Shown: positions 1-64,000 of the stretch, piece after piece | Numbering within the stretch: position 1 is the first letter of the stretch | Layout of the letters: each line of letters opens with the position of its first letter | IMG/VR virus record: IMGVR_UViG_3300046318_000165 | Location: 26,752 to 90,751 of that record | Source: a virus | DNA length: 64,000 bases | Strand: one strand, 5' to 3' | The notes under the pieces: generated by a model | The model's input: only the letters and a program-made list of their open reading frames with translations | Database searches by the model: none | What the model was told of the DNA's origin: nothing | Program-made: the position numbers and the translations under genes

Positions 1-2
1 TT

Positions 3-188
3 GGAGATACAATGTTCTTACACAAGTTTCCAAAGTCAGTTAATATAGTTAATTTTGGAGAACATTATGGACATAATCTTCCTAAAGATTTAAAAGATAG
101 AGGAGTTCTACAATCTTTTTTAAGTTTAGTTGCAGATCAAGATATATCTGAAATATATAAGTTTAGAGATTTGCACTCTACTTATTAA
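3..188 (+). CDS. 3' end of a gene cut by the window start
   Basis: An open frame enters from the left edge and stops with TAA at 186-188, giving 61 visible codons. The start lies outside the window. The visible part is mixed polar and hydrophobic, with no motif I can assign to a family. It ends tail-to-tail with the HAD phosphatase on the other strand, overlapping it by 11 bp, which fits compact phage packing. Function unknown. Confidence 0.55.
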   Translation, partial: GDTMFLHKFPKSVNIVNFGEHYGHNLPKDLKDRGVLQSFLSLVADQDISEIYKFRDLHSTY

Positions 189-552
189 AGATGTCCCAGG
201 TTTGCCAACTCTTGTCAATCGTGGCTGGATCTTTTGTGGGAATTCCGTATTTGCTATAAGCACGTCTTGCACCAGGATTATCATCAATGGCTAGAGATAC
301 CTTTGCATTAAGGCGAGAAGCTACTTCAGACTTGTGCTTGTTGGAGTCCCTAGTTCCATATGGATTCATAATCAAACGGCTGTAGTGGACTCCAGCAGCT
401 TGTAGTGCTGCTACTGTTCTTGCTCTTTGTGATTCTGGTCTACCAGTTACAATAACCTTTTCACCCTTCTGAGCATTAAGCCAATCAATGACATGCCTAA
501 TAGGCTGAGTTCCATTTCTTAGCAGGGTATCGTCAATGTCGCAAATAATCAT
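178..552 (-). CDS. HAD-superfamily phosphatase, polynucleotide 3'-phosphatase-like
   Basis: Small HAD-fold hydrolase of 124 residues. The catalytic motif DIDDTLL lies at the N-terminus (Asp nucleophile and Asp acid/base), VTGR gives motif II, a lysine follows in the NKHKSEV stretch, and AIDDNPGA gives the metal-binding motif IV. Stand-alone domains of this size in phages are often related to the 3'-phosphatase half of polynucleotide kinase, so DNA or RNA end repair is the likely role, but the substrate is inferred. I start at the ATG at 550-552 because AAAGGA sits just upstream; a TTG eight codons further up is possible. Confidence 0.8.
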   Translation of the reverse strand: MIICDIDDTLLRNGTQPIRHVIDWLNAQKGEKVIVTGRPESQRARTVAALQAAGVHYSRLIMNPYGTRDSNKHKSEVASRLNAKVSLAIDDNPGARRAYSKYGIPTKDPATIDKSWQTWDIFNK

Positions 553-650
553 TCGTAATCCTTTAAGTATTCGCAAACACTACAAGTGCCATTGCATTCT
601 TCACAGGTTGATGATTGTTCTTGTTTGCTCATACTATATTATACCACTTA

Positions 651-659
651 TGATATACT
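651..659 (+). promoter_or_regulatory. Extended -10 promoter (TGATATACT), leaderless gene
   Basis: TGATATACT ends 7 nt before the ATG at 667, so transcription should begin at or next to the start codon. No ribosome-binding site is present, which supports a leaderless mRNA. Confidence 0.6.
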
Positions 660-666
660 TGAATAT

Positions 667-852
667 ATGAATTGTTTAACATGTAATAATCCTATGGTAG
701 AGATTTGGTATGGTATTCCCACATGGGGAGAGATTGAGTTATCTAAAATGGAGCGTCTAGTTCTTGGCGGTCCAAAGAAAAAGGAATATACTCACTACTG
801 CTTTACTTGTCAAGAAACATATCCAGAAATAGAAGTGCCCTATCACGATTAG
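667..852 (+). CDS. Small zinc-ribbon protein
   Basis: A 61-residue protein with CxxC near the N-terminus (MNCLTCNN) and a second CxxC near the C-terminus (HYCFTCQE), a spacing typical of a zinc ribbon. The longer open frame reaches back to 586, but the ATG at 667 lies one turn after an extended -10 box, so I take it as the start of a leaderless gene. It meets the next minus-strand gene tail-to-tail with a 4-bp overlap. Specific function unknown. Confidence 0.65.
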   Translation: MNCLTCNNPMVEIWYGIPTWGEIELSKMERLVLGGPKKKEYTHYCFTCQETYPEIEVPYHD

Positions 853-962
853 ACGTGACAGGGACACTGACATTTAATTTTGTCTGTTGGTGTTTCTACA
901 ATACAGTCTTTATGATAACCATCTGAGCACCAACCTAATTTAAATATCTTTGGCTTACTCAA
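849..962 (-). CDS. Cysteine-rich micro-protein
   Basis: A 37-residue frame that begins with TTG overlapping the stop of the gene upstream (ATTGAGTAAG). It carries WCSDGYHKDC and, at the end, CQCPCHV, giving five cysteines and two histidines that could bind zinc. No clear ribosome-binding site is visible, so expression would rely on translational coupling. The conserved-looking cysteine pattern is the main argument that it is real. Confidence 0.5.
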   Translation of the reverse strand: MSKPKIFKLGWCSDGYHKDCIVETPTDKIKCQCPCHV

Positions 963-1134
963 TATTATTGCTTGATCTATTTACTCCAGTAATATAGCCA
1001 TTCTTCCAGGCTTCTACTTCTTCTAGTGTAGGCTCTTTCTCAAGAGTACTAAACCAATTTTCCATATCAATCTTTGCCTTGCGTCTAAAGCTTGCAAGTA
1101 TACGCTCTTGCTTACGCTTATCAGATCTTCCCAT
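955..1134 (-). CDS. Small basic hypothetical protein
   Basis: 59 residues, starting MGRSDKRKQERI, strongly basic at the N-terminus and acidic in the middle, predicted helical. Its ATG lies inside the last codons of the upstream gene (14-nt overlap), so the two are translated as a coupled pair. I do not recognise the family. Confidence 0.6.
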   Translation of the reverse strand: MGRSDKRKQERILASFRRKAKIDMENWFSTLEKEPTLEEVEAWKNGYITGVNRSSNNIE

Positions 1135-1315
1135 TGATAATATCCTTTACCTCTTGAATGTTTATTGACTTTCTATATTCCCCACCACTGGCAGCAGCTG
1201 CACGATTTAAAAGTATTTTGTTTAGCTCAATAACAATATCTCGTGCTAAGTCTTTTCTTCCCAGTTGATAGGATTTGTCTAAATATGCTTTAGCAGTTTG
1301 CTCTTCTATTTCCAT
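1121..1315 (-). CDS. Small helical hypothetical protein
   Basis: 64 residues with the pattern KSYQLGRKDLARDIVIELNK, which resembles the G-x-x-x-ERERIIxLL helix seen in several small proteins of the rightward operon (2816-4811). First gene of a three-gene leftward unit. Function unknown. Confidence 0.65.
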   Translation of the reverse strand: MEIEEQTAKAYLDKSYQLGRKDLARDIVIELNKILLNRAAAASGGEYRKSINIQEVKDIINGKI

Positions 1316-1353
1316 GTATTAATTATCCCATAAAGTGTAGTCTATGTCAAGTA

Positions 1354-1382
1354 TTGACAACCTATGATTTATAATGTACAAT
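1354..1382 (+). promoter_or_regulatory. Consensus promoter for leaderless gene at 1389
   Basis: TTGACA (1354-1359), 17-bp spacer, TACAAT (1377-1382). The -10 box ends 6 nt before the ATG, so the transcript should start at the start codon. Confidence 0.65.
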
Positions 1383-1388
1383 TTACTT

Positions 1389-1535
1389 ATGAATAATTTT
1401 GAATCAAAGAATGTGCCAACATCTTATAAGCTGCTAATTGAAGGCAAGGAAGTTTCTGTGCCTGAAGATGAGTTTGCAATAGTAAGAATGTATCTTATTT
1501 CTAATCGGATTGAGTTCGAAATTTTAGAGGGCTGA
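1389..1535 (+). CDS. Small hypothetical protein, leaderless
   Basis: 48 residues (MNNFESKNVPTS...), acidic, no recognisable motif. The start is fixed by the consensus promoter whose -10 box ends 6 nt upstream. Monocistronic: the next gene has its own promoter. Confidence 0.6.
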   Translation: MNNFESKNVPTSYKLLIEGKEVSVPEDEFAIVRMYLISNRIEFEILEG

Positions 1536-1561
1536 AAGCTCGGCGGTAGGAATACCCATGC

Positions 1562-1590
1562 TTGACAAGCAAGCAAGTATCAAGTATAAT
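1562..1590 (+). promoter_or_regulatory. Sigma-70-type promoter of the rightward small-gene operon
   Basis: TTGACA at 1562-1567 and TATAAT at 1585-1590 with an exact 17-bp spacer, followed by AGGAG just before the ATG at 1622. It is probably the promoter for the overlapping gene chain down to about 5375. Confidence 0.8.
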
Positions 1591-1621
1591 TAATATATAA
1601 GGTCCATTAAACAGGAGATGT

Positions 1622-2110
1622 ATGCAAACCTTTCTACCATATGCCAGTTTTACTAAGACTGCAGAAGTTCTAGACAACAAACGACTCAATAAGCAAATAC
1701 TTGAATGCTACCAAATTCTTAAGGTGCTATCTAGTGACGATCCTCATGCTGGATGGCGTAATCACCCTGCTGTAAAGATGTGGCGTGGTTTTGAGATGGG
1801 TCTATATCAGTATGCTATGGTTATGGTAGCAGAGGCTAACAGACGTGGCATCAAGACAGAGAACAATGTTCGTAATCTAGAAGAACTTAATGACAGAGCC
1901 TACATGGATTGGGGCTATGGTCTTCCTTTCTGGATGGACGACAAGAAGATTATGGCTAAGGTAACTACTACCCACAAAGCTAACCTATATCGTAAAGATA
2001 GCATTTATTATGCTGACTTCGTAAAGGCGGTAGTATCTAAGAACAACGAGCCTTGTTGCGAACGTTGTCAATACTACTGGGTAACACACAATACTAAGGA
2101 GACTGTATGA
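1622..2110 (+). CDS. Pyrimidine-dimer DNA glycosylase/endonuclease V-like protein (MSMEG_6728 type)
   Basis: 162 residues. The N-terminus MQTFLPYASFTKTAEVLD, the segment GWRNHPAVKMWRGFE and the later HKANLYRKD match the pattern of actinobacterial MSMEG_6728-type proteins, which belong to the Pyr_excise family together with T4 endonuclease V. That enzyme cuts at UV-induced pyrimidine dimers. The C-terminus adds CCERCQYYW, a possible metal site. First gene of its operon, with AGGAG and a consensus promoter. A DNA repair role is inferred from the family; activity of this subgroup is not established from sequence alone. Confidence 0.75.
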   Translation: MQTFLPYASFTKTAEVLDNKRLNKQILECYQILKVLSSDDPHAGWRNHPAVKMWRGFEMGLYQYAMVMVAEANRRGIKTENNVRNLEELNDRAYMDWGYGLPFWMDDKKIMAKVTTTHKANLYRKDSIYYADFVKAVVSKNNEPCCERCQYYWVTHNTKETV

Positions 2111-2343
2111 AAAGCAGTGAACGTATGAATGACTATACATATAGATTTAACGAATATACAATATCTATTGTTCTTAGTGACTATAGTCTTGTAAATGCCG
2201 AGGCAGTTGAGAGCAATCCATATATTCTAGAGTTTGCTAAGGATAATTTTTTAAAGCGACTACAGTCTCATGTAGCTAATATGACTACTGACGACCTTTA
2301 TGTAACTGCCCCACTTACTTATGGAGATGAAATAAATGATTAG
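2107..2343 (+). CDS. Hypothetical protein
   Basis: 78 residues, acidic, no recognised domain. The ATG overlaps the stop of the glycosylase-like gene (ATGA), so it is translationally coupled. An internal Met at codon 7 is an alternative start. The next gene overlaps its end by 8 nt. Confidence 0.7.
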   Translation: MKSSERMNDYTYRFNEYTISIVLSDYSLVNAEAVESNPYILEFAKDNFLKRLQSHVANMTTDDLYVTAPLTYGDEIND

Positions 2344-2524
2344 TTATAGCAAGGCTGAAGCAGTTGGTAAGATTGTTATTGATTTTATTAATGCAGGGTA
2401 TCAGGTAAAGTTTGATGCCCCTGCTATTGGCAAAAGTGATGGACACTTTATACATTTTAGTGCTATCGATGAACTAAACAATACTAAGAATTTTGATATT
2501 TACGATTATATAAAGAAGGATTAA
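2336..2524 (+). CDS. Hypothetical protein
   Basis: 62 residues beginning MISYSKAEAVGKIV; alternating helix and strand character with an FIHFSA segment near the C-terminus. Overlaps the upstream gene by 8 nt and is followed after 1 nt by the next. Function unknown. Confidence 0.65.
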   Translation: MISYSKAEAVGKIVIDFINAGYQVKFDAPAIGKSDGHFIHFSAIDELNNTKNFDIYDYIKKD

Positions 2525-2525
2525 A

Positions 2526-2819
2526 ATGACTATTTATTATATAAAGCAAGACAATACCATATGGGGTTGTGGAGAACCAGGATGTTGCGGTGAATGGCAA
2601 GAAGAGATCGATGAATCATTTGTAGAATGTACCTGCTCTGATATCAAATATGATATGAATGAACATCTACAATCATGTGCTGGTGGCGGACCTGTTTTAA
2701 AATGGCGTGAAGCAAAACGTCTTGAGGCTTTAGCTTTTAACCGTGGTAAAGATGATGGTTCATCTGAGGGATGGTTCAATGGTATTCAGTATCAGAAAAG
2801 GCAGGGAGAGAACAAGTGA
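2526..2819 (+). CDS. Cysteine-rich hypothetical protein
   Basis: 97 residues. The N-terminal half has WGCGEPGCCGEW and then ECTCSD and LQSCAGG, about seven cysteines that suggest metal binding. The C-terminal half is a charged helix ending in GxxxGIQYQKRQGENK. The stop TGA overlaps the GTG start of the next gene, with GGGAG serving as its ribosome-binding site. Confidence 0.7.
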   Translation: MTIYYIKQDNTIWGCGEPGCCGEWQEEIDESFVECTCSDIKYDMNEHLQSCAGGGPVLKWREAKRLEALAFNRGKDDGSSEGWFNGIQYQKRQGENK

Positions 2820-3076
2820 GCGATTACATTCCTAGAACTGCTGATGTTCGTGACGCTTATAGCAGTGAGAGCAGTGATGGCACTTATGCAAACCGAATGT
2901 TTGACGCTTGGTTGGCACGATACAAAGCCAAGGTTGTTGCCAAGACTGAGGAACGCATTATCAAACTGCTAGAAACGCATGTTCACGATGAAACTTGCTC
3001 AGAGGCTGATAGTTCTCGTGCATACCAAGCAGGGTTTGAACACGGCATCGCTCTTATCAAAGGAGAGAACAAGTGA
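2816..3076 (+). CDS. Small protein of the FDxWLxxxKA type
   Basis: 86 residues from a GTG start that overlaps the previous stop (GTGA) and follows GGGAG. It contains MFDAWLARYKAK, then EERIIKLLE, and ends IALIKGENK. I know similar AEFDRWLAxVKA proteins from many actinobacteriophages; their function is unknown. The codons for IALIKGEN are part of a repeated gene-junction sequence that also supplies the next gene's AGGAGAG signal. Confidence 0.7.
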   Translation: MSDYIPRTADVRDAYSSESSDGTYANRMFDAWLARYKAKVVAKTEERIIKLLETHVHDETCSEADSSRAYQAGFEHGIALIKGENK

Positions 3077-3264
3077 GTGAACCTTGTGTGCTATGTGCAG
3101 ATTACGAAGAAGGCGGAATGCTTGCAGAGCGTGAACGCATTATCAAACTGCTAGAAAAGCAATACGATAACAAAGATGAAAACGGCAAGTCTATTTATCA
3201 ACGCCACATGCCTGAGTGTTGTAACTGCGATGTTATCGCTCTTATCAAAGGAGGGAACGAGTGA
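3073..3264 (+). CDS. Small cysteine-containing protein, ERERIIKLLE type
   Basis: 63 residues from GTG, coupled to the previous stop. CVLCADY near the start and CCNCD near the end could form a zinc site. The middle repeats the ERERIIKLLE helix and the end repeats IALIKGGNE, so it shares both segments with its upstream neighbour. Probably arose by partial duplication. Function unknown. Confidence 0.7.
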   Translation: MSEPCVLCADYEEGGMLAERERIIKLLEKQYDNKDENGKSIYQRHMPECCNCDVIALIKGGNE

Positions 3265-3569
3265 GCGACTACCGCAGACTACGAGTTGCTGTTCCGCCAA
3301 AGCAACAGGGGATAGGTATTGCTAGCGACCTAGCAACTTCACCGATTGAATTTGAAGTAATTGAGTTTGAGCATTGGGATGGCGTGTGGCGTTGTGTTGA
3401 GTGCCAAGAGCCGTATGGCTATACCGAACCCACTGACCCACAAAACTTGCTCTTGCTACATCTAGACAACCACCGAGCCAATCAAAAAGAAAAGGCAGAC
3501 CAGAAGAAGATTCTTGCCATTCTGAACGAGGCTTACCGCCAAATCGCTCTTATCAAAGGAGAGCAATGA
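3261..3569 (+). CDS. Hypothetical protein with CxxC and a C-terminal IALIKGE helix
   Basis: 102 residues from GTG. The middle has WRCVECQEPYGY followed by HLDNH, a plausible Cys2His2-like zinc site. The C-terminus KKILAILNEAYRQIALIKGEQ matches the helix of the two preceding proteins. Coupled to both neighbours by 4-nt overlaps. Confidence 0.7.
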   Translation: MSDYRRLRVAVPPKQQGIGIASDLATSPIEFEVIEFEHWDGVWRCVECQEPYGYTEPTDPQNLLLLHLDNHRANQKEKADQKKILAILNEAYRQIALIKGEQ

Positions 3570-3796
3570 AGATATTTAAATGGCGATTACGTCTAATCCA
3601 AAAGGGATATGACTTAGGATGGAAGCATGGATACGAAGCTGGTATGAGCGAACATCACAAACAGATTGTGGATCTGCTCAACAAAAACATTGAAGATATT
3701 GACTGGGGTAAAGAAGAACCATTCAAGCTAAGAGAAGTAGTCCCATTGGTAAAACAATATAAAGCGGAGCTTGACCAAATAGGATGGAACAAATGA
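3566..3796 (+). CDS. Hypothetical protein, GxxxGYEAG helix type
   Basis: 76 residues with a basic N-terminus and the helix GYDLGWKHGYEAGMSEHHKQIVDLL, related in pattern to the ERERII helices of its neighbours. The start overlaps the previous stop, after AAAGGAGAG. Function unknown. Confidence 0.65.
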   Translation: MKIFKWRLRLIQKGYDLGWKHGYEAGMSEHHKQIVDLLNKNIEDIDWGKEEPFKLREVVPLVKQYKAELDQIGWNK

Positions 3797-3888
3797 TAAT
3801 CTGTAATGGTAATGACTCCACTTGGTTTATCGTAATAATGTCTATATGGGCAGTTATAGGAATATCACTAACATTTTTTAGGAAGTAA
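3793..3888 (+). CDS. Single-pass membrane micro-protein
   Basis: 31 residues: a short polar start, then FIVIMSIWAVIGISLTFF, one clear transmembrane segment, ending in RK. The ATG overlaps the upstream stop (AAATGA). Likely inserted in the host membrane; role unknown. Confidence 0.55.
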   Translation: MIICNGNDSTWFIVIMSIWAVIGISLTFFRK

Positions 3889-3950
3889 TGGAAGAACCAG
3901 AAGAGCAACATCCACCAGAGAGATTCAGAGATAAGGCACAAGGAGAATAA
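3888..3950 (+). CDS. Very short charged peptide
   Basis: A 20-codon frame bridging two genes with TAATG overlaps at both ends, and AAGGAGAATAATG at its end supplies the next gene's signal. The exact chaining suggests it is translated, if only to keep ribosomes coupled. It could instead be a spacer. Confidence 0.35.
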   Translation: MEEPEEQHPPERFRDKAQGE

Positions 3951-4231
3951 TGAATATTGAAGTAAACATAGATGATCTTGATAACGATGCATATTTTCGG
4001 GGCATTGAGGCAGGAAAGCAAATGGAACGTGAACGTAATAAAGATATTTTACAAGAATTAGAAGTATTGTCTGAAATCATTATTAAGCATGAAGATAGAA
4101 TTGATGAATTAGAGATGATTGTAAAGCGATGGACCGAACATCAATCATTTCCACCAAAGATTGTGATTACACCAGCAACTAATGGACCAGATATGCGTAA
4201 GGTTTTTCCTTGGACAGGAATTTATAACTAA
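3950..4231 (+). CDS. Coiled-coil hypothetical protein
   Basis: 93 residues. Acidic N-terminus, then YFRGIEAGKQMERERNKDIL and a long heptad-like helix (ELEVLSEIIIKHEDRIDELEMIV). AAGGAG lies upstream. It shares the ERER helix with other proteins of this operon. Function unknown. Confidence 0.7.
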   Translation: MNIEVNIDDLDNDAYFRGIEAGKQMERERNKDILQELEVLSEIIIKHEDRIDELEMIVKRWTEHQSFPPKIVITPATNGPDMRKVFPWTGIYN

Positions 4232-4494
4232 TGGCTAATCCAGATTATGTGCCAGAAACCAAAGTAGTACTGGCTAGTTATATCCATAGTAATTTTATTA
4301 CTCGTATGGGATTTGATAACACTAGTGATATCTATGCAGCAGAATTTGATCGTTGGCTAAATAAACTTAAAGCTGATATTTGGGCAGAAGGATTTGATGC
4401 TGGAGAGCGTGATGTTTGGGAACACCAACATGGTGAAGCAGATGAAAATTGGGATAAGGATTGTATTCCTAATCCATATAAGGAGAAACAATGA
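4231..4494 (+). CDS. AEFDRWL-type small phage protein
   Basis: 87 residues with YVPETKVVLASYI at the start and AAEFDRWLNKLKADIWAEGFDAG in the middle, the hallmark of a family of small proteins common in actinobacteriophages. Its nearest relative here is the product at 2816-3076. The start shares a base with the upstream stop (TAATG). Function unknown in all members I know. Confidence 0.75.
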   Translation: MANPDYVPETKVVLASYIHSNFITRMGFDNTSDIYAAEFDRWLNKLKADIWAEGFDAGERDVWEHQHGEADENWDKDCIPNPYKEKQ

Positions 4495-4811
4495 GTTACC
4501 ATATAGTCTATGATCCAGTTACAGGAAAAATTATTGAGCAATATGAACAGGATGAAGTGAAAGAGCTAGATCAGTCACAAACTTTATATGAATTGGGTAT
4601 TATTCACGAACGTGAACGCATACTTAAACTTTGGAATGATTGGTGCGATTATTATGCTACTGTAACCATTGAAGAATTGTCTAAATCGGTTGCTGATGGA
4701 GAATGGAATTCAGAAACTTCCAGAGAGTATTTTATTAACCTTGTCAATAATAAAGTATTTATAACATCTGCTCAAACTGAGCAACTAGCAAATGACCTAT
4801 TTGAGGAATAA
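4491..4811 (+). CDS. Hypothetical protein with ERERILKLW helix
   Basis: 106 residues: a beta-like start (YHIVYDPVTGKII), then YELGIIHERERILKLW as in neighbouring paralogues, then an acidic C-terminus. AAGGAGAAACA precedes the ATG. Likely shares ancestry with the other ERER-helix proteins of this operon. Confidence 0.7.
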   Translation: MSYHIVYDPVTGKIIEQYEQDEVKELDQSQTLYELGIIHERERILKLWNDWCDYYATVTIEELSKSVADGEWNSETSREYFINLVNNKVFITSAQTEQLANDLFEE

Positions 4812-4813
4812 TA

Positions 4814-5221
4814 ATGACTCCACTAGAAGAAGAAATAGTTAAACTAACAAATATCTGGATGCGTTTTGTAGGACAAGATCATCACAAGGATAGAGATGTG
4901 CACTGGTATGTCCAACAATATTTTTCTTATGGAGAAGCACCTTATTTCCAGGCATGGCATCATGGGTATATTGCTAATGATTTCGAGGGTACAAAGTGTA
5001 CAACTCTTGAAGAAGCACAAGAAGAACTAAGAGATACACTCCTAGTAGAAATACACAAGGCTAAGATATGGGTTGGTCGTAATCTAGAAGAAATTAAAAA
5101 GCTAGAAGAAAGTGATAGTCAAGAACCTTTCTTTGGCAGCTCAGAAGAATATAAAAGAATGCTTTGGGCTTTGAATGGAGAGTTTGAAAAACTTTCGGGG
5201 AATTTAAATGAAGCTTTGTAA
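4814..5221 (+). CDS. Hypothetical protein
   Basis: 135 residues, acidic. Aromatic and histidine-rich in the first half (HWYVQQYF, FQAWHHGY) and helical with many Glu and Lys in the second half. Two nt after the previous gene. No family recognised. Confidence 0.7.
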   Translation: MTPLEEEIVKLTNIWMRFVGQDHHKDRDVHWYVQQYFSYGEAPYFQAWHHGYIANDFEGTKCTTLEEAQEELRDTLLVEIHKAKIWVGRNLEEIKKLEESDSQEPFFGSSEEYKRMLWALNGEFEKLSGNLNEAL

Positions 5222-5255
5222 TCCCTAGTATAAACAACTAATAGAAAGAATACCT

Positions 5256-5375
5256 ATGTCAATAGATGATTTTAAATATATCCTATTTCCAGATAGGAAG
5301 TATGTCATTGGTGTTAATATAGAGGTTAGTGGACAAGACCTGATAACAGCTTATCTGGCATATACGAAAGACTAA
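5256..5375 (+). CDS. Small hypothetical protein, last rightward gene
   Basis: 39 residues (MSIDDFKYILFPDRK...), mixed alpha/beta character. A weak AGAAAG precedes the ATG. It ends just before the candidate origin region, where leftward genes end from the other side. Confidence 0.5.
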   Translation: MSIDDFKYILFPDRKYVIGVNIEVSGQDLITAYLAYTKD

Positions 5376-5386
5376 ATACCCTGGAC

Positions 5387-5588
5387 TTATCCACAAGTTA
5401 TACACAGGTTTATTCACAGATAGATCTTACTGATAATAGTTTTTAATAAGGATAAGAGAGATTTGAGATGTTTATATGTGTAATAATACACCATATCATA
5501 ACCCATTCGTAATGTCAAGCATTTTATTCCCATCTTAACCAAATTGTTATCATATATTTTTATGCACAAAATCCCTGATTTATCCACA
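5387..5588. promoter_or_regulatory. DnaA-box cluster
   Basis: Five matches to TTATNCACA on the plus strand: 5387-5395 (TTATCCACA), 5398-5406 (TTATACACA), 5410-5418 (TTATTCACA), 5560-5568 (TTATGCACA) and 5580-5588 (TTATCCACA). The first three are spaced 11 and 12 bp, about one helical turn. This is the classical DnaA binding site, so the host initiator could load here. Confidence 0.6.
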
Positions 5589-6026
5589 TATTTCTATATT
5601 TATTGAGAATAATTATCAATAATAATATAAAAACATATAGAAACTATAACAAAAACCCCATTTTCCTTATAAAAAGAATAGTTCTTTATAACCCTATAGT
5701 GTATTTGCTTATAGTTATACTAGGAACTAAGAATAATACCATATCAAAAACCAGGGAAAAATAAAGCTCTATCGTAATGTATTATTACCATAGGTATTTT
5801 ATATACTAGGGAGATTTGATACTACTTCGTAATACCCCTTCATAAAATCGGGGTATAGATAATCATTCATCGTAATATCCCTAGTATAAGATACAATAGT
5901 TACATAGGGAGATATACTACTTCTTGGGGATATATTTGTTATATCGTAATACCTGGCAAAATAAACAAGGATCGTAATCTATTTAAATGAATAAACTTTC
6001 TGGGAAATTTTGATCGCTATCGTAAT
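5505..6026. repeat. Seven dispersed CGTAAT direct repeats
   Basis: Plus-strand copies at 5505-5513 (ATTCGTAAT), 5770-5778 (TATCGTAAT), 5825-5833 (CTTCGTAAT), 5868-5876 (CATCGTAAT), 5942-5950 (TATCGTAAT), 5970-5978 (GATCGTAAT) and 6018-6026 (TATCGTAAT). The same TATCGTAA box lies upstream of leftward promoters, for example at 8477, 9930 (variant), 11161, 12246, 13332, 14164, 15060, 16094, 17646, and as TTACGTAA at 16994 and 18581. Confidence 0.75.
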
Positions 6027-6068
6027 AATGTTTAATAGGATTTGCTACAGGTGGGTCGGGCACTGCCC

Positions 6069-6085
6069 CCCTCCGCAATGGAGGG
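6069..6085 (-). terminator. GC-rich hairpin after the last leftward gene
   Basis: CCCTCC, loop GCAAT, GGAGGG. It lies 15 bp past the stop of the gene at 6100-6378. There is no T-run, so it may end transcription or protect the 3' end. Confidence 0.55.
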
Positions 6086-6099
6086 AGACAGTTATCCTA

Positions 6100-6378
6100 T
6101 TATGCTTCTTCTGCTGTTCCTAGTATCTCATCAAGATTATCAAATCCTGTATCAGTAACTTCAAGACCAGCGAGTAGCAACTCAAAAGTTTCCTCAATAA
6201 AACTTTCTGCTATTGGAGTTGGCTCTACAATCTTATTATCAAGGGCATAGGCTAGTGGCAATCCCAAATCATTGTATTCTAGGAAATCAGCAAACTCTTC
6301 GTCATTACGATAGTTTAGCCAAAGGTCAGCAAGAATACTTACCTTATTAGAAAAGGGGGTGGTGGTTGGCTCTGTCAT
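6100..6378 (-). CDS. Conserved acidic phage protein of unknown function
   Basis: 92 residues, strongly acidic, helical. The segment ILADLWLNYRNDEEFADFLEYN followed by DLGLPLAYA is a pattern I associate with small actinobacteriophage proteins of unknown function. It overlaps the upstream gene by 32 nt in another frame and is the last gene of the leftward region. Confidence 0.75.
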   Translation of the reverse strand: MTEPTTTPFSNKVSILADLWLNYRNDEEFADFLEYNDLGLPLAYALDNKIVEPTPIAESFIEETFELLLAGLEVTDTGFDNLDEILGTAEEA

Positions 6379-6556
6379 TCATTACTTCTTTCTCGTATTC
6401 TGCTGAACTAATAACAATGTCTAAACGGCGATAACTTACATTTGGTAATGACCTTGCTAAGTATCGCCCTACTAAGTCAAGGTCTATTGTTACATTGGAT
6501 AAAAGGTCTGATAACTTCTTGGCAATCTTTTCTTCTTCCGTTATTCTATGTCGCAT
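6347..6556 (-). CDS. Hypothetical helical protein
   Basis: 69 residues, helical, basic N-terminus (MRHRITEEEKIAKKL). Preceded by GGAGTAACC and by its own GTCGGAGG-type promoter. Overlaps the next gene by 32 nt. Function unknown. Confidence 0.65.
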   Translation of the reverse strand: MRHRITEEEKIAKKLSDLLSNVTIDLDLVGRYLARSLPNVSYRRLDIVISSAEYEKEVMNDRANHHPLF

Positions 6557-6583
6557 TGGTTACTCCTATTCAGTTGTATGTCT

Positions 6584-6612
6584 ATTCTAGCATTACCCTC
6601 CGACAAATACAA
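6584..6612 (-). promoter_or_regulatory. GTCGGTGGT-family promoter, upstream of 6347-6556
   Basis: -10 TAGAAT (6584-6589), 17-bp spacer containing the variant GTCGGAGG, -35 TTGTAT. Lies between genes. Confidence 0.55.
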
Positions 6613-6615
6613 CCC

Positions 6616-6999
6616 CTAGAACAAAGTATTTATCCAACGGTAGTCGTCTATATCTTCTGGGACCGAATCAACATGCGGTAGTGAATCAAGAAGAGCTTTT
6701 ACCCTATCAGGAATAGTCTTAGCAATGTTACGGAATGAGTCCAGGGTTATAAAGAAATCATCTCCCCATTCCTTTTCAGGAAAGTCTGGTGCAAGCATCC
6801 TAGTCTCTGCTAGGGTTAGAGTAAAAGATTCAAGATAGGACCTTGTTGATACCCATTCTCCGTCTACCCTATACACTGAAGGCTGGATAGTAAAGACATC
6901 TGCCCATTCATTCTCACCAGTCTCTTCATTAGTGCCTAGGTCCCTATAGAAAACGTTGAGGTCATACTCTTTTTCAATCTGATCGGTTTTAGTTGTCAT
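6616..6999 (-). CDS. Hypothetical protein
   Basis: 127 residues from the ATG at 6997-6999, chosen because GGAGAG lies just upstream; the frame is open further back to 7032. It begins MTTKTDQIEKEYDLNVFY and is rich in acidic and aromatic residues, with a beta-rich first half (VFTIQPSVYRVDGEWV). Not recognised. Confidence 0.7.
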   Translation of the reverse strand: MTTKTDQIEKEYDLNVFYRDLGTNEETGENEWADVFTIQPSVYRVDGEWVSTRSYLESFTLTLAETRMLAPDFPEKEWGDDFFITLDSFRNIAKTIPDRVKALLDSLPHVDSVPEDIDDYRWINTLF

Positions 7000-7174
7000 A
7001 CCACTTCTCTCCTTCGTGTTCTTCACATTCACAACAGTTTACGCAATACCCCTCATCATAGGGGCAAGCAAATGTATCCATAATCCATTCGCCCTCATGG
7101 GTATACTCTTTACCACAATCAAGACAAATAATATTATTTAGTATGTCAGCCAACAATCTTTGCGTCCTCTCCAT
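6989..7174 (-). CDS. Zinc-ribbon protein
   Basis: 61 residues. CLDCG in the N-terminal half and CVNCCECEEHEG in the C-terminal half give paired cysteine motifs for a zinc ribbon. It overlaps both neighbours. Function unknown; possibly nucleic-acid or protein binding. Confidence 0.7.
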   Translation of the reverse strand: MERTQRLLADILNNIICLDCGKEYTHEGEWIMDTFACPYDEGYCVNCCECEEHEGEKWYDN

Positions 7175-7574
7175 AAAATGCTTTTAGGTCTTCTACAGTG
7201 TCAATGGGGATATGGATATAGCCCTCACGCTCTTCACACTCATTACAGTATACAGGGTTGTCCCAGTCAAAGTCAAGAGTTTCTAGGCAATCACATTGAC
7301 GCTCTGCCCAAGTAGGGACTTCAATGTCTTCTTCCCAAGGAACATTGGTAATATAGTAATGAATACGATTGACATAGTGATAACCAGAAACAATGTAACT
7401 TCCCTCATCACCGTCTACTTCAGTCCAAATGTTATGCTCATCCTGTAGTTTGACATACTCCTTTTCGTCACCGTATGTTTCGTAGGGTAGTTCAAGACCA
7501 TTACTTTGATTCCTAAGATAATTAGGCATAGGCTGAAACTTCTCAACCCAAGCGTCATAAGTATAAATAGTCAT
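7146..7574 (-). CDS. Hypothetical protein with CxC and CxxC
   Basis: 142 residues, very acidic and tyrosine-rich. Contains ERQCDCLET and YCNECEERE, likely a metal-binding pair, and ends in DTVEDLKAFYGEDAKIVG. Its start shares a base with the stop of the upstream gene (TAATG). Function unknown. Confidence 0.7.
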   Translation of the reverse strand: MTIYTYDAWVEKFQPMPNYLRNQSNGLELPYETYGDEKEYVKLQDEHNIWTEVDGDEGSYIVSGYHYVNRIHYYITNVPWEEDIEVPTWAERQCDCLETLDFDWDNPVYCNECEEREGYIHIPIDTVEDLKAFYGEDAKIVG

Positions 7575-7738
7575 TAGTTATTTTCCAATCCTGCTACACC
7601 ATAGGGGTCAATGTGTTCTTGTAACTTATTATAAATAGCGTTGATAAAGATGTCATTATCTCTATAAGTTATTTCGGCAAGGTAGCCATTCAAAACTTCT
7701 AACTCAATTTCTGTTAGTTCAATAGTATAAGTATTCAT
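7574..7738 (-). CDS. Small hypothetical protein
   Basis: 54 residues (MNTYTIELTEIELEVLNGYL...), helical, no recognised motif. Joined to both neighbours by TAATG-type overlaps. Confidence 0.65.
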   Translation of the reverse strand: MNTYTIELTEIELEVLNGYLAEITYRDNDIFINAIYNKLQEHIDPYGVAGLENN

Positions 7739-7878
7739 TATCCCTCGCTAACTTCAACATAACAATCACTAATGATACTATCGGCAATATCTTCTACATC
7801 ATAGTCCTCACCAAAATCGGCATAGAACTCAATGTAGTGACCAGTTGGTGAATGAACAATAGTTATCTTCTTTTCCAT
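7738..7878 (-). CDS. Small acidic hypothetical protein
   Basis: 46 residues (MEKKITIVHSPTGHYIEFYADFGED...), beta strand then helix. The upstream sequence AGGAGTAATGATG offers two adjacent ATGs; the second has the better spacing from AGGAG and is used here. Confidence 0.65.
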   Translation of the reverse strand: MEKKITIVHSPTGHYIEFYADFGEDYDVEDIADSIISDCYVEVSEG

Positions 7879-7886
7879 CATTACTC

Positions 7887-8405
7887 CTAAAAGTGGAAAT
7901 CAACAGGGACAAGATACCAGTCTACACCCTCAGTGGGTAGTTTGTCAAGCATATGCTTAGTATTGGTAGAAGAATGTTCAGCGTCAAAATACTTTGAATT
8001 GAAATCCCAGTTACCCTGTAGCATATCAATTGCTTTACTCAGGGGGTATAGGTCAAAAGAATAATCAATATTTCCAGTATATATATCTAACTTATCTTTG
8101 ATAGAATCAAAATCAATACGACTAACATAATTCTTGAACTCATTTAGTCTAGACTCAATACACGAATCAATTTTCGCAGCAAATATTTCAGGGTCTTTAG
8201 CATAAGAGATAATCATATTAGAAGAAGAACTATAAGGGTCTTGCTCTGGGTTCCAACGACCGCCACCGATAACAAACCAATCATACCAAGATGAACCTGG
8301 GTTTAGTTCGTTATTTAGAAAACTCTCAACATACTCCATTGCTTCCTGCTCTGGGTCGTCTAGTCCGTCTTCTACCTTTATAGCAATCCATTGTAAAGTG
8401 TGCAT
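7887..8405 (-). CDS. Conserved phage protein with WFVIGGGRW motif
   Basis: 172 residues. WYDWFVIGGGRW near residue 40 is a pattern I associate with a protein family found in many actinobacteriophages; function unknown. I place the start at the ATG at 8403-8405 after AAAGGAAATCAA. The open frame continues to 8450, but that part is the promoter itself (its ATGTCGGTGGTA would read MSVV), upstream of the likely transcription start. Confidence 0.75.
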   Translation of the reverse strand: MHTLQWIAIKVEDGLDDPEQEAMEYVESFLNNELNPGSSWYDWFVIGGGRWNPEQDPYSSSSNMIISYAKDPEIFAAKIDSCIESRLNEFKNYVSRIDFDSIKDKLDIYTGNIDYSFDLYPLSKAIDMLQGNWDFNSKYFDAEHSSTNTKHMLDKLPTEGVDWYLVPVDFHF

Positions 8406-8427
8406 TTGATTTCCTTTCGATGTTTCA

Positions 8428-8456
8428 AGTATACTGCCTACCACCGACATTCGTAA
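8428..8456 (-). promoter_or_regulatory. GTCGGTGGT-family promoter for the 7887-8405 unit
   Basis: -10 TATACT (8428-8433), 17-bp spacer beginning ATGTCGGTGGTA (CCACCGACAT on the plus strand at 8441-8450), -35 TTACGA. Upstream lie TTTTTCCCAGG and the box ATTACGATA (8477-8485). Confidence 0.75.
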
Positions 8457-8532
8457 AACCTGGGAAAAAGCTGATCTATCGTAATTCTTTATTTGTGACT
8501 AATTATATTATGTAAGATAGGTCGGGCTTTCC

Positions 8533-8697
8533 CTACTCCTCCATTCTTTTCAAACTTGCTTTCAAAATCCCTAGCACGATTCTTGACGGTATCAAAGGCA
8601 AATCCTCATTCTTCAAAAACCCATCAATCATTCCATCAACTAGACTAATAGCATTGTCATAGCCCATAGTGTAGGACTTCAATTCATCATTGGTCAT
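8533..8697 (-). CDS. Small helical hypothetical protein
   Basis: 54 residues beginning MTNDELKSYTMGYDNAI, with a G-x-x-x-A helix near the N-terminus. GGGAG lies 8 nt before the ATG, and the ATG overlaps the stop of the upstream zinc peptide (ATGA). A TTG six codons upstream is less likely. Function unknown. Confidence 0.6.
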   Translation of the reverse strand: MTNDELKSYTMGYDNAISLVDGMIDGFLKNEDLPLIPSRIVLGILKASLKRMEE

Positions 8698-8804
8698 TTC
8701 TTTGCTCCCAAGCAACCCATACAGAAAAACTTTAGTAATGCGTCAGCAGGGTTAGTGCTGGTAGTCTCACATTTGTCACACTTGTAAATAGTTTCTTTAT
8801 TCAT
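8694..8804 (-). CDS. Zinc-ribbon micro-protein
   Basis: 36 residues with KCDKCETT near the start and FCMGCLG near the end: two CxxC pairs 19 residues apart, a minimal zinc ribbon. Coupled to the next gene by ATGA. Function unknown. Confidence 0.65.
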   Translation of the reverse strand: MNKETIYKCDKCETTSTNPADALLKFFCMGCLGAKK

Positions 8805-8964
8805 TATCTTCCACCTCAAAATCCCATTGTGCGTTAGTTTCAAAATCTTCAAAGTCCTCAGCAATAAAGTCGTTTATCAACTCCAGAGCCTTTTCTCTAC
8901 TCTCTGCCTCAACAGGGACTTCATAGTATTTCATTAGTTTTGCTTGAACAAGATACTTATTCAT
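8797..8964 (-). CDS. Small protein resembling DpnD/PcfM-like domains
   Basis: 55 residues: MNKYLVQAKLMKYYEVPVEAESREKALEL is a beta-beta-alpha start (YxVxxxxxYEVxAESxEEA) like that of DpnD/PcfM-type small proteins. The C-terminus is acidic. A second member with the same pattern is at 9078-9245, so the two are likely paralogues. The family match is by pattern only. Confidence 0.6.
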   Translation of the reverse strand: MNKYLVQAKLMKYYEVPVEAESREKALELINDFIAEDFEDFETNAQWDFEVEDNE

Positions 8965-9085
8965 CTTCTAGTTCCATTCCTGCTACTTCATACTCTTCCC
9001 AGAGATTTACGATTACTTCATTATCAATCTTTTCCAACTCACCCATCAGTGACCAGAACAGGGTTTGCCAGTTAGTATCATTCAT
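8957..9085 (-). CDS. Small acidic hypothetical protein
   Basis: 42 residues (MNDTNWQTLFWSLMGELEKID...), an amphipathic helix with an acidic tail. Overlaps both neighbours. Not recognised. Confidence 0.6.
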   Translation of the reverse strand: MNDTNWQTLFWSLMGELEKIDNEVIVNLWEEYEVAGMELEDE

Positions 9086-9245
9086 CTTCTTCATCTTCCT
9101 CTAGGGCTTCAACCTCAATAGAATCAACTTCAGCAGTGTATGGATAGTTTTCATAGAGCCAGCCCATTTCCTCTGCTTCGGCTTCGCTGTCTGCCTCAAC
9201 TTCAAAATAGTATTCAACAGTGGTAGTAATAAAATACTTACTCAT
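9078..9245 (-). CDS. Small acidic protein, paralogue of 8797-8964
   Basis: 55 residues. MSKYFITTTVEYYFEVEADSEAEAEEM repeats the beta-beta-alpha pattern of 8797-8964, then ends in a run of Glu and Asp. The two copies are separated by one small gene, suggesting tandem duplication. Confidence 0.65.
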   Translation of the reverse strand: MSKYFITTTVEYYFEVEADSEAEAEEMGWLYENYPYTAEVDSIEVEALEEDEEDE

Positions 9246-9345
9246 TGACCATAACCTTTCTTAGTTCATCATCACTTAGTCTATTTATTGTATCAAGACC
9301 CTCCGACATTATCAGGTCCAAAAGCCTACGGTATTCTTCAATCAT
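9238..9345 (-). CDS. Small helical protein with an internal promoter motif
   Basis: 35 residues (MIEEYRRLLDLIMSEGLDTINRL...). The codons for MSEG are ATGTCGGAGGG, a copy of the promoter-spacer element, followed 17 bp on by TACAAT, so the gene seems to carry a promoter inside it. Coupled to the next gene. Confidence 0.55.
   Translation of the reverse strand: MIEEYRRLLDLIMSEGLDTINRLSDDELRKVMVNE
9287..9315 (-). promoter_or_regulatory. GTCGGTGGT-family promoter inside 9238-9345
   Basis: -10 TACAAT (9287-9292), 17-bp spacer starting ATGTCGGAGGG, -35 CTGATA (weak). Would give a shorter transcript for 8533-9245. Confidence 0.45.
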
Positions 9346-9347
9346 TA

Positions 9348-9497
9348 CTAACCGTGCTTTCTATAATAAGCATCGCAGGAAGACTTCTTGTGACCAATCT
9401 TTTTGGCGGAAGACTTCCAAACCCTTCCACATTCACGACAAGCATAAATGTCATACTCTTCACCCTTGTGCTTACGCACCTCAACATTTCGTTCCAT
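9348..9497 (-). CDS. Small zinc-finger-like protein
   Basis: 49 residues, basic. ACRECGRVWKSS then KKIGHKKSSC forms a CxxC...HxxxxxC pattern that could bind one zinc. Likely nucleic-acid binding; not assigned to a family. Confidence 0.65.
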   Translation of the reverse strand: MERNVEVRKHKGEEYDIYACRECGRVWKSSAKKIGHKKSSCDAYYRKHG

Positions 9498-9712
9498 TAG
9501 TCCTCCTCTGAGTAGTAAAGTTCTAGTGGCACACCAATCATTCCTGCTACTGATTGATAAGCAGAAATAAGACCACTAAGATAATCGTGGAAACCATCCA
9601 AATCATTTTCATCATAACCTTTCAACTCTTCTTGATAGCCAGTGATTCTATCAACCAAGGCGGTAGCAAGAGATGTCATTGATACATAATCAGCATTAGG
9701 GTCAAGATTCAT
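9497..9712 (-). CDS. Hypothetical protein
   Basis: 71 residues, acidic, helical (MNLDPNADYVSMTSLATALVD...). Start and stop are joined to the neighbours by one-base overlaps. Function unknown. Confidence 0.65.
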   Translation of the reverse strand: MNLDPNADYVSMTSLATALVDRITGYQEELKGYDENDLDGFHDYLSGLISAYQSVAGMIGVPLELYYSEED

Positions 9713-9852
9713 TAGTTAGACTCTCCAAAGTATTCTATCCATAGGTCAGTATCCATAATGCCCTCACCATAAACCTCTTCAAGAGATTCTAGAGCATACT
9801 TGACACCATCAGTAAACGCTTCACCAATGGCTTCTTCATAAGTCTTTGACAT
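9712..9852 (-). CDS. Small acidic hypothetical protein
   Basis: 46 residues (MSKTYEEAIGEAFTDGVKYALESL...), helical. First gene of the unit driven from the promoter at 9877-9905; GAAAGGAAAGCA precedes the ATG. Confidence 0.65.
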   Translation of the reverse strand: MSKTYEEAIGEAFTDGVKYALESLEEVYGEGIMDTDLWIEYFGESN

Positions 9853-9876
9853 TGCTTTCCTTTCGTTGATGTATTT

Positions 9877-9905
9877 AGTTTACACCCTACCACCGACATT
9901 TACAA
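9877..9905 (-). promoter_or_regulatory. GTCGGTGGT-family promoter for the 8533-9852 operon
   Basis: -10 TAAACT (9877-9882), 17-bp spacer beginning ATGTCGGTGGTA, -35 TTGTAA. A TTTTTTCCCAGG block and a variant box ATTATGATA (9930-9938) lie upstream. Confidence 0.75.
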
Positions 9906-9991
9906 GGAAAACCTGGGAAAAAATAGATCTATCATAATAGTTGTAAGTAGTTTAAATATACTATTTTGCTACAGCTGCCCGACCTGCCCCT

Positions 9992-10021
9992 GCCCCATAT
10001 TCCGTTATTGGAATACAGGGC
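9992..10021 (-). terminator. Hairpin after the DUF932 gene
   Basis: Outer stem GCCC/GGGC, 2x2 internal loop, inner stem TATTCC/GGAATA with loop GTTATT. Ends the 10035-11057 unit; no T-run. Confidence 0.6.
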
Positions 10022-10034
10022 AAGGACTAATGGC

Positions 10035-11057
10035 TTACGCCATTGCCACTTGCTGAACAATCTTTAGCAGACGGTTCTTCTCAGCGTTTACCATTGGGTC
10101 AAAGCCTGAAGCCGAAGCCAAGATAGACTCGTTGCTTCCGCCTCGTGAGTTACGATACCAGTCCAAACGCTCAGTTAGACCATTCAACGCACCCCAAGCA
10201 GTGCCAGCAATCATGCCATTCTGCTGTCCATTGTAAATGCTGTGAATCAAGTCAATCTTGCCGTCATGCTTTTTGAATGAACCCTTAGCGTCTTTTTCTG
10301 GGGCAGGATAAGCAAGGTTGATGATTTCCTCAAACTGCTTTTGAGTAATAGTCTTTTCAATCATAGCCTTTGCCATAAGGTCAAACTCATCCATGTAAGC
10401 ATTAGCCAATCCAAGAGCCTCACGAGCAACCGAAATCTTGCCCTCAGCAGTCTGAGTGTGGCGAATCTTGAAAGACTGCTTCGGTGCTTTGCCCTTACCC
10501 TTTAGAGCAGACAGAGCCAAGTTTAGGGTATTGGCACAGACAACACGAACAGGGGTAATGCTTGCCTGAATAGCAACAGAACCGTCATGGCTAGTATTGA
10601 TTAGCAAATAAGTCTTTACCTTATCAGACACGCCATTAGGGTCAAGGATAGTTTCACGCTCTAGTGCTAGGCTACCAAATACTTGTCTACCACCCTTGAT
10701 AGAGCCAGCAGTTTCCCAACGACCGCCGCCGTCTAGGATGTTGTCACCAAAGGCGAACAAGTCCTCATTTTGTAGAACCTTGTAACGCTCACCAACAACG
10801 CCTAGGACATCATTCTGGGTAGCGTCAAAAGGATTAGTGCGAGTAACAAAAGAATAAGTCTTGTCAGAAGCAAAAGTTTCTGGAATGGCAACATCTTCCA
10901 AGCGAACATTCCACTTGTCAAGGTGTGCTAACTCTAGCATTTTAGCGGTAGTTACTTCCTCAGTGAATACAGTGCCAAGACCATGCCAAGCAGGTTCACG
11001 CAAAGAAGCAAAAGTTGCTTCGCCAGTAGTTTGGTTGATTTCTAGTTCGTGAGCCAT
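10035..11057 (-). CDS. DUF932 / TIGR03299-type phage-plasmid protein
   Basis: 340 residues. The N-terminus MAHELEINQTTGEATFASLR followed by EPAWHGLGTVF is the signature of DUF932 proteins (phage/plasmid-like protein TIGR03299), common in actinobacteriophages and plasmids; molecular function is not established. The C-terminus has a conserved-looking N-G-L-T-x-x-x-D-W-Y-R-N segment. Start at the ATG at 11055-11057; the frame upstream runs through the promoter (MSVV reading) and is not used. It is the longest leftward gene and forms a unit of its own. Confidence 0.9.
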   Translation of the reverse strand: MAHELEINQTTGEATFASLREPAWHGLGTVFTEEVTTAKMLELAHLDKWNVRLEDVAIPETFASDKTYSFVTRTNPFDATQNDVLGVVGERYKVLQNEDLFAFGDNILDGGGRWETAGSIKGGRQVFGSLALERETILDPNGVSDKVKTYLLINTSHDGSVAIQASITPVRVVCANTLNLALSALKGKGKAPKQSFKIRHTQTAEGKISVAREALGLANAYMDEFDLMAKAMIEKTITQKQFEEIINLAYPAPEKDAKGSFKKHDGKIDLIHSIYNGQQNGMIAGTAWGALNGLTERLDWYRNSRGGSNESILASASGFDPMVNAEKNRLLKIVQQVAMA

Positions 11058-11097
11058 GATACCCAACTTTCTTATTAGTGATTTATTTGATAAGATA

Positions 11098-11127
11098 AGT
11101 ATACAGTCTACCACCGACATTTGTCAA
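11098..11127 (-). promoter_or_regulatory. GTCGGTGGT-family promoter for the DUF932 gene
   Basis: -35 TTGACA (11122-11127), 18-bp spacer containing ATGTCGGTGGTAG, -10 TATACT (11098-11103). One of the best matches to consensus hexamers. Box TTACGATTA lies at 11161-11169. Confidence 0.8.
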
Positions 11128-11203
11128 GTTATTTAGTCTAGAATCTGGAGAATTTTTGACTAATCGTAAAGAGATCCCCTAGAAAGCTCGCAGACCGCCC
11201 GAC

Positions 11204-11258
11204 CCCTGAAAGGGAGCCTTTTCACGTCATGCTCAGGACGTATGCAGACTTGCTGCAT
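11204..11258 (-). terminator. Paired hairpins after 11273-11767
   Basis: Hairpin ATGCAG/CTGCAT (11242-11258, loop ACTTG on the plus strand) and a second CCCT/AGGG (11204-11214) next to the GCCCGAC tract that recurs after many leftward units. Confidence 0.45.
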
Positions 11259-11272
11259 GTTTTCATAGCCCC

Positions 11273-11767
11273 CTATGAAACTTCAGTAACAGAATAGATT
11301 TCCTCAACCCAACCATCTTGGATATATTCGTAGCCACTAACCGAAATATCAAGGTCACTCTCAAGTTCACTGGACATATCATCAATGGTCTTTCCAAACG
11401 GAATAGTAACATTAGTACGAATAATAATACTGAAATCAACAATAGCCTCAGTATTCAAATCAATGTCAAGGTTGTTAGCAATAGTAACGATAGTGTCATT
11501 ATCAGTATCAGCAAACTCAGCAGTCTCAACAAGAACATTCTTTACTCGCTCAATGTAGTCAGTATAGCGTCTGTTAGCATTGCTAACCAACTCTGACTTT
11601 GCGGAAAGTTCTACTCGCTTGACTTGTAGTTCATCGTTCAATGACTCAATGGTTAGTTCAAGTTCAGCAATCTTATTCTTGAACTGCTGTAGGACAGGAT
11701 GCTGGCTCTCTGCCAGAGCCTGATTGATAACATCGTTGTTTGGTCTAGTAAATACTACTTCATCCAT
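11273..11767 (-). CDS. Coiled-coil hypothetical protein
   Basis: 164 residues. A long heptad-type helix occupies about residues 25-75 (FKNKIAELELTIESLNDEL...), and the C-terminal half is acidic and beta-rich. Start at the ATG at 11765-11767; upstream frame is promoter sequence. No family recognised; likely oligomeric. Confidence 0.7.
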   Translation of the reverse strand: MDEVVFTRPNNDVINQALAESQHPVLQQFKNKIAELELTIESLNDELQVKRVELSAKSELVSNANRRYTDYIERVKNVLVETAEFADTDNDTIVTIANNLDIDLNTEAIVDFSIIIRTNVTIPFGKTIDDMSSELESDLDISVSGYEYIQDGWVEEIYSVTEVS

Positions 11768-11795
11768 TTGGGGCTTCTTTCTCTTGATTAGTTCT

Positions 11796-11824
11796 ATTAT
11801 AAATGGGACCACCGACATTTAGAA
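11796..11824 (-). promoter_or_regulatory. GTCGGTGGT-family promoter for 11273-11767
   Basis: -10 TATAAT (11796-11801), 17-bp spacer beginning ATGTCGGTGGTC, -35 TTCTAA. The TAA of the -35 is also the stop codon of the upstream gene. Confidence 0.7.
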
Positions 11825-11968
11825 TCCGAAGATAGAATCCAAGTCGTGAGTATGGATAGATTTAGTTGTATCGGTTTTTCCACATTTGGGGCAGGGTGGT
11901 GAAACTTCTCCTGGTTTTAGGGCAAACACAATCTTAGCGTGTTCTAATAGTCTTTGTTCCATAGTCAT
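11819..11968 (-). CDS. Small CxxC protein
   Basis: 49 residues. CPKCGKTDTT in the middle and HTHD later give a possible CxxC...HxH zinc site. Its stop codon lies within the -35 box of the next promoter. Function unknown. Confidence 0.65.
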   Translation of the reverse strand: MTMEQRLLEHAKIVFALKPGEVSPPCPKCGKTDTTKSIHTHDLDSIFGF

Positions 11969-12165
11969 TAGCCGTCCCATTCGGAAGTGTCTTGTCCGTT
12001 CAATACGGCTAGGGCATAGGGATACTTGCTGTTATCTCCAAGGGAATCAAGAATGTCAATCTGTTCCTCAGTAAAACTACTAAAGTTAGTAATGATAATG
12101 TCACTACCACCATAAGAACCGTCTTCGGTAATCCATAGAACGCCACTTAGTTGGTCATACGCCAT
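11968..12165 (-). CDS. Hypothetical protein
   Basis: 65 residues, acidic (MAYDQLSGVLWITEDGSYGG...), beta-rich start. GAGGAAAC lies before the ATG; the stop shares a base with the next start. Not recognised. Confidence 0.7.
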   Translation of the reverse strand: MAYDQLSGVLWITEDGSYGGSDIIITNFSSFTEEQIDILDSLGDNSKYPYALAVLNGQDTSEWDG

Positions 12166-12191
12166 TAGTTTCCTCTTTCTTTGTTATTACT

Positions 12192-12220
12192 ATTGTAGGG
12201 CATACCACCGACATTCTGGA
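12192..12220 (-). promoter_or_regulatory. GTCGGTGGT-family promoter for 11968-12165
   Basis: -10 TACAAT (12192-12197), 17-bp spacer beginning ATGTCGGTGGTA, -35 TCCAGA (weak). TTTTTCC and box TTACGATA (12246-12253) lie upstream. Confidence 0.7.
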
Positions 12221-12297
12221 AAAAGTTTATGAGTTTTATAATGTCTATCGTAAACGGATCCTGGGGCAGGTGTAGTGCCCGACCCCAGCCAGAAGAA

Positions 12298-12323
12298 AAC
12301 CCCCATCTCGTCAGACAGGGGTT
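12298..12323 (-). terminator. Intrinsic terminator of the 12424-12864 unit
   Basis: On the minus strand AACCCC, 14-nt loop, GGGGTT followed by TTCTTCT. The best T-rich terminator of the leftward region. Confidence 0.65.
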
Positions 12324-12405
12324 CTTGATAGTTTTATTATCAACTAACAACTTCATCACCAGACTTTGGTGCTTGTGAGCAGTTTAGAACCCATACTCAG
12401 GGGTT

Positions 12406-12419
12406 TAGGCGTGAGCCTA
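12406..12419 (-). other. Small hairpin directly after a stop codon
   Basis: TAGGC, loop GTGA, GCCTA, 5 bp past the stop of 12424-12864. It may protect the mRNA 3' end; the terminator proper is 100 bp further on. The sequence between the two holds no convincing gene. Confidence 0.4.
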
Positions 12420-12423
12420 TGGT

Positions 12424-12864
12424 TTATAGCAAGTCCATTACTGAACTGTAAGTGGAAGCGTTGATTTCTTCCTGCTGAGTCATTTTGAGAACAGCAAGGT
12501 TCTTCTTGAGCAAGTCAAGACGGTTAGCGTGTTCACGACCAAGCCAAACCTTGTCGTTTGGGTTCTCTGGCTTTACAGGCTCTTCTGGCAGGGTAATCAA
12601 AGACTTGTCAATGGTTAGTTGGACATCACCACGATACGAAGTGCCAACAGACAAAGCATCATTGTCATTTAGCAAAGCAGGGTCAGAGTTGATAGCATCA
12701 ACAGCAATACGAAGAATGTTCTCCTTGTAAGCCTTGTATGCTTCCTTGTATGTCTTTAGGTCAGCAGGGTATGAAGCAATCTTTACCTCAATCTCAGCAA
12801 TCTTACCCTCAATAAGAGCAATAACGCTTGCGGTTGGAACTTTTACGGATAGAGAACGAGCCAT
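12424..12864 (-). CDS. Coiled-coil hypothetical protein
   Basis: 146 residues, helical at both ends (residues 15-55 and 105-135) with a beta-like middle containing TSYRGDVQLTIDKSLI. No family recognised. AAAGGAAAATAAA precedes the ATG. Forms a one-gene unit with its own promoter and terminator. Confidence 0.75.
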   Translation of the reverse strand: MARSLSVKVPTASVIALIEGKIAEIEVKIASYPADLKTYKEAYKAYKENILRIAVDAINSDPALLNDNDALSVGTSYRGDVQLTIDKSLITLPEEPVKPENPNDKVWLGREHANRLDLLKKNLAVLKMTQQEEINASTYSSVMDLL

Positions 12865-12894
12865 TTTATTTTCCTTTGTTTGGATTATACATTT

Positions 12895-12923
12895 ATTATA
12901 CAGGGGGCTACCGACATTTATAC
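12895..12923 (-). promoter_or_regulatory. GTCGGTGGT-family promoter for 12424-12864
   Basis: -10 TATAAT (12895-12900), 17-bp spacer beginning with the variant ATGTCGGTAGC, -35 GTATAA. Confidence 0.65.
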
Positions 12924-12981
12924 TCCGAAGAGTGAGCAGTTATTTTTGCTAGTCATACTCAGGACTACCCCATAAAGGGAC

Positions 12982-13134
12982 TTACTTGACGGTTGTCCAG
13001 CGGTCAGAACCGTTCACCGAAAGGCGGACACGATACGAGCCAGACTTGTTAGCGATTACTTCCTGAACCGTTCCAACAACGCCAGACTTCTGAGTTGCGA
13101 ACTGTGAGCCAACAGTAGGGATTGAAATAGCCAT
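12982..13134 (-). CDS. Small basic beta-rich protein
   Basis: 50 residues: MAISIPTVGSQFATQKSGVVGTVQEV, then a basic C-terminus with YRVRLSVNGSDRWTTVK. The beta-strand pattern resembles a small SH3-like barrel, but that is a guess. Start at the ATG at 13132-13134 after AAAGGAAG. Two promoters in tandem precede it. Confidence 0.7.
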   Translation of the reverse strand: MAISIPTVGSQFATQKSGVVGTVQEVIANKSGSYRVRLSVNGSDRWTTVK

Positions 13135-13183
13135 TATTGCTTCCTTTGTTTGTATTTTTAGTATCAACTTTTGCTGATACTCT

Positions 13184-13213
13184 ATTATAGCATTAGGGTC
13201 AGACATTTGTCAA
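13184..13213 (-). promoter_or_regulatory. GTCGGTGGT-family promoter variant, proximal, for 12982-13134
   Basis: -35 TTGACA (13208-13213), 18-bp spacer with the diverged ATGTCTGACC, -10 TATAAT (13184-13189). Consensus hexamers but a degenerate spacer element. Confidence 0.65.
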
Positions 13214-13266
13214 GTCCATTTGGAAACTTTTTTATTTTTTATTTTCTGCTCTTTTGCTATGTTTCT

Positions 13267-13295
13267 ATTATAGAGCATACCTCCGACATTTACAA
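13267..13295 (-). promoter_or_regulatory. GTCGGTGGT-family promoter, distal, for 12982-13134
   Basis: -10 TATAAT (13267-13272), 17-bp spacer beginning ATGTCGGAGGT, -35 TTGTAA, with TTTTTTCC and box TTACGATA (13332-13339) upstream. Confidence 0.7.
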
Positions 13296-13369
13296 GGGTT
13301 TCAGGAAAAAAGATCCAGGGTTTTTAATGTCTATCGTAAATAAGCTGGGAGGGAGAGGAGCCGCCCGAC

Positions 13370-13381
13370 CCCCTTTCGGGG
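13370..13381 (-). terminator. GC hairpin after the Gp88-like gene
   Basis: CCCC, loop TTTC, GGGG next to the recurring GCCCGAC tract. Lies 5 bp past the stop. Confidence 0.5.
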
Positions 13382-13385
13382 TAGC

Positions 13386-14105
13386 CTACTTTTTACTAGC
13401 ACTAAATAGAATGTCATTGCGATTGAATACACACTGAGAACATAGGACACAAGCAGAACCAGATTGGCTAATCATCTTTATCTTTTTGTTGTTTTCGGGG
13501 CAGGGAATAGCAGACTTAGACTGTAACTTTTCAAAGTCAGCCTTGCCAGTAGCAAAGTCCTTAGCAAGATAGGCTAACTTCACGCCATACTCTTGTTTTA
13601 GACTGATAGCCAAATCCTTGTTGGCTTCATCGGCACTAAAGTATAGGCTAAGGTTATCCATACCGATAAGGATAGGGACAGCAAAGTCTGAGCGAGTGTA
13701 TGCCCAAAACTGAACCTTTGGGAACATACGAATAACCTTTTTCCACGCTAGAGTGTATTCCTCACTAAAGAAGTCACCGTCCCAGTGAATACGGAACAAC
13801 TTTTCTGCCCCACGCTTTTCACATTCTTTTTCAAAACTTTCAATCATTTCTGATAACAAGTAAACCATTTCCAAAGCATTAGAACAAGCCTGTAGTTGCT
13901 CCCAGTTGGATAGCAGAACAGTCTTTACGCCCTTGAATACCTTTTCAAGTTTGCCAGCGTAGCAAATAGTTTCACACACGCTAGTAGCCCCAGGACAAGA
14001 GAACGCTTTACCACTAGGCAAGCCAAAAGTGTTAGCCATACTTGCCTGATTACCACCAGCGTTTACTTGATTAGCAACTTTGCGGTCTTTTGAACGAATA
14101 AGCAT
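13386..14105 (-). CDS. Gp88-family protein (cysteine-rich)
   Basis: 239 residues. KAFSCPGATSVCETICYAGK near residue 35 and a C-terminal cysteine cluster (CVLCSQCVFNRND) match the pattern of the phage Gene Product 88 family. FRIHWDGDFFSEEY and FWAYTRS in between are also typical. The function of the family is not known to me; the cysteine arrangement suggests bound metal. Start at the ATG at 14103-14105; the upstream frame is promoter. Confidence 0.85.
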   Translation of the reverse strand: MLIRSKDRKVANQVNAGGNQASMANTFGLPSGKAFSCPGATSVCETICYAGKLEKVFKGVKTVLLSNWEQLQACSNALEMVYLLSEMIESFEKECEKRGAEKLFRIHWDGDFFSEEYTLAWKKVIRMFPKVQFWAYTRSDFAVPILIGMDNLSLYFSADEANKDLAISLKQEYGVKLAYLAKDFATGKADFEKLQSKSAIPCPENNKKIKMISQSGSACVLCSQCVFNRNDILFSASKK

Positions 14106-14130
14106 TTTAGTCCTTTTGTTTGATAAGTCT

Positions 14131-14159
14131 ATTTTACACCCTACCACCGACATTCTTAA
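14131..14159 (-). promoter_or_regulatory. GTCGGTGGT-family promoter for the Gp88-like gene
   Basis: -10 TAAAAT (14131-14136), 17-bp spacer beginning ATGTCGGTGGTA, -35 TTAAGA. Box TTACGATA at 14164-14171 is unusually close. Confidence 0.7.
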
Positions 14160-14193
14160 AGGTTATCGTAAATAGATTCGGATCCCCAACAGC

Positions 14194-14212
14194 TGCCCGA
14201 CCCCCAGGGGCA
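14194..14212 (-). terminator. Hairpin after 14224-14553
   Basis: TGCCC, 9-nt loop, GGGCA, directly after the unit ends and before the next box and promoter. Confidence 0.5.
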
Positions 14213-14223
14213 GAGCCTAAGCC

Positions 14224-14553
14224 CTACTCCCAATGCTGTGTTACAAAATCCCTAAACGAATAAGTTATGTCACCAAACTCAACGGTATTGGTTTCAAAGT
14301 CAATCACCATTGGCTCATACGATTCTTCAAACTCATTCTTAGCACTAATGCCAAATCCAGTTTCCTCATACCAACTATCTCCAATAATACTACTAATGAA
14401 GATACGCATTCCATAGGTTGTATCATTCCAGCGTGGCTCTGCTTTGAATAGAGCAGTTACAGCGTCTTCCAACTTCCTATCTCCACCCCAATGTGAATAA
14501 AGAAAAATACTTCCGCTACGGTCTTTGACTTCAAATACTGTTCTTGCTCCCAT
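14224..14553 (-). CDS. Conserved hypothetical phage protein (MGARxxFEVKD type)
   Basis: 109 residues. MGARTVFEVKDRSGSIFLYSHWGG is a start I associate with small proteins of several actinobacteriophages. The C-terminus is acidic and beta-rich. Function unknown. Confidence 0.75.
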   Translation of the reverse strand: MGARTVFEVKDRSGSIFLYSHWGGDRKLEDAVTALFKAEPRWNDTTYGMRIFISSIIGDSWYEETGFGISAKNEFEESYEPMVIDFETNTVEFGDITYSFRDFVTQHWE

Positions 14554-14579
14554 TTAGTCCTGCTTTCTTTGTTACTACT

Positions 14580-14608
14580 ATTATAGACTGACCCACCGAC
14601 ATTTACAC
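14580..14608 (-). promoter_or_regulatory. GTCGGTGGT-family promoter for 14224-14553
   Basis: -10 TATAAT (14580-14585), 17-bp spacer beginning ATGTCGGTGGGT, -35 GTGTAA whose TAA is the upstream gene's stop codon. Confidence 0.7.
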
Positions 14609-14830
14609 GTCTTTGCTAAAGAACGCAACATCGTTTTCGTCATTTGGCTCAGTGATTATTTCAACACAGATTCCGACAGGCGATTCGCAATCTTCATTTT
14701 CACAATGCAAACGGTAGTCAGCAACCAATCCAGTACTGTAGTCAGTATACTTAGCAATAACAACTTTGTGTCCAAAGTGCTCTGCAAGTGACTCTAGGAA
14801 ATAAGTATCTCCTGATTTTACTTTACTCAT
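14603..14830 (-). CDS. Hypothetical protein with paired cysteines
   Basis: 75 residues (MSKVKSGDTYFLESLAEHFG...), with HCENEDCESPVGICVE giving three cysteines in the middle. Its stop is inside the next promoter's -35. Not recognised. Confidence 0.7.
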   Translation of the reverse strand: MSKVKSGDTYFLESLAEHFGHKVVIAKYTDYSTGLVADYRLHCENEDCESPVGICVEIITEPNDENDVAFFSKDV

Positions 14831-14856
14831 TATTCTGTCCTTTGTTTGATAATACT

Positions 14857-14885
14857 ATTATAAACTGAACCACCGACATTTAGAG
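14857..14885 (-). promoter_or_regulatory. GTCGGTGGT-family promoter for 14603-14830
   Basis: -10 TATAAT (14857-14862), 17-bp spacer beginning ATGTCGGTGGTT, -35 CTCTAA, again including the upstream stop codon. Confidence 0.7.
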
Positions 14886-15011
14886 AAATTCAAAAGGGTC
14901 ACGGTCTTGGAATATGTCTTCAAAATCAGAAAAGGAATATAGCTCTGGGTTAGCGTTAAATTCTTCTAGGGCTTGTTTGATTTCTTCTGCTTGTTCATCG
15001 ATTTTATTCAT
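14880..15011 (-). CDS. Small acidic protein, leaderless
   Basis: 43 residues (MNKIDEQAEEIKQALEEFN...), an acidic amphipathic helix. The ATG at 15009-15011 lies 6 nt after the -10 box, so the mRNA should be leaderless. Function unknown. Confidence 0.65.
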   Translation of the reverse strand: MNKIDEQAEEIKQALEEFNANPELYSFSDFEDIFQDRDPFEFL

Positions 15012-15017
15012 ATTTAT

Positions 15018-15046
15018 ATTATAAGTGATACCACCGACATTTAGGA
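15018..15046 (-). promoter_or_regulatory. GTCGGTGGT-family promoter for the leaderless gene 14880-15011
   Basis: -10 TATAAT (15018-15023), 17-bp spacer beginning ATGTCGGTGGTA, -35 TCCTAA, then CTTTCCCC and TTACGATA (15060-15067). Confidence 0.75.
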
Positions 15047-15092
15047 ATGGGGAAAGCTTTATCGTAACGTAAAGTTGGATCCTGGAGCAGCT

Positions 15093-15120
15093 AGGGGGGT
15101 CGGGCGATCGCCCTGCCCCT
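15093..15120 (-). terminator. Strong GC hairpin after 15119-15262
   Basis: Inner palindrome GGGCGATCGCCC flanked by AGGGG/CCCCT. It over-reaches the stop codon by 2 bp. Confidence 0.6.
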
Positions 15121-15262
15121 ATCCCATAGCCATAAATAAACTAACTAAGAATGCTGAGATAGCGATTATCACAAAAACAAACGGTATACCAGACATTAGA
15201 GCAATCATTGCCAGAGTAAAAAGAATACCAACGCTAACAGCACGACCAATAAAATCAATCAC
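15119..15262 (-). CDS. Membrane micro-protein
   Basis: 47 residues from GTG, almost wholly hydrophobic, with two possible membrane segments (about 8-22 and 25-43). The GTG overlaps the stop of the upstream membrane peptide (GTGA), so the two are translated together. Role unknown. Confidence 0.6.
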   Translation of the reverse strand: MIDFIGRAVSVGILFTLAMIALMSGIPFVFVIIAISAFLVSLFMAMG

Positions 15263-15372
15263 TTATCCAACTCTCTTTTTATCTTTTCCATAGCACCAAC
15301 GATAAGACCAATGCCCATTACTGCCATAGCCAACGGTATTAGAATAACTATACCAATAAGAATAATCTCCAT
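15259..15372 (-). CDS. Single-pass membrane micro-protein
   Basis: 37 residues: MEIILIGIVILIPLAMAVMG and onward form one hydrophobic helix, followed by a charged tail (EKIKRELDK). Coupled to the next membrane gene, so the pair may act together. Confidence 0.6.
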   Translation of the reverse strand: MEIILIGIVILIPLAMAVMGIGLIVGAMEKIKRELDK

Positions 15373-15596
15373 TAGAGAATACAACCCCAATCTCCAGCAT
15401 CACGAAATGCTCGCTCAATGTCCATCTCAGCCATCTCGCCCTTGTAGTATTTTGTCTTGCCGTTTAGTTTGACTTTGTAGTAGCCAAAAATGTTTAGGGC
15501 AGACCATACCGTTCCAATGTCGCTAGAGTAAGACTCACTCCACTCGCTAACATCAGAAACCTTTGTTTGTCTTGTAACATAACCTAAGTGGCTCAT
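15372..15596 (-). CDS. Hypothetical protein
   Basis: 74 residues: YYKVKLNGKTKYYKGEMAEMDIERAF is a beta-hairpin then helix. GAGGAGGAAAGTCT precedes the ATG, a strong signal. Function unknown. Confidence 0.7.
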   Translation of the reverse strand: MSHLGYVTRQTKVSDVSEWSESYSSDIGTVWSALNIFGYYKVKLNGKTKYYKGEMAEMDIERAFRDAGDWGCIL

Positions 15597-15709
15597 AGAC
15601 TTTCCTCCTCATACTGGCACTGGCAGGGAATAACACGAATAGAGTTATCCATTCTCGCCTCAACGAAAGCATAACCCTTACACACAGAACAAAAATACTC
15701 TTGAATCAT
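15593..15709 (-). CDS. Zinc-ribbon micro-protein
   Basis: 38 residues with FCSVCKGY and later PCQCQYEE, i.e. CxxC and CxC. Coupled by ATGA to the next gene and by TAATG to the previous one. Confidence 0.65.
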   Translation of the reverse strand: MIQEYFCSVCKGYAFVEARMDNSIRVIPCQCQYEEESL

Positions 15710-15870
15710 TAGTTGCCTTTCTTGTTACTTACACTATACACTAGACCACCGACAATTACAGTTTCAAAACTATACAAGTCTTCATCGTGGCTTGGGCAGA
15801 TAGCAAAATAGCCTTTAGAAACATTCTCATAGACTACTGGCGTTTCGCAACGCTTACATACTCTTGTCAT
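15709..15870 (-). CDS. Small CxxC protein that reads through a promoter motif
   Basis: 53 residues. VCKRCETP at the start and ICPSHDED later form a CxxC...CxxH site. The frame continues through the promoter element at 15733-15761, where GTCGGTGG encodes VGG, and ends on the start codon of the next gene. The spacer element here begins TTGTCGG rather than ATGTCGG. Confidence 0.6.
   Translation of the reverse strand: MTRVCKRCETPVVYENVSKGYFAICPSHDEDLYSFETVIVGGLVYSVSNKKGN
15733..15761 (-). promoter_or_regulatory. GTCGGTGGT-family promoter inside 15709-15870
   Basis: -10 TATAGT (15733-15738), 17-bp spacer beginning TTGTCGGTGGTC, -35 CTGTAA. Would drive 15119-15709. Confidence 0.6.
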
Positions 15871-16040
15871 TAGTAACTTTCTTGAATGGCTTTACGGTTA
15901 TTGGTTGCTCTTGTTCCCTTGCGGTTATCAGGGATAACAACGGTATGCTTTGCTTTTAGCATAGTCTGGAATAACGCTTGGGCTTCTGCCTTGCGTCTTG
16001 CTTCGTTTGCCTTGTGTAGTGGCTTAGTTCTTTTCTTCAT
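15870..16040 (-). CDS. Small strongly basic protein, leaderless
   Basis: 56 residues, rich in Lys and Arg (MKKRTKPLHKANEARRKAEAQ...), likely to bind nucleic acid. The ATG at 16038-16040 lies 6 nt from the -10 box, implying a leaderless mRNA; an in-frame GTG further up lies inside the -10 and is rejected. Confidence 0.65.
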   Translation of the reverse strand: MKKRTKPLHKANEARRKAEAQALFQTMLKAKHTVVIPDNRKGTRATNNRKAIQESY

Positions 16041-16046
16041 AGTTTT

Positions 16047-16075
16047 ATTATACACCACCCTACCGACATTCTGGG
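16047..16075 (-). promoter_or_regulatory. GTCGGTGGT-family promoter for leaderless 15870-16040
   Basis: -10 TATAAT (16047-16052), 17-bp spacer beginning ATGTCGGTAGGG, -35 CCCAGA, then CATTTCCC and box TTACGATTA (16094-16102). Confidence 0.7.
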
Positions 16076-16115
16076 AAATGGGGATCTTTCACTTAATCGT
16101 AAATTGATCTTGGAT

Positions 16116-16142
16116 CAGCGAAGCTGCCCGCCCCCCGAAGGG
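16116..16142 (-). terminator. Double hairpin after 16144-16260
   Basis: CCC-TTC-GGG on the minus strand next to the stop codon, then CAGC-TTC-GCTG (16116-16126). The GCCCG tract common to unit ends lies between. Confidence 0.45.
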
Positions 16143-16143
16143 T

Positions 16144-16260
16144 CTAGAACGGTGGTTTCAGTTCTTCGACCCAACGGCGGTATTGGTCTAGCATATATGC
16201 CTGATATAGAATGTATCCAGCCAAAGCAACATAACCAATAGCAACAATAAACCAAATCAT
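16144..16260 (-). CDS. Single-pass membrane micro-protein ending in PPF
   Basis: 38 residues from the ATG at 16258-16260 (AAAAGGAACAGAAA upstream): one transmembrane helix (about 2-20) and a polar tail ending ELKPPF. It is paired with a 19-residue membrane peptide just upstream, as is 18664-18756, which also ends PPF. Confidence 0.65.
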   Translation of the reverse strand: MIWFIVAIGYVALAGYILYQAYMLDQYRRWVEELKPPF

Positions 16261-16277
16261 TTTCTGTTCCTTTTCTT

Positions 16278-16337
16278 CTACTGTCTTACTAAAATAATAA
16301 TAACCACTGCCATAGCAAGAATAAAAATCCAAGTCAT
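16278..16337 (-). CDS. 19-residue membrane peptide (copy 1 of 3)
   Basis: MTWIFILAMAVVIIILVRQ: a single membrane helix ending in Gln and stop. GGGGTGA, part of the upstream gene's end, lies before the ATG. Two other 19-residue peptides of the same design are at 18768-18827 and 20152-20211, which makes this more than a chance frame. Confidence 0.55.
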   Translation of the reverse strand: MTWIFILAMAVVIIILVRQ

Positions 16338-16338
16338 T

Positions 16339-16527
16339 TTATTCACCCCAGCAAGCGTTATCAAAACGGTCTGAGTCAAAACGCTCATTATCGTTTTCAA
16401 ACATTTCAGCAAAGTCTGCCACTAGCAAACCAAAAATGTCTTCGCCCTCTTGACCAAGTGAAACGATACTTTCACGAACATCAGAGAGAATCTTAGCAGT
16501 CTGAACATAGTCCTTGCGTGTCATCAT
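16339..16527 (-). CDS. Conserved phage protein (MTRKDYV type)
   Basis: 62 residues. MTRKDYVQTAKILSDV and the acidic C-terminus follow a pattern I associate with small actinobacteriophage proteins. GGTGG lies 7-10 nt before two tandem ATGs. Helical throughout. Function unknown. Confidence 0.75.
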   Translation of the reverse strand: MMTRKDYVQTAKILSDVRESIVSLGQEGEDIFGLLVADFAEMFENDNERFDSDRFDNACWGE

Positions 16528-16685
16528 TAGTTGTCCACCTCTTGTTTTGAAAGATAGGTTAGTAGAGTGTTTAGGTCTTCGTCAGTTGCTCTTGAGGACA
16601 AGAAGCCCCAAGCCCAAGCATAGGCTTCACCGCTAGAGTAACCCCTTTCCTTTAGGGTTTCGATTATTTCGTTTTGCTTTCGCAT
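16527..16685 (-). CDS. Small helical hypothetical protein
   Basis: 52 residues (MRKQNEIIETLKERGYSSGEA...), two helices around GYSSGEAYAWAWGFL. First gene of the unit from promoter 16710-16738; AAAGGAAAACT precedes the ATG. Confidence 0.65.
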   Translation of the reverse strand: MRKQNEIIETLKERGYSSGEAYAWAWGFLSSRATDEDLNTLLTYLSKQEVDN

Positions 16686-16709
16686 AGTTTTCCTTTCGTT
16701 GATAGTTCT

Positions 16710-16738
16710 ATTATAGGGGATACCACCGACATTTACTA
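16710..16738 (-). promoter_or_regulatory. GTCGGTGGT-family promoter for the 16144-16685 operon
   Basis: -10 TATAAT (16710-16715), 17-bp spacer beginning ATGTCGGTGGTA, -35 TAGTAA containing the upstream stop codon TAG. Confidence 0.75.
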
Positions 16739-16909
16739 AAGCTTAGTAGAACCCTTAGCCTTAGCCATTGAGATTAGCCATTCAAGTTCATTCTGAAACT
16801 GTGGAGTGATGTCATAGTCGCAACGCTCTGCAATAGCGATGTATTCGCTAATGGTCTTTTCGATGACGGTAAGGGGCTTAGTAGCGATGTCGATAACTGA
16901 GAAGTTCAT
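16736..16909 (-). CDS. Small helical protein, paralogue of 19194-19343
   Basis: 57 residues. ERCDYDITPQFQNELEWLI aligns with QSDYNLTPKFERELMLLT of the product at 19194-19343, and both start MN-[FI]-[SK]. Likely duplicated early gene; function unknown. Confidence 0.7.
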   Translation of the reverse strand: MNFSVIDIATKPLTVIEKTISEYIAIAERCDYDITPQFQNELEWLISMAKAKGSTKL

Positions 16910-16938
16910 TAGTATTACCTTTCTTTGTAACTACTATT

Positions 16939-16967
16939 ATTTTAGCAGACACCACCGACATTTTGGG
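16939..16967 (-). promoter_or_regulatory. GTCGGTGGT-family promoter for 16736-16909
   Basis: -10 TAAAAT (16939-16944), 17-bp spacer beginning ATGTCGGTGGTG, -35 CCCAAA, TTTTCCCC overlapping it, box TTACGTAA at 16994-17001. Confidence 0.7.
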
Positions 16968-17030
16968 GAAAAGATCAGGACATTTTTAATACGTTACGTA
17001 AATGTTATATGGATCACGATCGCAGCCCGA

Positions 17031-17043
17031 CCCCTGGTTGGGG
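17031..17043 (-). terminator. Hairpin after 17053-17226
   Basis: CCCC, loop TGGTT, GGGG, next to a GCCCGA tract. Confidence 0.5.
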
Positions 17044-17052
17044 CGTGTCACC

Positions 17053-17226
17053 CTACCAGTCCTCACCACCATAGTATCCATAGTCCTCGTCAGTGCCAAA
17101 GCCAGCACTGGCTAGAGCGTCACCATCCATCCAATCCCCATCATCCTCAAAAGAGTCCTGACGGTTGAAATCGGCACAGCCGTCCCAGTCGTGTCCGCAA
17201 GCTGGGTAGTCTTCGCATCGCTTCAT
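17053..17226 (-). CDS. Small very acidic protein
   Basis: 57 residues. MKRCEDYPACGHDWDGCAD gives three cysteines and a histidine, then a run rich in Asp, Gly and Tyr. The ATG at 17224-17226 follows AAAGGACACGCT. The acidic, tyrosine-rich tail could mimic DNA, but that is speculation. Confidence 0.65.
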   Translation of the reverse strand: MKRCEDYPACGHDWDGCADFNRQDSFEDDGDWMDGDALASAGFGTDEDYGYYGGEDW

Positions 17227-17251
17227 AGCGTGTCCTTTCGTTGATAAAATA

Positions 17252-17280
17252 AGTATACATTGAGCCACAGACATTTACTG
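17252..17280 (-). promoter_or_regulatory. GTCGGTGGT-family promoter variant for 17053-17226
   Basis: -10 TATACT (17252-17257), 17-bp spacer beginning ATGTCTGTGGC, -35 CAGTAA that includes the HNH gene's stop codon. Confidence 0.6.
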
Positions 17281-17562
17281 TTTGCGTTGCTCGTCATAGG
17301 TATAAATGATGTGGCAGTTGGCACAGAGAATACGGCACTTAGCCATTTCAGCAAGAATGAGAGCTTGAGAGTATGAAGCCATGTGGCTAGGGTGAACCAA
17401 CTTGCCATTCTTGTTGCGGAACTTGGTTTCAGGGTCAATGTGGTCAAACTGAAGTGCCAAAGGTGAAGCGTTGTAGCCACAAATCTCGCAACCCCTGTCA
17501 GTCTTATACTTGTTCATTAGGATACGGTTTGCGGTATAGCGGTCAATCTTTTTGATAGCCAT
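17275..17562 (-). CDS. HNH endonuclease
   Basis: 95 residues. CEICG (zinc pair), LQFDHIDPE (the catalytic DH), then CRILCANCHIIY (second zinc pair with the final His) form a complete HNH fold. Such small stand-alone HNH proteins in phages are homing endonucleases or DNA-processing nucleases. Here it has its own early-class promoter, unlike the HNH genes near 59-62 kb, which use late-class signals. Confidence 0.85.
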   Translation of the reverse strand: MAIKKIDRYTANRILMNKYKTDRGCEICGYNASPLALQFDHIDPETKFRNKNGKLVHPSHMASYSQALILAEMAKCRILCANCHIIYTYDEQRKQ

Positions 17563-17587
17563 TAGTTTGCCTTTCGTTGATAAGACA

Positions 17588-17616
17588 AGTATACATTACA
17601 CCTATGACATTTACAA
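17588..17616 (-). promoter_or_regulatory. GTCGGTGGT-family promoter variant for the HNH gene
   Basis: -10 TATACT (17588-17593), 17-bp spacer beginning with the diverged ATGTCATAGG, -35 TTGTAA, TTTTCCCC and box TTACGATA (17646-17653) upstream. Confidence 0.65.
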
Positions 17617-17680
17617 ATTTGGGGAAAACTGGAGATCTATTTTAATATCGTAAATGAATTTGACAAAAGCTTGATCCTGT

Positions 17681-17700
17681 GCCCGACCACGCTGTCGGGC
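17681..17700 (-). terminator. Perfect GCCCGAC/GTCGGGC hairpin
   Basis: 7-bp stem GCCCGAC / GTCGGGC with loop CACGCT, just past the stop of 17710-17826. It explains the GCCCGAC tracts seen at other unit ends. Confidence 0.6.
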
Positions 17701-17709
17701 GTGTCGCAA

Positions 17710-17826
17710 CTACTTTCTAAATATTTTTGCGTCAGGGTATTCTAGACGAAACATAGCCAAATCATAGGCGTGAATAGCCGAAACAACTTTAGAACCATTT
17801 AGAGTGTATTCCATTAGAGTGAACAT
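17710..17826 (-). CDS. Small hypothetical protein
   Basis: 38 residues (MFTLMEYTLNGSKVVSAIHAYD...), beta then helix, ending FRK. AAAGAAAGGAACACT precedes the ATG. It has a 5' leader of roughly 80 nt that holds two repeated short reading frames. Confidence 0.6.
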   Translation of the reverse strand: MFTLMEYTLNGSKVVSAIHAYDLAMFRLEYPDAKIFRK

Positions 17827-17842
17827 AGTGTTCCTTTCTTTA

Positions 17843-17900
17843 GGGGACTTATTTGCTTAGGCTCACCATTTCTGGATTATTTGCTAAGGCTCATTCCCAT
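17843..17900 (-). repeat. Tandem repeat with two short upstream reading frames
   Basis: Two copies of TGAGCCTNAGCAAATAA in the leader of 17710-17826. Each encodes SLSK then stop; the first is within a frame MGMSLSK, the second MVSLSK. They could be regulatory upstream peptides or an RNA-binding repeat. Confidence 0.45.
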
Positions 17901-17914
17901 TTGTTTACTTATTT

Positions 17915-17943
17915 AGTTTATCAGTGACTACCGACATTTACGG
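17915..17943 (-). promoter_or_regulatory. GTCGGTGGT-family promoter for 17710-17826
   Basis: -10 TAAACT (17915-17920), 17-bp spacer beginning ATGTCGGTAGTC, -35 CCGTAA containing the upstream stop codon. Confidence 0.65.
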
Positions 17944-18105
17944 CAGAGGGATTGCCCTGTGTCGCAGAATGGTTTCTGCTTGTTCTGGCGTTATGTAGGC
18001 AGACAAGATACCATACATCTTTGCGTATCGCATAGCCAGAGATTCCTCTGGATTCTCGATTTCCAAAGACTTCTCAACAAGTTGAATCATTTCGCTTACT
18101 AGCAT
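17938..18105 (-). CDS. Small helical hypothetical protein
   Basis: 55 residues (MLVSEMIQLVEKSLEIENPEE...), all helical. Its TAA stop doubles as part of the next promoter. AAATAAATG start context without a clear ribosome-binding site. Function unknown. Confidence 0.6.
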   Translation of the reverse strand: MLVSEMIQLVEKSLEIENPEESLAMRYAKMYGILSAYITPEQAETILRHRAIPLP

Positions 18106-18133
18106 TTATTTCTCATTTCTTTTTAGTAGTTTT

Positions 18134-18162
18134 AGTTTATCAGTGACTACCGACATTTATCG
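18134..18162 (-). promoter_or_regulatory. GTCGGTGGT-family promoter for 17938-18105
   Basis: -10 TAAACT (18134-18139), 17-bp spacer beginning ATGTCGGTAGTC, -35 CGATAA containing the upstream stop codon. Nearly identical to the promoter at 17915-17943 across 27 bp. Confidence 0.65.
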
Positions 18163-18330
18163 GTTAGGGCAACTGACAAAGTGGGCTTCAAAGTTGAACA
18201 TTAGGGCAGACTTGTTTTTACCAACAATAACCTTTCCACACAGACACTCAAAGTCGTAGTGTGTATCTACATAGTCTGCCATAACCCAAGCGTAGTTTGA
18301 AGCGGTGATTAGTTGTTCGTTGAAGTTCAT
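18157..18330 (-). CDS. Small protein with CxC
   Basis: 57 residues (MNFNEQLITASNYAWVMADYVD...), with FECLCGKVIVG in the middle and a final FVSCPNR: three cysteines. Function unknown. Confidence 0.65.
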   Translation of the reverse strand: MNFNEQLITASNYAWVMADYVDTHYDFECLCGKVIVGKNKSALMFNFEAHFVSCPNR

Positions 18331-18359
18331 TTATTTCTCATTTCTTTTTATCTATTTAT

Positions 18360-18388
18360 ACTCTATACCATACCACCGACATTTACGA
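18360..18388 (-). promoter_or_regulatory. GTCGGTGGT-family promoter for 18157-18330
   Basis: -10 TAGAGT (18360-18365), 17-bp spacer beginning ATGTCGGTGGTA, -35 TCGTAA. GGCTAA/GGTTAC repeats at 11-bp steps (18408, 18419, 18430) lie upstream. Confidence 0.6.
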
Positions 18389-18420
18389 TGATTTGGAGCC
18401 AACAAGTGGCTAAAAAACGG

Positions 18421-18477
18421 TTACATTTTGGTTACGCTTTCCGCACTCTTTGTTGGCTTTATCTCTGTTTTCTTCAT
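18421..18477 (-). CDS. 18-residue basic peptide, leaderless candidate
   Basis: MKKTEIKPTKSAESVTKM. The ATG lies 6 nt past the -10 box of promoter 18484-18512. No homology is visible; the precise promoter spacing is the only support. Confidence 0.35.
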   Translation of the reverse strand: MKKTEIKPTKSAESVTKM

Positions 18478-18483
18478 ATTTAT

Positions 18484-18512
18484 ACTGTATCAGACCCCAC
18501 CGACATTTACAG
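18484..18512 (-). promoter_or_regulatory. GTCGGTGGT-family promoter for the 18421-18477 peptide
   Basis: -10 TACAGT (18484-18489), 17-bp spacer beginning ATGTCGGTGGGG, -35 CTGTAA. Two GGCTAA repeats 11 bp apart (18532, 18543) and box TTACGTAA (18581-18588) upstream. Confidence 0.65.
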
Positions 18513-18592
18513 AGCTTTTAGATAAATAAATGGCTAAGAAATGGCTAAAAAATGATCAAGTTTTGGGAACATTCTTAAGCTTACGTAAATAG

Positions 18593-18613
18593 TTATCCAC
18601 AGAGTTATCCACA
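18593..18613. promoter_or_regulatory. Pair of DnaA boxes
   Basis: TTATCCACA at 18593-18601 and 18605-18613, spaced 12 bp, between a terminator hairpin and a promoter box. Possible second DnaA binding region or DnaA-controlled promoter. Confidence 0.5.
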
Positions 18614-18617
18614 GACC

Positions 18618-18637
18618 GCCCGACCACGCTTTCGGGC
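18618..18637 (-). terminator. GCCCGA/TCGGGC hairpin
   Basis: 6-bp stem with loop CCACGCTT, past the stop of 18664-18756. Nearly the same 30-bp block recurs at 19494 and 20105. Confidence 0.6.
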
Positions 18638-18663
18638 GTGTCGCCCTCCAGGTGGGGATCCGT

Positions 18664-18756
18664 TTAGAACGGTGGCTTATTGGCAAGGTAGTGACCAAAA
18701 AGCTTTGCATTGAAAGCCATTGATACTGCTAGGGTTGCGATTAGGATTGATACCAT
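18664..18756 (-). CDS. Membrane micro-protein ending in PPF
   Basis: 30 residues: one hydrophobic helix (MVSILIATLAVSMAF) then a polar tail ending NKPPF, like the product at 16144-16260. Directly downstream of a 19-residue membrane peptide, so the two-gene module is duplicated. Confidence 0.6.
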   Translation of the reverse strand: MVSILIATLAVSMAFNAKLFGHYLANKPPF

Positions 18757-18767
18757 TTTTCTGTCCT

Positions 18768-18827
18768 TTACTGATTGAGTAGAATAACGATTACTGCTAA
18801 GACTATGATAGCAAATACCCCAGACAT
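18768..18827 (-). CDS. 19-residue membrane peptide (copy 2 of 3)
   Basis: MSGVFAIIVLAVIVILLNQ: single membrane helix with the same length and Gln terminus as 16278-16337 and 20152-20211. The ATG follows directly after the upstream stop (TAAAATG). Confidence 0.55.
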   Translation of the reverse strand: MSGVFAIIVLAVIVILLNQ

Positions 18828-18828
18828 T

Positions 18829-18966
18829 TTAGAGTTTGCCCCCATTTGCCTTGATAAACTTTACAAGGTATAGGCTACGGTCTAAGTCTGCCATTGGCAC
18901 ATAGTCTGCTTCTTTGGCTTCACGCACTAGGCGGTTTAGTTCAAGTTTTGCTTGCTTTACGGTCAT
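18829..18966 (-). CDS. Small basic helical protein
   Basis: 45 residues (MTVKQAKLELNRLVREAKEADYVPMADLD...), helical, basic. AAAGGAAAATCTA precedes the ATG. The end GGGGGCAAACTCTAAAATG links to the membrane peptide. Function unknown. Confidence 0.65.
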   Translation of the reverse strand: MTVKQAKLELNRLVREAKEADYVPMADLDRSLYLVKFIKANGGKL

Positions 18967-18989
18967 TAGATTTTCCTTTGTTTGGTTAT

Positions 18990-19136
18990 TTATAGACTAG
19001 CACTACCCAGCGACATTTTCCTTTTTTCTAATGCCAGTTCTAGTCTGGCGATTCGTTCCTGCTGTCGCTTGTCATAGGCTTCTAGTCGCTTTGCCATAGC
19101 GATTTCTAGGCTCTTGATGTATTCTGCTTTAGTCAT
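18990..19136 (-). CDS. Small coiled-coil protein reading through a promoter motif
   Basis: 48 residues, highly charged helix (MTKAEYIKSLEIAMAKRLEAYDKRQQE...). The C-terminal MSLGSASL is encoded by a diverged copy of the promoter-spacer element (ATGTCGCTGGGT), so the next promoter overlaps this gene. Confidence 0.6.
   Translation of the reverse strand: MTKAEYIKSLEIAMAKRLEAYDKRQQERIARLELALEKRKMSLGSASL
18994..19022 (-). promoter_or_regulatory. Diverged GTCGGTGGT-family promoter overlapping 18990-19136
   Basis: Spacer element ATGTCGCTGGGT, -10 TAGTCT (weak) at 18994-18999. Presumably drives 18664-18966; weaker match than most. Confidence 0.4.
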
Positions 19137-19164
19137 TTTATTTCTCATTTCTTTTGTTACTTAT

Positions 19165-19193
19165 ACTTTATCAGTAGCCACCGACAAAGTGGA
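19165..19193 (-). promoter_or_regulatory. GTCGGTGGT-family promoter for 18990-19136
   Basis: -10 TAAAGT (19165-19170), 17-bp spacer beginning TTGTCGGTGGCT. No good -35; sits directly behind the upstream gene. Confidence 0.55.
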
Positions 19194-19343
19194 TTAGACT
19201 CTGCCACCAAGTGACTTGACGGTCTGAGTCAAGAGCATTAGTTCACGCTCAAACTTTGGGGTAAGGTTGTAGTCTGACTGGATAGCCAGAGCAACCATAC
19301 GGTCATACTCTGCCTGTAGGTCTGATAGGGACTTGATGTTCAT
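19194..19343 (-). CDS. Small helical protein, paralogue of 16736-16909
   Basis: 49 residues: MNIKSLSDLQAEYDRMVAL then SDYNLTPKFERELMLLTQ, matching the pattern of 16736-16909. Function unknown. Confidence 0.7.
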   Translation of the reverse strand: MNIKSLSDLQAEYDRMVALAIQSDYNLTPKFERELMLLTQTVKSLGGRV

Positions 19344-19372
19344 TGGGATTACCTTTCTTTCTAACTACTATT

Positions 19373-19401
19373 ACTCTAACACATACCACCGACATTTACG
19401 C
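19373..19401 (-). promoter_or_regulatory. GTCGGTGGT-family promoter for 19194-19343
   Basis: -10 TAGAGT (19373-19378), 17-bp spacer beginning ATGTCGGTGGTA, -35 GCGTAA. Upstream are three GG-T/C repeats at exact 11-bp steps (19410, 19421, 19432) and a box TTACGTAG (19459-19466). Confidence 0.65.
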
Positions 19402-19493
19402 CCCTTTTAGGTAACAAAATGGTTACAATATGGCTAGAATCTGGACAATCTTAAAAAGCTACGTAAAAGCTTTTCGAACAAATTTTCGAAACC

Positions 19494-19513
19494 GCCCGAC
19501 CACGCTTTCGGGC
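19494..19513 (-). terminator. GCCCGA/TCGGGC hairpin
   Basis: Stem GCCCGA/TCGGGC, loop CCACGCTT; same block as at 18618. Two TTTTCGAA copies lie next to it (19471-19490). Confidence 0.6.
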
Positions 19514-19539
19514 GTGTCGCCCTCCAGGTGGCGGTAGGT

Positions 19540-19662
19540 CTAGAACAGACCCTCAGCCTTTGCTACAAGGTATAGAGCCAATGCCCCAAGGTTCAAAAAG
19601 ATTACTGCTGTAAATACGATAGCAACTACTGCATCCTGTAAGTCAATCTGCTTGTTTTCCAT
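19540..19662 (-). CDS. Single-pass membrane protein
   Basis: 40 residues: polar start (MENKQIDLQD), one transmembrane helix (AVVAIVFTAVIFLNLGALALYLV), short tail. Lies just downstream of the first tRNA-like gene and may be on the same transcript. Confidence 0.6.
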   Translation of the reverse strand: MENKQIDLQDAVVAIVFTAVIFLNLGALALYLVAKAEGLF

Positions 19663-19685
19663 TTTTCATTCCTTTGTTTATTGAG

Positions 19686-19788
19686 TGAGCAGTGCTGGAA
19701 TCGAACCAACTTGTATATAGATTCTCTTTATAAGTAAAGCTTTGGTGTAAGCAATCTGTCTATCCCCATACCATTTGGGTTACTGCCC
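19686..19788 (-). tRNA. tRNA-like gene 1 with 37-nt anticodon loop
   Basis: On the minus strand: 7-bp acceptor stem GGGCAGT/ACTGCTC, 4-bp D stem CCCA/TGGG with GG in its loop, anticodon stem ATAGA/TCTAT, and T arm GTTGG-TTCGATT-CCAGC. All outer arms are canonical, but 37 nt lie between the two strands of the anticodon stem instead of 7. No CCA is encoded. The anticodon cannot be assigned. It is expressed from its own promoter at 19807-19835. Confidence 0.6.
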
Positions 19789-19806
19789 TTATTGATTTGT
19801 AGTTTT

Positions 19807-19835
19807 AGTTTATCCTATGTCACCGACATTTACAC
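19807..19835 (-). promoter_or_regulatory. GTCGGTGGT-family promoter for tRNA-like gene 1
   Basis: -10 TAAACT (19807-19812), 17-bp spacer beginning ATGTCGGTGACA, -35 GTGTAA. Two 11-bp-spaced repeats GGTAAC/GATAAC (19844, 19855) upstream. Confidence 0.65.
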
Positions 19836-19882
19836 GTCTACTTGGTAACTTTTTGATAACATTTTCTTTTTAGTTTTTTTGT

Positions 19883-19983
19883 GAGAAGTGTTGGAATCGA
19901 ACCAACCTTTTCCAGAGCCTCTTTATAAGTAAAGCTTTGTTATAAGCAATCTGTCTGTCCCCAAACCATTTGGGCTACTTCCC
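19883..19983 (-). tRNA. tRNA-like gene 2 with 37-nt anticodon loop
   Basis: Acceptor stem GGGAAGT/ACTTCTC, D stem CCCA/TGGG, anticodon stem with CAGA/TCTG, T arm GTTGG-TTCGATT-CCAAC. The stem differs from gene 1 by a paired change (T-A to C-G), so pairing is conserved. The 37-nt insert is nearly identical to that of gene 1, including hairpin CTTTA-CTTA-TAAAG and GCTT/AAGC. Anticodon not assignable. Confidence 0.6.
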
Positions 19984-20001
19984 TTATTTATTTATATCTA
20001 T

Positions 20002-20031
20002 ATATTATCATTCATTACCGACATTTGTCAA
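20002..20031 (-). promoter_or_regulatory. GTCGGTGGT-family promoter for tRNA-like gene 2
   Basis: -35 TTGACA (20026-20031), 18-bp spacer beginning with A then ATGTCGGTAAT, -10 TAATAT (20002-20007). Confidence 0.65.
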
Positions 20032-20081
20032 GCTAAACACGCCAATTTAGGGAAATTTATTTGATCGTTATAAAGCTGTAA

Positions 20082-20093
20082 CATTCGAATGTT
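20082..20093. repeat. 12-bp palindrome ACATTCGAATGT
   Basis: Perfect palindrome between the terminator at 20105 and the promoter of tRNA-like gene 2. TTCGAA palindromes occupy the same place in the unit at 19471-19490. Confidence 0.5.
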
Positions 20094-20104
20094 TGTTCGA
20101 AAAT

Positions 20105-20124
20105 GCCCGACCCCGCTTTCGGGC
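20105..20124 (-). terminator. GCCCGA/TCGGGC hairpin
   Basis: 6-bp stem, loop CCCCGCTT, followed by the same GTGTCGCCCTCCAGGTGG sequence as at 18637 and 19513. Confidence 0.6.
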
Positions 20125-20151
20125 GTGTCGCCCTCCAGGTGGCTGGGGTAG

Positions 20152-20211
20152 TTACTGACTCATTCCAAACATTACAATACCGATCAAAACTAAGATTAGT
20201 CCAATAGTCAT
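20152..20211 (-). CDS. 19-residue membrane peptide (copy 3 of 3)
   Basis: MTIGLILVLIGIVMFGMSQ: third peptide with exactly 19 residues, one membrane helix and a C-terminal Gln. Follows 20222-20380 after a short gap. Confidence 0.55.
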   Translation of the reverse strand: MTIGLILVLIGIVMFGMSQ

Positions 20212-20221
20212 TAGCTTATCC

Positions 20222-20380
20222 CTACTTTACCAAGGTAGCAGACGAAGCACGAAATACAATACCCAACTTCTTTTGGGCAAAGGTGATAGCAGGATGTCCA
20301 TACCAAGCAGACACAACTACCTTGTGAGTAACCCCACTGTAGTCGATTCCTGTTACTAGCCATTCTTTGTTCTTGTTCAT
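20222..20380 (-). CDS. Small hypothetical protein
   Basis: 52 residues (MNKNKEWLVTGIDYSGVTHKVVVSAWYGHPA...), beta strands then a basic helix. Start at the ATG at 20378-20380 after AAAGGAAATTGAA. Function unknown. Confidence 0.7.
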   Translation of the reverse strand: MNKNKEWLVTGIDYSGVTHKVVVSAWYGHPAITFAQKKLGIVFRASSATLVK

Positions 20381-20407
20381 TTCAATTTCCTTTTCTTTGA
20401 TACTTCT

Positions 20408-20437
20408 ATTATAGGCATAGCCTAAGACATTTGTCAA
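20408..20437 (-). promoter_or_regulatory. GTCGGTGGT-family promoter variant for 20152-20380
   Basis: -35 TTGACA (20432-20437), 18-bp spacer with diverged ATGTCTTAGG, -10 TATAAT (20408-20413). GGTAAC and GATAAC repeats 11 bp apart (20446, 20457) upstream. Confidence 0.65.
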
Positions 20438-20464
20438 GTCTATTTGGTAACGGTTTGATAACGG

Positions 20465-20692
20465 TTACATGATGGGAAATAGTTCATAGAATAGGTGAGC
20501 ATGGTCACATTCACCGTCAAGGTTAGGCATACCATCGGAATCTAAGTAGCACTCAGAGTCACCACAAACTTTTGGGGTATAGGTTTCAAGTTCTTTTACT
20601 GTCATGGTAGTCATGCCAGAACAAGCGATACATACACACTTGTAGTCACCGTTCTCTAGTTGGAATCCACAACTTACGCAATACTTGAACAT
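20465..20692 (-). CDS. Zinc-ribbon protein
   Basis: 75 residues. YCVSCGF at the start and CVCIACSG after 11 residues make a classical two-knuckle zinc ribbon; further Cys and His residues (CGDSEC, ECDHAH) lie in the acidic C-terminal half. Function unknown. Confidence 0.7.
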   Translation of the reverse strand: MFKYCVSCGFQLENGDYKCVCIACSGMTTMTVKELETYTPKVCGDSECYLDSDGMPNLDGECDHAHLFYELFPIM

Positions 20693-20719
20693 TTCTTTTT
20701 CCTTTTCCTTGTTGATACA

Positions 20720-20748
20720 AGTCTATGTGATAGCACCGACAAACGCAA
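20720..20748 (-). promoter_or_regulatory. GTCGGTGGT-family promoter for 20465-20692
   Basis: Spacer TTGTCGGTGCTA, -10 TAGACT (20720-20725). GGTAAC/TATAAC repeats 11 bp apart (20767, 20778) upstream. The rightmost copy of the family. Confidence 0.55.
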
Positions 20749-20946
20749 GTTAGATAGACATATTTTGGTAACAAGTTTATAACATCGTAGGGGGTGTGTG
20801 CTCACTATAAAAAGCTTGAAAAATGATCAAAAACCTGTATCATACATCAGTTTAAAATATTCAGATTTTGTCAAATTTGATTTTTTTCAGATTTTGCTGG
20901 ATATGATTATAACATTTTGATAACGATTTGATATACTTGGGGGTAT

Positions 20947-21015
20947 TTAGTAATTAATCTGAGCTAAAATCCAAGTAATAATCATTACAGTCATAAAAAC
21001 AATTACTTCAAGCAT
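20947..21015 (-). CDS. 22-residue membrane peptide
   Basis: MLEVIVFMTVMIITWILAQINY, one membrane helix. The ATG lies within the last codons of the upstream membrane peptide (8-nt overlap). Confidence 0.5.
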   Translation of the reverse strand: MLEVIVFMTVMIITWILAQINY

Positions 21016-21103
21016 ATAAAAATGTCCTAACTACGAAATAGAAAGCCAAATCAAACAAAAACAGTGCGGTAGCACCACTTAAAACATATAAAAACTTGAT
21101 CAT
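21008..21103 (-). CDS. 31-residue membrane peptide
   Basis: Basic start (MIKFLYVL) then a hydrophobic helix (SGATALFLFDLAFYFVV) and RTFLYA. Coupled by ATGA to the upstream HTH gene. It forms a membrane pair with the next peptide. Confidence 0.5.
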   Translation of the reverse strand: MIKFLYVLSGATALFLFDLAFYFVVRTFLYA

Positions 21104-21285
21104 GGTACTTTAGTTTCGGGGGTACGAAGGATAAATCCATATTTAATCAGCCATACATTAACAAGCTTATAAGAAACATTATTCTCTTTGGCAATTTGCT
21201 TGGCTGACATATTCTTATTTACAAAAACATCTTGTAGATATTCTTTTTCACGATATTGTGCACGGTATCCAACTATTTCTGGCAT
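21100..21285 (-). CDS. Small helix-turn-helix protein
   Basis: 61 residues. KEYLQDVFVNKNMSAKQIAKENNVSYKLVNVWLIKYG is a homeodomain-like helix-turn-helix: the middle helix SAKQIAKENN, turn VS, recognition helix YKLVNVWLIK. Likely binds DNA. As a small DNA-binding protein at the edge of the leftward region it is a candidate regulator of it. AGGAGAGAAA precedes the ATG. Confidence 0.7.
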   Translation of the reverse strand: MPEIVGYRAQYREKEYLQDVFVNKNMSAKQIAKENNVSYKLVNVWLIKYGFILRTPETKVP

Positions 21286-21297
21286 TTTCTCTCCTAA

Positions 21298-21498
21298 TCA
21301 CCATTTATCCAAAGGGCACTGAGCTTTATGTAAAGTCGTTTTTAACTTCATAAAGCAACCACACTTTGTACATTTTACTAATTTTTTATTTAAAAAAGGG
21401 CATTCATTACAAATCGCAAGTCTCGCAGCTATTAACTCTTCATCACTTCTTGGTTGATTCGGATTAAATAGATCTATGAATCTTACATCGTCTGACAT
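21298..21498 (-). CDS. DUF6171-like zinc protein, leaderless
   Basis: 66 residues. CNECPF, CTKCGCFMKLKTTL, then CPLDKW form the cysteine pattern of a widespread family of small phage proteins (DUF6171-like by pattern). The ATG lies 6 nt after an extended -10 box, implying a leaderless mRNA. Function unknown. Confidence 0.75.
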   Translation of the reverse strand: MSDDVRFIDLFNPNQPRSDEELIAARLAICNECPFLNKKLVKCTKCGCFMKLKTTLHKAQCPLDKW

Positions 21499-21504
21499 AG
21501 TACA

Positions 21505-21513
21505 AGTATATCA
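21505..21513 (-). promoter_or_regulatory. Extended -10 promoter (TGATATACT) for 21298-21498
   Basis: Minus-strand TGATATACT, 6 nt before the ATG. It is of the late/rightward type, not of the GTCGGTGGT type, so it marks the border between the two promoter classes. Confidence 0.65.
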
Positions 21514-21716
21514 TATTGTCTCTAGGATGGCTACTGAGGACATTTGCCCCGATTTGTTTATCGCCGTTACCCCGAAACCTAAAAACGTCTCTAAATCGAT
21601 CCTACGGCTTGCTAGAAGCATGTAATACATTTCAAGTCGGAGACTTGTGGATTGTATTTGGTGTACTCTATATTCCGCCGAACCAAATCTGTGTATAACC
21701 TGTTAAAAACTCTGTG
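21514..21716. other. Unassigned stretch at the leftward/rightward switch
   Basis: Divergent point between the two gene blocks. The sequence is more balanced in composition than its surroundings and open in several frames (a 32-codon ATG frame at 21527-21625 on the plus strand, another on the minus strand), none with a recognisable product or ribosome-binding site. It contains a hairpin CAAGTC-GGA-GACTTG. Confidence 0.3.
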
Positions 21717-21722
21717 TATAAT
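21717..21722 (+). promoter_or_regulatory. -10 box for the 21732 gene
   Basis: TATAAT 9 nt before the ATG at 21732; no -35 at the right distance and no ribosome-binding site, suggesting a (nearly) leaderless mRNA. Confidence 0.5.
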
Positions 21723-21731
21723 AGTTTTATT

Positions 21732-22016
21732 ATGACTATTGAAGCTTTGATAGGAACGATCGTTGGTGTTATCTCAATTGTGACATCACTAGCACTTGGC
21801 ATCCGCTGGCTCGTAAAACGTTACTTTGACGAAATCATGCACGAACTTAAACCCAACAGCGGAACTTCAATAAAAGACCAGGTAACGAGACTAGAACAAA
21901 ATGTTAAAGATCTAACACACCAGAACGTAAAAGGTGAAGAGTACCATGAAAAGCTAGATAATAAAATAGATCACTTAACAAGTATGTTTGTAGATTATAT
22001 AACACGCCAGAGGTAA
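21732..22016 (+). CDS. Membrane-anchored coiled-coil protein, possible holin
   Basis: 94 residues. One N-terminal transmembrane helix (ALIGTIVGVISIVTSLALGI), a WLVKRYF junction, then SSxKDQVTRLEQNVKDL coiled coil and a polar tail. Proteins of this layout next to lysin genes are often predicted holins or lysis-associated membrane proteins. The lysin at 22415 is the next gene. The assignment rests on topology and location only. Confidence 0.65.
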   Translation: MTIEALIGTIVGVISIVTSLALGIRWLVKRYFDEIMHELKPNSGTSIKDQVTRLEQNVKDLTHQNVKGEEYHEKLDNKIDHLTSMFVDYITRQR

Positions 22017-22131
22017 AGGAACTCTAGCAAAAAACCTTTGAAAGAAAACAATCCAGCAAAAGCGGTTGATTATTATTATTTAATATTATAAACTAGTAAG
22101 TAGTTAATATATTTAATATATTATATATTTA

Positions 22132-22159
22132 CTATCTATCTATCTATCTATCTATCTAT
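22132..22159. repeat. CTAT microsatellite, seven units
   Basis: Seven perfect CTAT repeats (28 bp). Tetranucleotide tracts are prone to slippage; here it lies upstream of a promoter, not in a gene. Confidence 0.9.
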
Positions 22160-22214
22160 TACTATATATAGTAGCACGGAACTTGGTCTTGTCAAGTGTT
22201 TTTTATGTAAATTC

Positions 22215-22244
22215 TTTGTAACGATTTTGTAACATATTTGTAAC
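22215..22244. repeat. Three TTTGTAAC repeats at 11-bp spacing
   Basis: TTTGTAAC at 22215-22222, 22226-22233 and 22237-22244. The exact 11-bp step puts them on one face of the helix, like a multi-site operator, 33 bp upstream of the -10 box of the lysin gene. Confidence 0.75.
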
Positions 22245-22276
22245 ATAAGATTTTTATTGCGTAAAGCATTAAACAG

Positions 22277-22285
22277 TGCTATAAT
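22277..22285 (+). promoter_or_regulatory. Extended -10 promoter (TGCTATAAT) of the lysin gene
   Basis: TGCTATAAT, followed by a hairpin AACACC/GGTGTT (22293-22310) and then a long leader to the ATG at 22415. The early hairpin could be an attenuator. Confidence 0.6.
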
Positions 22286-22414
22286 TTTACCTAACACCTG
22301 AAAGGGTGTTTTGTTCTTATTGAGCAAACCAATAGTATTTCTGCTTCTGTAAAGAATACTGTGTGCCAAGGATCTTCTGGTCCGTAACTACATAAAAAAT
22401 AAGGAGGTAGCAAA

Positions 22415-22978
22415 ATGATTAAAAAATTTGCTGCAGTAAGTATCTTCACTTTGGTGTTGAGTCTTACAACTTGTCAAAGCATTACTGCTGAGGCAAAACA
22501 ATTAAATACTCATGTAACACAAATAGTAAAACCAATTAAACAAACAAACCTAATGAGTGATTCATATTTGAAAACTATCATATTGACTAAGAATACAGAA
22601 CTTGTTAATAAAATGATTACTAAGGTTTCTGAATATAATCAAAAGACTTGGTATGTTTTTTCTGGAAGTACCCCCAGCGGATGGGATTGCTCTGGACTTG
22701 TGATGTGGTCTTATGATCAGATTGGAATTAATCTTGAACATAGTGCCACTATTCAAAAACATTCAGGTAAAACTGTAAAATCTCCAAAGGTAGGCGATAT
22801 CGTTGCTTTTGGATGGAAAGATAGAAGTGACTTCCAGCATGTTGGAATCTATCTGGGCGATGGACTAATGATCCACGCTGGTGGTGGTAAAGGTGAAAAG
22901 ACTGAAACAGTCAACATTAATAAATGGGGAAAGCACTACACCAAAATCACTTATACAAGATTAATAGATACACTATGA
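22415..22978 (+). CDS. Secreted NlpC/P60 peptidoglycan endopeptidase (lysin)
   Basis: 187 residues. Residues 1-28 form a signal peptide (MIKK, hydrophobic core, ending near TAEAKQ). The catalytic NlpC/P60 domain fills the C-terminal half: Cys in GWDCSGLV, His in QHVGIYLGDG, and a later HAGGG. These enzymes cut the stem peptide of peptidoglycan. AAGGAGG precedes the ATG. As the only cell-wall hydrolase seen, it is the likely endolysin, exported by the host Sec system; a virion-associated hydrolase is the alternative. Confidence 0.88.
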   Translation: MIKKFAAVSIFTLVLSLTTCQSITAEAKQLNTHVTQIVKPIKQTNLMSDSYLKTIILTKNTELVNKMITKVSEYNQKTWYVFSGSTPSGWDCSGLVMWSYDQIGINLEHSATIQKHSGKTVKSPKVGDIVAFGWKDRSDFQHVGIYLGDGLMIHAGGGKGEKTETVNINKWGKHYTKITYTRLIDTL

Positions 22979-22980
22979 TG

Positions 22981-23051
22981 TGATATAATAAAATAACTGG
23001 TATCCAGGTTAGTCTCTCCCCTACCCACTAATTTGGATACCAGTTTTTTAT
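22981..23051 (+). ncRNA. Candidate short RNA: promoter directly followed by terminator
   Basis: TGATATAAT at 22981-22989 lies directly upstream of an intrinsic terminator, so a transcript from it would be about 55-60 nt and consist of one hairpin. It could also just be a stray -10 box. Confidence 0.35.
22995..23051 (+). terminator. Intrinsic terminator after the lysin gene
   Basis: 12-bp stem AACTGGTATCCA / TGGATACCAGTT with a long loop, followed by TTTTTTATTTTT. Confidence 0.8.
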
Positions 23052-23059
23052 TTTTATTA

Positions 23060-23068
23060 TGATATAAT
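23060..23068 (+). promoter_or_regulatory. Extended -10 promoter (TGATATAAT)
   Basis: 9 nt before the ATG at 23078; no ribosome-binding site. Confidence 0.65.
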
Positions 23069-23077
23069 TTATCTACT

Positions 23078-23440
23078 ATGACAATTCTTGGATCAGACCC
23101 AATACAAACTAATTGGAATGTAACTCGTGGAGATACTTCAATCATTAGACTTGAATTTCTTGAAGATGATGAAGCTACCCCAATTGATATCTCAGCTTGG
23201 GACATTATCTCAACTGCCTATAACATCAAAACAAAAACTACAGATGATCTAGAAGTTACTATCGGTACAGGATTTGTAGACATTACAGTTCCTGCAGATA
23301 TCTCTATTGATTGGGGCACAGGATTTGGATCAGTAGTTGGAACATTATTCTTTGACGTGCAAGTAACATCTGGAGATTTTATTTGGACACCTGTAACTGG
23401 AACTATTACTGTTCTAGGAAACGTAAGTGGTGTATTGTAA
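23078..23440 (+). CDS. Virion/baseplate-associated protein, copy 1
   Basis: 120 residues, beta-rich. NWNVTRGDTSIIRLEF then DISAWDIISTAYNIK follows the RGDT...DW pattern of N-terminal domains of phage baseplate proteins (BppU-like), which are immunoglobulin-like folds. The product at 23558-23962 is a diverged copy (VWTIVRGDTSAFRVYV...IPDWTISAKIK). Near-leaderless. A role in the distal tail is inferred from pattern and location. Confidence 0.65.
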   Translation: MTILGSDPIQTNWNVTRGDTSIIRLEFLEDDEATPIDISAWDIISTAYNIKTKTTDDLEVTIGTGFVDITVPADISIDWGTGFGSVVGTLFFDVQVTSGDFIWTPVTGTITVLGNVSGVL

Positions 23441-23535
23441 TGGTAATTAAAATTTCTAATGTAAAGACTGAGCTACCAAGTGTTGTAAAACTAACAGACA
23501 CAGAAAAAATCAAGTTTTATAAAATATCTAAATAA
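23440..23535 (+). CDS. Small hypothetical protein
   Basis: 31 residues (MVIKISNVKTELPSVVKLTD...), coupled to the upstream stop by TAATG. No recognised features. Confidence 0.5.
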   Translation: MVIKISNVKTELPSVVKLTDTEKIKFYKISK

Positions 23536-23539
23536 GATA

Positions 23540-23548
23540 TGATATAAT
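23540..23548 (+). promoter_or_regulatory. Extended -10 promoter (TGATATAAT)
   Basis: 9 nt before the ATG at 23558. The whole block ATGATATAATTTANCTACTATG is shared with the promoter at 23060. Confidence 0.65.
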
Positions 23549-23557
23549 TTAACTACT

Positions 23558-23962
23558 ATGGCATCTACTAAAACTTATAATGTTGGCAATCAGCCACCCC
23601 AGGTCGTATGGACAATCGTTCGTGGTGATACATCAGCTTTTAGAGTTTATGTAACTGACGATGCAAAGCAGCCAATTAGCATTCCTGATTGGACAATTTC
23701 TGCAAAGATTAAAAGACCAAATAACTATCTCCCAGCAGATTTTGGTATCATCACAGATGATGCAACAACAATTTTGACACTTACCCCTGCACCAGTAACT
23801 GGAGATGGAGCTGGAGAGTTTACAGTAAGTTTATCAGCAAGTCAGTCAGTAACTTTAGAAACAGGAGACATCTTCGATGTTCAGTTGTCCTCAGCTGGCA
23901 GTGCACAGGTTTGGACTGTTTGTCAGGGTGCAGTGAGTGTTCTTGAAGATGTAACTGACTAA
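23558..23962 (+). CDS. Virion/baseplate-associated protein, copy 2
   Basis: 134 residues, beta-rich, with VVWTIVRGDTSAF and PDWTISAKIKRP aligning to the product at 23078-23440. Predicted immunoglobulin-like fold. Shares one base with the next start. Confidence 0.65.
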   Translation: MASTKTYNVGNQPPQVVWTIVRGDTSAFRVYVTDDAKQPISIPDWTISAKIKRPNNYLPADFGIITDDATTILTLTPAPVTGDGAGEFTVSLSASQSVTLETGDIFDVQLSSAGSAQVWTVCQGAVSVLEDVTD

Positions 23963-24270
23963 TGCCAGTATCAATAAAAGAAAAAATTCAAGGAACATTA
24001 AGATCAGTATCTGAAAAAACTTTTTCTTCTAAAGTTTTTCATAATGTTTTTTATTCAAGCATTAAAAATAAAACTGGATTTACAAAAACAGTAAAAGCTT
24101 CAAGATATCCTATAACAAAAATATCTAATATTGAGATAAATGTAAAGCCAACAGAGGTTCTTCCTTTTAGAGTTAAGTTTACAACTGTAAGTCTTACAAC
24201 AAGTTATGGACCAGGTAATCCAGCACCTATCGGCATTGCTGTTATCGGTTTAAATAACTATATTTTATGA
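23962..24270 (+). CDS. Hypothetical protein, probably virion-associated
   Basis: 102 residues with a basic N-terminal helix (VSIKEKIQGTLRSVSEKTF) and a beta-rich C-terminus ending GPGNPAPIGIAVIGLNNYIL. It follows the two RGDT proteins without a gap. Function inferred from location only. Confidence 0.6.
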   Translation: MPVSIKEKIQGTLRSVSEKTFSSKVFHNVFYSSIKNKTGFTKTVKASRYPITKISNIEINVKPTEVLPFRVKFTTVSLTTSYGPGNPAPIGIAVIGLNNYIL

Positions 24271-24276
24271 TATAAT
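24268..24276 (+). promoter_or_regulatory. Extended -10 promoter (TGATATAAT)
   Basis: Overlaps the stop codon TGA of the preceding gene. A small hairpin CTGC-AAAAA-GCAG lies in the leader. Confidence 0.55.
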
Positions 24277-24316
24277 TATTTAAACCCTGCAAAAAGCAGA
24301 TAAACAAAGGAAAAAA

Positions 24317-24547
24317 ATGGCAATCGATTTTAATGAAATTTTAACTGTAGACCAGAAGCGTCAGATTCTTGAACAACGTATTCTTCAGTATGCAGCAGCA
24401 AGATATGAAAATGTTATCAACAAAGAAATTGCTGAAAAAACCGAAAATCAGGCTGGCATTGATGAAGCTGAAAAGAATATTCTTACTTGTGAAACAGGAA
24501 TTACTGTTCACAAGGAGCATCTAGATTCCTTGCCACCAGTAGAGTAA
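24317..24547 (+). CDS. Helical hypothetical protein
   Basis: 76 residues, all helical (MAIDFNEILTVDQKRQILEQRILQYAAARYENV...). AAAGGAAAAAA precedes the ATG. Possibly a coiled-coil linker or chaperone of the fibre genes; unproven. Confidence 0.65.
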   Translation: MAIDFNEILTVDQKRQILEQRILQYAAARYENVINKEIAEKTENQAGIDEAEKNILTCETGITVHKEHLDSLPPVE

Positions 24548-24554
24548 TCTACTA

Positions 24555-24586
24555 AATAATTATAGTATTTGAATGCTATAATTATT
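24555..24586. repeat. 11-bp inverted repeat overlapping a promoter
   Basis: AATAATTATAG (24555-24565) and CTATAATTATT (24576-24586) are perfect inverted copies separated by 10 bp. The right arm contains the TATAAT of the extended -10 box at 24574-24582, so it may be an operator or an AT-rich hairpin. Confidence 0.7.
24574..24582 (+). promoter_or_regulatory. Extended -10 promoter (TGCTATAAT) for the fibre gene at 24606
   Basis: TGCTATAAT followed by GAGGATAG before the ATG at 24606. Confidence 0.55.
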
Positions 24587-24605
24587 AATTGAGGATAGTG
24601 AATCA

Positions 24606-25547
24606 ATGACAACAACTAATGTTAACTTTAAAGTTAAAAACGGCTTAGATGTAGCTGGTGCAATCGGTGTTGGATCAACACCATCATATGGAACATCTGG
24701 ACAAGTGCTAACATCTGGAGGCACAGGTGTAGCACCAACATGGACAACAGTTTCTGGAGGCAGTGGTGGAACCACAACAAATTCACTTACCTTTGGAACA
24801 TCTGGATTAATTGCTACTACAGGAACAAGTCCCTGGAACGGTTCTGCAGCTGCAACTATTGACATTGATACTTCAAAAGTTCCACTACTATCTTCTGCAA
24901 ACACTTTTACTGGCATTACATCAATTACAAATACCACAGAAACAACAACAGCATCTAATGGTGCATTGCTTATTTCTGGAGGTCTAAACGTTGCTAAAAA
25001 TGCAAACTTTGGTCAAAATCTTTATGTTGGAAATGGTGCTGTTACTCAAACTGCCGTTGCAACTAATCCAATTATTATTGCTAAAGACTCTGGTGCAACA
25101 TATGTTCAAACGGCAATGATAAACTCATCATCAACAGGCTCCGCAGACTTTGCAGCTTATGGAGATAATGGAACAGATACTGCTGGATGGGTAGATATGG
25201 GATTTACTGGTAGTGCGTTTAGTGACACTAATTATACTATTACTGGTAAGAATGATGGATATATTTTCACACAGGCAGTTTCAGGAGCAGGTCTTACAGG
25301 AAATCTAGTTTTAGCAACTGGTGCTAATGGAACATCAAATGATATTATTTTTGGCACTGGTGGATTTTTAACAGCAAATGAAAAAATGCGTCTAGACCAT
25401 GCTACAGGAAAATTAGTAATGGTTTCAGGCGGAGGGTACTCAATATCTGGAGGAACATCTTCTCAATACTTAATGGCAGATGGATCTACATCATCAGGTA
25501 GTGGAGGCTTTGTAGACTATCAAGCCTTAACCTTAGTTTATAGATAA
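24606..25547 (+). CDS. Tail fibre-like protein
   Basis: 313 residues, low-complexity and rich in Thr, Ser, Gly and Ala. It starts with VNFKVKNGLDVAGAIGVG, a start related to 29488-31911 (DFRLKAGLVVEG). Repeated TPSYGTSGQVLTSGG and LLISGGLNVAKNANFG motifs are typical of trimeric fibre shafts. The C-terminus ends near a GGFVDYQALTLVYR segment. Probably binds or displays host-recognition parts. Confidence 0.75.
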   Translation: MTTTNVNFKVKNGLDVAGAIGVGSTPSYGTSGQVLTSGGTGVAPTWTTVSGGSGGTTTNSLTFGTSGLIATTGTSPWNGSAAATIDIDTSKVPLLSSANTFTGITSITNTTETTTASNGALLISGGLNVAKNANFGQNLYVGNGAVTQTAVATNPIIIAKDSGATYVQTAMINSSSTGSADFAAYGDNGTDTAGWVDMGFTGSAFSDTNYTITGKNDGYIFTQAVSGAGLTGNLVLATGANGTSNDIIFGTGGFLTANEKMRLDHATGKLVMVSGGGYSISGGTSSQYLMADGSTSSGSGGFVDYQALTLVYR

Positions 25548-25556
25548 TGATATAAT
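25548..25556 (+). promoter_or_regulatory. Extended -10 promoter (TGATATAAT)
   Basis: Directly after the stop of the fibre gene; drives 25591 and the glycine-rich genes. AAAGGA follows at 25575-25580. Confidence 0.6.
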
Positions 25557-25590
25557 TAATAAAACAAAATTTTGAAAGGATTTGATTTTT

Positions 25591-26097
25591 ATGGCAACAA
25601 CACCACAATTTGCAGCAACACCAAAAGTTTGGACAGCAGCAACTTATTTAATTACATCTGGTGGAACTACTGCTTATGCTACAGCAACACCAACTGACGT
25701 TCAACTACAAGGAACTGGTGGAGTTGGTTATGCTAGAAGTGCTGGAGCTACTGCTGTTGGCGGTGCTACTACACCTGTAGGATCAGTGCTGCTAGTAACT
25801 GGTGGGACAAATGGTTCTCGTGTAGACGAAATTACTTTTACATCAATTGTTCAATCAACAGCTAACGTAGGTCGTATTTTTATTTATGATGGAGCTAGAT
25901 TTTTTCTTTATAAAGAAATAGCTATTCCTGCAGTAACTCCATCAGTATCAATACCTACTGCTTCTGTAACTACTACGTTTTCAAACTTAATTCTTCCAAG
26001 TGCAACATACAAAATTTATGTTTCAGTTGCCACGGTTGGTAACGCTACAACAACAGATAATGGTTATGCAGTTATGGCATTTGGTGGAGACTTCTAA
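25591..26097 (+). CDS. Virion-associated beta-rich protein
   Basis: 168 residues from the ATG at 25591 (AAAGGA upstream; a TTG three codons earlier is less likely). Thr- and Ala-rich beta protein with GRIFIYDGARFFLYKEIAIPAV in the middle and a final YVSVATVG...AVMAFGGDF. It resembles head- or tail-decoration domains, but I cannot name a family. Located among fibre genes. Confidence 0.6.
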   Translation: MATTPQFAATPKVWTAATYLITSGGTTAYATATPTDVQLQGTGGVGYARSAGATAVGGATTPVGSVLLVTGGTNGSRVDEITFTSIVQSTANVGRIFIYDGARFFLYKEIAIPAVTPSVSIPTASVTTTFSNLILPSATYKIYVSVATVGNATTTDNGYAVMAFGGDF

Positions 26098-26099
26098 AA

Positions 26100-27005
26100 A
26101 TGAATAAAGGTGCATTGCATGGTTTTGGATATTCACCATCTGAAATATCACTACAACGCACCATTATATCTACAGGATATATAGATATTCCGTCCAATGT
26201 TACTGTAGTATTTGCTGTTTTGGTAGGTGGTGGAGGATCTGGAGGATCAGGAACAACTCTAACATCAGCGTCTGGCGGTGGCGGAGGTGGAGGCTGTGTA
26301 GTCTCTGGATGGGTTCCAGTAGATAACTACGTTATTATCGGTGCTGGTGGAACTGCAACTGCAGGTTCTCGTGGTGGTACAGGTGGAACAACCTATTATT
26401 CAAATCTTTATGCATCTGGAGGACAGGGTGGTGCAGGAACAACAACTGCTGTAACTTCAAATGCAACTTCTGGTGGAGGTGCTGGTGGAGGCTGTGCAGC
26501 ATCAACTGGTGCAGGAACACAATCAATTTTTAACTATCAGCTTGGCGGTGCTGGCGGTGCAGGTGCTACAGGAACTACTGGAACTACAACTGGAGCTGCA
26601 GGATCAACAGGCGGACCAGCTGGCGGAGGTGGAGGAGGTTGCTATACAACCACTGGCTTGGCTACTGGTGGAGCTGGAGGTCAAGGACTAACAGGCGGTG
26701 GAGGAGGTTCTGCAACAAATACCACTGCAGCAACTGTGCTTACAAAATCTGGTAATGGTGGAGATGGTATTTTTCCAGGAGGAACTGGACAAACTGCATC
26801 AGCTACATCATCAGTAAAGTATGCCTCTGGCGGTGGTGGTGGTGGAATGCTAGGTCCTGGGTCAAATGGAACATTAAGCGTTACAGCAGTACGTACAGAC
26901 GGAGGAGCTGGCGGACTTGGCGGTGGCGGAGGTGGCGGAGGTCTAGGCTCTGCTGCTGCATTAGGTGGGGCAGGAGGAGCAGGAGTTCTATTCCTGTACT
27001 GGTAA
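26100..27005 (+). CDS. Glycine-rich adhesin, copy 1 of 3
   Basis: 301 residues. The N-terminus SLQRTIISTGYIDIPSNVTVVFAVLVGGGG is a beta start also seen in other phage glycine-rich tip proteins; the rest is long Gly runs with Ala, Thr and Ser, ending AGVLFLYW. Such Gly-rich domains form polyglycine-II bundles with variable loops that bind the host receptor (as in T-even gp38). Here it is probably a host-range determinant. Confidence 0.78.
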   Translation: MNKGALHGFGYSPSEISLQRTIISTGYIDIPSNVTVVFAVLVGGGGSGGSGTTLTSASGGGGGGGCVVSGWVPVDNYVIIGAGGTATAGSRGGTGGTTYYSNLYASGGQGGAGTTTAVTSNATSGGGAGGGCAASTGAGTQSIFNYQLGGAGGAGATGTTGTTTGAAGSTGGPAGGGGGGCYTTTGLATGGAGGQGLTGGGGGSATNTTAATVLTKSGNGGDGIFPGGTGQTASATSSVKYASGGGGGGMLGPGSNGTLSVTAVRTDGGAGGLGGGGGGGGLGSAAALGGAGGAGVLFLYW

Positions 27006-27923
27006 ATGATTTCAAAATTAACTGTTCCATATGGATTAACTTTACAACGCACTATAACTACAACTGGATATATTGATGTTCCAGATTATGTACAACAAGT
27101 TTATGCTGTAATTGCTGGAGGAGGTGGAGCTGGTGGCGGTGTTGCAGGAACATCTTTAAATCAACCAGGAGGATCTGGTGGAGCAGGTCGTGTAGCTTCT
27201 GGATGGGTTCCAAAAACAAACTACGCTATTATTGGTGCTGGAGGACTAGGGGTTTCATCAGGAACAGTAGGTGGTAATGGTGGAACAACATACTATTCAA
27301 TTTTATTCGCATACGGTGGTCAAGGTGGTGGATCAGGAGTTACACCAGTAGGAATTAACACTCTTTCTGGATCTGGATCAGGTGGAGGAGGAGCTATTGC
27401 TGGCGGTGGTGGTGGTGCAGGAACTGGTAGTGCTGGAACAACCTTTGTTTATCAAGTAGGTGGAGCAGGAGGAGCAGGAGTAGCTGGAAGCGTTTCTGGA
27501 GTAGCTTCAGTAGCTGGTGGTGATGGAACTTCTGGTGGAGGTGCTGGAGCATGTTCAGGAACAAGTGCAAATGTAACAGGTGGTAATGGAGGAAGTGGAT
27601 TAGCTGGTGGTGGTGGTGGAACATGTTTTCAAACTACACCAAATGGAACAAGTGTTTTGACTCCAGGTAATGGTGGTAGTGGTATTTATCCAGGAGGAAC
27701 TGCAACAGCAGTAGGTTTTGGAACAAATACAAATGTTGGTTCTACTGGTGGAGGCGGTGGTGGAATTACTGGTGCTGGACAAGATGGATCTTATTTAGCA
27801 GTTGGAAATGATGTTGTTAATGGAGCAAATGGAGGTATCGGTGGTGGCGGAGGATCCTCTGGATATGGTACTGGTGCTATTAGTGGTAGCGGAGGAGTTG
27901 GGGCAGTACTTCTGTACTGGTAA
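27006..27923 (+). CDS. Glycine-rich adhesin, copy 2 of 3
   Basis: 305 residues; same design as its neighbours: TLQRTITTTGYIDVPDYVQQVYAVIAGGGG at the start, polyglycine body, GVGAVLLYW at the end. Begins directly after the stop of copy 1 with no ribosome-binding site of its own, so translation is coupled. Variable Gly-free inserts probably form the receptor-binding loops. Confidence 0.78.
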   Translation: MISKLTVPYGLTLQRTITTTGYIDVPDYVQQVYAVIAGGGGAGGGVAGTSLNQPGGSGGAGRVASGWVPKTNYAIIGAGGLGVSSGTVGGNGGTTYYSILFAYGGQGGGSGVTPVGINTLSGSGSGGGGAIAGGGGGAGTGSAGTTFVYQVGGAGGAGVAGSVSGVASVAGGDGTSGGGAGACSGTSANVTGGNGGSGLAGGGGGTCFQTTPNGTSVLTPGNGGSGIYPGGTATAVGFGTNTNVGSTGGGGGGITGAGQDGSYLAVGNDVVNGANGGIGGGGGSSGYGTGAISGSGGVGAVLLYW

Positions 27924-27925
27924 TT

Positions 27926-28810
27926 ATGAATAAAGGAAATTTAAAAGGATTTGGATCAATTCCACAAGGATTGACATTACAAAAAACAATTTTATCAACT
28001 GGTTATGTTGATATTCCATCAAATATTTTTGTTGCTTATGCAATTTTAATTGGCGGAGGTGGAGCTGGCGGTGCATCTACAACATCAACATCAGGATGTG
28101 GTGGAGGAGGAGCAGGAGCCATTGTTGCTGGATGGGTTATGGTAGATAACTATGCAATAGTTGGTGCAGGAGGTCTTGGTTCTAGTGCTGCTTCAGCAGT
28201 AGGAGCAACTGGAGGAACAACTTATTATTCTAATTTATATGCTACTGGCGGTACTGGTGGTGCTTCTGATACTACCGCTGCAACTTCGCCTACTGGCGGT
28301 GCAGGTGCAGGAGGAGGATGTAGAAACACAACTATTGCAAGAGCAGCAGGTTCACAATCAATTTTTATATATAACTTAGGTGGAGCAGGAGGTCAACCAA
28401 ACGTTGGGGTTGCTGGAACTGGAGATGCTTCACCAGGAGCATCTGGCGGTGGAGGTGGAGGTTCTTACACTGCATCAACTGCAGGAACATACTATGCTGG
28501 TAATGGTGGCATTGGTGCTACTGGCGGAGGTGGAGGAGCTTGTAGAAAAGGTGCAGCTGGAGCAACTACTACAACTATAGGTGGTTCTGGAGGTGCTGGT
28601 CTTTATCCAGGAGGATCTGGATGGTCAATTACTGGATCTGGTGGTACAACGTTGTCAGGCGGAGGCGGAGGCGGAGGATATTTAGGTCCAGGATCTTCAG
28701 CAACAGTTGATAACTTAGGTGGTAATGGAGGACTCGGCGGCGGAGGCGGTGGCGGAGGCTGGGGTCCTTCAGGTTCAGGTGGTAAGGGTGCTATACTTTT
28801 ATATTGGTAA
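27926..28810 (+). CDS. Glycine-rich adhesin, copy 3 of 3
   Basis: 294 residues: TLQKTILSTGYVDIPSNIFVAYAILIGGGG, polyglycine body, GKGAILLYW. Closest in start to copy 1 (MNKGxLxGFG). Three diverged copies in a row suggest either a mixed tip complex or a store of variants for recombination. Confidence 0.78.
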   Translation: MNKGNLKGFGSIPQGLTLQKTILSTGYVDIPSNIFVAYAILIGGGGAGGASTTSTSGCGGGGAGAIVAGWVMVDNYAIVGAGGLGSSAASAVGATGGTTYYSNLYATGGTGGASDTTAATSPTGGAGAGGGCRNTTIARAAGSQSIFIYNLGGAGGQPNVGVAGTGDASPGASGGGGGGSYTASTAGTYYAGNGGIGATGGGGGACRKGAAGATTTTIGGSGGAGLYPGGSGWSITGSGGTTLSGGGGGGGYLGPGSSATVDNLGGNGGLGGGGGGGGWGPSGSGGKGAILLYW

Positions 28811-28822
28811 AGGAGAAATAAA

Positions 28823-28999
28823 ATGGCGGTATTCGCAGTAGTAAATCCAGAAGGTGGAGTAGTAACAAACACCATAGTTGGAGATAGCCTTGAGTCTATT
28901 ACTCAATTTGTAGGTGCTTGTGTTGAAATTACAGAAGCAACAGGAGGAGCCTCTATTGGCGACATCTGGGATGGTACAACTTTTACAAGACCTCAATAA
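28823..28999 (+). CDS. Small protein after the adhesins
   Basis: 58 residues (MAVFAVVNPEGGVVTNTIVGD...). AAAGGAGAAATAA precedes the ATG. The ending DIWDGTTFTRPQ resembles the short caps found at the end of fibre proteins or fibre-associated chaperones; pattern only. Confidence 0.65.
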   Translation: MAVFAVVNPEGGVVTNTIVGDSLESITQFVGACVEITEATGGASIGDIWDGTTFTRPQ

Positions 29000-29010
29000 T
29001 TAATTAATTA

Positions 29011-29019
29011 TGTTATAAT
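29011..29019 (+). promoter_or_regulatory. Extended -10 promoter (TGTTATAAT), leaderless
   Basis: Ends 6 nt before the ATG at 29026. Confidence 0.65.
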
Positions 29020-29025
29020 GTTTAC

Positions 29026-29472
29026 ATGGCTATAATTGATATTAATGACGTAAAAGCAGCGTTTGAAACAGGTGACAGACCTACAGGTGCTGATTTTGTT
29101 AATTTAATTGATACCCTCGCTGCTAATGCAACATTGCTAGGAGCAGGATCAAATAATGATTCAATAATTACAGGCATTGAAAATGAAACTGTAGTAGATT
29201 CTTTAGTCGCATCAGACTGGAGATTTATTAGATATATGGTTTCTTTAACAAGTACAATATCTGGATCAAACAAACATTATGCAACAGAAATTACAGTTTT
29301 ACTTGATAATAATAATGTAAACATAAGTGAGTATGGCTCACTAGACAATGATGGGGATGTTGGAACTGTTACTGTCTCAAAGGTATCAGGAGCAATACAA
29401 CTAATTGTAACTCCAGATCCACAAACTAAGCCAGTCACTCTACGATTTAGTCGTATAGGACTTAAGGCATAA
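29026..29472 (+). CDS. Fibre-associated protein sharing its C-terminal domain with the long fibre
   Basis: 148 residues. The N-terminal 45 residues (DINDVKAAFETGDRPTGADFVNLIDTL) are a short helical trimerisation-like start. The rest (IRYMVSLTSTISGSNKHYATEITVLLDNNNVNISEYGSL, then DGDVGTVTVSKVSGAIQLIVTP) aligns in pattern with the last 80 residues of 29488-31911. So the two proteins carry the same terminal beta domain. Confidence 0.7.
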   Translation: MAIIDINDVKAAFETGDRPTGADFVNLIDTLAANATLLGAGSNNDSIITGIENETVVDSLVASDWRFIRYMVSLTSTISGSNKHYATEITVLLDNNNVNISEYGSLDNDGDVGTVTVSKVSGAIQLIVTPDPQTKPVTLRFSRIGLKA

Positions 29473-29487
29473 TTTAGGAGATAGAAA

Positions 29488-31911
29488 ATGGCAACAGTTA
29501 CAAAAGATTTTAGATTAAAAGCAGGTTTAGTAGTCGAAGGACTAACTACCGCAGGTCTTGTTACAACATCAGCTGCTGGAGTAATTTCCAGTTCAGCTTC
29601 AGGGTATGGAGATACCTATAACCCATATGGTTCAAAAACAGCTAACTACGTATTAGCAGCTCCAAACGGATCTTCAGGTGCACCATCATTCCGTGCATTA
29701 GTAAAAGCAGACATTCCTGGAGTAAATAATTCCCTAGTTCTTAAAGCAGATACAGGAACTACAGAAGGAACAGATTTATATACATTTGATGGTTCTGCTG
29801 CAAAAACACTTAACGTAGTAGCAGGTTCAAACATTGTTATTACAAAAACATCTGGACAGTGGTCTATTGCTGCTACTGGTGGTGGAACAGGTTCTGTAAC
29901 ATCAGTATCTGTTGTATCTGCCAATGGTTTTGCAGGTACTGTAGCAACTGCCACATCTACTCCAGCAATTACACTAACAACAACAATTACAGGACTACTT
30001 AGCGGTAACGGAACTGCAATTTCTGCTGCCTCTGCTGGATATGGAGATACTACAAACCCATATGCTTCAAAGACTGCAAACTATTTCTTAGCTGCTCCAA
30101 ATGGAGCATCTGGATCACCAACATTCCGTGCAATTGTTGCTGCAGATATCCCAAGCTTATCTTCAACTTATCAGCCACTTGATGCAGATCTTACAGCTAT
30201 TTCTGCTATTGCAAGTACTGGATGGCTACAAAGAACAGCTACAGATACATGGAGCGTTGGAACCCCACCAAACTACTACCCAACAGCAGTTACAATGACT
30301 GCTGGTACTACTGCAGGTCCTACTGTTGATCTAACAATGTCTGGAGTCTCAAACATTACTGGTTCAGCAATTCCTTCAGCTTCTGCCACAGCTTCTGGTG
30401 TAATTACAACTGGAGCACAAACTCTTGCAGGTGCAAAGACATTCTCAGGTGCTGCAGTATTTAATTCCACTGTTACTCTTTCTGCAGATCCTACATCAGC
30501 AATGCACGCTGCTACTAAACAGTATGTTGATGGAGTAGCTCAGGGTGTAAATGCTCACGATGCTGTTCAATATGCAACTACAGGAACAATCGCTGGTACT
30601 TATACAGCAGGTTCTGCAGGTGCTGATGGCGGAACTGGTGTTGGTGCAACAATTACCTATACATCAACAGGAACTACAACAATTGATAGCGGAGCTTCTC
30701 CATTAGCACTTAATGACCGTGTTCTTGTTAAAGATGGTGTTACTGCAGATGCAGGAACAGGTTCAAAAGCCAACGGTATTTACTATGTAACAACTGCTGG
30801 TGCTACTGGCGTAGCCACTATTCTTACTCGTGCACTAGATTACGATAACTCCATTGCTGGAGACATTATGACTGGTGACTTGGTATATGTTATTTCTGGA
30901 TCATCAAATGGTGGAATCCAATACTTGATGAATGTTTCAGGTACTTCAACCACACCAGTCAAGGGTATTAAGATTGGTACAGATCCAATTACCTTTACAC
31001 AATTCTCAGGTGCAACTAGCACACTTGCTGGTGCTGGTCTTGTTGCTACTGGAAATACATTTGCTGTAGGTGCTGGAACAGGCATTACAGTAGCAGCAGA
31101 TGCTGTTTCTATTGATACTGCCTGGACTGGTCAAACAGCAATTACAACAGTTGGAACAATTACAACTGGTACATGGTCTGGATCATTTGGATCAGTATCT
31201 GGTGCAAACCTTACAACTCTGAATGCATCAAATATTTCTTCTGGAACAATTGGTGCTGCAAGACTTCCAAGCGTTAATATTGGTACTACATCAGTAGACC
31301 TAACTCGTGCATCAGGTGCTTTAACACTAGCTGGTCTAACTCTTACCACTCCAGTACTAGGTGTTGCAACTGCAACTAGCATTAACAAGGTTGCAATTAC
31401 TGCTCCTGCTACAAGTGCTACCTTAACAATTGCTGATGGTAAAACATTTACTGCAAGCAATACCTTAACAATAGCAGGAACAGATGGAAGCACTCTTACT
31501 ATCGGTTCTGGAGGAACACTTGGTTCAAATGCATATACATCAACAGCATATGCTCCAATTGCATCTCCTGCACTTACTGGAACACCAACTTTTGGTGGAA
31601 ATGCTGGAATTGTAAACGCTTCTGGATCAGGATCAGCACTATTTACGCTATCAAGTATATTTGACAAGACAGTTTACAATGGTGGAGAATTTATTGTTAA
31701 ACTTTCTGACGGTACTGACTTTGAAATCATCAAACTATTAGTAGTTATTAAGGGAACAACTTTTTATGTAACTCAATATGGAGATGTATATTCAAACGCA
31801 GTAATCGGAACAGTTGACTTTACACTATCTACAAACAATGTTAATATTACAATTACTCCAGCAGCAGGAACAGTTACTGCTAAGGTAGTAGGAACACTAC
31901 TAGCTGTCTAA
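29488..31911 (+). CDS. Long tail fibre protein
   Basis: 807 residues, rich in Thr, Ala, Gly and Ser. Internal duplication: SGYGDTYNPYGSKTANYVLAAPNG near residue 37 and AGYGDTTNPYASKTANYFLAAPNG near residue 185. A DPTSAMHAATKQYVD segment near residue 335 is a standard phage fibre motif. The last 80 residues form a beta domain shared with 29026-29472. It ends before a strong terminator. Likely the main side or tip fibre. Confidence 0.82.
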   Translation: MATVTKDFRLKAGLVVEGLTTAGLVTTSAAGVISSSASGYGDTYNPYGSKTANYVLAAPNGSSGAPSFRALVKADIPGVNNSLVLKADTGTTEGTDLYTFDGSAAKTLNVVAGSNIVITKTSGQWSIAATGGGTGSVTSVSVVSANGFAGTVATATSTPAITLTTTITGLLSGNGTAISAASAGYGDTTNPYASKTANYFLAAPNGASGSPTFRAIVAADIPSLSSTYQPLDADLTAISAIASTGWLQRTATDTWSVGTPPNYYPTAVTMTAGTTAGPTVDLTMSGVSNITGSAIPSASATASGVITTGAQTLAGAKTFSGAAVFNSTVTLSADPTSAMHAATKQYVDGVAQGVNAHDAVQYATTGTIAGTYTAGSAGADGGTGVGATITYTSTGTTTIDSGASPLALNDRVLVKDGVTADAGTGSKANGIYYVTTAGATGVATILTRALDYDNSIAGDIMTGDLVYVISGSSNGGIQYLMNVSGTSTTPVKGIKIGTDPITFTQFSGATSTLAGAGLVATGNTFAVGAGTGITVAADAVSIDTAWTGQTAITTVGTITTGTWSGSFGSVSGANLTTLNASNISSGTIGAARLPSVNIGTTSVDLTRASGALTLAGLTLTTPVLGVATATSINKVAITAPATSATLTIADGKTFTASNTLTIAGTDGSTLTIGSGGTLGSNAYTSTAYAPIASPALTGTPTFGGNAGIVNASGSGSALFTLSSIFDKTVYNGGEFIVKLSDGTDFEIIKLLVVIKGTTFYVTQYGDVYSNAVIGTVDFTLSTNNVNITITPAAGTVTAKVVGTLLAV

Positions 31912-31931
31912 TAGTTATTAAAATAAGTAAG

Positions 31932-31956
31932 CTCTCCCTAATATTTTTAGGGAGAG
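31932..31956 (+). terminator. Intrinsic terminator after the long fibre gene
   Basis: CTCTCCCTAA / TTAGGGAGAG, loop TATTT, followed by TTTTAC and a T-run. Confidence 0.85.
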
Positions 31957-31976
31957 TTTTACTTTTTTGAAAACTC

Positions 31977-31985
31977 TGCTATAAT
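31977..31985 (+). promoter_or_regulatory. Extended -10 promoter (TGCTATAAT) of the reductase gene
   Basis: TGCTATAAT straight after the terminator; leader of about 35 nt with AAAGAAAG before the start. Confidence 0.65.
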
Positions 31986-32025
31986 TGATATATCAATCAA
32001 TCCTAAAGAAAGTGTGGTAGATACC

Positions 32026-34056
32026 ATGTCAGAGTTTTTTTCATTTAGACTTACAGATGATTTTGTAGATAAATACAAGGCTGTAGAGTCCCCATTCGGT
32101 TTCGTAGATGCAGGAGGTAACTCTCTAGGCGAAATTACATTTGTAAGAACCTACTCTCGTGTCAAGGAAGATGGCACAAAGGAACGCTGGCACGAAGTCT
32201 GTCGCCGTGTAATTGAGGGTATGTATTCAGTTCAGAAGAACCATGCCAAAGAATCACGTCTTCCTTGGAATGACTACAAGGCACAGAAATCAGCACAAGA
32301 AGCATTTGATCGAATGTTTACTTTGAAGTGGACACCACCAGGACGTGGTATGTGGTCATTTGGAACACCACTAACTATGGAGAAGCGTAACTCTGCTGCT
32401 CTGCAAAACTGTGCTGTAGTATCTACTAAAGACTTAGATAAAAATGATCCAGGTGCATTATTTGCTTGGGTTATGGATGCTCTAATGCTTGGTATTGGTG
32501 TTGGCTTTGATACCCTTGGACAAGATAAGAATTTCCAGATTTATGCACCAACAGAACCAGCAACTACTTTTGTTATTCCAGATGACCGTGAGGGTTGGGT
32601 AGAATCTACTCGTCTACTTATTAATTCATTCCTACGACCTAACCAGTCTATTCAGGAATTTGACTATTCTGAGATTCGTCCAGAGGGAGCACCAATCAAG
32701 GGATTTGGTGGAACTGCTTCAGGACCTGCTCCACTAATCAAGATGCACAATACTATCCGTCAAGCTATTGGAACTCGTGCAGGAGAGCACTTTGACTCTC
32801 GTGCAATCGTAGATATTATCAACCTTATTGGAACCTGTGTTGTTGCAGGTAACGTTAGACGATCCGCTACCCTTGCTCTTGGAGTAGATGGTGACGAAGA
32901 CTTCCTAAACCTAAAGAATGCTGAGGCATTTCCAGAGCGTAACTCATATGATCCAGCAAAGCCAGGCTGGGCATGGATGTCTAATAACTCTATTGCTGCA
33001 ACCGTAGGAATGGACTATGCAAAGTATGTAGACCGTATTGCAGATAACGGAGAGCCAGGATTTATTTGGCTAGATGTTGCTCGTAACTTCGGTCGTCTAG
33101 CAGATCCAGCAGATGGTGCAGACTATCGTGTAGTTGGATTCAATCCTTGTGCAGAACAGCCACTAGAGTCATATGAGCTATGTACTCTAGTTGAGGTTCA
33201 CCTAAACCGTCACGAGTCAAAGGAAGACTTCCTACGTACTCTAAAGTTTGCCTACCTATATGGAAAGACTGTAACACTTCTTCCAACTCACTGGCAACAG
33301 ACAAATGGTATCATGCAACGTAATCGCCGTATCGGAACATCACTTACTGGTATTGCGTCATTTGCTGATGAGCATGGTCTACCAACTACTCGTGAGTGGA
33401 TGGACGAAGGCTACAACAAGATTCGTTTCTACGACAAGAAGTATTCAGAATGGCTATGTGTTCGTGAATCAATTCGTGTAACTACAGTTAAGCCGTCTGG
33501 ATCTGTATCGATTCTATCTGGAGCTACCCCTGGCGTTCACTGGGGTCCAGGTGGAAAGTTCTATCTTCGTGCTATTCGTTTTGGTAACACTGACCCAATG
33601 CTTCACCTTTTCAAGGCAGCAGGGTACAAAGTTGAAGACGATCTAGTATCAGGTGGAACATCAGTAGTATACTTCCCAATTGCATCTGGACAGAAGCGAG
33701 CAGAGAAGCAAGTAACACTATTTGAAAAGATGGCTCTTGCTGCAACTGCACAAAAGTACTGGTCAGATAATGGAGTATCAGTAACCCTATCATTTGATAA
33801 GGAAACTGAGAAGCAGCACATTGCTTCTGTTCTAAATATGTATGAGGGTCAGCTAAAGGCTGTATCGTTCCTGCCAATGGGTAACACTGTTTATCCACAG
33901 CAGCCATACACTGAAATTACAGAGAATGAATATGACTACTACATCGGTCGTATTGCTAAGATTGATTTCTCTGCAATCTATGATGGAGTAGACAATTTAG
34001 AAGCTCTTGGCGAAAGTTACTGCACCACGGACTACTGTGAGATTAAAATCAAGTAG
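32026..34056 (+). CDS. nrdJ: Adenosylcobalamin-dependent (class II) ribonucleotide reductase
   Basis: 676 residues; reduces ribonucleoside triphosphates to deoxy forms for phage DNA synthesis using coenzyme B12. Visible motifs: TPPGRGMW near 105, ALQNCAVVST near 128 (redox Cys), NPCAEQPLESYELCTLVE near 375 (radical Cys, Glu, second redox Cys), PSGSVS near 490 and a C-terminal CTTDYC pair that fits the re-reducing cysteines of the Lactobacillus-type monomeric enzyme. All key cysteines are present. A GTG four codons upstream could be the start. Unusual location between fibre and portal genes with its own promoter and terminator. Confidence 0.95.
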   Translation: MSEFFSFRLTDDFVDKYKAVESPFGFVDAGGNSLGEITFVRTYSRVKEDGTKERWHEVCRRVIEGMYSVQKNHAKESRLPWNDYKAQKSAQEAFDRMFTLKWTPPGRGMWSFGTPLTMEKRNSAALQNCAVVSTKDLDKNDPGALFAWVMDALMLGIGVGFDTLGQDKNFQIYAPTEPATTFVIPDDREGWVESTRLLINSFLRPNQSIQEFDYSEIRPEGAPIKGFGGTASGPAPLIKMHNTIRQAIGTRAGEHFDSRAIVDIINLIGTCVVAGNVRRSATLALGVDGDEDFLNLKNAEAFPERNSYDPAKPGWAWMSNNSIAATVGMDYAKYVDRIADNGEPGFIWLDVARNFGRLADPADGADYRVVGFNPCAEQPLESYELCTLVEVHLNRHESKEDFLRTLKFAYLYGKTVTLLPTHWQQTNGIMQRNRRIGTSLTGIASFADEHGLPTTREWMDEGYNKIRFYDKKYSEWLCVRESIRVTTVKPSGSVSILSGATPGVHWGPGGKFYLRAIRFGNTDPMLHLFKAAGYKVEDDLVSGGTSVVYFPIASGQKRAEKQVTLFEKMALAATAQKYWSDNGVSVTLSFDKETEKQHIASVLNMYEGQLKAVSFLPMGNTVYPQQPYTEITENEYDYYIGRIAKIDFSAIYDGVDNLEALGESYCTTDYCEIKIK

Positions 34057-34075
34057 TTATAATTAAAAAATGGTT

Positions 34076-34102
34076 ATGCCCTGTCACGAAATGGCAGGGC
34101 AT
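34076..34102 (+). terminator. Intrinsic terminator after nrdJ
   Basis: ATGCCCTG / CAGGGCAT with an 11-nt loop, followed by TTCTATTTTG. Confidence 0.8.
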
Positions 34103-34112
34103 TTCTATTTTG

Positions 34113-34121
34113 TGGTATACT
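34113..34121 (+). promoter_or_regulatory. Extended -10 promoter (TGGTATACT) of the head gene block
   Basis: Ends 7 nt before the ATG at 34129; no ribosome-binding site, leaderless type. Confidence 0.65.
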
Positions 34122-34128
34122 TGATGTT

Positions 34129-34509
34129 ATGAAACCAATCGGAAAAGTAATGAAGGGTCAAATTGGAACGACTCGTATGCAGGTTGTTGAAGAACCTTTT
34201 TCAAATGCTGGCATCTATGTCTGGCAATTACCATCAGGAAAATACTTTACAGATGGTGAGGGTAATGCCCTTAGCATTGAGTCAATGAAAGACGACCCTG
34301 CTAAAATCAAAGAACTTACACAAGCAGCAGCCTACTATGGACAACCAGATGGACAAGCAGTATTCTTTTCAAATGTTAAAAAGATTTCTGACGAAGAACA
34401 CAGTGAACAACTTGACCGTATGAAGCAAGGACTCATTCCATCAATGAATGACCTTGGTGCTTTGATTGCTGCTAAGAAAACACAGGAGGTATGGGGTAAC
34501 GATGAATAA
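34129..34509 (+). CDS. Hypothetical protein preceding the portal gene
   Basis: 126 residues: a beta-rich first half (MKPIGKVMKGQIGTTRMQVVEEPF...IYVWQLPSGKYFTD) and a helical acidic second half. Overlaps the portal gene by 8 nt, so it belongs to the head operon. No family recognised. Confidence 0.7.
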   Translation: MKPIGKVMKGQIGTTRMQVVEEPFSNAGIYVWQLPSGKYFTDGEGNALSIESMKDDPAKIKELTQAAAYYGQPDGQAVFFSNVKKISDEEHSEQLDRMKQGLIPSMNDLGALIAAKKTQEVWGNDE

Positions 34510-36124
34510 CGAAATTAACAAAATTCCTATCCCAATTAAGGATGATTCTTCATACCTTGTAGACCAATTGCAAGAACAGGCAAATGCTTACAAGGCTATG
34601 GACCCATTTAATAAATCATGGGATGATGTAAAAGGACTGGCTGGACTAGACTTAAACTTTAAGCGTAGAACTCAAAGAATAGCCAAGAACGTTGCCACAG
34701 ATGCATACCTAGAATCAGCAGGTGCTGTTCAGATGGGTATTGGAGATGCAAAATCAAAGGAGATCAATCCTGGTGCAATCTATAGAAATGCCTATGGTCT
34801 ATTTGATGTTATTACCCCACCATACAACTTATACGAACTTGCAAATTATTATGACACTTCATTTGCCAACCACGCAGCTATTGATGCAAAGGTAGAAAAC
34901 ACAGTTGGTCTTGGCTATGACTTTATTGTTTCTGACAGAACAGTTCTAAAACTTGAAATGACTGAGAGTGCAGAAGCTGTTGATCGTGCTCGCAAGCGTA
35001 TCGAAAGACTTAAGATTCAACTCCGTGATTGGCTAGAAAGTCTAAACCAAGATGAAAGTTTTACCAGCATTCTTGAGAAGGTGTTTACAGACGCACACGC
35101 AACTGGAAATGGCTACATTGAAATTGGTAGAACAGTAACTGGAGAGATTGGTTACGTTGGTCACATTCCATCAACAACAATGCGTATTCGCCGTCTTCGT
35201 GATGGATATGTTCAGATTGTTGGAAACAAGGTTGTGTACTTCCGTAACTTTGGGGCAAATAATCCAAATACAATTACTGATGATCCACGTCCAAATGAGA
35301 TTATCCACGTTAAGGAATACTCTCCACTAAATACCTTCTATGGTGTTCCAGACGTTATCTCTGCTATGCCATCACTACTTGGCGATGCACTAGCAGCACA
35401 GTTTAATATTGACTATTTCCAGAACAAGGCTGTTCCTCGTTACATTGTAACTCTTAAGGGTGCATCTTTATCATCTGAAGCAGAAGATAAACTATTTAGA
35501 TTCCTACAATCAGGACTAAAGGGACAGAACCACAGAACACTTTATATCCCACTCCCTGGAGATTCAGAAGGAAATAAGGTAGAATTCAAAATGGAACCAA
35601 TTGAGAATGGAGTACAAGAAGGCTCATTCTCTGAATACCGTAAGCAGAATCGTGACGACATTCTTGTTGCTCACCAGGTTCCACTTTCAAAGCTTGGTGG
35701 CTCTGACTCTTCTCAAATTGCTGCATCTCTTGCTCAAGACCGCACTTTTAAAGAGCAGGTTGCAAGACCAGCACAGCGTAATCTTGAGAAGATTCTTAAT
35801 AAGATTATTCGTGAAAAGACAGACATCCTAGAATTTAAGTTTAATGAACTTACTCTTACAGATGAAGTTGCTCAATCACAGATTCTAGAGCGTCTAATTA
35901 GAAACAAGATTATTGTTCCTAATGAAGCTAGAAATGAACTTGGATTACCAGATCGTCCAGATGGAGATACTCCAGTTGAACTAACTGCAAGAGCAGCAGC
36001 AGATGCTTCTGCTAATACTCGTCAGGGTAGAACCAGAGATGCTGAAAGAACAGCAGGACAGTCTGATGGAGAAGCTACCACTACAGGTAGAAATCCCAAG
36101 GGAGAGGGTAGGTCCACTCAATAG
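34502..36124 (+). CDS. Phage portal protein
   Basis: 540 residues. IYRNAYGLFDVITPPYNLYELANYYD at the N-terminus, ATGNGYIEIGR in the stem region, VYFRNFG, NEIIHVKEYSPLNTFYGVPDVISAM, then FSEYRKQNRDDILVAHQVPLSKLG are characteristic of the PBSX-type portal family. The protein forms the dodecameric ring at the capsid vertex through which DNA passes. I start at the ATG at 34502; AGGAGG lies 14 nt upstream. The C-terminus is a polar tail. Confidence 0.93.
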   Translation: MNNEINKIPIPIKDDSSYLVDQLQEQANAYKAMDPFNKSWDDVKGLAGLDLNFKRRTQRIAKNVATDAYLESAGAVQMGIGDAKSKEINPGAIYRNAYGLFDVITPPYNLYELANYYDTSFANHAAIDAKVENTVGLGYDFIVSDRTVLKLEMTESAEAVDRARKRIERLKIQLRDWLESLNQDESFTSILEKVFTDAHATGNGYIEIGRTVTGEIGYVGHIPSTTMRIRRLRDGYVQIVGNKVVYFRNFGANNPNTITDDPRPNEIIHVKEYSPLNTFYGVPDVISAMPSLLGDALAAQFNIDYFQNKAVPRYIVTLKGASLSSEAEDKLFRFLQSGLKGQNHRTLYIPLPGDSEGNKVEFKMEPIENGVQEGSFSEYRKQNRDDILVAHQVPLSKLGGSDSSQIAASLAQDRTFKEQVARPAQRNLEKILNKIIREKTDILEFKFNELTLTDEVAQSQILERLIRNKIIVPNEARNELGLPDRPDGDTPVELTARAAADASANTRQGRTRDAERTAGQSDGEATTTGRNPKGEGRSTQ

Positions 36125-36126
36125 TG

Positions 36127-36135
36127 TGATATAAT
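36127..36135 (+). promoter_or_regulatory. Extended -10 promoter (TGATATAAT)
   Basis: Just after the portal stop; a second -10 (TATAAT, 36164-36169) lies 9 nt before the protease ATG. Confidence 0.55.
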
Positions 36136-36163
36136 AATCTATACACATTTTTAAAAAGGGACC

Positions 36164-36169
36164 TATAAT
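36164..36169 (+). promoter_or_regulatory. -10 box directly before the protease gene
   Basis: TATAAT ending 9 nt before the ATG at 36179, spacing as in the other leaderless genes; without TG extension. Confidence 0.45.
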
Positions 36170-36178
36170 TAAACTAAC

Positions 36179-37453
36179 ATGACTATATCTAAAGCATTCT
36201 TTGACACAAATGGAGACAACGTTCGTCTGTCAATGCCTTTTAGCAAGGTAGACAAGGAAAGACGTATTGTCTCAGGCTTTGCAACACTTGATAATGTTGA
36301 CAAGCAAATGGATATCGTTACCCCAGAAGCTTCACTAAAGGCTTTCTCAAATTTCCGTGGTAACATTCGTGAAATGCACCAGAACATTGCTGTTGGCAAG
36401 ATGGTTTCATTTAAAGAAGAAAAATATTTTGATCCAGAAACAAAGAAGTTCTATTCTGGAGTTTACGTCTCAGCATATGTATCTAAGGGTGCACAGGACT
36501 GCTGGGAAAAGGTTCTAGATGGAACCTATTCAGGTTTCTCTATCGGTGGTAGAATGAAGGACTGGGAAAACGCATATAGCGAGAAGCTAGATTCTGATAT
36601 TCGTATTATCAAGGAATATGACCTACTAGAACTTTCTCTGGTTGATACCCCAGCAAATCAGTTTGCAAACATCCTTTCAATTGAAAAGGTAGACGGAGTA
36701 AATACTGTTGTTGGTCAAGACACAGTTATCGAAAACGTGTTCTGGGACAAGGAATCAGGGGTAGTCATTCTTTCAGAAAATGAAACTGAAAAGAGTCCAC
36801 TTAGCGGAATCCCTATGCAAAACATTGGCTTTGTAGAAAAGTCAGATGATGAAAAAGCAGATTTAATAAAGTTCTTGGTTGATAGTGCTAAAGGCATTAA
36901 TACAATTGAGATTAAAAAGGAGAATGATAACATGACAGATGAGATTGTTAACGATGTTCCTGCAGAAAATCCTGTAGAGGACGTAGCTGTTGAAATCGCT
37001 CCAGAGGCAGATGCCACAATTGAACCTACCGTAGATGTAGAGAAGGCTGTAAAGCCTGAAGTCGAACCAGTGACTCCTGAAGAGGATGCCGTTGAAGACG
37101 CTACAGAAGAGGTAGACGATGAAGAAATTACAGCTAAGTCAGATACTGTTACTGTTGAGGCAGTTACAGAACTCAAAGATGCTGTTACATCAGCCTTTAG
37201 CGAACTTACAGCACTAGTTAAGTCACTAAATGACGAACTAGTAAATGTAAAGAAGTCACTAAACTTAGTAGATGCAAAAATTGCAGATGCTGAGGGAGAC
37301 TTTTCAAATCTTGGAAAGCGTATTGATGCTGTTGAAGCTGACACCGCTTTCCGCAAGTCTGGCGATCTGGGCGAGATCGTACAGGAACCAGCAATGGTTG
37401 AAAAATCAGTATGGGGCGGTCGTTTCCTCAATTCAGCCGATCTACTGAAATAA
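36179..37453 (+). CDS. Prohead protease (XkdF-like) with C-terminal scaffold region
   Basis: 424 residues. The first 170 (SKVDKERRIVSGFATLDNVDKQMDIVTPEAS, REMHQNIAVGKMV, GTYSGFSIGGRM, LLELSLVDTPAN) match the XkdF-type serine protease domain that cleaves capsid parts during maturation: His in EMHQN and Ser in GFSIGG are candidate catalytic residues. Residues 250-390 are very acidic and then coiled-coil (ELKDAVTSAFSELTALVKSL), typical of a scaffold. So this is a fused protease-scaffold, with an internal start that may make the scaffold alone. Confidence 0.88.
   Translation: MTISKAFFDTNGDNVRLSMPFSKVDKERRIVSGFATLDNVDKQMDIVTPEASLKAFSNFRGNIREMHQNIAVGKMVSFKEEKYFDPETKKFYSGVYVSAYVSKGAQDCWEKVLDGTYSGFSIGGRMKDWENAYSEKLDSDIRIIKEYDLLELSLVDTPANQFANILSIEKVDGVNTVVGQDTVIENVFWDKESGVVILSENETEKSPLSGIPMQNIGFVEKSDDEKADLIKFLVDSAKGINTIEIKKENDNMTDEIVNDVPAENPVEDVAVEIAPEADATIEPTVDVEKAVKPEVEPVTPEEDAVEDATEEVDDEEITAKSDTVTVEAVTELKDAVTSAFSELTALVKSLNDELVNVKKSLNLVDAKIADAEGDFSNLGKRIDAVEADTAFRKSGDLGEIVQEPAMVEKSVWGGRFLNSADLLK
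36932..37453 (+). CDS. Nested scaffold protein from an internal start
   Basis: In-frame ATG at codon 252 of the protease gene, preceded by AAAGGAGAA (36916-36924) at a suitable distance. The product would be the 173-residue acidic coiled-coil part alone. The same arrangement exists in phage lambda, where Nu3 is made from within gene C. The signal is stronger than that of the full gene, which fits the need for many scaffold copies. Confidence 0.6.
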   Translation: MTDEIVNDVPAENPVEDVAVEIAPEADATIEPTVDVEKAVKPEVEPVTPEEDAVEDATEEVDDEEITAKSDTVTVEAVTELKDAVTSAFSELTALVKSLNDELVNVKKSLNLVDAKIADAEGDFSNLGKRIDAVEADTAFRKSGDLGEIVQEPAMVEKSVWGGRFLNSADLLK

Positions 37454-37485
37454 CAAAATAAAAAATTCACTTGGAGGTGAAAATA

Positions 37486-38583
37486 ATGTCGGAAGAAATT
37501 AAAAAGAATAATCCTGGAACTACCTACCCAAACGCAGAGGGTAGTGCGTTCGCAGGTGGTATTGGTGGTGTCACTGATCCTGCTTTTGCATACCTTGGCG
37601 AAACTGCTGGAGATGCAAATCTTGGTCTACTAACTGGTCCTAACGCAGTTGACCCATCAAGTACCGCAAACCCAAATTATCCAGGTGCTGGTATCCTACG
37701 TCCAGAGCAAGCAAGACGCTTTATTGACTACGTTTGGGATGCTACCACACTGGCTAACGACGGTCGTCGTGTAACAATGCGAGCTAACACAATGGAACTT
37801 GAAAAGGTTAACGTTGGTGAGCGTGTTGTACGTGCAGCTGCACAAGGTGATGCATCATTTACCAATGCAGGTGCTACATTCAGCAAGGTTGAGCTTACTA
37901 CAAAGAAGCTACGTCTTGACTGGGAAGTATCATCAGAAGCACTAGAAGACAATATTGAAGGTGGTGCTCTTGAGGATCACCTAGTACGTCTTATGACTAC
38001 TGCTTTTGGTAATGACATCGAAGATCTAGCGATCAACGGTGACACCGCAAACACTGGAGACGCTTTCCTTGGTATCATGGATGGTTTTAACGCTCTAGCC
38101 TCTGGAGACGGCTTCGCTCACGAAGCTGTTGTCTCAGGCGGAGCTGACTGGACTACCGATGATATGCAGAAGCTTATCCTTGCTCTACCACGCCGTTACC
38201 GTGCACTAAAGACTGGACTAAAGTTCTACGCAGGAACCGATACCTTTGCAAACATTGTAAAGAACAACGGTACTGTTTGGGACTCAATTGGTTCAACTGA
38301 AGCAGCTCGTGGCAGCTACCTTGGTGGAATTGAACAGACTGTAGGAAATGCACGTCAAACTCGTGTGCTAGGTGTACCAGTACTTGAAGTACCTTACTAC
38401 CCAGCAGACTATGTTGACCTAACATTCCCACAGAACCGTATCTGGGGATTCCAGCGAGACATCACAGTTAACCGTTTCTACGTTCCTAAGAAGGACACAA
38501 TTGAATACACCGTATTCATTCGTTTCGGAATTAACTGGGAAGAGCAGGATGCAATTGCATTCGCAAGCAAGGCTACTTCCTAA
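37486..38583 (+). CDS. Major capsid protein
   Basis: 365 residues from the ATG at 37486 after GGAGGTGA, the strongest ribosome-binding site nearby. N-terminal 75 residues are flexible and Gly/Pro-rich; then ARRFIDYVWDATTLANDGRRVTMRANTMELEKVNVGERVV, the N-arm/E-loop region of an HK97-type fold, and LDWEVSSEALEDNIEGG. No delta-domain of usual length precedes it, consistent with a separate scaffold. Followed by a strong terminator. Confidence 0.92.
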   Translation: MSEEIKKNNPGTTYPNAEGSAFAGGIGGVTDPAFAYLGETAGDANLGLLTGPNAVDPSSTANPNYPGAGILRPEQARRFIDYVWDATTLANDGRRVTMRANTMELEKVNVGERVVRAAAQGDASFTNAGATFSKVELTTKKLRLDWEVSSEALEDNIEGGALEDHLVRLMTTAFGNDIEDLAINGDTANTGDAFLGIMDGFNALASGDGFAHEAVVSGGADWTTDDMQKLILALPRRYRALKTGLKFYAGTDTFANIVKNNGTVWDSIGSTEAARGSYLGGIEQTVGNARQTRVLGVPVLEVPYYPADYVDLTFPQNRIWGFQRDITVNRFYVPKKDTIEYTVFIRFGINWEEQDAIAFASKATS

Positions 38584-38608
38584 GAAGTAGTAACAAACCC
38601 TTAAGGGG

Positions 38609-38639
38609 GGCAGGAGTTAATTCTCCTGCCTCCTTTTTT
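38609..38639 (+). terminator. Intrinsic terminator after the capsid gene
   Basis: GGCAGGAG / CTCCTGCC, loop TTAATT, followed by TCCTTTTTT. Confidence 0.88.
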
Positions 38640-38648
38640 AATTTAATC

Positions 38649-38657
38649 TGATATAAT
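38649..38657 (+). promoter_or_regulatory. Extended -10 promoter (TGATATAAT) of the connector genes
   Basis: Followed by AAGGAG before the ATG at 38675. Confidence 0.65.
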
Positions 38658-38674
38658 GTTATATAAGGAGACAT

Positions 38675-38854
38675 ATGTCAAATAATGGTGAGCTAATTGC
38701 CTTAAAATCAAATAGAAATATTAGTTGGCAAAAAGTTGGTGAACTTAAAAAGGGAATCAATATTGTTTCTAAAAATACTGCTGAGAAGTGGCTTACCCTA
38801 AAGGGAATCACAGAGCTAACACCAGAGGAAGTTGCGAAGGAGTACGTTAATTAA
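38675..38854 (+). CDS. Small protein between capsid and connector genes
   Basis: 59 residues (MSNNGELIALKSNRNISWQKVGELKKGINIVSKNTAEKWLTLKGI...), ending in a helix with LTPEEVAKEY. Such small basic proteins after capsid genes are often neck or head-binding factors with a lysine-rich start; unassigned. Coupled to the next gene by TAATG. Confidence 0.65.
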   Translation: MSNNGELIALKSNRNISWQKVGELKKGINIVSKNTAEKWLTLKGITELTPEEVAKEYVN

Positions 38855-40002
38855 TGGAAATTCTAAGAGTTCCTCCATATCCAATTGTTACAACCTGGGA
38901 TGTCCCAGATGATAATCACCAATACTTAATTTATGTAGAGGATGTGGTTGACCACTCGGTTGAAACAGAAGTTATTACTTCAAACGCAAGCTCACAAATT
39001 ACTTATACACTACCCAGAACAAAGGTCCAATATGATCGTGACTTCTTGTTTAGAATTTACGATACAAATATTTTTGGCGAGGTAGTTATAGATTCAAATC
39101 TAACAGTATATCGTCCATATGTAGATCCAAATATGCTAGGAACAACTGCTTCAGAAATTGCAGAATATAAGCGTTGGGAAATTATTGCTCGTTCAATAAT
39201 TGATGCATACCTTGGAAATGACTCCGCTACAGGAGAAGGTTTTTATAACCACAAGTTGATTGTCCAGGGTGTTGGAGATGGAACAGATTACTACCCTATC
39301 TGGCATAATCCAAAACGAGTACTAAAAGTTTATGAAAACAATGAACTGGTCTTTAATGGAGAAGACATTGTATTATCAGTAATTTCATCATCTATTAGTG
39401 GAGACACAACGATACTTGAAACAAATGTAGATAATAACTATTTAGTAGGAGACTTAATTACTATTAGTGGATTTACTCCATCTGAATATAATGGTGTTCA
39501 CAGAATTATAGATATTATTAGCACAACAGAATTTTCAGTTAAAAAGATATCAAATAATTCAGTCACTGTTCTTGGAACAGCACTAAGAGACTGGAATCAG
39601 AAGTATGCTATTTCTCCAAATAACTCAGCAATTATGAGATCATATACAGGACTATACAACCGTTCTGAACAAAAGCCACTGACCCTTCCTAGAGGTTACG
39701 GAGATCTTGGTCCATATGGATTATTCAATCCAGTTGCTTTTCCAAAAGGATATGATTATACATTCGTACTAGACGTTGGGTATAAGGCTGTGCCACCAGA
39801 CGTTGAGATTGCAGCAACAATGTTAATTGAAGATTTGAAGTGCAATAGAAATGAATACTATCAAAGATTTATTACTCAATATAGCACAGATCAATTTAAC
39901 ATTAAATTTGCCCCAGAATTCTTGAAAGGAACTGGCAACCTAATTGTAGATAAAATTCTTGATGGCTACAAAGGTAGTGTATTTAAGCCAGGAATACTAT
40001 AA
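38854..40002 (+). CDS. Head-to-tail connector protein
   Basis: 382 residues. Position directly after the capsid block and the helical part AEYKRWEIIARSIIDAYLG with a C-terminal VPPDVEIAATMLIEDLKCNRNEYYQRF are typical of head-tail adaptors that bind under the portal. Residues 170-235 hold an inserted beta domain with GFTPSEYNGVHRIIDI, a pattern that recurs in the large tail protein at 49459-54057 (GVSPSTYNLS, GVTPNEYNIS). The N-terminus is an immunoglobulin-like stretch. Confidence 0.78.
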   Translation: MEILRVPPYPIVTTWDVPDDNHQYLIYVEDVVDHSVETEVITSNASSQITYTLPRTKVQYDRDFLFRIYDTNIFGEVVIDSNLTVYRPYVDPNMLGTTASEIAEYKRWEIIARSIIDAYLGNDSATGEGFYNHKLIVQGVGDGTDYYPIWHNPKRVLKVYENNELVFNGEDIVLSVISSSISGDTTILETNVDNNYLVGDLITISGFTPSEYNGVHRIIDIISTTEFSVKKISNNSVTVLGTALRDWNQKYAISPNNSAIMRSYTGLYNRSEQKPLTLPRGYGDLGPYGLFNPVAFPKGYDYTFVLDVGYKAVPPDVEIAATMLIEDLKCNRNEYYQRFITQYSTDQFNIKFAPEFLKGTGNLIVDKILDGYKGSVFKPGIL

Positions 40003-40448
40003 TGGCATGTAAAGACACAAGTATTATTTATCCACTTCTAGCAGATATTTACTATCCTAATGTTGAACAAAAGGGTTATGGAAATATTGAAAAAGAATGG
40101 ATACTAAATAAAACAGTTGCTTGTTTCTTTGCACCAGCAAGTAGAAAATCAAAACAAGAAGTTCAGCCAGAAATGTCTGTATCTATAGATCAACTATTAA
40201 TTGGTAGAACAAAATGTGACGTTAGAGTTTCAAGTTTAAATACTCAAAACTCTGTTACAAATGTTATTATTTCAAACATTCGTGATGCATATGGGAATCC
40301 CATCTATATTGAAACTTCTGGAGTGAGAGCAAATAAGTCTACAATTTTTGAAATAGCTACCAACGAACCAATTGTTGGACCATTTGGAACGGTTGAATAT
40401 TATAGTGTAACTATTAGACGTTCAGAAAATCAGGGTATCAATGTATGA
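40002..40448 (+). CDS. Head-tail joining protein (stopper-like)
   Basis: 148 residues, beta-rich (MACKDTSIIYPLLADIYYPN...). By gene order (adaptor, stopper, tail completion, terminator) it should be the head-closure protein. WILNKTVACFFAPASR fits the small-barrel fold of such proteins, but the assignment is positional. Confidence 0.65.
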   Translation: MACKDTSIIYPLLADIYYPNVEQKGYGNIEKEWILNKTVACFFAPASRKSKQEVQPEMSVSIDQLLIGRTKCDVRVSSLNTQNSVTNVIISNIRDAYGNPIYIETSGVRANKSTIFEIATNEPIVGPFGTVEYYSVTIRRSENQGINV

Positions 40449-41119
40449 TATCCGTAGACTTTAATGAAAAATCTTTTGCTAAACAACTAAATAATATGGT
40501 TGAATACTCTATGGGATTCTTAGATGGAGTACAAAGAGGAAAAACACAAATGTTAAAAACAGTTGGTCTTTCTGCCATAGAAGTTTTAAAATCATATATA
40601 GATTCACAAGCAAGAATTGATCCAGGACTTCTTCACCATGTATATGAGTGGAATCAGACTGGAAGTCCAGATGGTAGGCTATTTGATATTTCTTATACTG
40701 TAAGTGGTTTAGGGTTATCGTTTAAATCTACTTTTTCACAATCAAAATCAATCAAAGAAGGATCTACAGTTCCATTTTATGATAAGGCAAGAATTATGGA
40801 AAATGGAATTCCAGTACAGATAAAGCCTAAAAATAATGTTTTGGCTTTTAATATTAATGGTGAAGACATATTTACATCAAAGCCTATAGATGTTAAAAAT
40901 CCTGGAGGTCCTGATGTAGAAGGATCTTTTGAAAGAGTATTTGATTCATTTTTCAATAACTATTTTTCACAATCATTTTTAAGAGTAAGTGGTATACTAG
41001 ATTATCTGCAAGATCCAACGGTATATAAGAAAAATCTAAATGCTGGTAAAAAAGCTGGAAGAAGTCTTGGCATAACAACAGGATATCGATGGATAGCAAA
41101 TGTAGGAGTTGAAAAATAA
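40445..41119 (+). CDS. Neck/tail completion protein
   Basis: 224 residues. N-terminal DFNEKSFAKQLNNMVEYSMGFLDGV is a helix as in HK97 gp10-type tail completion proteins; the C-terminus has YKKNLNAGKKAGRS. Assigned by position between stopper and terminator. Confidence 0.6.
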   Translation: MISVDFNEKSFAKQLNNMVEYSMGFLDGVQRGKTQMLKTVGLSAIEVLKSYIDSQARIDPGLLHHVYEWNQTGSPDGRLFDISYTVSGLGLSFKSTFSQSKSIKEGSTVPFYDKARIMENGIPVQIKPKNNVLAFNINGEDIFTSKPIDVKNPGGPDVEGSFERVFDSFFNNYFSQSFLRVSGILDYLQDPTVYKKNLNAGKKAGRSLGITTGYRWIANVGVEK

Positions 41120-41655
41120 TGGCAATAACAAACCCAACAGTTTTAATTAATGAATATCTATCTGAGAAGCTAGGGAATTCGCTTTCTGATACTATTGTTG
41201 ACAAGGTAAGATTCTTTCCATCTGGTCCAATAGACATAACTGCAATTACAGATAATTTTACTGGTGCAGCAAATGATGTTTTTGTTGTATACGATAGAAT
41301 GTTTAAAATGCGTAAAAAGGCATTTCCACATATCAAGTGTGAACAATCATTATATTATTTTTATAAAACAGCAGGAGATCCAGAACAGCTTTTTGATTCA
41401 ATTCAAATAGTGCATGATCTTCTTGATCGTGAAGACGAGTCTGGAGAAGAACTCAATGCTTGGATTCAAAACCAGGTATTTGGAGGAGTAATAAATGTTC
41501 AGGGTAAAGATTTTAAACCAGTATATTTTCATAGTCTTAAGGTGTATCAACTACAAGAAGTTAGAGATATTATAAATCACTCTACAACAAGAACCCTACA
41601 TGGTGTAAAACTAATAGTTGATTACGAATACCATACTCAAGATTACAATAACTAA
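41119..41655 (+). CDS. Tail terminator-like protein
   Basis: 178 residues. ITNPTVLINEYLSEKLG at the start and the alternating beta/alpha pattern ending LHGVKLIVDYEYHTQ fit tail terminator proteins that cap the tail tube. It is the gene just before the major tail protein, the usual place. Confidence 0.65.
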   Translation: MAITNPTVLINEYLSEKLGNSLSDTIVDKVRFFPSGPIDITAITDNFTGAANDVFVVYDRMFKMRKKAFPHIKCEQSLYYFYKTAGDPEQLFDSIQIVHDLLDREDESGEELNAWIQNQVFGGVINVQGKDFKPVYFHSLKVYQLQEVRDIINHSTTRTLHGVKLIVDYEYHTQDYNN

Positions 41656-41671
41656 TTAAATTAAAAAGACC

Positions 41672-41680
41672 TGTTATACT
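41672..41680 (+). promoter_or_regulatory. Extended -10 promoter (TGTTATACT) of the major tail gene
   Basis: Followed by a 45-nt leader with AGAGGTGA before the ATG at 41734. Confidence 0.65.
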
Positions 41681-41733
41681 TAATCTGAGGAAACACGCCC
41701 ACTATTCTATAGAAAGAAAAAGAGGTGAATACT

Positions 41734-42402
41734 ATGGCATATTCAAGAGGTACTAGTGCTAACATTATTGTTGGTGCAGCTGCACTTTTTACATATGAGG
41801 CAGGACCAATCGGTCAGACAGTCGGTGGATCAATTACTGATCAACAGGCTCTGATTGACCTACCAAACTATGTAGCAGGAGTTTCTTATAAAGAAACTCT
41901 ATCAAACGATGCAGATTTCCGTAACGTAGGTTATACTATGAACGGTCTAGAACTACAATTCCAGCCTGACTTCGGTGAAGTTCAGGTTGACCAGGTTCTT
42001 GACGCTGCAAAGCTATACAAGCAAGGTATGAAGGTAAATCTAAATACTACATTCGCTGAAGCAACATTAGAAAATCTATTGTTTGCTCTAGCAGGTAGAG
42101 ATGAAGATCTAACTGCAAACCAAACTGGAATCAGTATCCTAAACCTTTCAGCAGGTGACATCGGTGAATGTCCTGTTGAGCGTGGTCTAGTTGCTATCGG
42201 TCCAGGTTCTGGTGATTGTGATGCAGGTTCGGCTATCGAACGTGTATACATTGCCTACCGTGCACTTTCAATTGAAAGCGTAACCGTATCAGCAAAGCGT
42301 GATGCTCCATCAGAGTTTGCGGTTTCATTCCGTATGCTTCCAAATGATAACGCAAGTTATGGAAGAATCGTTGACCGCACAGTTAGTGTATCAGGTTCAT
42401 AA
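41734..42402 (+). CDS. Major tail protein
   Basis: 222 residues, beta-rich (MAYSRGTSANIIVGAAALFTYEAGP...). Residues 60-130 (TMNGLELQFQPDFGEVQVDQVLDAAKLYKQG) and 180-222 (VSAKRDAPSEFAVSFRMLPNDN) fit tail tube proteins. It has its own promoter, a good ribosome-binding site and a strong terminator, as expected of a protein made in hundreds of copies. A GTG three codons upstream is less likely. Confidence 0.82.
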   Translation: MAYSRGTSANIIVGAAALFTYEAGPIGQTVGGSITDQQALIDLPNYVAGVSYKETLSNDADFRNVGYTMNGLELQFQPDFGEVQVDQVLDAAKLYKQGMKVNLNTTFAEATLENLLFALAGRDEDLTANQTGISILNLSAGDIGECPVERGLVAIGPGSGDCDAGSAIERVYIAYRALSIESVTVSAKRDAPSEFAVSFRMLPNDNASYGRIVDRTVSVSGS

Positions 42403-42422
42403 AAATATAATTTAATATTGAG

Positions 42423-42450
42423 AACTGCTCCACTTCGGTGGGGCAGTTTT
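42423..42450 (+). terminator. Intrinsic terminator after the major tail gene
   Basis: AACTGCTCCAC / GTGGGGCAGTT, loop TTCG, followed by TTCGTTT. Confidence 0.85.
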
Positions 42451-42458
42451 CGTTTATT

Positions 42459-42467
42459 TGGTATACT
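42459..42467 (+). promoter_or_regulatory. Extended -10 promoter (TGGTATACT), leaderless
   Basis: Ends 6 nt before the ATG at 42474. Confidence 0.65.
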
Positions 42468-42473
42468 TGTATA

Positions 42474-43157
42474 ATGGCTACTAAAATATATGACTCAGCG
42501 ACAATACGATTAATTGATGGTACAGAGATTTACATAACACCATTAAAGATAAAATATCTAAGGGACTTTTTAGATGAATTTGAAAATATAAAAACAGCAA
42601 AGAATGATGATGAATCAATGTCAGTTCTTTCAAACTGTGCAACTATAGCAATGAAGCAATACTATCCATCAATAAAAACGGTAGAGCAACTAGAAGACCT
42701 ATGCGACTTAAAAACTGTATACAAGATAGTAGATGTAGCAGCAGGTATAAAAATAGATAGGGATAAAGAAGAAGAGCCTGTTAAGCAACAAGCAGAAGAG
42801 AGTGGATCTAGCTGGGACAAATTGGATCTAGCAAAATTAGAAACAGAGGTATTTCTTCTGGGCATCTGGAAAGATTTCTCAGATTTAGAGTCTTCAATAT
42901 CTATACCAGAATTAACATCAATTCTTGAATTAAAAAGAGAATTAGATTATGATGAAAAGAAATTCCTTGCAGCTATTCAAGGAGTAGATTTGGATGAAGC
43001 ATCTGGTAAAGAAAATGAGTGGGAAGCCATGAAAGCTAGAGTATTTAGTGGTGGAAAAGCAACAAGTGCAAACGATATTGTTGGCTATCAAGGCTCAAGG
43101 GCAGCTCAAGTAGGCTTTGGAATTGGTATGGGCTTAGACTATGAAGATATGAGATAA
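42474..43157 (+). CDS. Tail assembly chaperone, long form
   Basis: 227 residues. The first 95 residues (LIDGTEIYITPLKIKYLRDFLDEFE...DLKTVYKIVDVAAGIKI) align with the whole of the next gene's product; the remaining 130 are an extra helical domain (LGIWKDFSDLESSISIPELTSIL). In most siphoviruses a short and a long chaperone (lambda G and GT) come from one gene pair by ribosomal frameshift; here the long form is a separate gene. Positions the tape measure protein for tube assembly. Confidence 0.78.
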   Translation: MATKIYDSATIRLIDGTEIYITPLKIKYLRDFLDEFENIKTAKNDDESMSVLSNCATIAMKQYYPSIKTVEQLEDLCDLKTVYKIVDVAAGIKIDRDKEEEPVKQQAEESGSSWDKLDLAKLETEVFLLGIWKDFSDLESSISIPELTSILELKRELDYDEKKFLAAIQGVDLDEASGKENEWEAMKARVFSGGKATSANDIVGYQGSRAAQVGFGIGMGLDYEDMR

Positions 43158-43172
43158 AAATAATATCTTTTG

Positions 43173-43181
43173 TGATATAAT
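43173..43181 (+). promoter_or_regulatory. Extended -10 promoter (TGATATAAT)
   Basis: Followed by AAGGAGG before the ATG at 43208; gives the short chaperone its own supply of mRNA. Confidence 0.65.
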
Positions 43182-43207
43182 TAATATACCTTACAAGGAG
43201 GAAATTA

Positions 43208-43525
43208 ATGACAACAACAATCAACGAAGAGAAAGAAATTACTCTATTCGATGGATCAAAAATTAAAGTCAGACCACTAAAGCTATCGCTTCTTCGTCAA
43301 TTTATGAAAAAGTTTGAGGGCATTGCAGATGTCGCAGAAGACAACGAAAAATCAATGGATCTTCTTATGGAATGTGTAAAGATTGCACTAGTACAGTATA
43401 AGCCAGAACTATTAGAAAAACCAGAGGAGTTAGAGGACCTACTAGACCTTCCTACAGTCTACCAGATTGTAGAAGAGGCATCTGGCGTTAAGCTACAAGA
43501 TGCATCGCTACTAGGCGGATTCTAA
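43208..43525 (+). CDS. Tail assembly chaperone, short form
   Basis: 105 residues: LFDGSKIKVRPLKLSLLRQFMKKFEG, CVKIALVQYKPELLEKPEELEDLLDLPTVYQIVEEASGVKL. Homologous to the first half of the product at 42474-43157 and lacking its C-terminal domain, as lambda G lacks the T part. Strong ribosome-binding site and own promoter. Lies directly before the tape measure gene, the standard place. Confidence 0.8.
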   Translation: MTTTINEEKEITLFDGSKIKVRPLKLSLLRQFMKKFEGIADVAEDNEKSMDLLMECVKIALVQYKPELLEKPEELEDLLDLPTVYQIVEEASGVKLQDASLLGGF

Positions 43526-43543
43526 ATAAAGAGGTGCTAGTGA

Positions 43544-46500
43544 ATGGCTGATGCTAATGCTGAAATTAAAGTTAATATAGATACGAGTAATGCACTCTCT
43601 AGTCTAAAACTACTTCAAGCACAAATATCAGCTTTTCAACAGCAAATGGCAAGATCTGGTGCACAAGCTGCCAGAACTGCATCAGATATGCAGCAAAACC
43701 TTGTAAATAATATAAATGCCACTGGACAGTTTTCAGCAACTTTAAAAAATATTCAAACTGATACTGAAGCATTTACAACTTCACTTGAAAAAAATAAACT
43801 TTCATTAGGTCAGTATTTTAAATATGCTGGCGGTGCTTCAAAATCATTCGGTAAAATGTTTAGAACCGAATTTGATACCATACAAAAGGTAGCAGTAGAA
43901 CGTGTAAAAGACTTACAAACACAATATATCCAACTTGGTCGTGATGCTAATGGTGCTATGAGGTCCATTGCAGTTAGACCACTTGCTTTGGATATGGAAA
44001 ATCTGGGAACAAAAACTCAGATTGCTGCTCAGAAACAACAGCTATTAAATCAACTTCTTAAACAAGGTTCTACCAACCTTCTAAACTTTGGTAAGAACAC
44101 TCAATGGGCTGGTCGTCAGCTTATGGTTGGTTTTACTATTCCTCTTGCAATGCTAGGAACAACTGCTGCCAAAACCTTTATGGATATGGAAGAGCAAGTA
44201 ATTAAATTTAAGCGTGTTTATGGAGATCTTGGAACTACTATTGAAGAAACCAATAGAATGTCTAAAGAGATTCAAAACCTAGCAACACAGTTTACCCAAT
44301 ATGGCGTAGCAGTTAAAGACACAATGGCTCTAGCAGCCCAGGCAGCAGCCTCTGGTAAAATGGGGGCAGACTTAACTGCTCAAGTAACAGAGGCAACGAG
44401 ACTAGCAGTTCTAGGTCAGGTAGACCAGCAACAAGCTCTTGAAACAACAATATCTCTTACAAATGCTTTTGGTGTCTCTGCTGATAAGCTAAAGGGAAAG
44501 ATTAACTTCCTAAACACAGTAGAAAACCAAACCGTAACATCTATTGAAGACTTAACAATAGCTATTCCAAAAGCTGGACCTGTTGTTGAACAACTTGGTG
44601 GAAATGTAGAAGACCTAACATTCTTCCTAACAGCAATGAAGGAAGGTGGAATTAATGCATCAGAAGGTGCTAACGCACTTAAGTCTGGTCTTGCTGCCAT
44701 AATTAATCCAACTGGAAAAGCTTCTGAAATGCTTGCTGGTTTTGGAATTAATATAAAAGGATTAGTAGATTCAAATAAGGGAGATGTTAAGGGACTTATT
44801 ATGGGGCTTGCAACAGCTCTTAATAAACTTGATCCAACTGACCGTGCTCGTGCTATTGAACAAATGTTTGGTAAGTTCCAGTTTGCACGTATTTCAACAT
44901 TATTCAAAAACGTAGTAGCTGAAGGTAGCCAGGCAACAAGAGTTCTTGAATTAACAAAATCAAGTAGTATGCAATTAGCAGCACTAGCTTCTCAAGAATT
45001 AGATAAAGTCTCTCAGTCACCAATGTTTAAGTTTAAAAAAGCTGTTGAAGATATAAAAACATCATTGATGCCAGTAGGTGAAGAATTCCTAAAGCTTGCA
45101 ACACCAGTAATTGAGTTCGGAACAAAAGTATTAGACGCTTTTAATAAACTAGATTCAGGTACAAAACAGTTTATGACAGGACTTATAGCTGTAGTTGCTG
45201 GTATTGGACCAGTCTTGCTAATGACATTTGGTCTTATTGCTAATGGTGTAGCAAACGTAATTAAAGGTTTTGCTTTTATCAAGAATGTATTCAATAGAGC
45301 TGGAACAGCTTCTACAGTGCTTGGCGAACAAGTAAGCTATATGACTCAGGAACAGCTTAACGCTGCTGCTGTTGCATCATCACTAAAACAATCTCACACA
45401 AATCTTACACAAGCTTTCAATGTTGAAGCTGGAGCACTAGCAAACCTTAGAGTTCAATACGAAAGAACTACTGCTGCTCAAATGGCATTCTCAGGAACAA
45501 ACAATATTCCAAGACCTGGCACAAGAAGATTTGCAACTGGTGGAATGGTTCGTGGTCCAGGAAATGGAACTAGCGACTCTATTCCAGCAATGGTGTCAAA
45601 TGGAGAATTTATTGTAAGTGCTAAAAGAACTAAACAATACCTACCACTTCTACAAAATATAGCATCAGGAAAAGTTCCTGGATTTGCTAGTCCAGAAGGT
45701 GGAAGTCTTATTGGCTCAATGTCTACAAATGGAATAAAAGCATCACAGGCTACAATTTTTTCAATAAAAAAAATTATTGAAGCTATTAGTAGTGGAGCTA
45801 TTAAAATTAATAAATCAGAAGAAGTTTTAGCTAAAACAATGCAAGATCTTGGTGACGGTACAAGAACAACAATGCAAAGATTTTTTCAAAGACTTGCTGT
45901 AAATGCAGACGAAATTGCTGGACAAAGTGTTGCAAATCAAGTTAATACTTATCATCAAAAAACTCTGGGCAAGTCTGGAAAAGCTATTCGTTACAGTGCA
46001 AGTGGCGTAGGAACTATTGAACAACAACTTGGTGATGCAGGAAGACTTGACGAACTTGCAAGAGCAAGAGCAAGACTAGAAGCTGAATCAGCACTAGGAC
46101 TTCCAGGACAAATTCAGATAGATAGAGCACACAGAGTAGATGTTGGAAAATCTGGAAAATTATTTAAACAAGGTTGGACTTCAGAGGCATGGAATCCACA
46201 AACACATAGTGAAAATGCAATCTCAAATGCTCTTTCTGGAGATAATAGAGTTACTGGATTCTTTGAAATGTATTCTAAAAATTTAAAGAAAATGCTTGAT
46301 GAAGGACTTGTAACTCAAGAAGAATATGATTCAATCATGCATAAAGCTAAAAATAACTTAGCCTTATCTGAAAGAGAGTTATTAACTCAGAGTAAAGTTT
46401 TAAAGGAAATTACTAAAACAGAACAAGAATTTTTAGCTAAAAATAAAGCATTAAGTTACAATATACAACGTGCTAGAGCTGGAGCATCAATTTCTGGAGG

Positions 46501-48985
46501 ACTGGAAACATCTGGTAATGCTGGAAGTATTTCAAGAGAAGCTGAAATAGTTGTTATGCAAGATTTAGAAGCAGCTAAGAAAGGTATAATTACAGGTATA
46601 AGAAAGAAAACAAAAACAAATTCTCCATCAATAGAAGCTGAAGAAGTTGGAAAAGATATCGGTCAAGGTTTTCTCGATGGTGGAAAAGAAAAAATTGATG
46701 ATGCTATACTAGTTGGAGAAAACTTAGCAGATTCAGTTGTACAGGGAGCTAGAAAACCAGGATCTAGACGTATAATTGTAGATCCAAATACTATGACAAC
46801 CCAAGCTGGAGCAAACATGGGGGGTAATGGTCGTGGAGGAAAGCGTAGATCAGGTCAAAGAGCAGGGCATTATGAAAATGGAAAATTCTATCCAGTAATG
46901 AACTATCAACCTGGAGATCAACCAGTACCAGGAATGTATGATCAACCACTTGGTCCAGCAGCACCAACAAGAAAACAAAAACTTCAAATGAAGGTGCAAG
47001 GATTTAAAAATAACCTAACAACTAAAGCAAAAAACTTAACTGGACTTAAGGTTGGTGGTGCATTAGGTGGTGCATCAATGGTTGCAGGAATGGCTGGCAT
47101 GGCAGGAGTACCAGGTATGGGTGAGCTATCAGGAGTACTAGGTGTAATGACTATGTTTAGTGGAACTATTGCAAAGGTTATTCCACATCTATTAAAGTTT
47201 ATACCTGGAATTGGATTAGCCGTAACTGCAATTAGTGCATTTGTTATTGTTTCAAATCTAATTAATGATGCTAAGAAAAAAGAATTGCAAGAAATTACTG
47301 CTTTGGGAAATGCAGCAACATTAACTAAAGATCAGCTAACAAATTTGGGAAATAAGTTTGGAATATCTGCAAGTGGCAACGCATTTGATTTAACCACTAG
47401 TGGTGCAACAACAAGTGTTGGAGCAAAACAGAGATCAGATTTAGAAATTTTAAAGAAAGATGAAACATTTCAAAATGATTTTAAACAAACTATTGAAACT
47501 TTAAAAACTTCTAATAATATGGATGCATCTGTAGTTCTTAAATCATTAGCTATTCAATTACAAGGTTCAGGATTTGCTAAAGAACAAATTGATACAATTG
47601 TTACTGCAATAAAAGAAGAAGCTAAAAAAACAGACCTAGTTATTGATCTTAATAAAATTGATATAAATACAAAATCAGGACAAACATCACTACAGAAAAC
47701 AGCAAAAGGTCTAGTTAATCAATTAAATAAAGCTGTTAATACTAAGGGTGCAATAACCACAGAACAAATTCGAGGTCAAGGGACAGGAGTAGTAAAGGTA
47801 ATAGGAAAAGATGTATTTTCAAAAGATTTAGAAGAAAAAATTGATAAAGTATCTAAAACAACAGTAGTAAACTTGGGATACATTACAACTGGTCTTCAAA
47901 ATGGTCAGATAAGTTCAAAAGCTTATAAAAAATCAATAGATGGACTGAGATCTTCAATTTTATCTTTAGGTGAAAATAGCAAAACAACTCAAATACTAAT
48001 GGCAGGAATGATTAAAAATAGTGGAATGGGTAAGGCTGCACAAGATTTAGCTAATTCAATTAAAGATGCATCCACACAATTACTTGTTCTTCAGGGATAT
48101 GCATTAGGATTACAGAATTTTCAATTTGTCGCTAATGCACAAGCAGTTTTAGATGATCCAAAAGCTACTGCAGATGCAAAAGAAAGAGCAACAGAAGCCA
48201 TTGACAAATATGATAGAGCCATAAAAAGAAAAATCGCTCAAAATGCAAAAAATGCACAAGACGAAGCAAATACTTTAATGGATACCCCAAGTGCATCTGA
48301 CCTTACAGCACAAGAAGATGCTAGAATTAAAGCACTTGAAGCAAAGCTAAAAGCATTAAATAAAGAAAGAGATGCATTAAAAGAAATAAATGCTGAACTA
48401 AAGAGACAACAAGATTTTGAGTTAGCACAACAACAGCGTTACATGGACATGAAGACAGCATATATCTCAGGAGACTATCTCAAAGCAGGAATTTTAAGAC
48501 AAGAATCTGTTTATGCTAAAGCACAATTTGACAAAGAAACAGCAGATATAAAAGCAGAAAAGAAAATTTCTTTACTTGAAAACAGAATATCTGAAATAGA
48601 GGGCGGAGCAAGACCCACAGCTGGAGAAATAAAAAAGTCAAAGAGGATGGCAACTGGAGGACTCATTAAGGGTCCAGGAACTGGCACTAGCGATTCAATT
48701 CTAGGAACATTAAAATTTGCTGCTGGAGGAATAGCACCAATTAGGGTTTCTAATGGAGAATTTATAACTCGTGCAGCATCAGTTGCCAAGTATGGTGTTG
48801 ACTTTATGAATTCAGTTAACAATGGTTCTTACAATACAGAAACATCAGGCAGCAGTTCAGTGTATAATGTTAGTATGACAATTAATGGTGCAGGACAAAA
48901 TGCTGATGAAATTGCTAATAAAGTTATATCTAAACTTAATAATCTTGCTATGAAGAATAATAAGAGTAACAGGGTGATTGTCTAA
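43544..48985 (+). CDS. Tail tape measure protein
   Basis: 1813 residues, longest gene of the window, which sets tail length. Residues 190-390 form the TP901-type core (NFGKNTQWAGRQLMVGFTIPLAML, QFTQYGVAVKDTMALAAQAAASGK, GNVEDLTFFLTAMKEGGINASEGA). Hydrophobic stretches occur near 550 (FMTGLIAVVAGIGPVLLMTFGL) and 1170-1245. GPGNGTSDSIPAMVSNGEF near 670 recurs as GPGTGTSDSI with VSNGEF near 1705-1740. Coiled coil near 1590-1690. By length the tail would be about 270 nm if 1.5 angstrom per residue holds. Confidence 0.93.
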   Translation: MADANAEIKVNIDTSNALSSLKLLQAQISAFQQQMARSGAQAARTASDMQQNLVNNINATGQFSATLKNIQTDTEAFTTSLEKNKLSLGQYFKYAGGASKSFGKMFRTEFDTIQKVAVERVKDLQTQYIQLGRDANGAMRSIAVRPLALDMENLGTKTQIAAQKQQLLNQLLKQGSTNLLNFGKNTQWAGRQLMVGFTIPLAMLGTTAAKTFMDMEEQVIKFKRVYGDLGTTIEETNRMSKEIQNLATQFTQYGVAVKDTMALAAQAAASGKMGADLTAQVTEATRLAVLGQVDQQQALETTISLTNAFGVSADKLKGKINFLNTVENQTVTSIEDLTIAIPKAGPVVEQLGGNVEDLTFFLTAMKEGGINASEGANALKSGLAAIINPTGKASEMLAGFGINIKGLVDSNKGDVKGLIMGLATALNKLDPTDRARAIEQMFGKFQFARISTLFKNVVAEGSQATRVLELTKSSSMQLAALASQELDKVSQSPMFKFKKAVEDIKTSLMPVGEEFLKLATPVIEFGTKVLDAFNKLDSGTKQFMTGLIAVVAGIGPVLLMTFGLIANGVANVIKGFAFIKNVFNRAGTASTVLGEQVSYMTQEQLNAAAVASSLKQSHTNLTQAFNVEAGALANLRVQYERTTAAQMAFSGTNNIPRPGTRRFATGGMVRGPGNGTSDSIPAMVSNGEFIVSAKRTKQYLPLLQNIASGKVPGFASPEGGSLIGSMSTNGIKASQATIFSIKKIIEAISSGAIKINKSEEVLAKTMQDLGDGTRTTMQRFFQRLAVNADEIAGQSVANQVNTYHQKTLGKSGKAIRYSASGVGTIEQQLGDAGRLDELARARARLEAESALGLPGQIQIDRAHRVDVGKSGKLFKQGWTSEAWNPQTHSENAISNALSGDNRVTGFFEMYSKNLKKMLDEGLVTQEEYDSIMHKAKNNLALSERELLTQSKVLKEITKTEQEFLAKNKALSYNIQRARAGASISGGLETSGNAGSISREAEIVVMQDLEAAKKGIITGIRKKTKTNSPSIEAEEVGKDIGQGFLDGGKEKIDDAILVGENLADSVVQGARKPGSRRIIVDPNTMTTQAGANMGGNGRGGKRRSGQRAGHYENGKFYPVMNYQPGDQPVPGMYDQPLGPAAPTRKQKLQMKVQGFKNNLTTKAKNLTGLKVGGALGGASMVAGMAGMAGVPGMGELSGVLGVMTMFSGTIAKVIPHLLKFIPGIGLAVTAISAFVIVSNLINDAKKKELQEITALGNAATLTKDQLTNLGNKFGISASGNAFDLTTSGATTSVGAKQRSDLEILKKDETFQNDFKQTIETLKTSNNMDASVVLKSLAIQLQGSGFAKEQIDTIVTAIKEEAKKTDLVIDLNKIDINTKSGQTSLQKTAKGLVNQLNKAVNTKGAITTEQIRGQGTGVVKVIGKDVFSKDLEEKIDKVSKTTVVNLGYITTGLQNGQISSKAYKKSIDGLRSSILSLGENSKTTQILMAGMIKNSGMGKAAQDLANSIKDASTQLLVLQGYALGLQNFQFVANAQAVLDDPKATADAKERATEAIDKYDRAIKRKIAQNAKNAQDEANTLMDTPSASDLTAQEDARIKALEAKLKALNKERDALKEINAELKRQQDFELAQQQRYMDMKTAYISGDYLKAGILRQESVYAKAQFDKETADIKAEKKISLLENRISEIEGGARPTAGEIKKSKRMATGGLIKGPGTGTSDSILGTLKFAAGGIAPIRVSNGEFITRAASVAKYGVDFMNSVNNGSYNTETSGSSSVYNVSMTINGAGQNADEIANKVISKLNNLAMKNNKSNRVIV

Positions 48986-48986
48986 T

Positions 48987-49457
48987 ATGTCATATACAAT
49001 CCAAGCAGGTATTCATATATCACTAGACAATAGCACATGGTATAAAATAACTGATCACAATAGATCACCAATTTCAATAAAACCAAGTCTAATTGAAAAG
49101 GTAGATAGAATGGCAAACGGTACAATGAGAAAATATGTAGTATCAAAAAAGGATACAGTATCAGCATCATGGACAATGTTACCTTCAAAAAGCTCACTAA
49201 CTGTAGACAAGAATAAGTCTTCTGCCTGGCTAGAAGCATTTTATTATGCAAATGCAGGTTTACCAGTTTATATAAAAGTAATAGAAGCAAAAGAAACTGT
49301 TCCAACTATTAATACCGCACCCACAGAACTTTCTGTTACTTCTGTAACTACTTCAAAAACTTATTATGCTTTTATTACAAACTTTTCTAAAACAATTAAA
49401 TATAGAAATACCATTGCAGACTTTGTTGATATGGAAATAGAATTTACGGAGATATAA
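48987..49457 (+). CDS. Distal tail-like protein
   Basis: 156 residues from the ATG at 48987 (AGGGTGA upstream; a TTG three codons earlier is open). Beta-rich: YTIQAGIHISLDNSTWYKITDHNRSPISI and a later YYAFITNFSKTIKYRNTIADFVDMEIEF, the barrel pattern of distal tail or hub-adaptor proteins. It directly follows the tape measure gene, where the distal tail protein is normally found. Confidence 0.68.
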   Translation: MSYTIQAGIHISLDNSTWYKITDHNRSPISIKPSLIEKVDRMANGTMRKYVVSKKDTVSASWTMLPSKSSLTVDKNKSSAWLEAFYYANAGLPVYIKVIEAKETVPTINTAPTELSVTSVTTSKTYYAFITNFSKTIKYRNTIADFVDMEIEFTEI

Positions 49458-49458
49458 A

Positions 49459-52400
49459 ATGTTAGATACAGTTAGCTCAGATGTTTTTTCAAATTCAAAT
49501 TATATTGGAATGACACCAGTAGTTTCAGCAGAATGGAACAATAACCTTTATAATGCACCATACGTAACCATGTCTGGTGATGGAAGTTTTGATCCTACCA
49601 AACTTGTTGTTCAAACTGGAACTGGTTTAACTACCCCATCATCAGTACTATCTACAAGTGATTATGCTAAGGAAAACTTTACAACAAAAAGTTTTGCAAT
49701 TCCAGCAGGTAGCGATACAACGCCATCAACTGTAAAATACAAATATACTGATGCATTTACTTCAGCTACATCATATTCATATAAAGTAGTTTTTTATGCT
49801 AAAACAGATAGTCTTTTTCCAGTAACTGTAAATTCAAATATTGACATCATTGACGGAACAGCGGTAATTTCATCTGCAGGAAGCTCAGAAGTTATCGATT
49901 CTCTTACATGGACAAAGTTTGAACTTTTGTTTAACTGGCACTCACACCGCAACACAGGAAGCTTTGATATTTATATATCAGCCTTCAATAATGTTTCTTA
50001 TTCAACTAGCTCTAATGTATACATAACTTTGCCAGAAGTGTATGAGATCTCAGCATTTGATTATGAGTATGGATCATTGTGGTCAACCTATAGTCCATTT
50101 AGTTTTTTCAGACCAGGGGAGTCATACGTAACAACTGGAAATGCTGATGTCGCTTATCCTACAAACTTTAGAAGAGTAACTAATGGATTAAAGAGTGGAC
50201 AGACATACCAGGATATGCCAGTAAGTCCATTACTATATAATCCAAACTTCTTTTTAGCATCACCACCAGTTGGAATTTTTAAATCTGGTGTTGCAAATGA
50301 CATATATCCATACCAATATTTTGTATCATCACTACAGACAACAAAAAGAAAACTAACAGCTAAGTATGAAAGAAGTGTTTATTCAAATAAAATTGTTTTA
50401 AAGTTTAACACAATTATGTCAGTTCCAACAGTTACTGTAAAATTAGACGGAACAAGTATTGGATCATTTGTGCCAGAAACAAACGGAACACTTGTATTAT
50501 ACTATAATGGATCAACCTGGAGCAAAACTAGATGGGATTATTCATCTATGCCAAAGTTTACATCATCAGGATCTATATCACCATCATATGCAACATTTAC
50601 AAAAATAACATTAGAGCAAGTGCTTGCATCAACGACCATAAATTCAGAGTTTTCTGATTCTAAATATACATCCTTGGCAGATGAATTTAAAAGATTCCAG
50701 ATAATTGAAGTATCTCCTAGACTAGAGTTAGATGTATCTTCATTGGTAAAATCTATAAGTATTAGAAAGTCTTTAGATAGTCAAAATACATATATGCCAA
50801 TATCATCAATTAACTCTAACGATGCAAATATAGTTTTATCATCAATACCATTTACATCTTCTTCTGGAGATCCTATTCCAATATTTTCTAATGAAAGCAA
50901 CATTACAAATAATATCTTAAAGAATATGTTAAGAAAAAATGTTAAGTTTTATATTAACTATTTACTTTCCGAATATAAGGGTGACTCTTTTTCAACGACA
51001 GACTACCACGTTCCTGGCGGAATTTTTTATTCAGAAAGCTGGAATGAAGAAGATGCCAATGCTGTTAACATTCAGTCATATGATATATCCAGATACTTAC
51101 AGACAACTCCTGTGCCAGATTATGTTGTAAAAAATAAAACAGTATTTGAAATAATTACAAATATCCTTGACCTTGCTGGATTTACAGATTATGATTATGA
51201 TTCATTATATAATATTTGTAATGATCCATCAGTGCCATTAGATGTAGCGTACTATTACTGTAACTCACAAGATTCAACTATTATAAATAGCTTGTCAGAA
51301 CTATTTCTTGCCTATCAAATTGGAGCATATATTGACGAGTATGGAGTTATGAAGTTTTTAAGCCTAAACAAAATTCTTACAAACACCACAAGTGATATTT
51401 CTATTACAGATTCAAATATTCTTGAAGGCGGATATTCTTTTGAGTCAGGTGCTAAACCAGGAAAAATTTCACTAAGATACCAGCCACCAAAAATAAAGCA
51501 ATCTTTATCACTTCAGAATGCAAAAAACTTTGGAGCATCTATTTCGCCATCATTTATTTATACAACATCCAACGATGTTGTTTGGTCACAACAAAATCTA
51601 GATTCAGTTGGATTTAATTATTTAAATTCTAATTTTTTGAAAACAGATAAAAGATTTGATTTAAAAATAAATGACCTATTAGATATTTTTCACACATATT
51701 CATTAAATAATGATGGATATGCAATTATTGAAAATGAAATAGTTTCATTTTTAAATAAAGAATATACCCTTACAACTGAAGGTACAGGATCAACAGAAAC
51801 AGTATCTGTAAAAAGTGATATAGAACTTGGCTCAGAAATAAATAGGTTTATTAAAAAATATGTTGTAGGATTTAGATCAGTATCTGCAACAGTAAGTTCG
51901 GTAACTGTGGCAAGTGGTCTTGCAACCTATACTTATACTGCAACCAATAGATTTAGGGTCGGAGACAAGGTTACAATTTCTGGAGTATCTCCATCAACAT
52001 ACAATTTATCAGCATCAGTAGAGCAGGTATCCGCTGTTGGCGTAACACCAAAAACATTTACAATAAAAAGAGCATTTCTAGCCGATGTGTCAGCAACATC
52101 AATTTCTGGATCTGCAATAGCAAACTCTGGCTATGACATTACAATAGAACCAACTGGTAAAATTACAAATGTTCAAAGAGGAATGTTTAATACTAAGGTT
52201 ACAGATCATAAAATATTAACAACCCTATCGGACAAAAGTTTAACATCAGCTGCCATAGGTTCTGGAGGAACTGTATCAATATCCAATAACAAAGTAAGAC
52301 TTTCGGGTGCTGGAAATACTGGAAAAATATTTGTTTTCCCAACAACAGATACTGATTATGGAAACAGTACAGATTCAATAACTGGAAAGTATTTGGGGTA

Positions 52401-54057
52401 TCAAACATACTTAACAAAGTTTACTTTAAATGATATATCATATGGTGCAGCAGCAACTGGATTAGTTTTTAATGCTTCATCAGGAACATATAACAAGGCA
52501 TATTTTGTTGAAATGATAAAAGCATTTAAAGAAATAGATACATATGAATACTTTATGGCAGTTTACTATTATAACTCTAGCGGTACAAAAGTAGTTGTAG
52601 GATATTCTAATATTACTTCAACAGTTAATTCAATAATTAAAAATTTCCCAAAGGTGTTGAAAAAAACACAATATGTTCCAGTAGCTTATGGACAAGATAA
52701 TACCACCATAACAACACCTTTTGTTTTAAGAGTTGCTCATTATTCTGAAGAAACATCACTTGGAAACCTGTCAAATTCATCAGATAGGGTTCTTAGAGTA
52801 TTTTTAAATAATGTTGAAATAACTGGTTGGCAAATTCCAATAACAAGTTTATCTGCAACAATAACTACTGCTACAGGAGGTAGCTTTACCCCTTCAACCA
52901 TAACTTACAATGCTACTAACTCTTTTACAGTAGGAGATTTTGTTTCTATATCTGGAGTAACTCCAAATGAATATAACATATCTGGAACAATTGCATCAAG
53001 AACATCGTCATACTTTACTATTAATAGTTACGTTCCTACTCTAAGTAGTGGAACTGGAGGAACTGCAAAAATAGTAAACGTTGTATCTGGAACTGATTAT
53101 GTTACTATTGGCACTAATACTATAACTGGATTTACAAAACATCTATCAATACCAACATCAACAAATCCATTAGTTAGTCCAGCTGGTGCTTATGGCACTG
53201 CAAGTAAATTTGGATTCTATGCAAGTTCAGCACCTGGAATAACTACTGGATATGAAAATTCATCTTCAGGAATTATTGCAGATGTTTCAGAACTTTATGC
53301 TACCCAAACACCATTAAAACAGCATTCATCTAATTATTTTTATCAAGATAAAAAATTCTTGAATAGTGTAATTCAAGGACAAAGCAATACTGAGCTAACA
53401 TACTCTATGCAAACTAAGCCAGAGGTAATTGGTATTAATTATTATGATGTTCAGTATACAACCCCTGCAGCTGTGAGCGTTGATGTTCTTCCAATAGAAT
53501 ACTTGTGGTATTATTTTCCTAGTGCTGAAATAGAGGATCAAAAATGGTATCAAACACAAATGGTAGACGAACACTCTCTTGCCTATTCAACTCCAATTAA
53601 TACTGGATTTAAAGCAAGAATGCTGGTAGTAAATAATTCGCCACACATGGTTTATCTAAACAAAGATTCTGATGAATTAAACCAATTCACCATTAGATTT
53701 AATCTATGGACACATGAAATTATTGCACAATCAGATCAAGAAAGCATCGATAAAATTGTTGATGATGCTAACAGTTCTGAAGTTGCACAAATAGATTCAG
53801 AATGGATTCAATCAAGACAGGCAGCAAATAAAATACTAGCATCAATAAATGCTGGACTAGAAGGACTTTCAAAAACAACAAGTCTTAGAATATATGGAAA
53901 TCCATTAATTCAAGTCGGAGATGTTGTGACTCTGACATATCCATTAAGTGGAATTAATCAGCAAAAGTATTTTGTGCATTCTATTAATCAATCATTTAGT
54001 AATGGTCTAAGCACAGACCTTGTTCTTAAAACACTTAAAAGTGGGGTGGCTTATTAA
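49459..54057 (+). CDS. Large minor tail / baseplate hub protein
   Basis: 1532 residues, second gene after the tape measure. Residues 60-200 look like a jelly-roll carbohydrate-binding domain (YSYKVVFYAKTDSLFPVTV...). Around 560-640 (TVFEIITNILDLAGFTDYDY) and at the end (NPLIQVGDVVTLTYPLSGINQQKYFVHSINQSFS) are hub-type segments. Two inserted small beta domains contain GVSPSTYNLS near 850 and GVTPNEYNIS near 1175, related to the insert of the connector at 38854. Probably forms the tail tip and carries host-binding inserts. Confidence 0.75.
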   Translation: MLDTVSSDVFSNSNYIGMTPVVSAEWNNNLYNAPYVTMSGDGSFDPTKLVVQTGTGLTTPSSVLSTSDYAKENFTTKSFAIPAGSDTTPSTVKYKYTDAFTSATSYSYKVVFYAKTDSLFPVTVNSNIDIIDGTAVISSAGSSEVIDSLTWTKFELLFNWHSHRNTGSFDIYISAFNNVSYSTSSNVYITLPEVYEISAFDYEYGSLWSTYSPFSFFRPGESYVTTGNADVAYPTNFRRVTNGLKSGQTYQDMPVSPLLYNPNFFLASPPVGIFKSGVANDIYPYQYFVSSLQTTKRKLTAKYERSVYSNKIVLKFNTIMSVPTVTVKLDGTSIGSFVPETNGTLVLYYNGSTWSKTRWDYSSMPKFTSSGSISPSYATFTKITLEQVLASTTINSEFSDSKYTSLADEFKRFQIIEVSPRLELDVSSLVKSISIRKSLDSQNTYMPISSINSNDANIVLSSIPFTSSSGDPIPIFSNESNITNNILKNMLRKNVKFYINYLLSEYKGDSFSTTDYHVPGGIFYSESWNEEDANAVNIQSYDISRYLQTTPVPDYVVKNKTVFEIITNILDLAGFTDYDYDSLYNICNDPSVPLDVAYYYCNSQDSTIINSLSELFLAYQIGAYIDEYGVMKFLSLNKILTNTTSDISITDSNILEGGYSFESGAKPGKISLRYQPPKIKQSLSLQNAKNFGASISPSFIYTTSNDVVWSQQNLDSVGFNYLNSNFLKTDKRFDLKINDLLDIFHTYSLNNDGYAIIENEIVSFLNKEYTLTTEGTGSTETVSVKSDIELGSEINRFIKKYVVGFRSVSATVSSVTVASGLATYTYTATNRFRVGDKVTISGVSPSTYNLSASVEQVSAVGVTPKTFTIKRAFLADVSATSISGSAIANSGYDITIEPTGKITNVQRGMFNTKVTDHKILTTLSDKSLTSAAIGSGGTVSISNNKVRLSGAGNTGKIFVFPTTDTDYGNSTDSITGKYLGYQTYLTKFTLNDISYGAAATGLVFNASSGTYNKAYFVEMIKAFKEIDTYEYFMAVYYYNSSGTKVVVGYSNITSTVNSIIKNFPKVLKKTQYVPVAYGQDNTTITTPFVLRVAHYSEETSLGNLSNSSDRVLRVFLNNVEITGWQIPITSLSATITTATGGSFTPSTITYNATNSFTVGDFVSISGVTPNEYNISGTIASRTSSYFTINSYVPTLSSGTGGTAKIVNVVSGTDYVTIGTNTITGFTKHLSIPTSTNPLVSPAGAYGTASKFGFYASSAPGITTGYENSSSGIIADVSELYATQTPLKQHSSNYFYQDKKFLNSVIQGQSNTELTYSMQTKPEVIGINYYDVQYTTPAAVSVDVLPIEYLWYYFPSAEIEDQKWYQTQMVDEHSLAYSTPINTGFKARMLVVNNSPHMVYLNKDSDELNQFTIRFNLWTHEIIAQSDQESIDKIVDDANSSEVAQIDSEWIQSRQAANKILASINAGLEGLSKTTSLRIYGNPLIQVGDVVTLTYPLSGINQQKYFVHSINQSFSNGLSTDLVLKTLKSGVAY

Positions 54058-54212
54058 TGTCAAAATATAAATCTGGTTATTCAGTTGCACAAAGAAAACC
54101 AATTATTATAAATTCAGAAGATCCAAGGTATAAAAAACTAGAAAAATACAAGGGAAGAGTTGGATCAAAAGTGATTGTAGACTACAGCAAAAACAAACCA
54201 TTATCATTATAA
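54057..54212 (+). CDS. Short protein with the SKYKS N-terminal module (copy 1)
   Basis: 51 residues: MSKYKSGYSVAQRKPIIINSEDPRYKKL then GRVGSKVIVDYS. The same N-terminal module starts 54751-56334 and 56352-56543. Here it stands alone. Coupled by TAATG to the large tail gene. Likely a tail-tip attachment piece. Confidence 0.65.
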   Translation: MSKYKSGYSVAQRKPIIINSEDPRYKKLEKYKGRVGSKVIVDYSKNKPLSL

Positions 54213-54265
54213 ACTAGTGCACAAAAATGATTTATAAGGTATAATGGTTTAGAAGGAGATTTTTT

Positions 54266-54745
54266 ATGCCATATGTACAAATATCAGACCCAAACATTAT
54301 TGACCTAGCTGCGTGGCATCAGGTTATTAACGTAGTTAATCAGCACAGTGATAGCATTTCATCACTAACTAATAACTTCGGTCTATCATATTCTACAACA
54401 CCAGATGCCAATGGGAACTGGTCTACACCGTTTGATTTTGGTTCTCAGCAAATAATTTTTGGAAAGCATTTAATTTCTGGAACAGCAGCATTAATTGATG
54501 GATCTGGAACAGGATATGTTCTAACAGAAGCAACACCAATAGACTTTCCAGTTGCCTTTTCTACTGCACCAGCCATCTTTACAACTGTTATTGCTGACAC
54601 AGGATCTACTGGTGGAAAGAGCCGCCTACTTGGTGTATCATCAGTAGATGATGTTACTGTAAGTAGCTTTACAATGTCTGTATCTAATCCATTAAACTCT
54701 TTTACAAATGTTTCTGTTTATTGGGTAGCATTTGGTCCTAAATAA
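54266..54745 (+). CDS. Minor tail protein with H-lectin-like C-terminus
   Basis: 159 residues. N-terminal helix (DPNIIDLAAWHQVINVVNQHSDSISSL) could trimerise. The C-terminal 90 residues (VAFSTAPAIFTTVIADTG...VTVSSFTMSVSN...VSVYWVAFGPK) have the pattern of H-type lectin domains found on phage tail tips. AGAAGGAGA precedes the ATG. A receptor-binding role is plausible. Confidence 0.7.
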   Translation: MPYVQISDPNIIDLAAWHQVINVVNQHSDSISSLTNNFGLSYSTTPDANGNWSTPFDFGSQQIIFGKHLISGTAALIDGSGTGYVLTEATPIDFPVAFSTAPAIFTTVIADTGSTGGKSRLLGVSSVDDVTVSSFTMSVSNPLNSFTNVSVYWVAFGPK

Positions 54746-54750
54746 AAACA

Positions 54751-56334
54751 ATGTCTAAGTATAGATCACCATTTTCTGTTTCTAGGAGACAGACAGTTTT
54801 TGTTAATGAGAATGATCCACGTGCAAAGAATATAGGACAAACTCGTTCAAGACTTGGTGCTGATATAATTGTAAAACCCACAGGAAAAGTAATTCCAGAA
54901 GTCTATGGTCCACAAGATGAATACTTTTTTGGAACATTCGCTACTTCTCAAACATACTACTCAACAAATCAAATTTTACCAAAAGATGCAAAAGTAGATA
55001 ATAAGGGATATATATACACAATATCTTCACAAGCTATTACAGGTGCAACTAATGCATATTTAAATAAATATGATCAAAAAGGAAATATAATTTGGTCAAG
55101 AACAATACCACTGCTAGGAGCTTCAACTAGCGATCTAGCTGTTCCATATAACTGTTTAAAAATAGATGACAACTATATATATGTTGTTTTAAATAATCAA
55201 ACAACAGATTTATACTCACAATATATTTTATTAAAATTTGATACAGACGGACTTCTTAAATGGTCTAAAAAAGAAACTTATCAATCAACTGTGGGAACAA
55301 AAAAGTTTACTTCAATAAATGATATAGAAGTGGCAACTGATGGATCAATATATATAGTTGGAAGGTATGGAAGAAATACTACATCATTGCTAGAGAGTAC
55401 CAACATGAGTACATTAATTATTAAATATAATAGCTCTGGAACCATTGTTTGGCAAAAAGCGTTTACAGGTCTTACTCAAAGTTTAGGATTTTATGGAACA
55501 TCTGGAACTGGAAATGCAGGTAAAAATATAGCAATAGATCAATCTGGATACATATATATAACTTCTGCAAGACCTTTTAACGTAGGTGGAACAACATTTT
55601 ATACAATAGTTCTTACAAAGCTTGATTCGTCTGGAACGGTAATTTGGCAAAAACAAATCTCAGGTGGTTTTATTCAAAGCTCAGCTAATTCAAGATTAAT
55701 AGAATTTGATAGTAGTGGAAATCTATATATTCTTGGAAACTATTCAACTGGATTTAATGGATCAATGCTAACAAAAATAAATAGCTCTTCAGCACTTGTA
55801 TGGACACAAGGTTTTACTTTTACAATATCAGCAACATTAAGTTCTTTTGCAGCTGGGCTTCAAATAGCTAAAGATGGTTCAATATATGTTACACCAACAT
55901 CTGCTGGAATAGTAACAAAACTAAGTTCAAGTGGAACAATTTTAAATTCAGTAGCTATACAAGATACAGCTACAAACCATACAATATCTACTGCAGGAAT
56001 GAGCATAGGTATAGAAAATAAGTTAGTATCAATAGGACGAAATTTATCAGACTCTTCATCAGACTACTCATTATCAGTAGCATTGCTGCCAATTGATAGT
56101 ACACTTTCAAGTACCTATAATGTTCCAAAAAACAAATATGCAACATCAGTAAAACAAATGACAGTGGTAACAGATACAGCAGTAACATTAACAGATAGAA
56201 GTGGTGGTATGACAATCACAACTGGAAGCTACCTTACCATTGGAACTCCAACAGTTTTAATAGTAGATGAAAATGCAGCACTTAATATCAAAACAACACA
56301 ATATAATGCATGGACAAAAATTGGTTTCTATTAA
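54751..56334 (+). CDS. Minor tail protein with beta-propeller, SKYRS module (copy 2)
   Basis: 527 residues. Residues 1-48 are the SKYRS module (MSKYRSPFSVSRRQTVFVNENDPR, then GADIIVKPTG). Residues 60-440 contain about six repeats of the form DGxIYIVGRYG - KYNSSGTIVWQK (also DGSIYIV, SGYIYIT, SGNLYIL), the blades of a beta-propeller of the SBBP/PQQ-like kind. A final beta domain ends LNIKTTQYNAWTKIGFY. Probably an exposed host-binding part of the tail. Confidence 0.75.
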   Translation: MSKYRSPFSVSRRQTVFVNENDPRAKNIGQTRSRLGADIIVKPTGKVIPEVYGPQDEYFFGTFATSQTYYSTNQILPKDAKVDNKGYIYTISSQAITGATNAYLNKYDQKGNIIWSRTIPLLGASTSDLAVPYNCLKIDDNYIYVVLNNQTTDLYSQYILLKFDTDGLLKWSKKETYQSTVGTKKFTSINDIEVATDGSIYIVGRYGRNTTSLLESTNMSTLIIKYNSSGTIVWQKAFTGLTQSLGFYGTSGTGNAGKNIAIDQSGYIYITSARPFNVGGTTFYTIVLTKLDSSGTVIWQKQISGGFIQSSANSRLIEFDSSGNLYILGNYSTGFNGSMLTKINSSSALVWTQGFTFTISATLSSFAAGLQIAKDGSIYVTPTSAGIVTKLSSSGTILNSVAIQDTATNHTISTAGMSIGIENKLVSIGRNLSDSSSDYSLSVALLPIDSTLSSTYNVPKNKYATSVKQMTVVTDTAVTLTDRSGGMTITTGSYLTIGTPTVLIVDENAALNIKTTQYNAWTKIGFY

Positions 56335-56336
56335 TG

Positions 56337-56345
56337 TGATAAAAT
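56337..56345 (+). promoter_or_regulatory. Extended -10-like box (TGATAAAAT), leaderless
   Basis: Ends 6 nt before the ATG at 56352. Confidence 0.5.
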
Positions 56346-56351
56346 TATAAT

Positions 56352-56543
56352 ATGTCAGAATATAAATCACCCTGGTCAGTAGCACAACAACATCCAATTG
56401 CTATAGATGAAAATGACCCAAGAATAAATACTGATGCTAGTTATGGAAAAACTGCTGCTAGAATAGGAAGAGATATTGAAATAATCACTCAAAATAAAAG
56501 TGCTCCAATAACTCTTGCTCCATACGTTCCACCAGAAGCTTAG
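56352..56543 (+). CDS. Short protein with the SKYKS module (copy 3)
   Basis: 63 residues: MSEYKSPWSVAQQHPIAIDENDPR, then RIGRDIEIITQN. Third copy of the module seen at 54057 and 54751. Stand-alone. Last structural gene before the replication block. Confidence 0.65.
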   Translation: MSEYKSPWSVAQQHPIAIDENDPRINTDASYGKTAARIGRDIEIITQNKSAPITLAPYVPPEA

Positions 56544-56553
56544 GGAGATTATT

Positions 56554-57093
56554 ATGCATCATAAACAAAGTATTGAAAAAGAAGAGTATAACCAAAAACC
56601 AGTAATCAAAGCCAATAAGAATGTATGGTTTTTAAATGGTGATCTTGTTAGATCACATCACATCAATAGGTCAAATGGTATTATGTCTGTTTATAATATT
56701 ACCAAAGATCAAATTGAAAGTTGTTTGATTAGTGACTTTAAAAAGAATCGTCAACGTGCATACACCGTTGGACAAGCAGCGGATCTTGTAAACAGACACA
56801 AAAAGTATATGCCACAACTTATGAAACGTGGAGTAATACCGTTTCCTATGGGGGCACAAAAAGGTGGAGCAACAGGCTGGCAAGTAAGAAGTTATTATTC
56901 AGAATCGCAGATTCGTGAAATTCGTGATATACTAGCATCCTACCATATTGGTCAACCAAGAAAAGACGGACTTATTACTAATAATATGACTCCTTCAAAA
57001 CAAGAACTTAATAGGAGAATGGGGGATGGAATTTTAACATATACTAGAACTGAAGATGGTAGGTTTATCCCCGTGTGGAGCGAGACTCTGTAA
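56554..57093 (+). CDS. Helix-turn-helix DNA-binding protein
   Basis: 179 residues from the ATG at 56554 after GGGAGA. The central part AYTVGQAADLVNRHKKYMPQLMKRGVIPFPMGAQKGG is an excisionase/MerR-like winged helix: helix 1 TVGQAADLVN, recognition region HKKYMPQLMKRG, then a wing. The following SESQIREIRDILAS is a helix. First gene of the replication block; may regulate it or act in replication. Confidence 0.75.
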   Translation: MHHKQSIEKEEYNQKPVIKANKNVWFLNGDLVRSHHINRSNGIMSVYNITKDQIESCLISDFKKNRQRAYTVGQAADLVNRHKKYMPQLMKRGVIPFPMGAQKGGATGWQVRSYYSESQIREIRDILASYHIGQPRKDGLITNNMTPSKQELNRRMGDGILTYTRTEDGRFIPVWSETL

Positions 57094-57274
57094 AAATATT
57101 AAACCTAAATCTGGAGAAAATCATCCAAATGCAAAATTGTCAGATAAAGATATTGACATAATAAGACACCTTGTGCTATCATTAGGTAAGACACACAAAG
57201 AGGTTGCAAATATTTTTGGGGTAGCCAGCTCAACTATATCTGGAATAATTAATTCTGGCAGAAGACAAGGGTAG
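57056..57274 (+). CDS. HTH fragment of the HNH-associated type
   Basis: 72 residues if started at the ATG at 57056, which overlaps the previous gene by 38 nt. NIKPKSGENHPNAKLSDKDIDIIRHLVLSLGKTHKEVANIFGVASSTISGI is the GxxHPxAKLSxxDIxxIR...IAxxFGVSxxTIS helix-turn-helix often attached to HNH homing endonucleases. No nuclease domain is present, so it may be the remnant of one, or a small regulator. Confidence 0.6.
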   Translation: MVGLSPCGARLCKNIKPKSGENHPNAKLSDKDIDIIRHLVLSLGKTHKEVANIFGVASSTISGIINSGRRQG

Positions 57275-57275
57275 A

Positions 57276-57485
57276 ATGAATAACGATGAAACTAAAGTAA
57301 CAGTAGGACTAGGCTATACACTAAATCTAGGTAACTTCCAGTCACTACGAATTGATGTATCAGTAGCAGACAATCGCCGTGAGGGTGAAACGATCAATGA
57401 TGCATTTGAGCGAGTATATTCTTTTGTAGAGAATAAGCTTGCCGAAAAGGTACGAGAGTCTCAAGAAGAAGCAAGCGGTAACTAA
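57276..57485 (+). CDS. Conserved small replication-block protein
   Basis: 69 residues: VTVGLGYTLNLGNFQSLRIDVSVADN then GETINDAFERVYSFVENKLAEK. I associate this beta-then-helix pattern with small proteins next to DnaB-type helicases in actinobacteriophages; no function known to me. Shares one base with the next gene (TAATG). Confidence 0.7.
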   Translation: MNNDETKVTVGLGYTLNLGNFQSLRIDVSVADNRREGETINDAFERVYSFVENKLAEKVRESQEEASGN

Positions 57486-57793
57486 TGGCTGAACGCAAAG
57501 ACCGTATGGCTTTGCTCAGTCGCTATAGTAAGTTACATACTGCTAAGTATGAGCAAAAGCCATTTCTAAATTTGAATGTTGAACAGTGGGCAGCAGATGC
57601 ACTCATTGAATCATATGGGCTACCTGCTTGCTATGACTTATTAGACTATTATTTTTATGTTGCTCAAAGCCCAACATGGAAGTATTTTGCAAACTATGCA
57701 GATGCAATCATTAATGCTAGAGAGCAATACCAGCAGGACTTAAATGAAAGAGCAGAAAGACGAAGAATGGCAAAGGCGTGGCTAAATGAGTAA
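57485..57793 (+). CDS. Possible helicase loader or helicase-associated protein
   Basis: 102 residues, helical: MAERKDRMALLSRYSKLHTAKYEQKP, then WAADALIESYGLPACYDLLDYYF and a basic C-terminal helix. It overlaps the helicase gene by 8 nt. Small helical proteins in this place are often helicase loaders; inferred from location. Confidence 0.6.
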   Translation: MAERKDRMALLSRYSKLHTAKYEQKPFLNLNVEQWAADALIESYGLPACYDLLDYYFYVAQSPTWKYFANYADAIINAREQYQQDLNERAERRRMAKAWLNE

Positions 57794-59006
57794 TACAGAA
57801 TCAAAACTAATTTCAGCAGTTCTACAAGATAAGCAAGTTCATGTATTGCTACAGGCTAACGTAGACAATATCCTACGAACACACAATGATATCTGGAATT
57901 TTGTTCGTAACTATTCTGAAGCTAATGGAACAGTTCCACCTGTAAGCTTAGTAGTTGACAAGTTTCGTGACTTCCATCCTGTGGAGGGCATTGGTGCAAC
58001 TAAGTATCACCTAGAAGAGCTACAAGCAGAATATCTTACAGACAGTCTCAAGGATATTCTACGTAACACTGCAACAGAAGTTCAGAATGGTCAGGGCGTA
58101 AAAGCTCTTGAAGATATTATTACTAAGACTTCTGCACTTCGCAAGAACACTACTGTTATTCGTGACATTGATGCTACTGATATCGAAGATGCTGTAGCCT
58201 ACTATGAGAATGTCCAGAGACAGAATGAATTGGGCTCTATTGGCATTAAAACAGGTCTTGCTGGCTTTGATAACTATCTTCCTGCTGGAATTACCCCAGG
58301 ACAGCTTGGTGTCTTCCTGGCGTATCCTGGCATCGGTAAGTCATGGATGGCACTTTACTTTGCAGTGCAAGCATGGAAGCAGGGTAAGTCACCACTAATT
58401 ATCTCTCTTGAAATGAGTGAGACTGAAGTTCGTAATCGTGTATTTACTATTATGGGTGAGGGTCTATGGTCACACCGCAAGTTATCTGCTGGTGCAATAG
58501 AAACTGATGATCTACGCCGTTGGCACAAGAAAGAGTTGCAGGGTAAGCCAGAATTCCATATTATCTCTAACGATGGTGGTGGAGAAGTAACTCCTAGTGT
58601 TATTCGTGGAAAAATTGATCAGTATAAGCCTGACCTTATTATCGTTGACTATCTACAGCTAATGTCTCCTAATCAGAAATCAGATAATGAGACTGTTCGT
58701 ATGAAGAATCTTTCTCGTGAACTAAAGCTTATGGCTATTAGCGAGGAGATGCCTATTATTGCTATTTCATCTGCAACTCCTGATGATGTTAATAAGCTAG
58801 ACACTGTTCCTACTCTGGGACAGACTGCATGGTCACGTCAGATTGCTTATGATGCTGATTTTGTGCTTGCTTTTGGTAGAGCAACCAATAGTGATATCCT
58901 AGAATGTGTCTTTAGAAAAAACAGAAATGGCTTTATGGGCGAATTTCTAGTGCAAGCAGATTTCGACAAAGGCTTCTACAGATATCGAGATTTTGAGGAA
59001 AAATAA
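57786..59006 (+). CDS. DnaB-type replicative helicase
   Basis: 406 residues. N-terminal helical domain (about 1-130), then a RecA-type ATPase: Walker A AYPGIGKS near 180, the LIISLEMS motif (H1a) near 205, Walker B LIIVDYLQLMSP near 290, and AYDADFVLAFGRA near 360 with a final RKNRNG finger. Unwinds DNA at the phage fork. Residues MSNTESKLISAVLQD match the start of DnaB-like helicases of other phages. Confidence 0.93.
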   Translation: MSNTESKLISAVLQDKQVHVLLQANVDNILRTHNDIWNFVRNYSEANGTVPPVSLVVDKFRDFHPVEGIGATKYHLEELQAEYLTDSLKDILRNTATEVQNGQGVKALEDIITKTSALRKNTTVIRDIDATDIEDAVAYYENVQRQNELGSIGIKTGLAGFDNYLPAGITPGQLGVFLAYPGIGKSWMALYFAVQAWKQGKSPLIISLEMSETEVRNRVFTIMGEGLWSHRKLSAGAIETDDLRRWHKKELQGKPEFHIISNDGGGEVTPSVIRGKIDQYKPDLIIVDYLQLMSPNQKSDNETVRMKNLSRELKLMAISEEMPIIAISSATPDDVNKLDTVPTLGQTAWSRQIAYDADFVLAFGRATNSDILECVFRKNRNGFMGEFLVQADFDKGFYRYRDFEEK

Positions 59007-59015
59007 TTTGGCTTA

Positions 59016-59024
59016 TGATATAAT
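59016..59024 (+). promoter_or_regulatory. Extended -10 promoter (TGATATAAT), leaderless
   Basis: Ends 6 nt before the ATG of the endonuclease VII-like gene. Confidence 0.68.
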
Positions 59025-59030
59025 TGGCAT

Positions 59031-59480
59031 ATGATTAAAAATTGTCCAAAATGTAAAAAAGATTTAAATGTATCATTTTTTAATAAATCAAATAGAAGAG
59101 ATGGGTATCAGACGTACTGCCGTGAATGTCATAATCAAATTCAAAGAGATAAATATCTTAATGATCCAATGGCAAAAATAAAACGTCAAATTCGTGCAGG
59201 TCGTAGAAAAGAACGAGATCCATTAGTTCAAAGAAGGTCAGAACTCAAAAGACTTTATGGAATTACTTTGGAAGATTATGTAGAAATGTTTGATAGTCAA
59301 AATGGTGTATGTGCCATTTGCTTTAAAGAATGCAAAACTAAAAATAGTTTGTCTGTAGATCATGACCATACTACTGGAAAAGTTAGAGGATTACTATGTA
59401 ATGCTTGTAATCGTGCAATAGGAATGCTTGGAGATAGTCCAGAAATACTTCGTAAAGCAGCTGATTATCTAGAAAACTAG
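59031..59480 (+). CDS. HNH/endonuclease VII-type nuclease
   Basis: 149 residues. N-terminal zinc ribbon CPKCKKDL...CRECHN, a basic linker, then GVCAICFKECKTKNSLSVDHDHTTGKVRGLLCNACNRAIGMLGDSPEILRKAADYL, the full endonuclease VII signature (DHDHxTGxVRGLLCxxCN). T4 endonuclease VII resolves DNA junctions; free-standing copies in other phages are often homing nucleases. Its own promoter and its place between helicase and primase favour a mobile gene. Confidence 0.88.
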   Translation: MIKNCPKCKKDLNVSFFNKSNRRDGYQTYCRECHNQIQRDKYLNDPMAKIKRQIRAGRRKERDPLVQRRSELKRLYGITLEDYVEMFDSQNGVCAICFKECKTKNSLSVDHDHTTGKVRGLLCNACNRAIGMLGDSPEILRKAADYLEN

Positions 59481-59481
59481 G

Positions 59482-59487
59482 TATAAT
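59482..59487 (+). promoter_or_regulatory. -10 box for the 59495 gene
   Basis: TATAAT 7 nt before the ATG at 59495; leaderless spacing, no ribosome-binding site. Confidence 0.5.
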
Positions 59488-59494
59488 AGTATGT

Positions 59495-59836
59495 ATGGGA
59501 AGCATACACCACAAGTCAATAAAGATGTTTTCGTTAGATGGAATGATACATGATGAATCAGCTATCGGCAGACTTAAAACAGAATATATCAGACTGCTAA
59601 TATCTGAAATGAGAATTGCTGGGTATGCATTAAGATTAGATATTGACCCAGACTTTACAATAAGCTATAATGAACAAAAAGAATACTTTACATTTATATT
59701 ATCAGTATATGGAACATACGTAGGAAAGAAGAAGAGTGAATGGATAACAGGAATAGACGGAACCAAAGTATATACTCAAGAGATCAAGTCCAACGAGTCC
59801 TCACAGGCTCAGGAATCACAGTCGAACAAGAGTTAG
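59495..59836 (+). CDS. Hypothetical protein overlapping the primase gene
   Basis: 113 residues; central YALRLDIDPDFTISYNEQKEYFTFILSVYGTYVGKKKSEWITGIDG is conserved-looking beta-rich sequence. Overlaps the primase gene by 97 nt in another frame, an unusually long overlap. Function unknown. Confidence 0.65.
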   Translation: MGSIHHKSIKMFSLDGMIHDESAIGRLKTEYIRLLISEMRIAGYALRLDIDPDFTISYNEQKEYFTFILSVYGTYVGKKKSEWITGIDGTKVYTQEIKSNESSQAQESQSNKS

Positions 59837-60681
59837 ACAATGACTTTATTATTTTCTGTCCATATCACAATAACCATCGCTCACCTGCTGGAGAAGTAAA
59901 TAAGTTCTCTGGACTATTCTTTTGTTTTTCTTGTCAGCAGACTGCAGACCTTGCTGAGTTTGTAATGCACACATCAAAACGTACATACTTTGAAGCAGTT
60001 CGTTTTATCAAGTCTAAAGAAACTGAAACAGATTTTGAGCAACAACTGCAACAACAACTTTACAAGAAGCCAGAGTTTGTTCCATATGATGAACTTGTAA
60101 TTAAAAGATTAAATAATCAAGCATTGGAGTCACCTCGTGCTATGCGCTATTTTACTGGCAGACTAATCACAGAGGCATCTGTAAAAAAGTTTAGCTTAGG
60201 GTTTAGTGAGAAACAAGATATGGTAACTATTCCTGTGGCATCCCCAGATGGCATGGAGCTAGGCTTTGTTGGCAGATCTATTGAGGGCAAAGAGTTCAAG
60301 AATACTCCAGGACTTCCCAAAGCAAAAACACTTTTCAATTTGCATAGAGTAAAGACTTCTGATAAAGTCTATGTAGTTGAATCATCATTCGATGCTATCC
60401 GCTTAGACCAGTGTGGTTTTCCAGCGGTAGCAACATTAGGTGCAAATGTATCTAGTGGACAAATAGAACTTCTTCAAAAATACTTCAATAACATTTATGT
60501 CATTGCAGATAACGATGAAGCTGGCGGTAACATGAAAGACAGGATTATAGAACGTCTTGGCAATCGTGTTAACGTTATTCAGTTAGAAAAACAATATAAG
60601 GATATTGGCGATATGTCAGATGAAGCAATTAAAAATCTTGATGAATCATTTGACAAATCTATCGCTAGTATGCTAAACTAA
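59740..60681 (+). CDS. DnaG-type DNA primase
   Basis: 313 residues. CPYHNNHRS and FFCFSCQQTADL form the CHC2 zinc-binding domain (residues 40-80). The toprim core follows: FGFVGRSIEGK, VYVVESSFDAIRLDQ (catalytic Glu), ATLGANVSSGQ, YVIADNDEAGGN (DxD). Makes RNA primers for the lagging strand together with the helicase upstream. The first 20 residues overlap the upstream gene, so a later start is possible. Confidence 0.9.
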   Translation: MDNRNRRNQSIYSRDQVQRVLTGSGITVEQELDNDFIIFCPYHNNHRSPAGEVNKFSGLFFCFSCQQTADLAEFVMHTSKRTYFEAVRFIKSKETETDFEQQLQQQLYKKPEFVPYDELVIKRLNNQALESPRAMRYFTGRLITEASVKKFSLGFSEKQDMVTIPVASPDGMELGFVGRSIEGKEFKNTPGLPKAKTLFNLHRVKTSDKVYVVESSFDAIRLDQCGFPAVATLGANVSSGQIELLQKYFNNIYVIADNDEAGGNMKDRIIERLGNRVNVIQLEKQYKDIGDMSDEAIKNLDESFDKSIASMLN

Positions 60682-60709
60682 TAAACCAAGATAAATAAAG
60701 GAGAAAAAC

Positions 60710-61366
60710 ATGAGTATTATCAGAGGGCTAAAAGATATCAGTGCAATTATGGATAAGCCAAAATATGAAAGCAATGGACAAAAGGTTCGTTGGGTAAAGC
60801 TTGCTGACGGACAGGCTGCAAAGATCCGTTTCGTAGAGGAGCTAGATGAAGACTCAGCTAGTTTCTCAGCAGAGCGTGGAGTTTCTGTAGTAATTGCAGA
60901 GCACACCAATCCAAAGGACTACAAGCGTAAGGCTGCTTGTACCATTGAGTCAGAGGGTCGCTGCTTTGCCTGTGAAATGGCTCGTAAGGAGCCAAAGGCT
61001 GGTTGGCGTTCAAAGCTACGCTTCTACTGCAACGTGCTAGTAGATGATGGCACTGAGGACCCATACATCGCTGTTTGGTCACAGGGTGTAAGCAAGCAGT
61101 CAGCATTTGCTACCATTCGTGAGTATGCAATTGAGACTGGAAGCATTTCAAACCTACAGTGGAAGCTAAAGCGTAATGGTCAGGGAACTGAAACTAATTA
61201 CACTCTTATTCCAACTGGACCAGATTCAGAACCATTCAAGTGGGGAAGCTATGAGTTCTTCGATCTTGAAAAGGTTGTTCGTGAAGTTCCATATGCAGAA
61301 CAGGATTCATTCTACTTTGGATTCGATTCTAGCAACTCGGTTACTTCTAGTAATACAGACTGGTAA
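60710..61366 (+). CDS. Single-stranded DNA-binding protein (gp32-like)
   Basis: 218 residues. WVKLADGQAAKIRFVEELDED at the start of an OB fold, CTIESEGRCFACEMARKEPKAGWRSKLRFYCNVLVDDG containing a zinc-like cysteine cluster, then YTLIPTGPDSEPF, and an acidic/polar tail SSNSVTSSNTDW ending in an aromatic residue as in many SSBs. Likely coats single strands at the fork. AAAGGAG precedes the ATG; strong codon bias and a terminator fit high expression. Confidence 0.8.
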   Translation: MSIIRGLKDISAIMDKPKYESNGQKVRWVKLADGQAAKIRFVEELDEDSASFSAERGVSVVIAEHTNPKDYKRKAACTIESEGRCFACEMARKEPKAGWRSKLRFYCNVLVDDGTEDPYIAVWSQGVSKQSAFATIREYAIETGSISNLQWKLKRNGQGTETNYTLIPTGPDSEPFKWGSYEFFDLEKVVREVPYAEQDSFYFGFDSSNSVTSSNTDW

Positions 61367-61380
61367 AACATATTAGGATT

Positions 61381-61411
61381 GGGGAGAGCGTAAAAACTCT
61401 CCCCATTCTTC
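61381..61411 (+). terminator. Intrinsic terminator after the SSB gene
   Basis: GGGGAGAG / CTCTCCCC with loop CGTAAAAA, followed by ATTCTT. Confidence 0.75.
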
Positions 61412-61421
61412 CATGCTCATA

Positions 61422-61430
61422 TGATATAAT
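61422..61430 (+). promoter_or_regulatory. Extended -10 promoter (TGATATAAT), leaderless
   Basis: Ends 6 nt before the ATG of the HNH gene at 61437, same arrangement as at 59016. Confidence 0.68.
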
Positions 61431-61436
61431 TTAATT

Positions 61437-61967
61437 ATGAGACTTACTATGGAAATAGGAGATACAAATATCTTTGGAGTAAAGATTGTATCAGGACCCT
61501 ATAAAAATAAACAATATACTTCATGGGATTTTCTTTGTCCCTTTTGTAATCAAACATTTATTGCTCCAACTACAAATTTTAAAAAATCAAAATCTTGTTA
61601 CAACTGTAGAGGTTTTGTAAAAAGAAAATCATCTGAGGATATAACTTGGAGAAACCATTATTTACTAGTTGCTTCAAGAAAAAATGCAAAAGAAAAAGGT
61701 TTTGACCTAACAGAACAACAATTTAAAGAAATATCCTCACAAAATTGTTTTTATTGTAATGCAGAACCAACACCAACAAAAGGTTATAGACAATGGTCAG
61801 CATATATTTTTACAAATGGACTTGACAGAATAGACCCAAGCATGGGATACTTATATAATAATGTAGTGGCTTGTTGCAAATGGTGCAATGTAGCAAAATT
61901 AGACAGATCAGTAGAGGAATTTTATTCGTGGATAACGAAACTAGCAAAACATCAGAATCTTATGTAG
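61437..61967 (+). CDS. HNH endonuclease-like protein
   Basis: 176 residues. Zinc pair FLCPFCNQTF...SCYNCRGF in the N-terminal half, then NCFYCNAEP, NGLDRIDPSMGYLYNNVVACCKWCNVAK, a known HNH variant in which DRID replaces the usual DH and CxxCN closes the zinc site. Codon use is AT-rich and unlike the SSB and polymerase genes around it, suggesting a mobile homing endonuclease. Overlaps the polymerase start by 40 nt. Confidence 0.85.
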   Translation: MRLTMEIGDTNIFGVKIVSGPYKNKQYTSWDFLCPFCNQTFIAPTTNFKKSKSCYNCRGFVKRKSSEDITWRNHYLLVASRKNAKEKGFDLTEQQFKEISSQNCFYCNAEPTPTKGYRQWSAYIFTNGLDRIDPSMGYLYNNVVACCKWCNVAKLDRSVEEFYSWITKLAKHQNLM

Positions 61968-64000
61968 GACTTCATGTACATACACATTATAGTCTTTTCG
62001 ATGGAATTGCGACACCACAGGAATATGTGGATAGGGCTGTAAGCCTTGGAATGAATGCAATCGCTATCACTGACCACGGAAGTCTATCTGGACACCGTGA
62101 AATGTATCGTGCTGCTAAAGCAGCAGGTATCAAGCCTATTCTAGGCGTTGAGGGGTATATCACCAAGGATCGTTTTGACCATGAGGATAAGAAAGATAAG
62201 AATGACCCTCTAGACCTAAACTATAACCACCTTATTATCCTTGCAAAGAATGCAAAGGGATTAGAGAACCTAAACAAGCTTAATGAAATTGCTTGGACTG
62301 AGGGCTTCTTCAAGAAGCCACGCATGGACTGGGAATCTCTAGAAAAGTATAAAGAGGGACTAATCATCACATCTGGCTGTCTATCTGGATATCTAGCTAA
62401 GGCAATTGAGGCAGATAATCTAGCTGCTGCTAAGATGCACCTTACCTGGGCTAAGGAGACATTCGGAGATGATTACTACATTGAGGTAATGCCACATAAC
62501 CCTGCAGAGGTTAATCAGACTATTCTTGATCTTGCAGACGAGTTTGGCATTAAGCCTATTGTAACTCCAGACTGCCACCACGCAGATGTTAGTCAGAAAG
62601 AAATTCAGGAACTAAAGCTGATTCTTAACACTTACTCTAATAAGACTATTGGAGATGCAACATTTGCAGGAACTCAGAACTACGACAACCTAATGGATAA
62701 GCTTGACTATCTATATGGTGCAGATCGTCAGATGTCATTTAATAAGTTTGACATTCACCTGCTATCTGATGAAGAGATGCACAATGCTATGGGAGCACAG
62801 GGTCATACTCGTCAGGATATGTATGACTATACCCTTGAGATTGTAGATAAGATTGAAGACTATAACATTCAGGACCACCTAGACCTACTGCCAGTTCAAT
62901 ATCAGAACCCAGACCAGGAACTATATGACTTGGCTATTGCTGGACTAACTGAAAAGGGTCTAATGACTCCAGAGTATCTAGCACGTCTTGATGAAGAACT
63001 TGAGGTTATCAAGAATAAGAAGTTTGGACCATACTTCCTAGTTGTTCGCTCCATGATTGCATGGGCTAAAAAGGAAGACATCATGGTAGGTCCAGGTCGT
63101 GGATCTGCTGCTGGCTCGCTACTCTGCTATGCTCTAGGCATTACAGACATTGACCCAATTGTTCATGGTCTACTATTCTTCCGATTCATTAACCCAGAGC
63201 GTAATGACTTCCCAGATATTGATACAGATATTCAGGACTCACGCCGTGAAGAAGTTAAGGATTACCTAGTTCGTCAGTATCGTCACGTTGCATCTATTGC
63301 TACATTCCTTGAGTTCAAGGGTAAGGGTATTGTTCGTGACATTGCTCGTGTTCTAAATATTCCACTACCAGATGTCAACAAGGTTCTTAAGCTAGTTGAT
63401 GATTGGGACGATTACTGTAACTCAAAGCAGACTGCAGAATTCCGTGAGAAATATCCAGAGATTGAGCAGTATGGTGAGATGCTTCGTGGTCGTATTCGTG
63501 GAACTGGTATCCATGCTGCTGGTGTTGTAACCTCTAAGGAGCCTATCTTCAAATATGCCCCTATGGAAACTCGTACATCTCCAGGCAATAAGGAACGTAT
63601 TCCAGTAGTAGCAGTAGACATGGCAGAGGCAGAGCAGATTGGTCTTATCAAGATTGATGCTCTAGGTCTAAAGACCCTATCCGTTATTCAGGACACTCTT
63701 AAGATTATTAAGGAACGTACTGGCAAGGATATTGACCTGCATAAGATTGATATGGAAGATGCAAATATCTACCGTATGCTTTCTGATGGCTTTACTAAAG
63801 GCGTGTTCCAATGTGAAGCTACTCCTTATACTAACCTGCTAGTCAAGATGGGTGTAAAGAACTTTGCTGAACTTGCTGCATCTAACGCTCTAGTTCGTCC
63901 AGGTGCTATGAACACTATTGGTAAGGACTACATTGCTCGTAAGCACGGTAAGCAGAATATTGCATACCACCACCAGGTGATGAGTCATTTACTTCTGAGA
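61928..64000 (+). CDS. dnaE: Family C DNA polymerase III alpha subunit, 5' part
   Basis: The first 691 residues; runs off the window. The N-terminal PHP domain is clear: YVGLHVHTHYSLFDG, AITDHGSLSGHREMY, CHHADV. Then the palm: VGPGRGSAAGSLLCYALGITDIDPI, LFFRFINPERNDFPDIDTDIQDSRR (catalytic Asp pair) and IGLIKIDALGLKTLSVI, ALVRPGAMNTIGKDYIARKHG. The gene probably starts at GTG 61928, within the end of the HNH gene. It is the phage replicative polymerase. Confidence 0.93.
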   Translation, partial: MDNETSKTSESYVGLHVHTHYSLFDGIATPQEYVDRAVSLGMNAIAITDHGSLSGHREMYRAAKAAGIKPILGVEGYITKDRFDHEDKKDKNDPLDLNYNHLIILAKNAKGLENLNKLNEIAWTEGFFKKPRMDWESLEKYKEGLIITSGCLSGYLAKAIEADNLAAAKMHLTWAKETFGDDYYIEVMPHNPAEVNQTILDLADEFGIKPIVTPDCHHADVSQKEIQELKLILNTYSNKTIGDATFAGTQNYDNLMDKLDYLYGADRQMSFNKFDIHLLSDEEMHNAMGAQGHTRQDMYDYTLEIVDKIEDYNIQDHLDLLPVQYQNPDQELYDLAIAGLTEKGLMTPEYLARLDEELEVIKNKKFGPYFLVVRSMIAWAKKEDIMVGPGRGSAAGSLLCYALGITDIDPIVHGLLFFRFINPERNDFPDIDTDIQDSRREEVKDYLVRQYRHVASIATFLEFKGKGIVRDIARVLNIPLPDVNKVLKLVDDWDDYCNSKQTAEFREKYPEIEQYGEMLRGRIRGTGIHAAGVVTSKEPIFKYAPMETRTSPGNKERIPVVAVDMAEAEQIGLIKIDALGLKTLSVIQDTLKIIKERTGKDIDLHKIDMEDANIYRMLSDGFTKGVFQCEATPYTNLLVKMGVKNFAELAASNALVRPGAMNTIGKDYIARKHGKQNIAYHHQVMSHLLLR

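Follow-up and report, generated by a model that had tools for sequence, protein, structure and literature searches.

A fused long gene and a separate short gene for the putative tail assembly chaperones of an actinophage lineage

Results

Gene content of the locus

The window analysed here is a stretch of 64,000 nucleotides from a 90,751-base IMG/VR virus record. It carries two consecutive genes on the plus strand, hereafter LONG and SHORT, which sit between the gene for the major tail protein and that for the tape measure protein, as annotated tail assembly chaperones do. The locus comprises the following features, for which the terminator, the promoters and the functions of the gene products are predicted.

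41725–42402, plus strand: major tail protein gene (Ig-domain type), upstream neighbour; product matches PHROG 2175 'protein with Ig domain' (E=5e-30)
42419–42452, plus strand: intrinsic terminator hairpin after the major tail protein gene; 15-pair stem followed by a T-rich tail
42459–42467, plus strand: P1, extended -10 promoter TGGTATACT for LONG; the -10 hexamer ends 6 nt before the ATG
42474–43157, plus strand: LONG tail assembly chaperone, 227 aa; in-frame fusion of G and T domains
43173–43181, plus strand: P2, extended -10 promoter TGATATAAT between LONG and SHORT; TATAAT is conserved there
43195–43201, plus strand: Shine-Dalgarno sequence AAGGAGG of SHORT, 6 nt before the ATG
43208–43525, plus strand: SHORT tail assembly chaperone, G domain only, 105 aa
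43544–48985, plus strand: tape measure protein gene, downstream neighbour; product matches PHROG 10030 tape measure (E=1e-101)

In lambda-like siphophages, the interval from the major tail protein gene to the tape measure gene encodes a short G protein and a long G-T protein, generated by frameshifting. The ratio of gpG to gpG-T in lambda is given as 30:1 in a review (PMC5009743).

The neighbouring genes define the position of the pair. The product of 41725–42402 gives a weak additional match to PHROG 885 (major tail protein), is syntenic with the annotated major tail proteins of phages Circinus, Stanimal and Patelgo, and shares 62% identity with the corresponding protein of L222, a relative that uses frameshifting. 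The product of 43544–48985 is homologous to annotated tape measure proteins. LONG has its conserved start at ATG 42474, and the start codon is ATG in 84 of 85 relatives. The start selected by the mechanical open reading frame call, GTG 42438, was rejected, as it falls within the terminator hairpin and relatives do not conserve it. Elsewhere in the window, a gene for a vitamin B12-dependent ribonucleotide reductase (32014–34056) lies shortly before the genes for the portal and other virion proteins, and an open reading frame of 1532 aa with no Pfam match (49459–54057) lies downstream of the tape measure gene.

Domain organization and predicted structures of LONG and SHORT

LONG is composed of a G domain (approximately residues 1–95), a linker and a T domain (approximately residues 110–227, encoded from nt 42801). 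The C-terminal T domain is absent from SHORT. Alignment of the two proteins, proposed in an earlier note on this DNA, paired residues 1–96 of SHORT with residues 1–94 of LONG over 96 columns (43% identity, 66% similarity; E=6e-18), and the core residues D15, P23, L24, K25, L29, R30 and F32 are common to both G domains. The note had stated that the long product equals the short one plus a C-terminal domain. The extra domain and the homology are borne out, but the equality is not, since 43% identity indicates diverged paralogues and not identical copies. The organization resembles that of gpG and gpG-T in lambda-like phages, where the long form likewise consists of the domain of the short form with a T domain at its C-terminus.

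Both LONG (through its N-terminal part, E=5e-20) and SHORT match PHROG 10504, and the C-terminal part of LONG matches PHROG 10474 (E=7e-13). Searches of Pfam and of PDB sequences returned no match for either protein. In tblastn searches of phage records, 115–128 records were returned, nearly all of them Streptomyces phages, and many of the matched genes are annotated as tail assembly chaperones. The T domain of LONG is homologous to the T open reading frames that Stanwilliamsviridae phages carry in the -1 frame, and can be aligned with them.

An AlphaFold2 model of SHORT was obtained with a mean pLDDT of 72. The top fold match of this model in the PDB was the HK97 tail assembly chaperone (PDB code: 2ob9), at scores that are not significant (E 0.38, probability 0.63, TM ~0.45), so that an HK97 gp13-like fold for the G domain of SHORT is suggestive only. 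The fold search with the model of LONG gave no meaningful match. The order of strands and helices is identical in the N-terminal domain of the LONG model and in the SHORT model, and the structural similarity that the earlier note had anticipated is thus seen at the level of the predicted folds.

Transcription and initiation signals

The first T of the -10 hexamer of P1 (TATACT) lies 12 bp before the ATG of LONG. An extended -10 element precedes LONG in 82 of 85 non-redundant relatives, with a gap to the ATG of 6 nt in 67 and of 9 nt in 10, and 70 of 81 relatives have a terminator-like hairpin before LONG. A Shine-Dalgarno motif was sought before LONG and was found in none of the 85 non-redundant relatives. 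Leaderless genes are common in actinobacteria (PMC3898074; PMC3160421), where their signature is TANNNT approximately 12 bp before the start codon (PMC3160421). LONG carries the sequence features of this leaderless class, and its mRNA should start at the ATG. A TATAAT that overlaps the ATG (42470–42475) was also considered as the -10 element of LONG; it would place the predicted transcription start inside the gene, whereas TGGTATACT is conserved and places it at the ATG.

For SHORT, a Shine-Dalgarno sequence is present in 87 of 87 relatives, and an extended -10 element is found 23–36 nt upstream in 79 of 87. The signals conserved among the relatives therefore match the earlier reading that each gene has a promoter of its own, with LONG predicted to be leaderless and SHORT preceded by AAGGAGG. 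TATAAT occurs in the gap between LONG and SHORT in 81 of 81 relatives and in the gap between SHORT and the tape measure gene in none of the 81. In the relatives, neither the gap between LONG and SHORT nor the one before the tape measure gene yielded a terminator. Transcription of SHORT, and presumably that of the tape measure gene as well, would be driven by P2. In the absence of a terminator between LONG and SHORT the transcript from P1 should run on into SHORT, which is thus probably fed by both P1 and P2. The frameshifting relatives L222 and L203 carry a TGnTATAATT promoter directly before the tape measure gene, which suggests that SHORT fills the space between a pre-existing promoter and the tape measure gene.

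Two states of the locus among relatives

Relatives were collected from viral contigs with LONG, SHORT, T-domain and Streptomyces G queries, taking the best 80 matches per scan, so that such loci are more numerous than those counted here. In a first pass, the LONG–SHORT pair was present in all 171 uncut IMG/VR loci listed. Hidden Markov models of G and T were run over the forward frames of 269 loci. Among the 269 listed, 221 carry G and T as an in-frame fusion followed by a separate G gene; in 43 the only G is accompanied by T in the -1 frame, and the remaining 5 are truncated at contig ends. Mixed states, namely a frameshift together with an extra G or a fused gene without SHORT, were found in none of the 269 loci listed. 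Several loci share a contig, and removal of near-copies left at least 87 two-gene and at least 22 frameshift loci.

The second state is that of the Stanwilliamsviridae (Samisti12, Circinus, Stanimal and Patelgo). These phages have homologous G and T with the same neighbours, and in them, too, a terminator and then a -10 promoter precede G. They differ from the window in that G is present once, with no second copy, T is read in the -1 frame, and the stretch where the two overlap contains a slippery or conserved shift site; the chaperone of Patelgo is annotated as a joined product.

A search of genome contigs for a host-linked copy returned one relative of the frameshift type, L271 (5001–5617), with the slippery sequence CCCAAAC. 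The contig is labelled as an uncultured cyanobacterium MAG; since L271 groups with L253 among actinophage-like relatives, it is probably misbinned. WhiB is encoded in the genome from which the window derives and also in every one of 8 long relatives with the two-gene state, which supports an actinobacterial host. The setting of the two-gene group is presumably freshwater, judging from IMG/VR sample origins and from papers on freshwater actinophages; phages of freshwater Nanopelagicales have been isolated (PMC10202952).

Direction of change and origin of the second G gene

In a tree of the N-terminal region of the tape measure protein, which is independent of the trait, the two-gene phages group together as a single clade (SH-aLRT 92) that lies inside a succession of frameshifting lineages. 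The order is Streptomyces phages, then L253 and L271, then L214 and L229, then L203 and L222, with the basal order resting partly on long branches. The tree of the T domain requires one change of state. As judged from these trees, the two-gene state arose once, from a frameshifting grade. Together with the count of 221 loci with a fused gene and a separate G against 43 with T in the -1 frame among those listed, this single nested origin upholds the view that two genes stand here in place of a frameshift.

In the tree of G domains, LONG-G forms one clade (98; 100/99), and SHORT-G lies beside the G of L222, the nearest frameshifting phage among the matches listed (94/85). LONG-G is not the sister of SHORT-G; it branches more deeply, on a long branch. 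Such a separation could be explained if the second G gene had been acquired by recombination from another phage and had not arisen by duplication in the lineage. We regard this origin as possible but doubtful, because a constraint that unites LONG and SHORT in one clade is not rejected (p-AU 0.335), because long-branch effects are likely given the faster evolution of LONG-G, and because no outside donor was found. Duplication within the lineage would be the simplest reading for the second G gene.

Selection on the G and T domains

The median dN/dS is 0.06 for SHORT, 0.18 for LONG-T and 0.31 for LONG-G; the pairs were picked separately for each part, and the values serve as a rough guide. By these estimates all three parts are under purifying selection, with SHORT the most constrained. 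The ratio for LONG-G is about five times that for SHORT, and this, along with the long branch of LONG-G, would be in keeping with two chaperones that have taken on separate tasks, for example with LONG acting mainly as an initiator together with the tail tube protein, in which case the ratio logic of lambda would be gone. Separate promoters could in addition be timed differently. However, the same G core is present in both proteins, and all uncut two-gene loci listed retain T in fusion with a G domain, as expected if mixed assembly matters. A division of tasks is on this evidence unlikely, and we retain the reading of LONG and SHORT as the two forms of one chaperone pair.

Slippery sites and the junction of G and T

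For the frameshift group, 29 distinct regions of G/T overlap were compared. Of these, 15 contain a canonical X XXY YYZ heptamer in frame with G, as C CCA AAT, C CCA AAC or G GGA AAC, and the other 14, which are Samisti12-like, have GAC CCG GAA, all at one position. In the Samisti12-like L001 and its relatives, GAC CCG GAA stands where others have GAC CCA AAT. CCCGGAA is a non-canonical heptamer, yet it is conserved at the place of the shift.

The earlier note had advised searching the short gene for a slippery site and for an extension in a shifted frame. No conserved heptamer was found in SHORT, where no column has more than 2 of 87 sequences with one, and none was found in LONG, where the best column (A6G/A7, 19 of 86) lies within the T domain. 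A shifted-frame remnant of T was sought after SHORT, where the shifted frames are in most cases closed immediately; 18 nt separate the stop codon of SHORT from the start of the tape measure gene. The region of LONG in which the domains are joined (GIKINEKS..SGSSWETLDLAKLE) resembles the frameshift product of relatives (in L222, KLDAEG..RSDGGSSWSELDLAKLE), and LONG may accordingly be seen as a hard-wired version of that product. As far as can be read from the sequence, the locus has neither the conserved slippery site nor the T in a shifted frame that mark a lambda-type pair made by frameshifting.

A programmed frameshift might nonetheless operate in hidden form, yielding an extended SHORT or a truncated LONG product, with the second gene as a spare. 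The LONG genes are AT-rich and contain occasional A6G or T6G heptamers (19 of 86 in the best column just mentioned; 11 of 87 near the domain junction), and all closest relatives outside the two-gene group, among the matches listed, do frameshift. Given that no heptamer is conserved, that SHORT is nearly devoid of them at any column and that its end leaves so little room for a shifted frame before the tape measure gene, we consider a hidden frameshift very improbable. An artefact of assembly or gene calling is scarcely credible: the window does come from an IMG/VR virus record and the mechanical call does pick a wrong start for LONG, but the same pair recurs with conserved signals in at least 221 loci, from many samples and in divergent sequences, and its recurrence there and in the 171 loci of the first pass argues against both assembly artefact and chance.

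Discussion

It is highly probable that LONG and SHORT are the gpG-T-like and gpG-like forms of the tail assembly chaperone, encoded by one gene each in replacement of an ancestral -1 frameshift. This interpretation rests on the homology of the proteins, the gene order, the signals at the locus, the loss of the slippery site and the nested origin of the two-gene group. In lambda-like phages the two forms depend on a frameshift; in the window, the long and the short form are served by separate genes, promoters and start signals.

The arrangement could have come about as follows. The ancestor would have had a single gene from which both forms were made through a -1 frameshift. In one actinophage lineage, the G-T product would then have been hard-wired as an in-frame gene behind the terminator and the leaderless P1. 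A further G gene, equipped with a strong ribosome-binding site, would have been placed between the pre-existing tape measure promoter, P2, and the tape measure gene. By analogy with lambda, SHORT may coat the tape measure protein, and LONG may recruit tail tube subunits through its T domain. An excess of SHORT would be generated by initiation, with two promoters and a Shine-Dalgarno sequence on one side and one leaderless start on the other, instead of by the frequency of slippage. The transcription starts, the ratio and the roles of the two proteins are parts of this scheme that we infer.

Leaderless translation can be efficient in actinobacteria, so the direction of the ratio is not readable from sequence alone. 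We are evenly divided on whether the balance of G-T to G is set by competition between leaderless and leadered initiation, together with the two promoters, in replacement of slippage. If the ratio is set at initiation, the balance could possibly be tuned over the course of infection or by the state of the host.

Separate genes for the two forms have a counterpart in T4-like phages. The T4 proteins gp26 and gp51, which we take to be the pair of the published T4-like account, show a weak alignment (20% identity, E=2e-6), and their genes, 26 and 51, are transcribed divergently. A passage in PMC10885494, citing Vladimirov, Gautam and Davidson (2022), describes some T4-like phages in which frameshifting is replaced by a pair of genes, one short and the other longer and fused, and this is also the arrangement of LONG and SHORT. 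On the strength of that passage the two-gene solution is already known in kind, and the T4-like precedent reduces the novelty of the present case. T4 is, however, a myovirus with divergent genes, whereas the genes described here are in tandem on one strand and divide between a leaderless and a Shine-Dalgarno start. A further difference from the T4-like pair is that frameshifting sister lineages show the direction of change; the origin from frameshifting actinophages seen in the trees argues for independence from the T4-like pair. In Microbacterium cluster EA phages, two chaperone open reading frames are expressed separately and, as in the window, no frameshift is evident at the chaperone locus (PMC7302621). 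Compared by description, the EA locus differs in that PMC7302621 does not present it as a short gene and an in-frame fused long paralogue.

With respect to the open-access literature searched, what is new is a probably independent case among WhiB-bearing actinophages that are relatives of the Stanwilliamsviridae, with frameshifting sisters surviving. Also new are the reuse of the tape measure promoter and the split between leaderless and leadered starts, conserved throughout the clade.

The tail chaperone frameshift is among the most conserved recoding events of phages, and its usual explanation is the fixed ratio of the two forms that it provides. A large natural clade that has dropped the frameshift, beside lineages that keep it, suggests that the conserved thing is the pair of products and not the slip. 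The two-gene and frameshifting lineages offer a before-and-after pair in which the requirements of the ratio can be tested, as well as a natural case in which one member of a stoichiometric pair has a leaderless start and the other a leadered one. For annotation, two adjacent tail assembly chaperone genes need not mean that a frameshift has been missed.

Leaderless-type starts elsewhere

The arrangement TGNTATAMT-N6-ATG occurs five times in the window (at 21496 on the minus strand and at 29011, 42459, 59016 and 61422) against 0.21 expected, and leaderless expression appears to be a theme throughout the part of the phage genome that the window covers. The extended -10 element TGNTATAMT itself occurs 28 times in the window, against 9.3 expected. 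In L222 (3640–3700), G has an in-frame ATG of leaderless type (MAIKKGNE) 8 nt after TGATATACT. A second ATG of this G is preceded by an AAAGGG motif, and the two together would make a possible dual start, a state that could precede a leaderless LONG.
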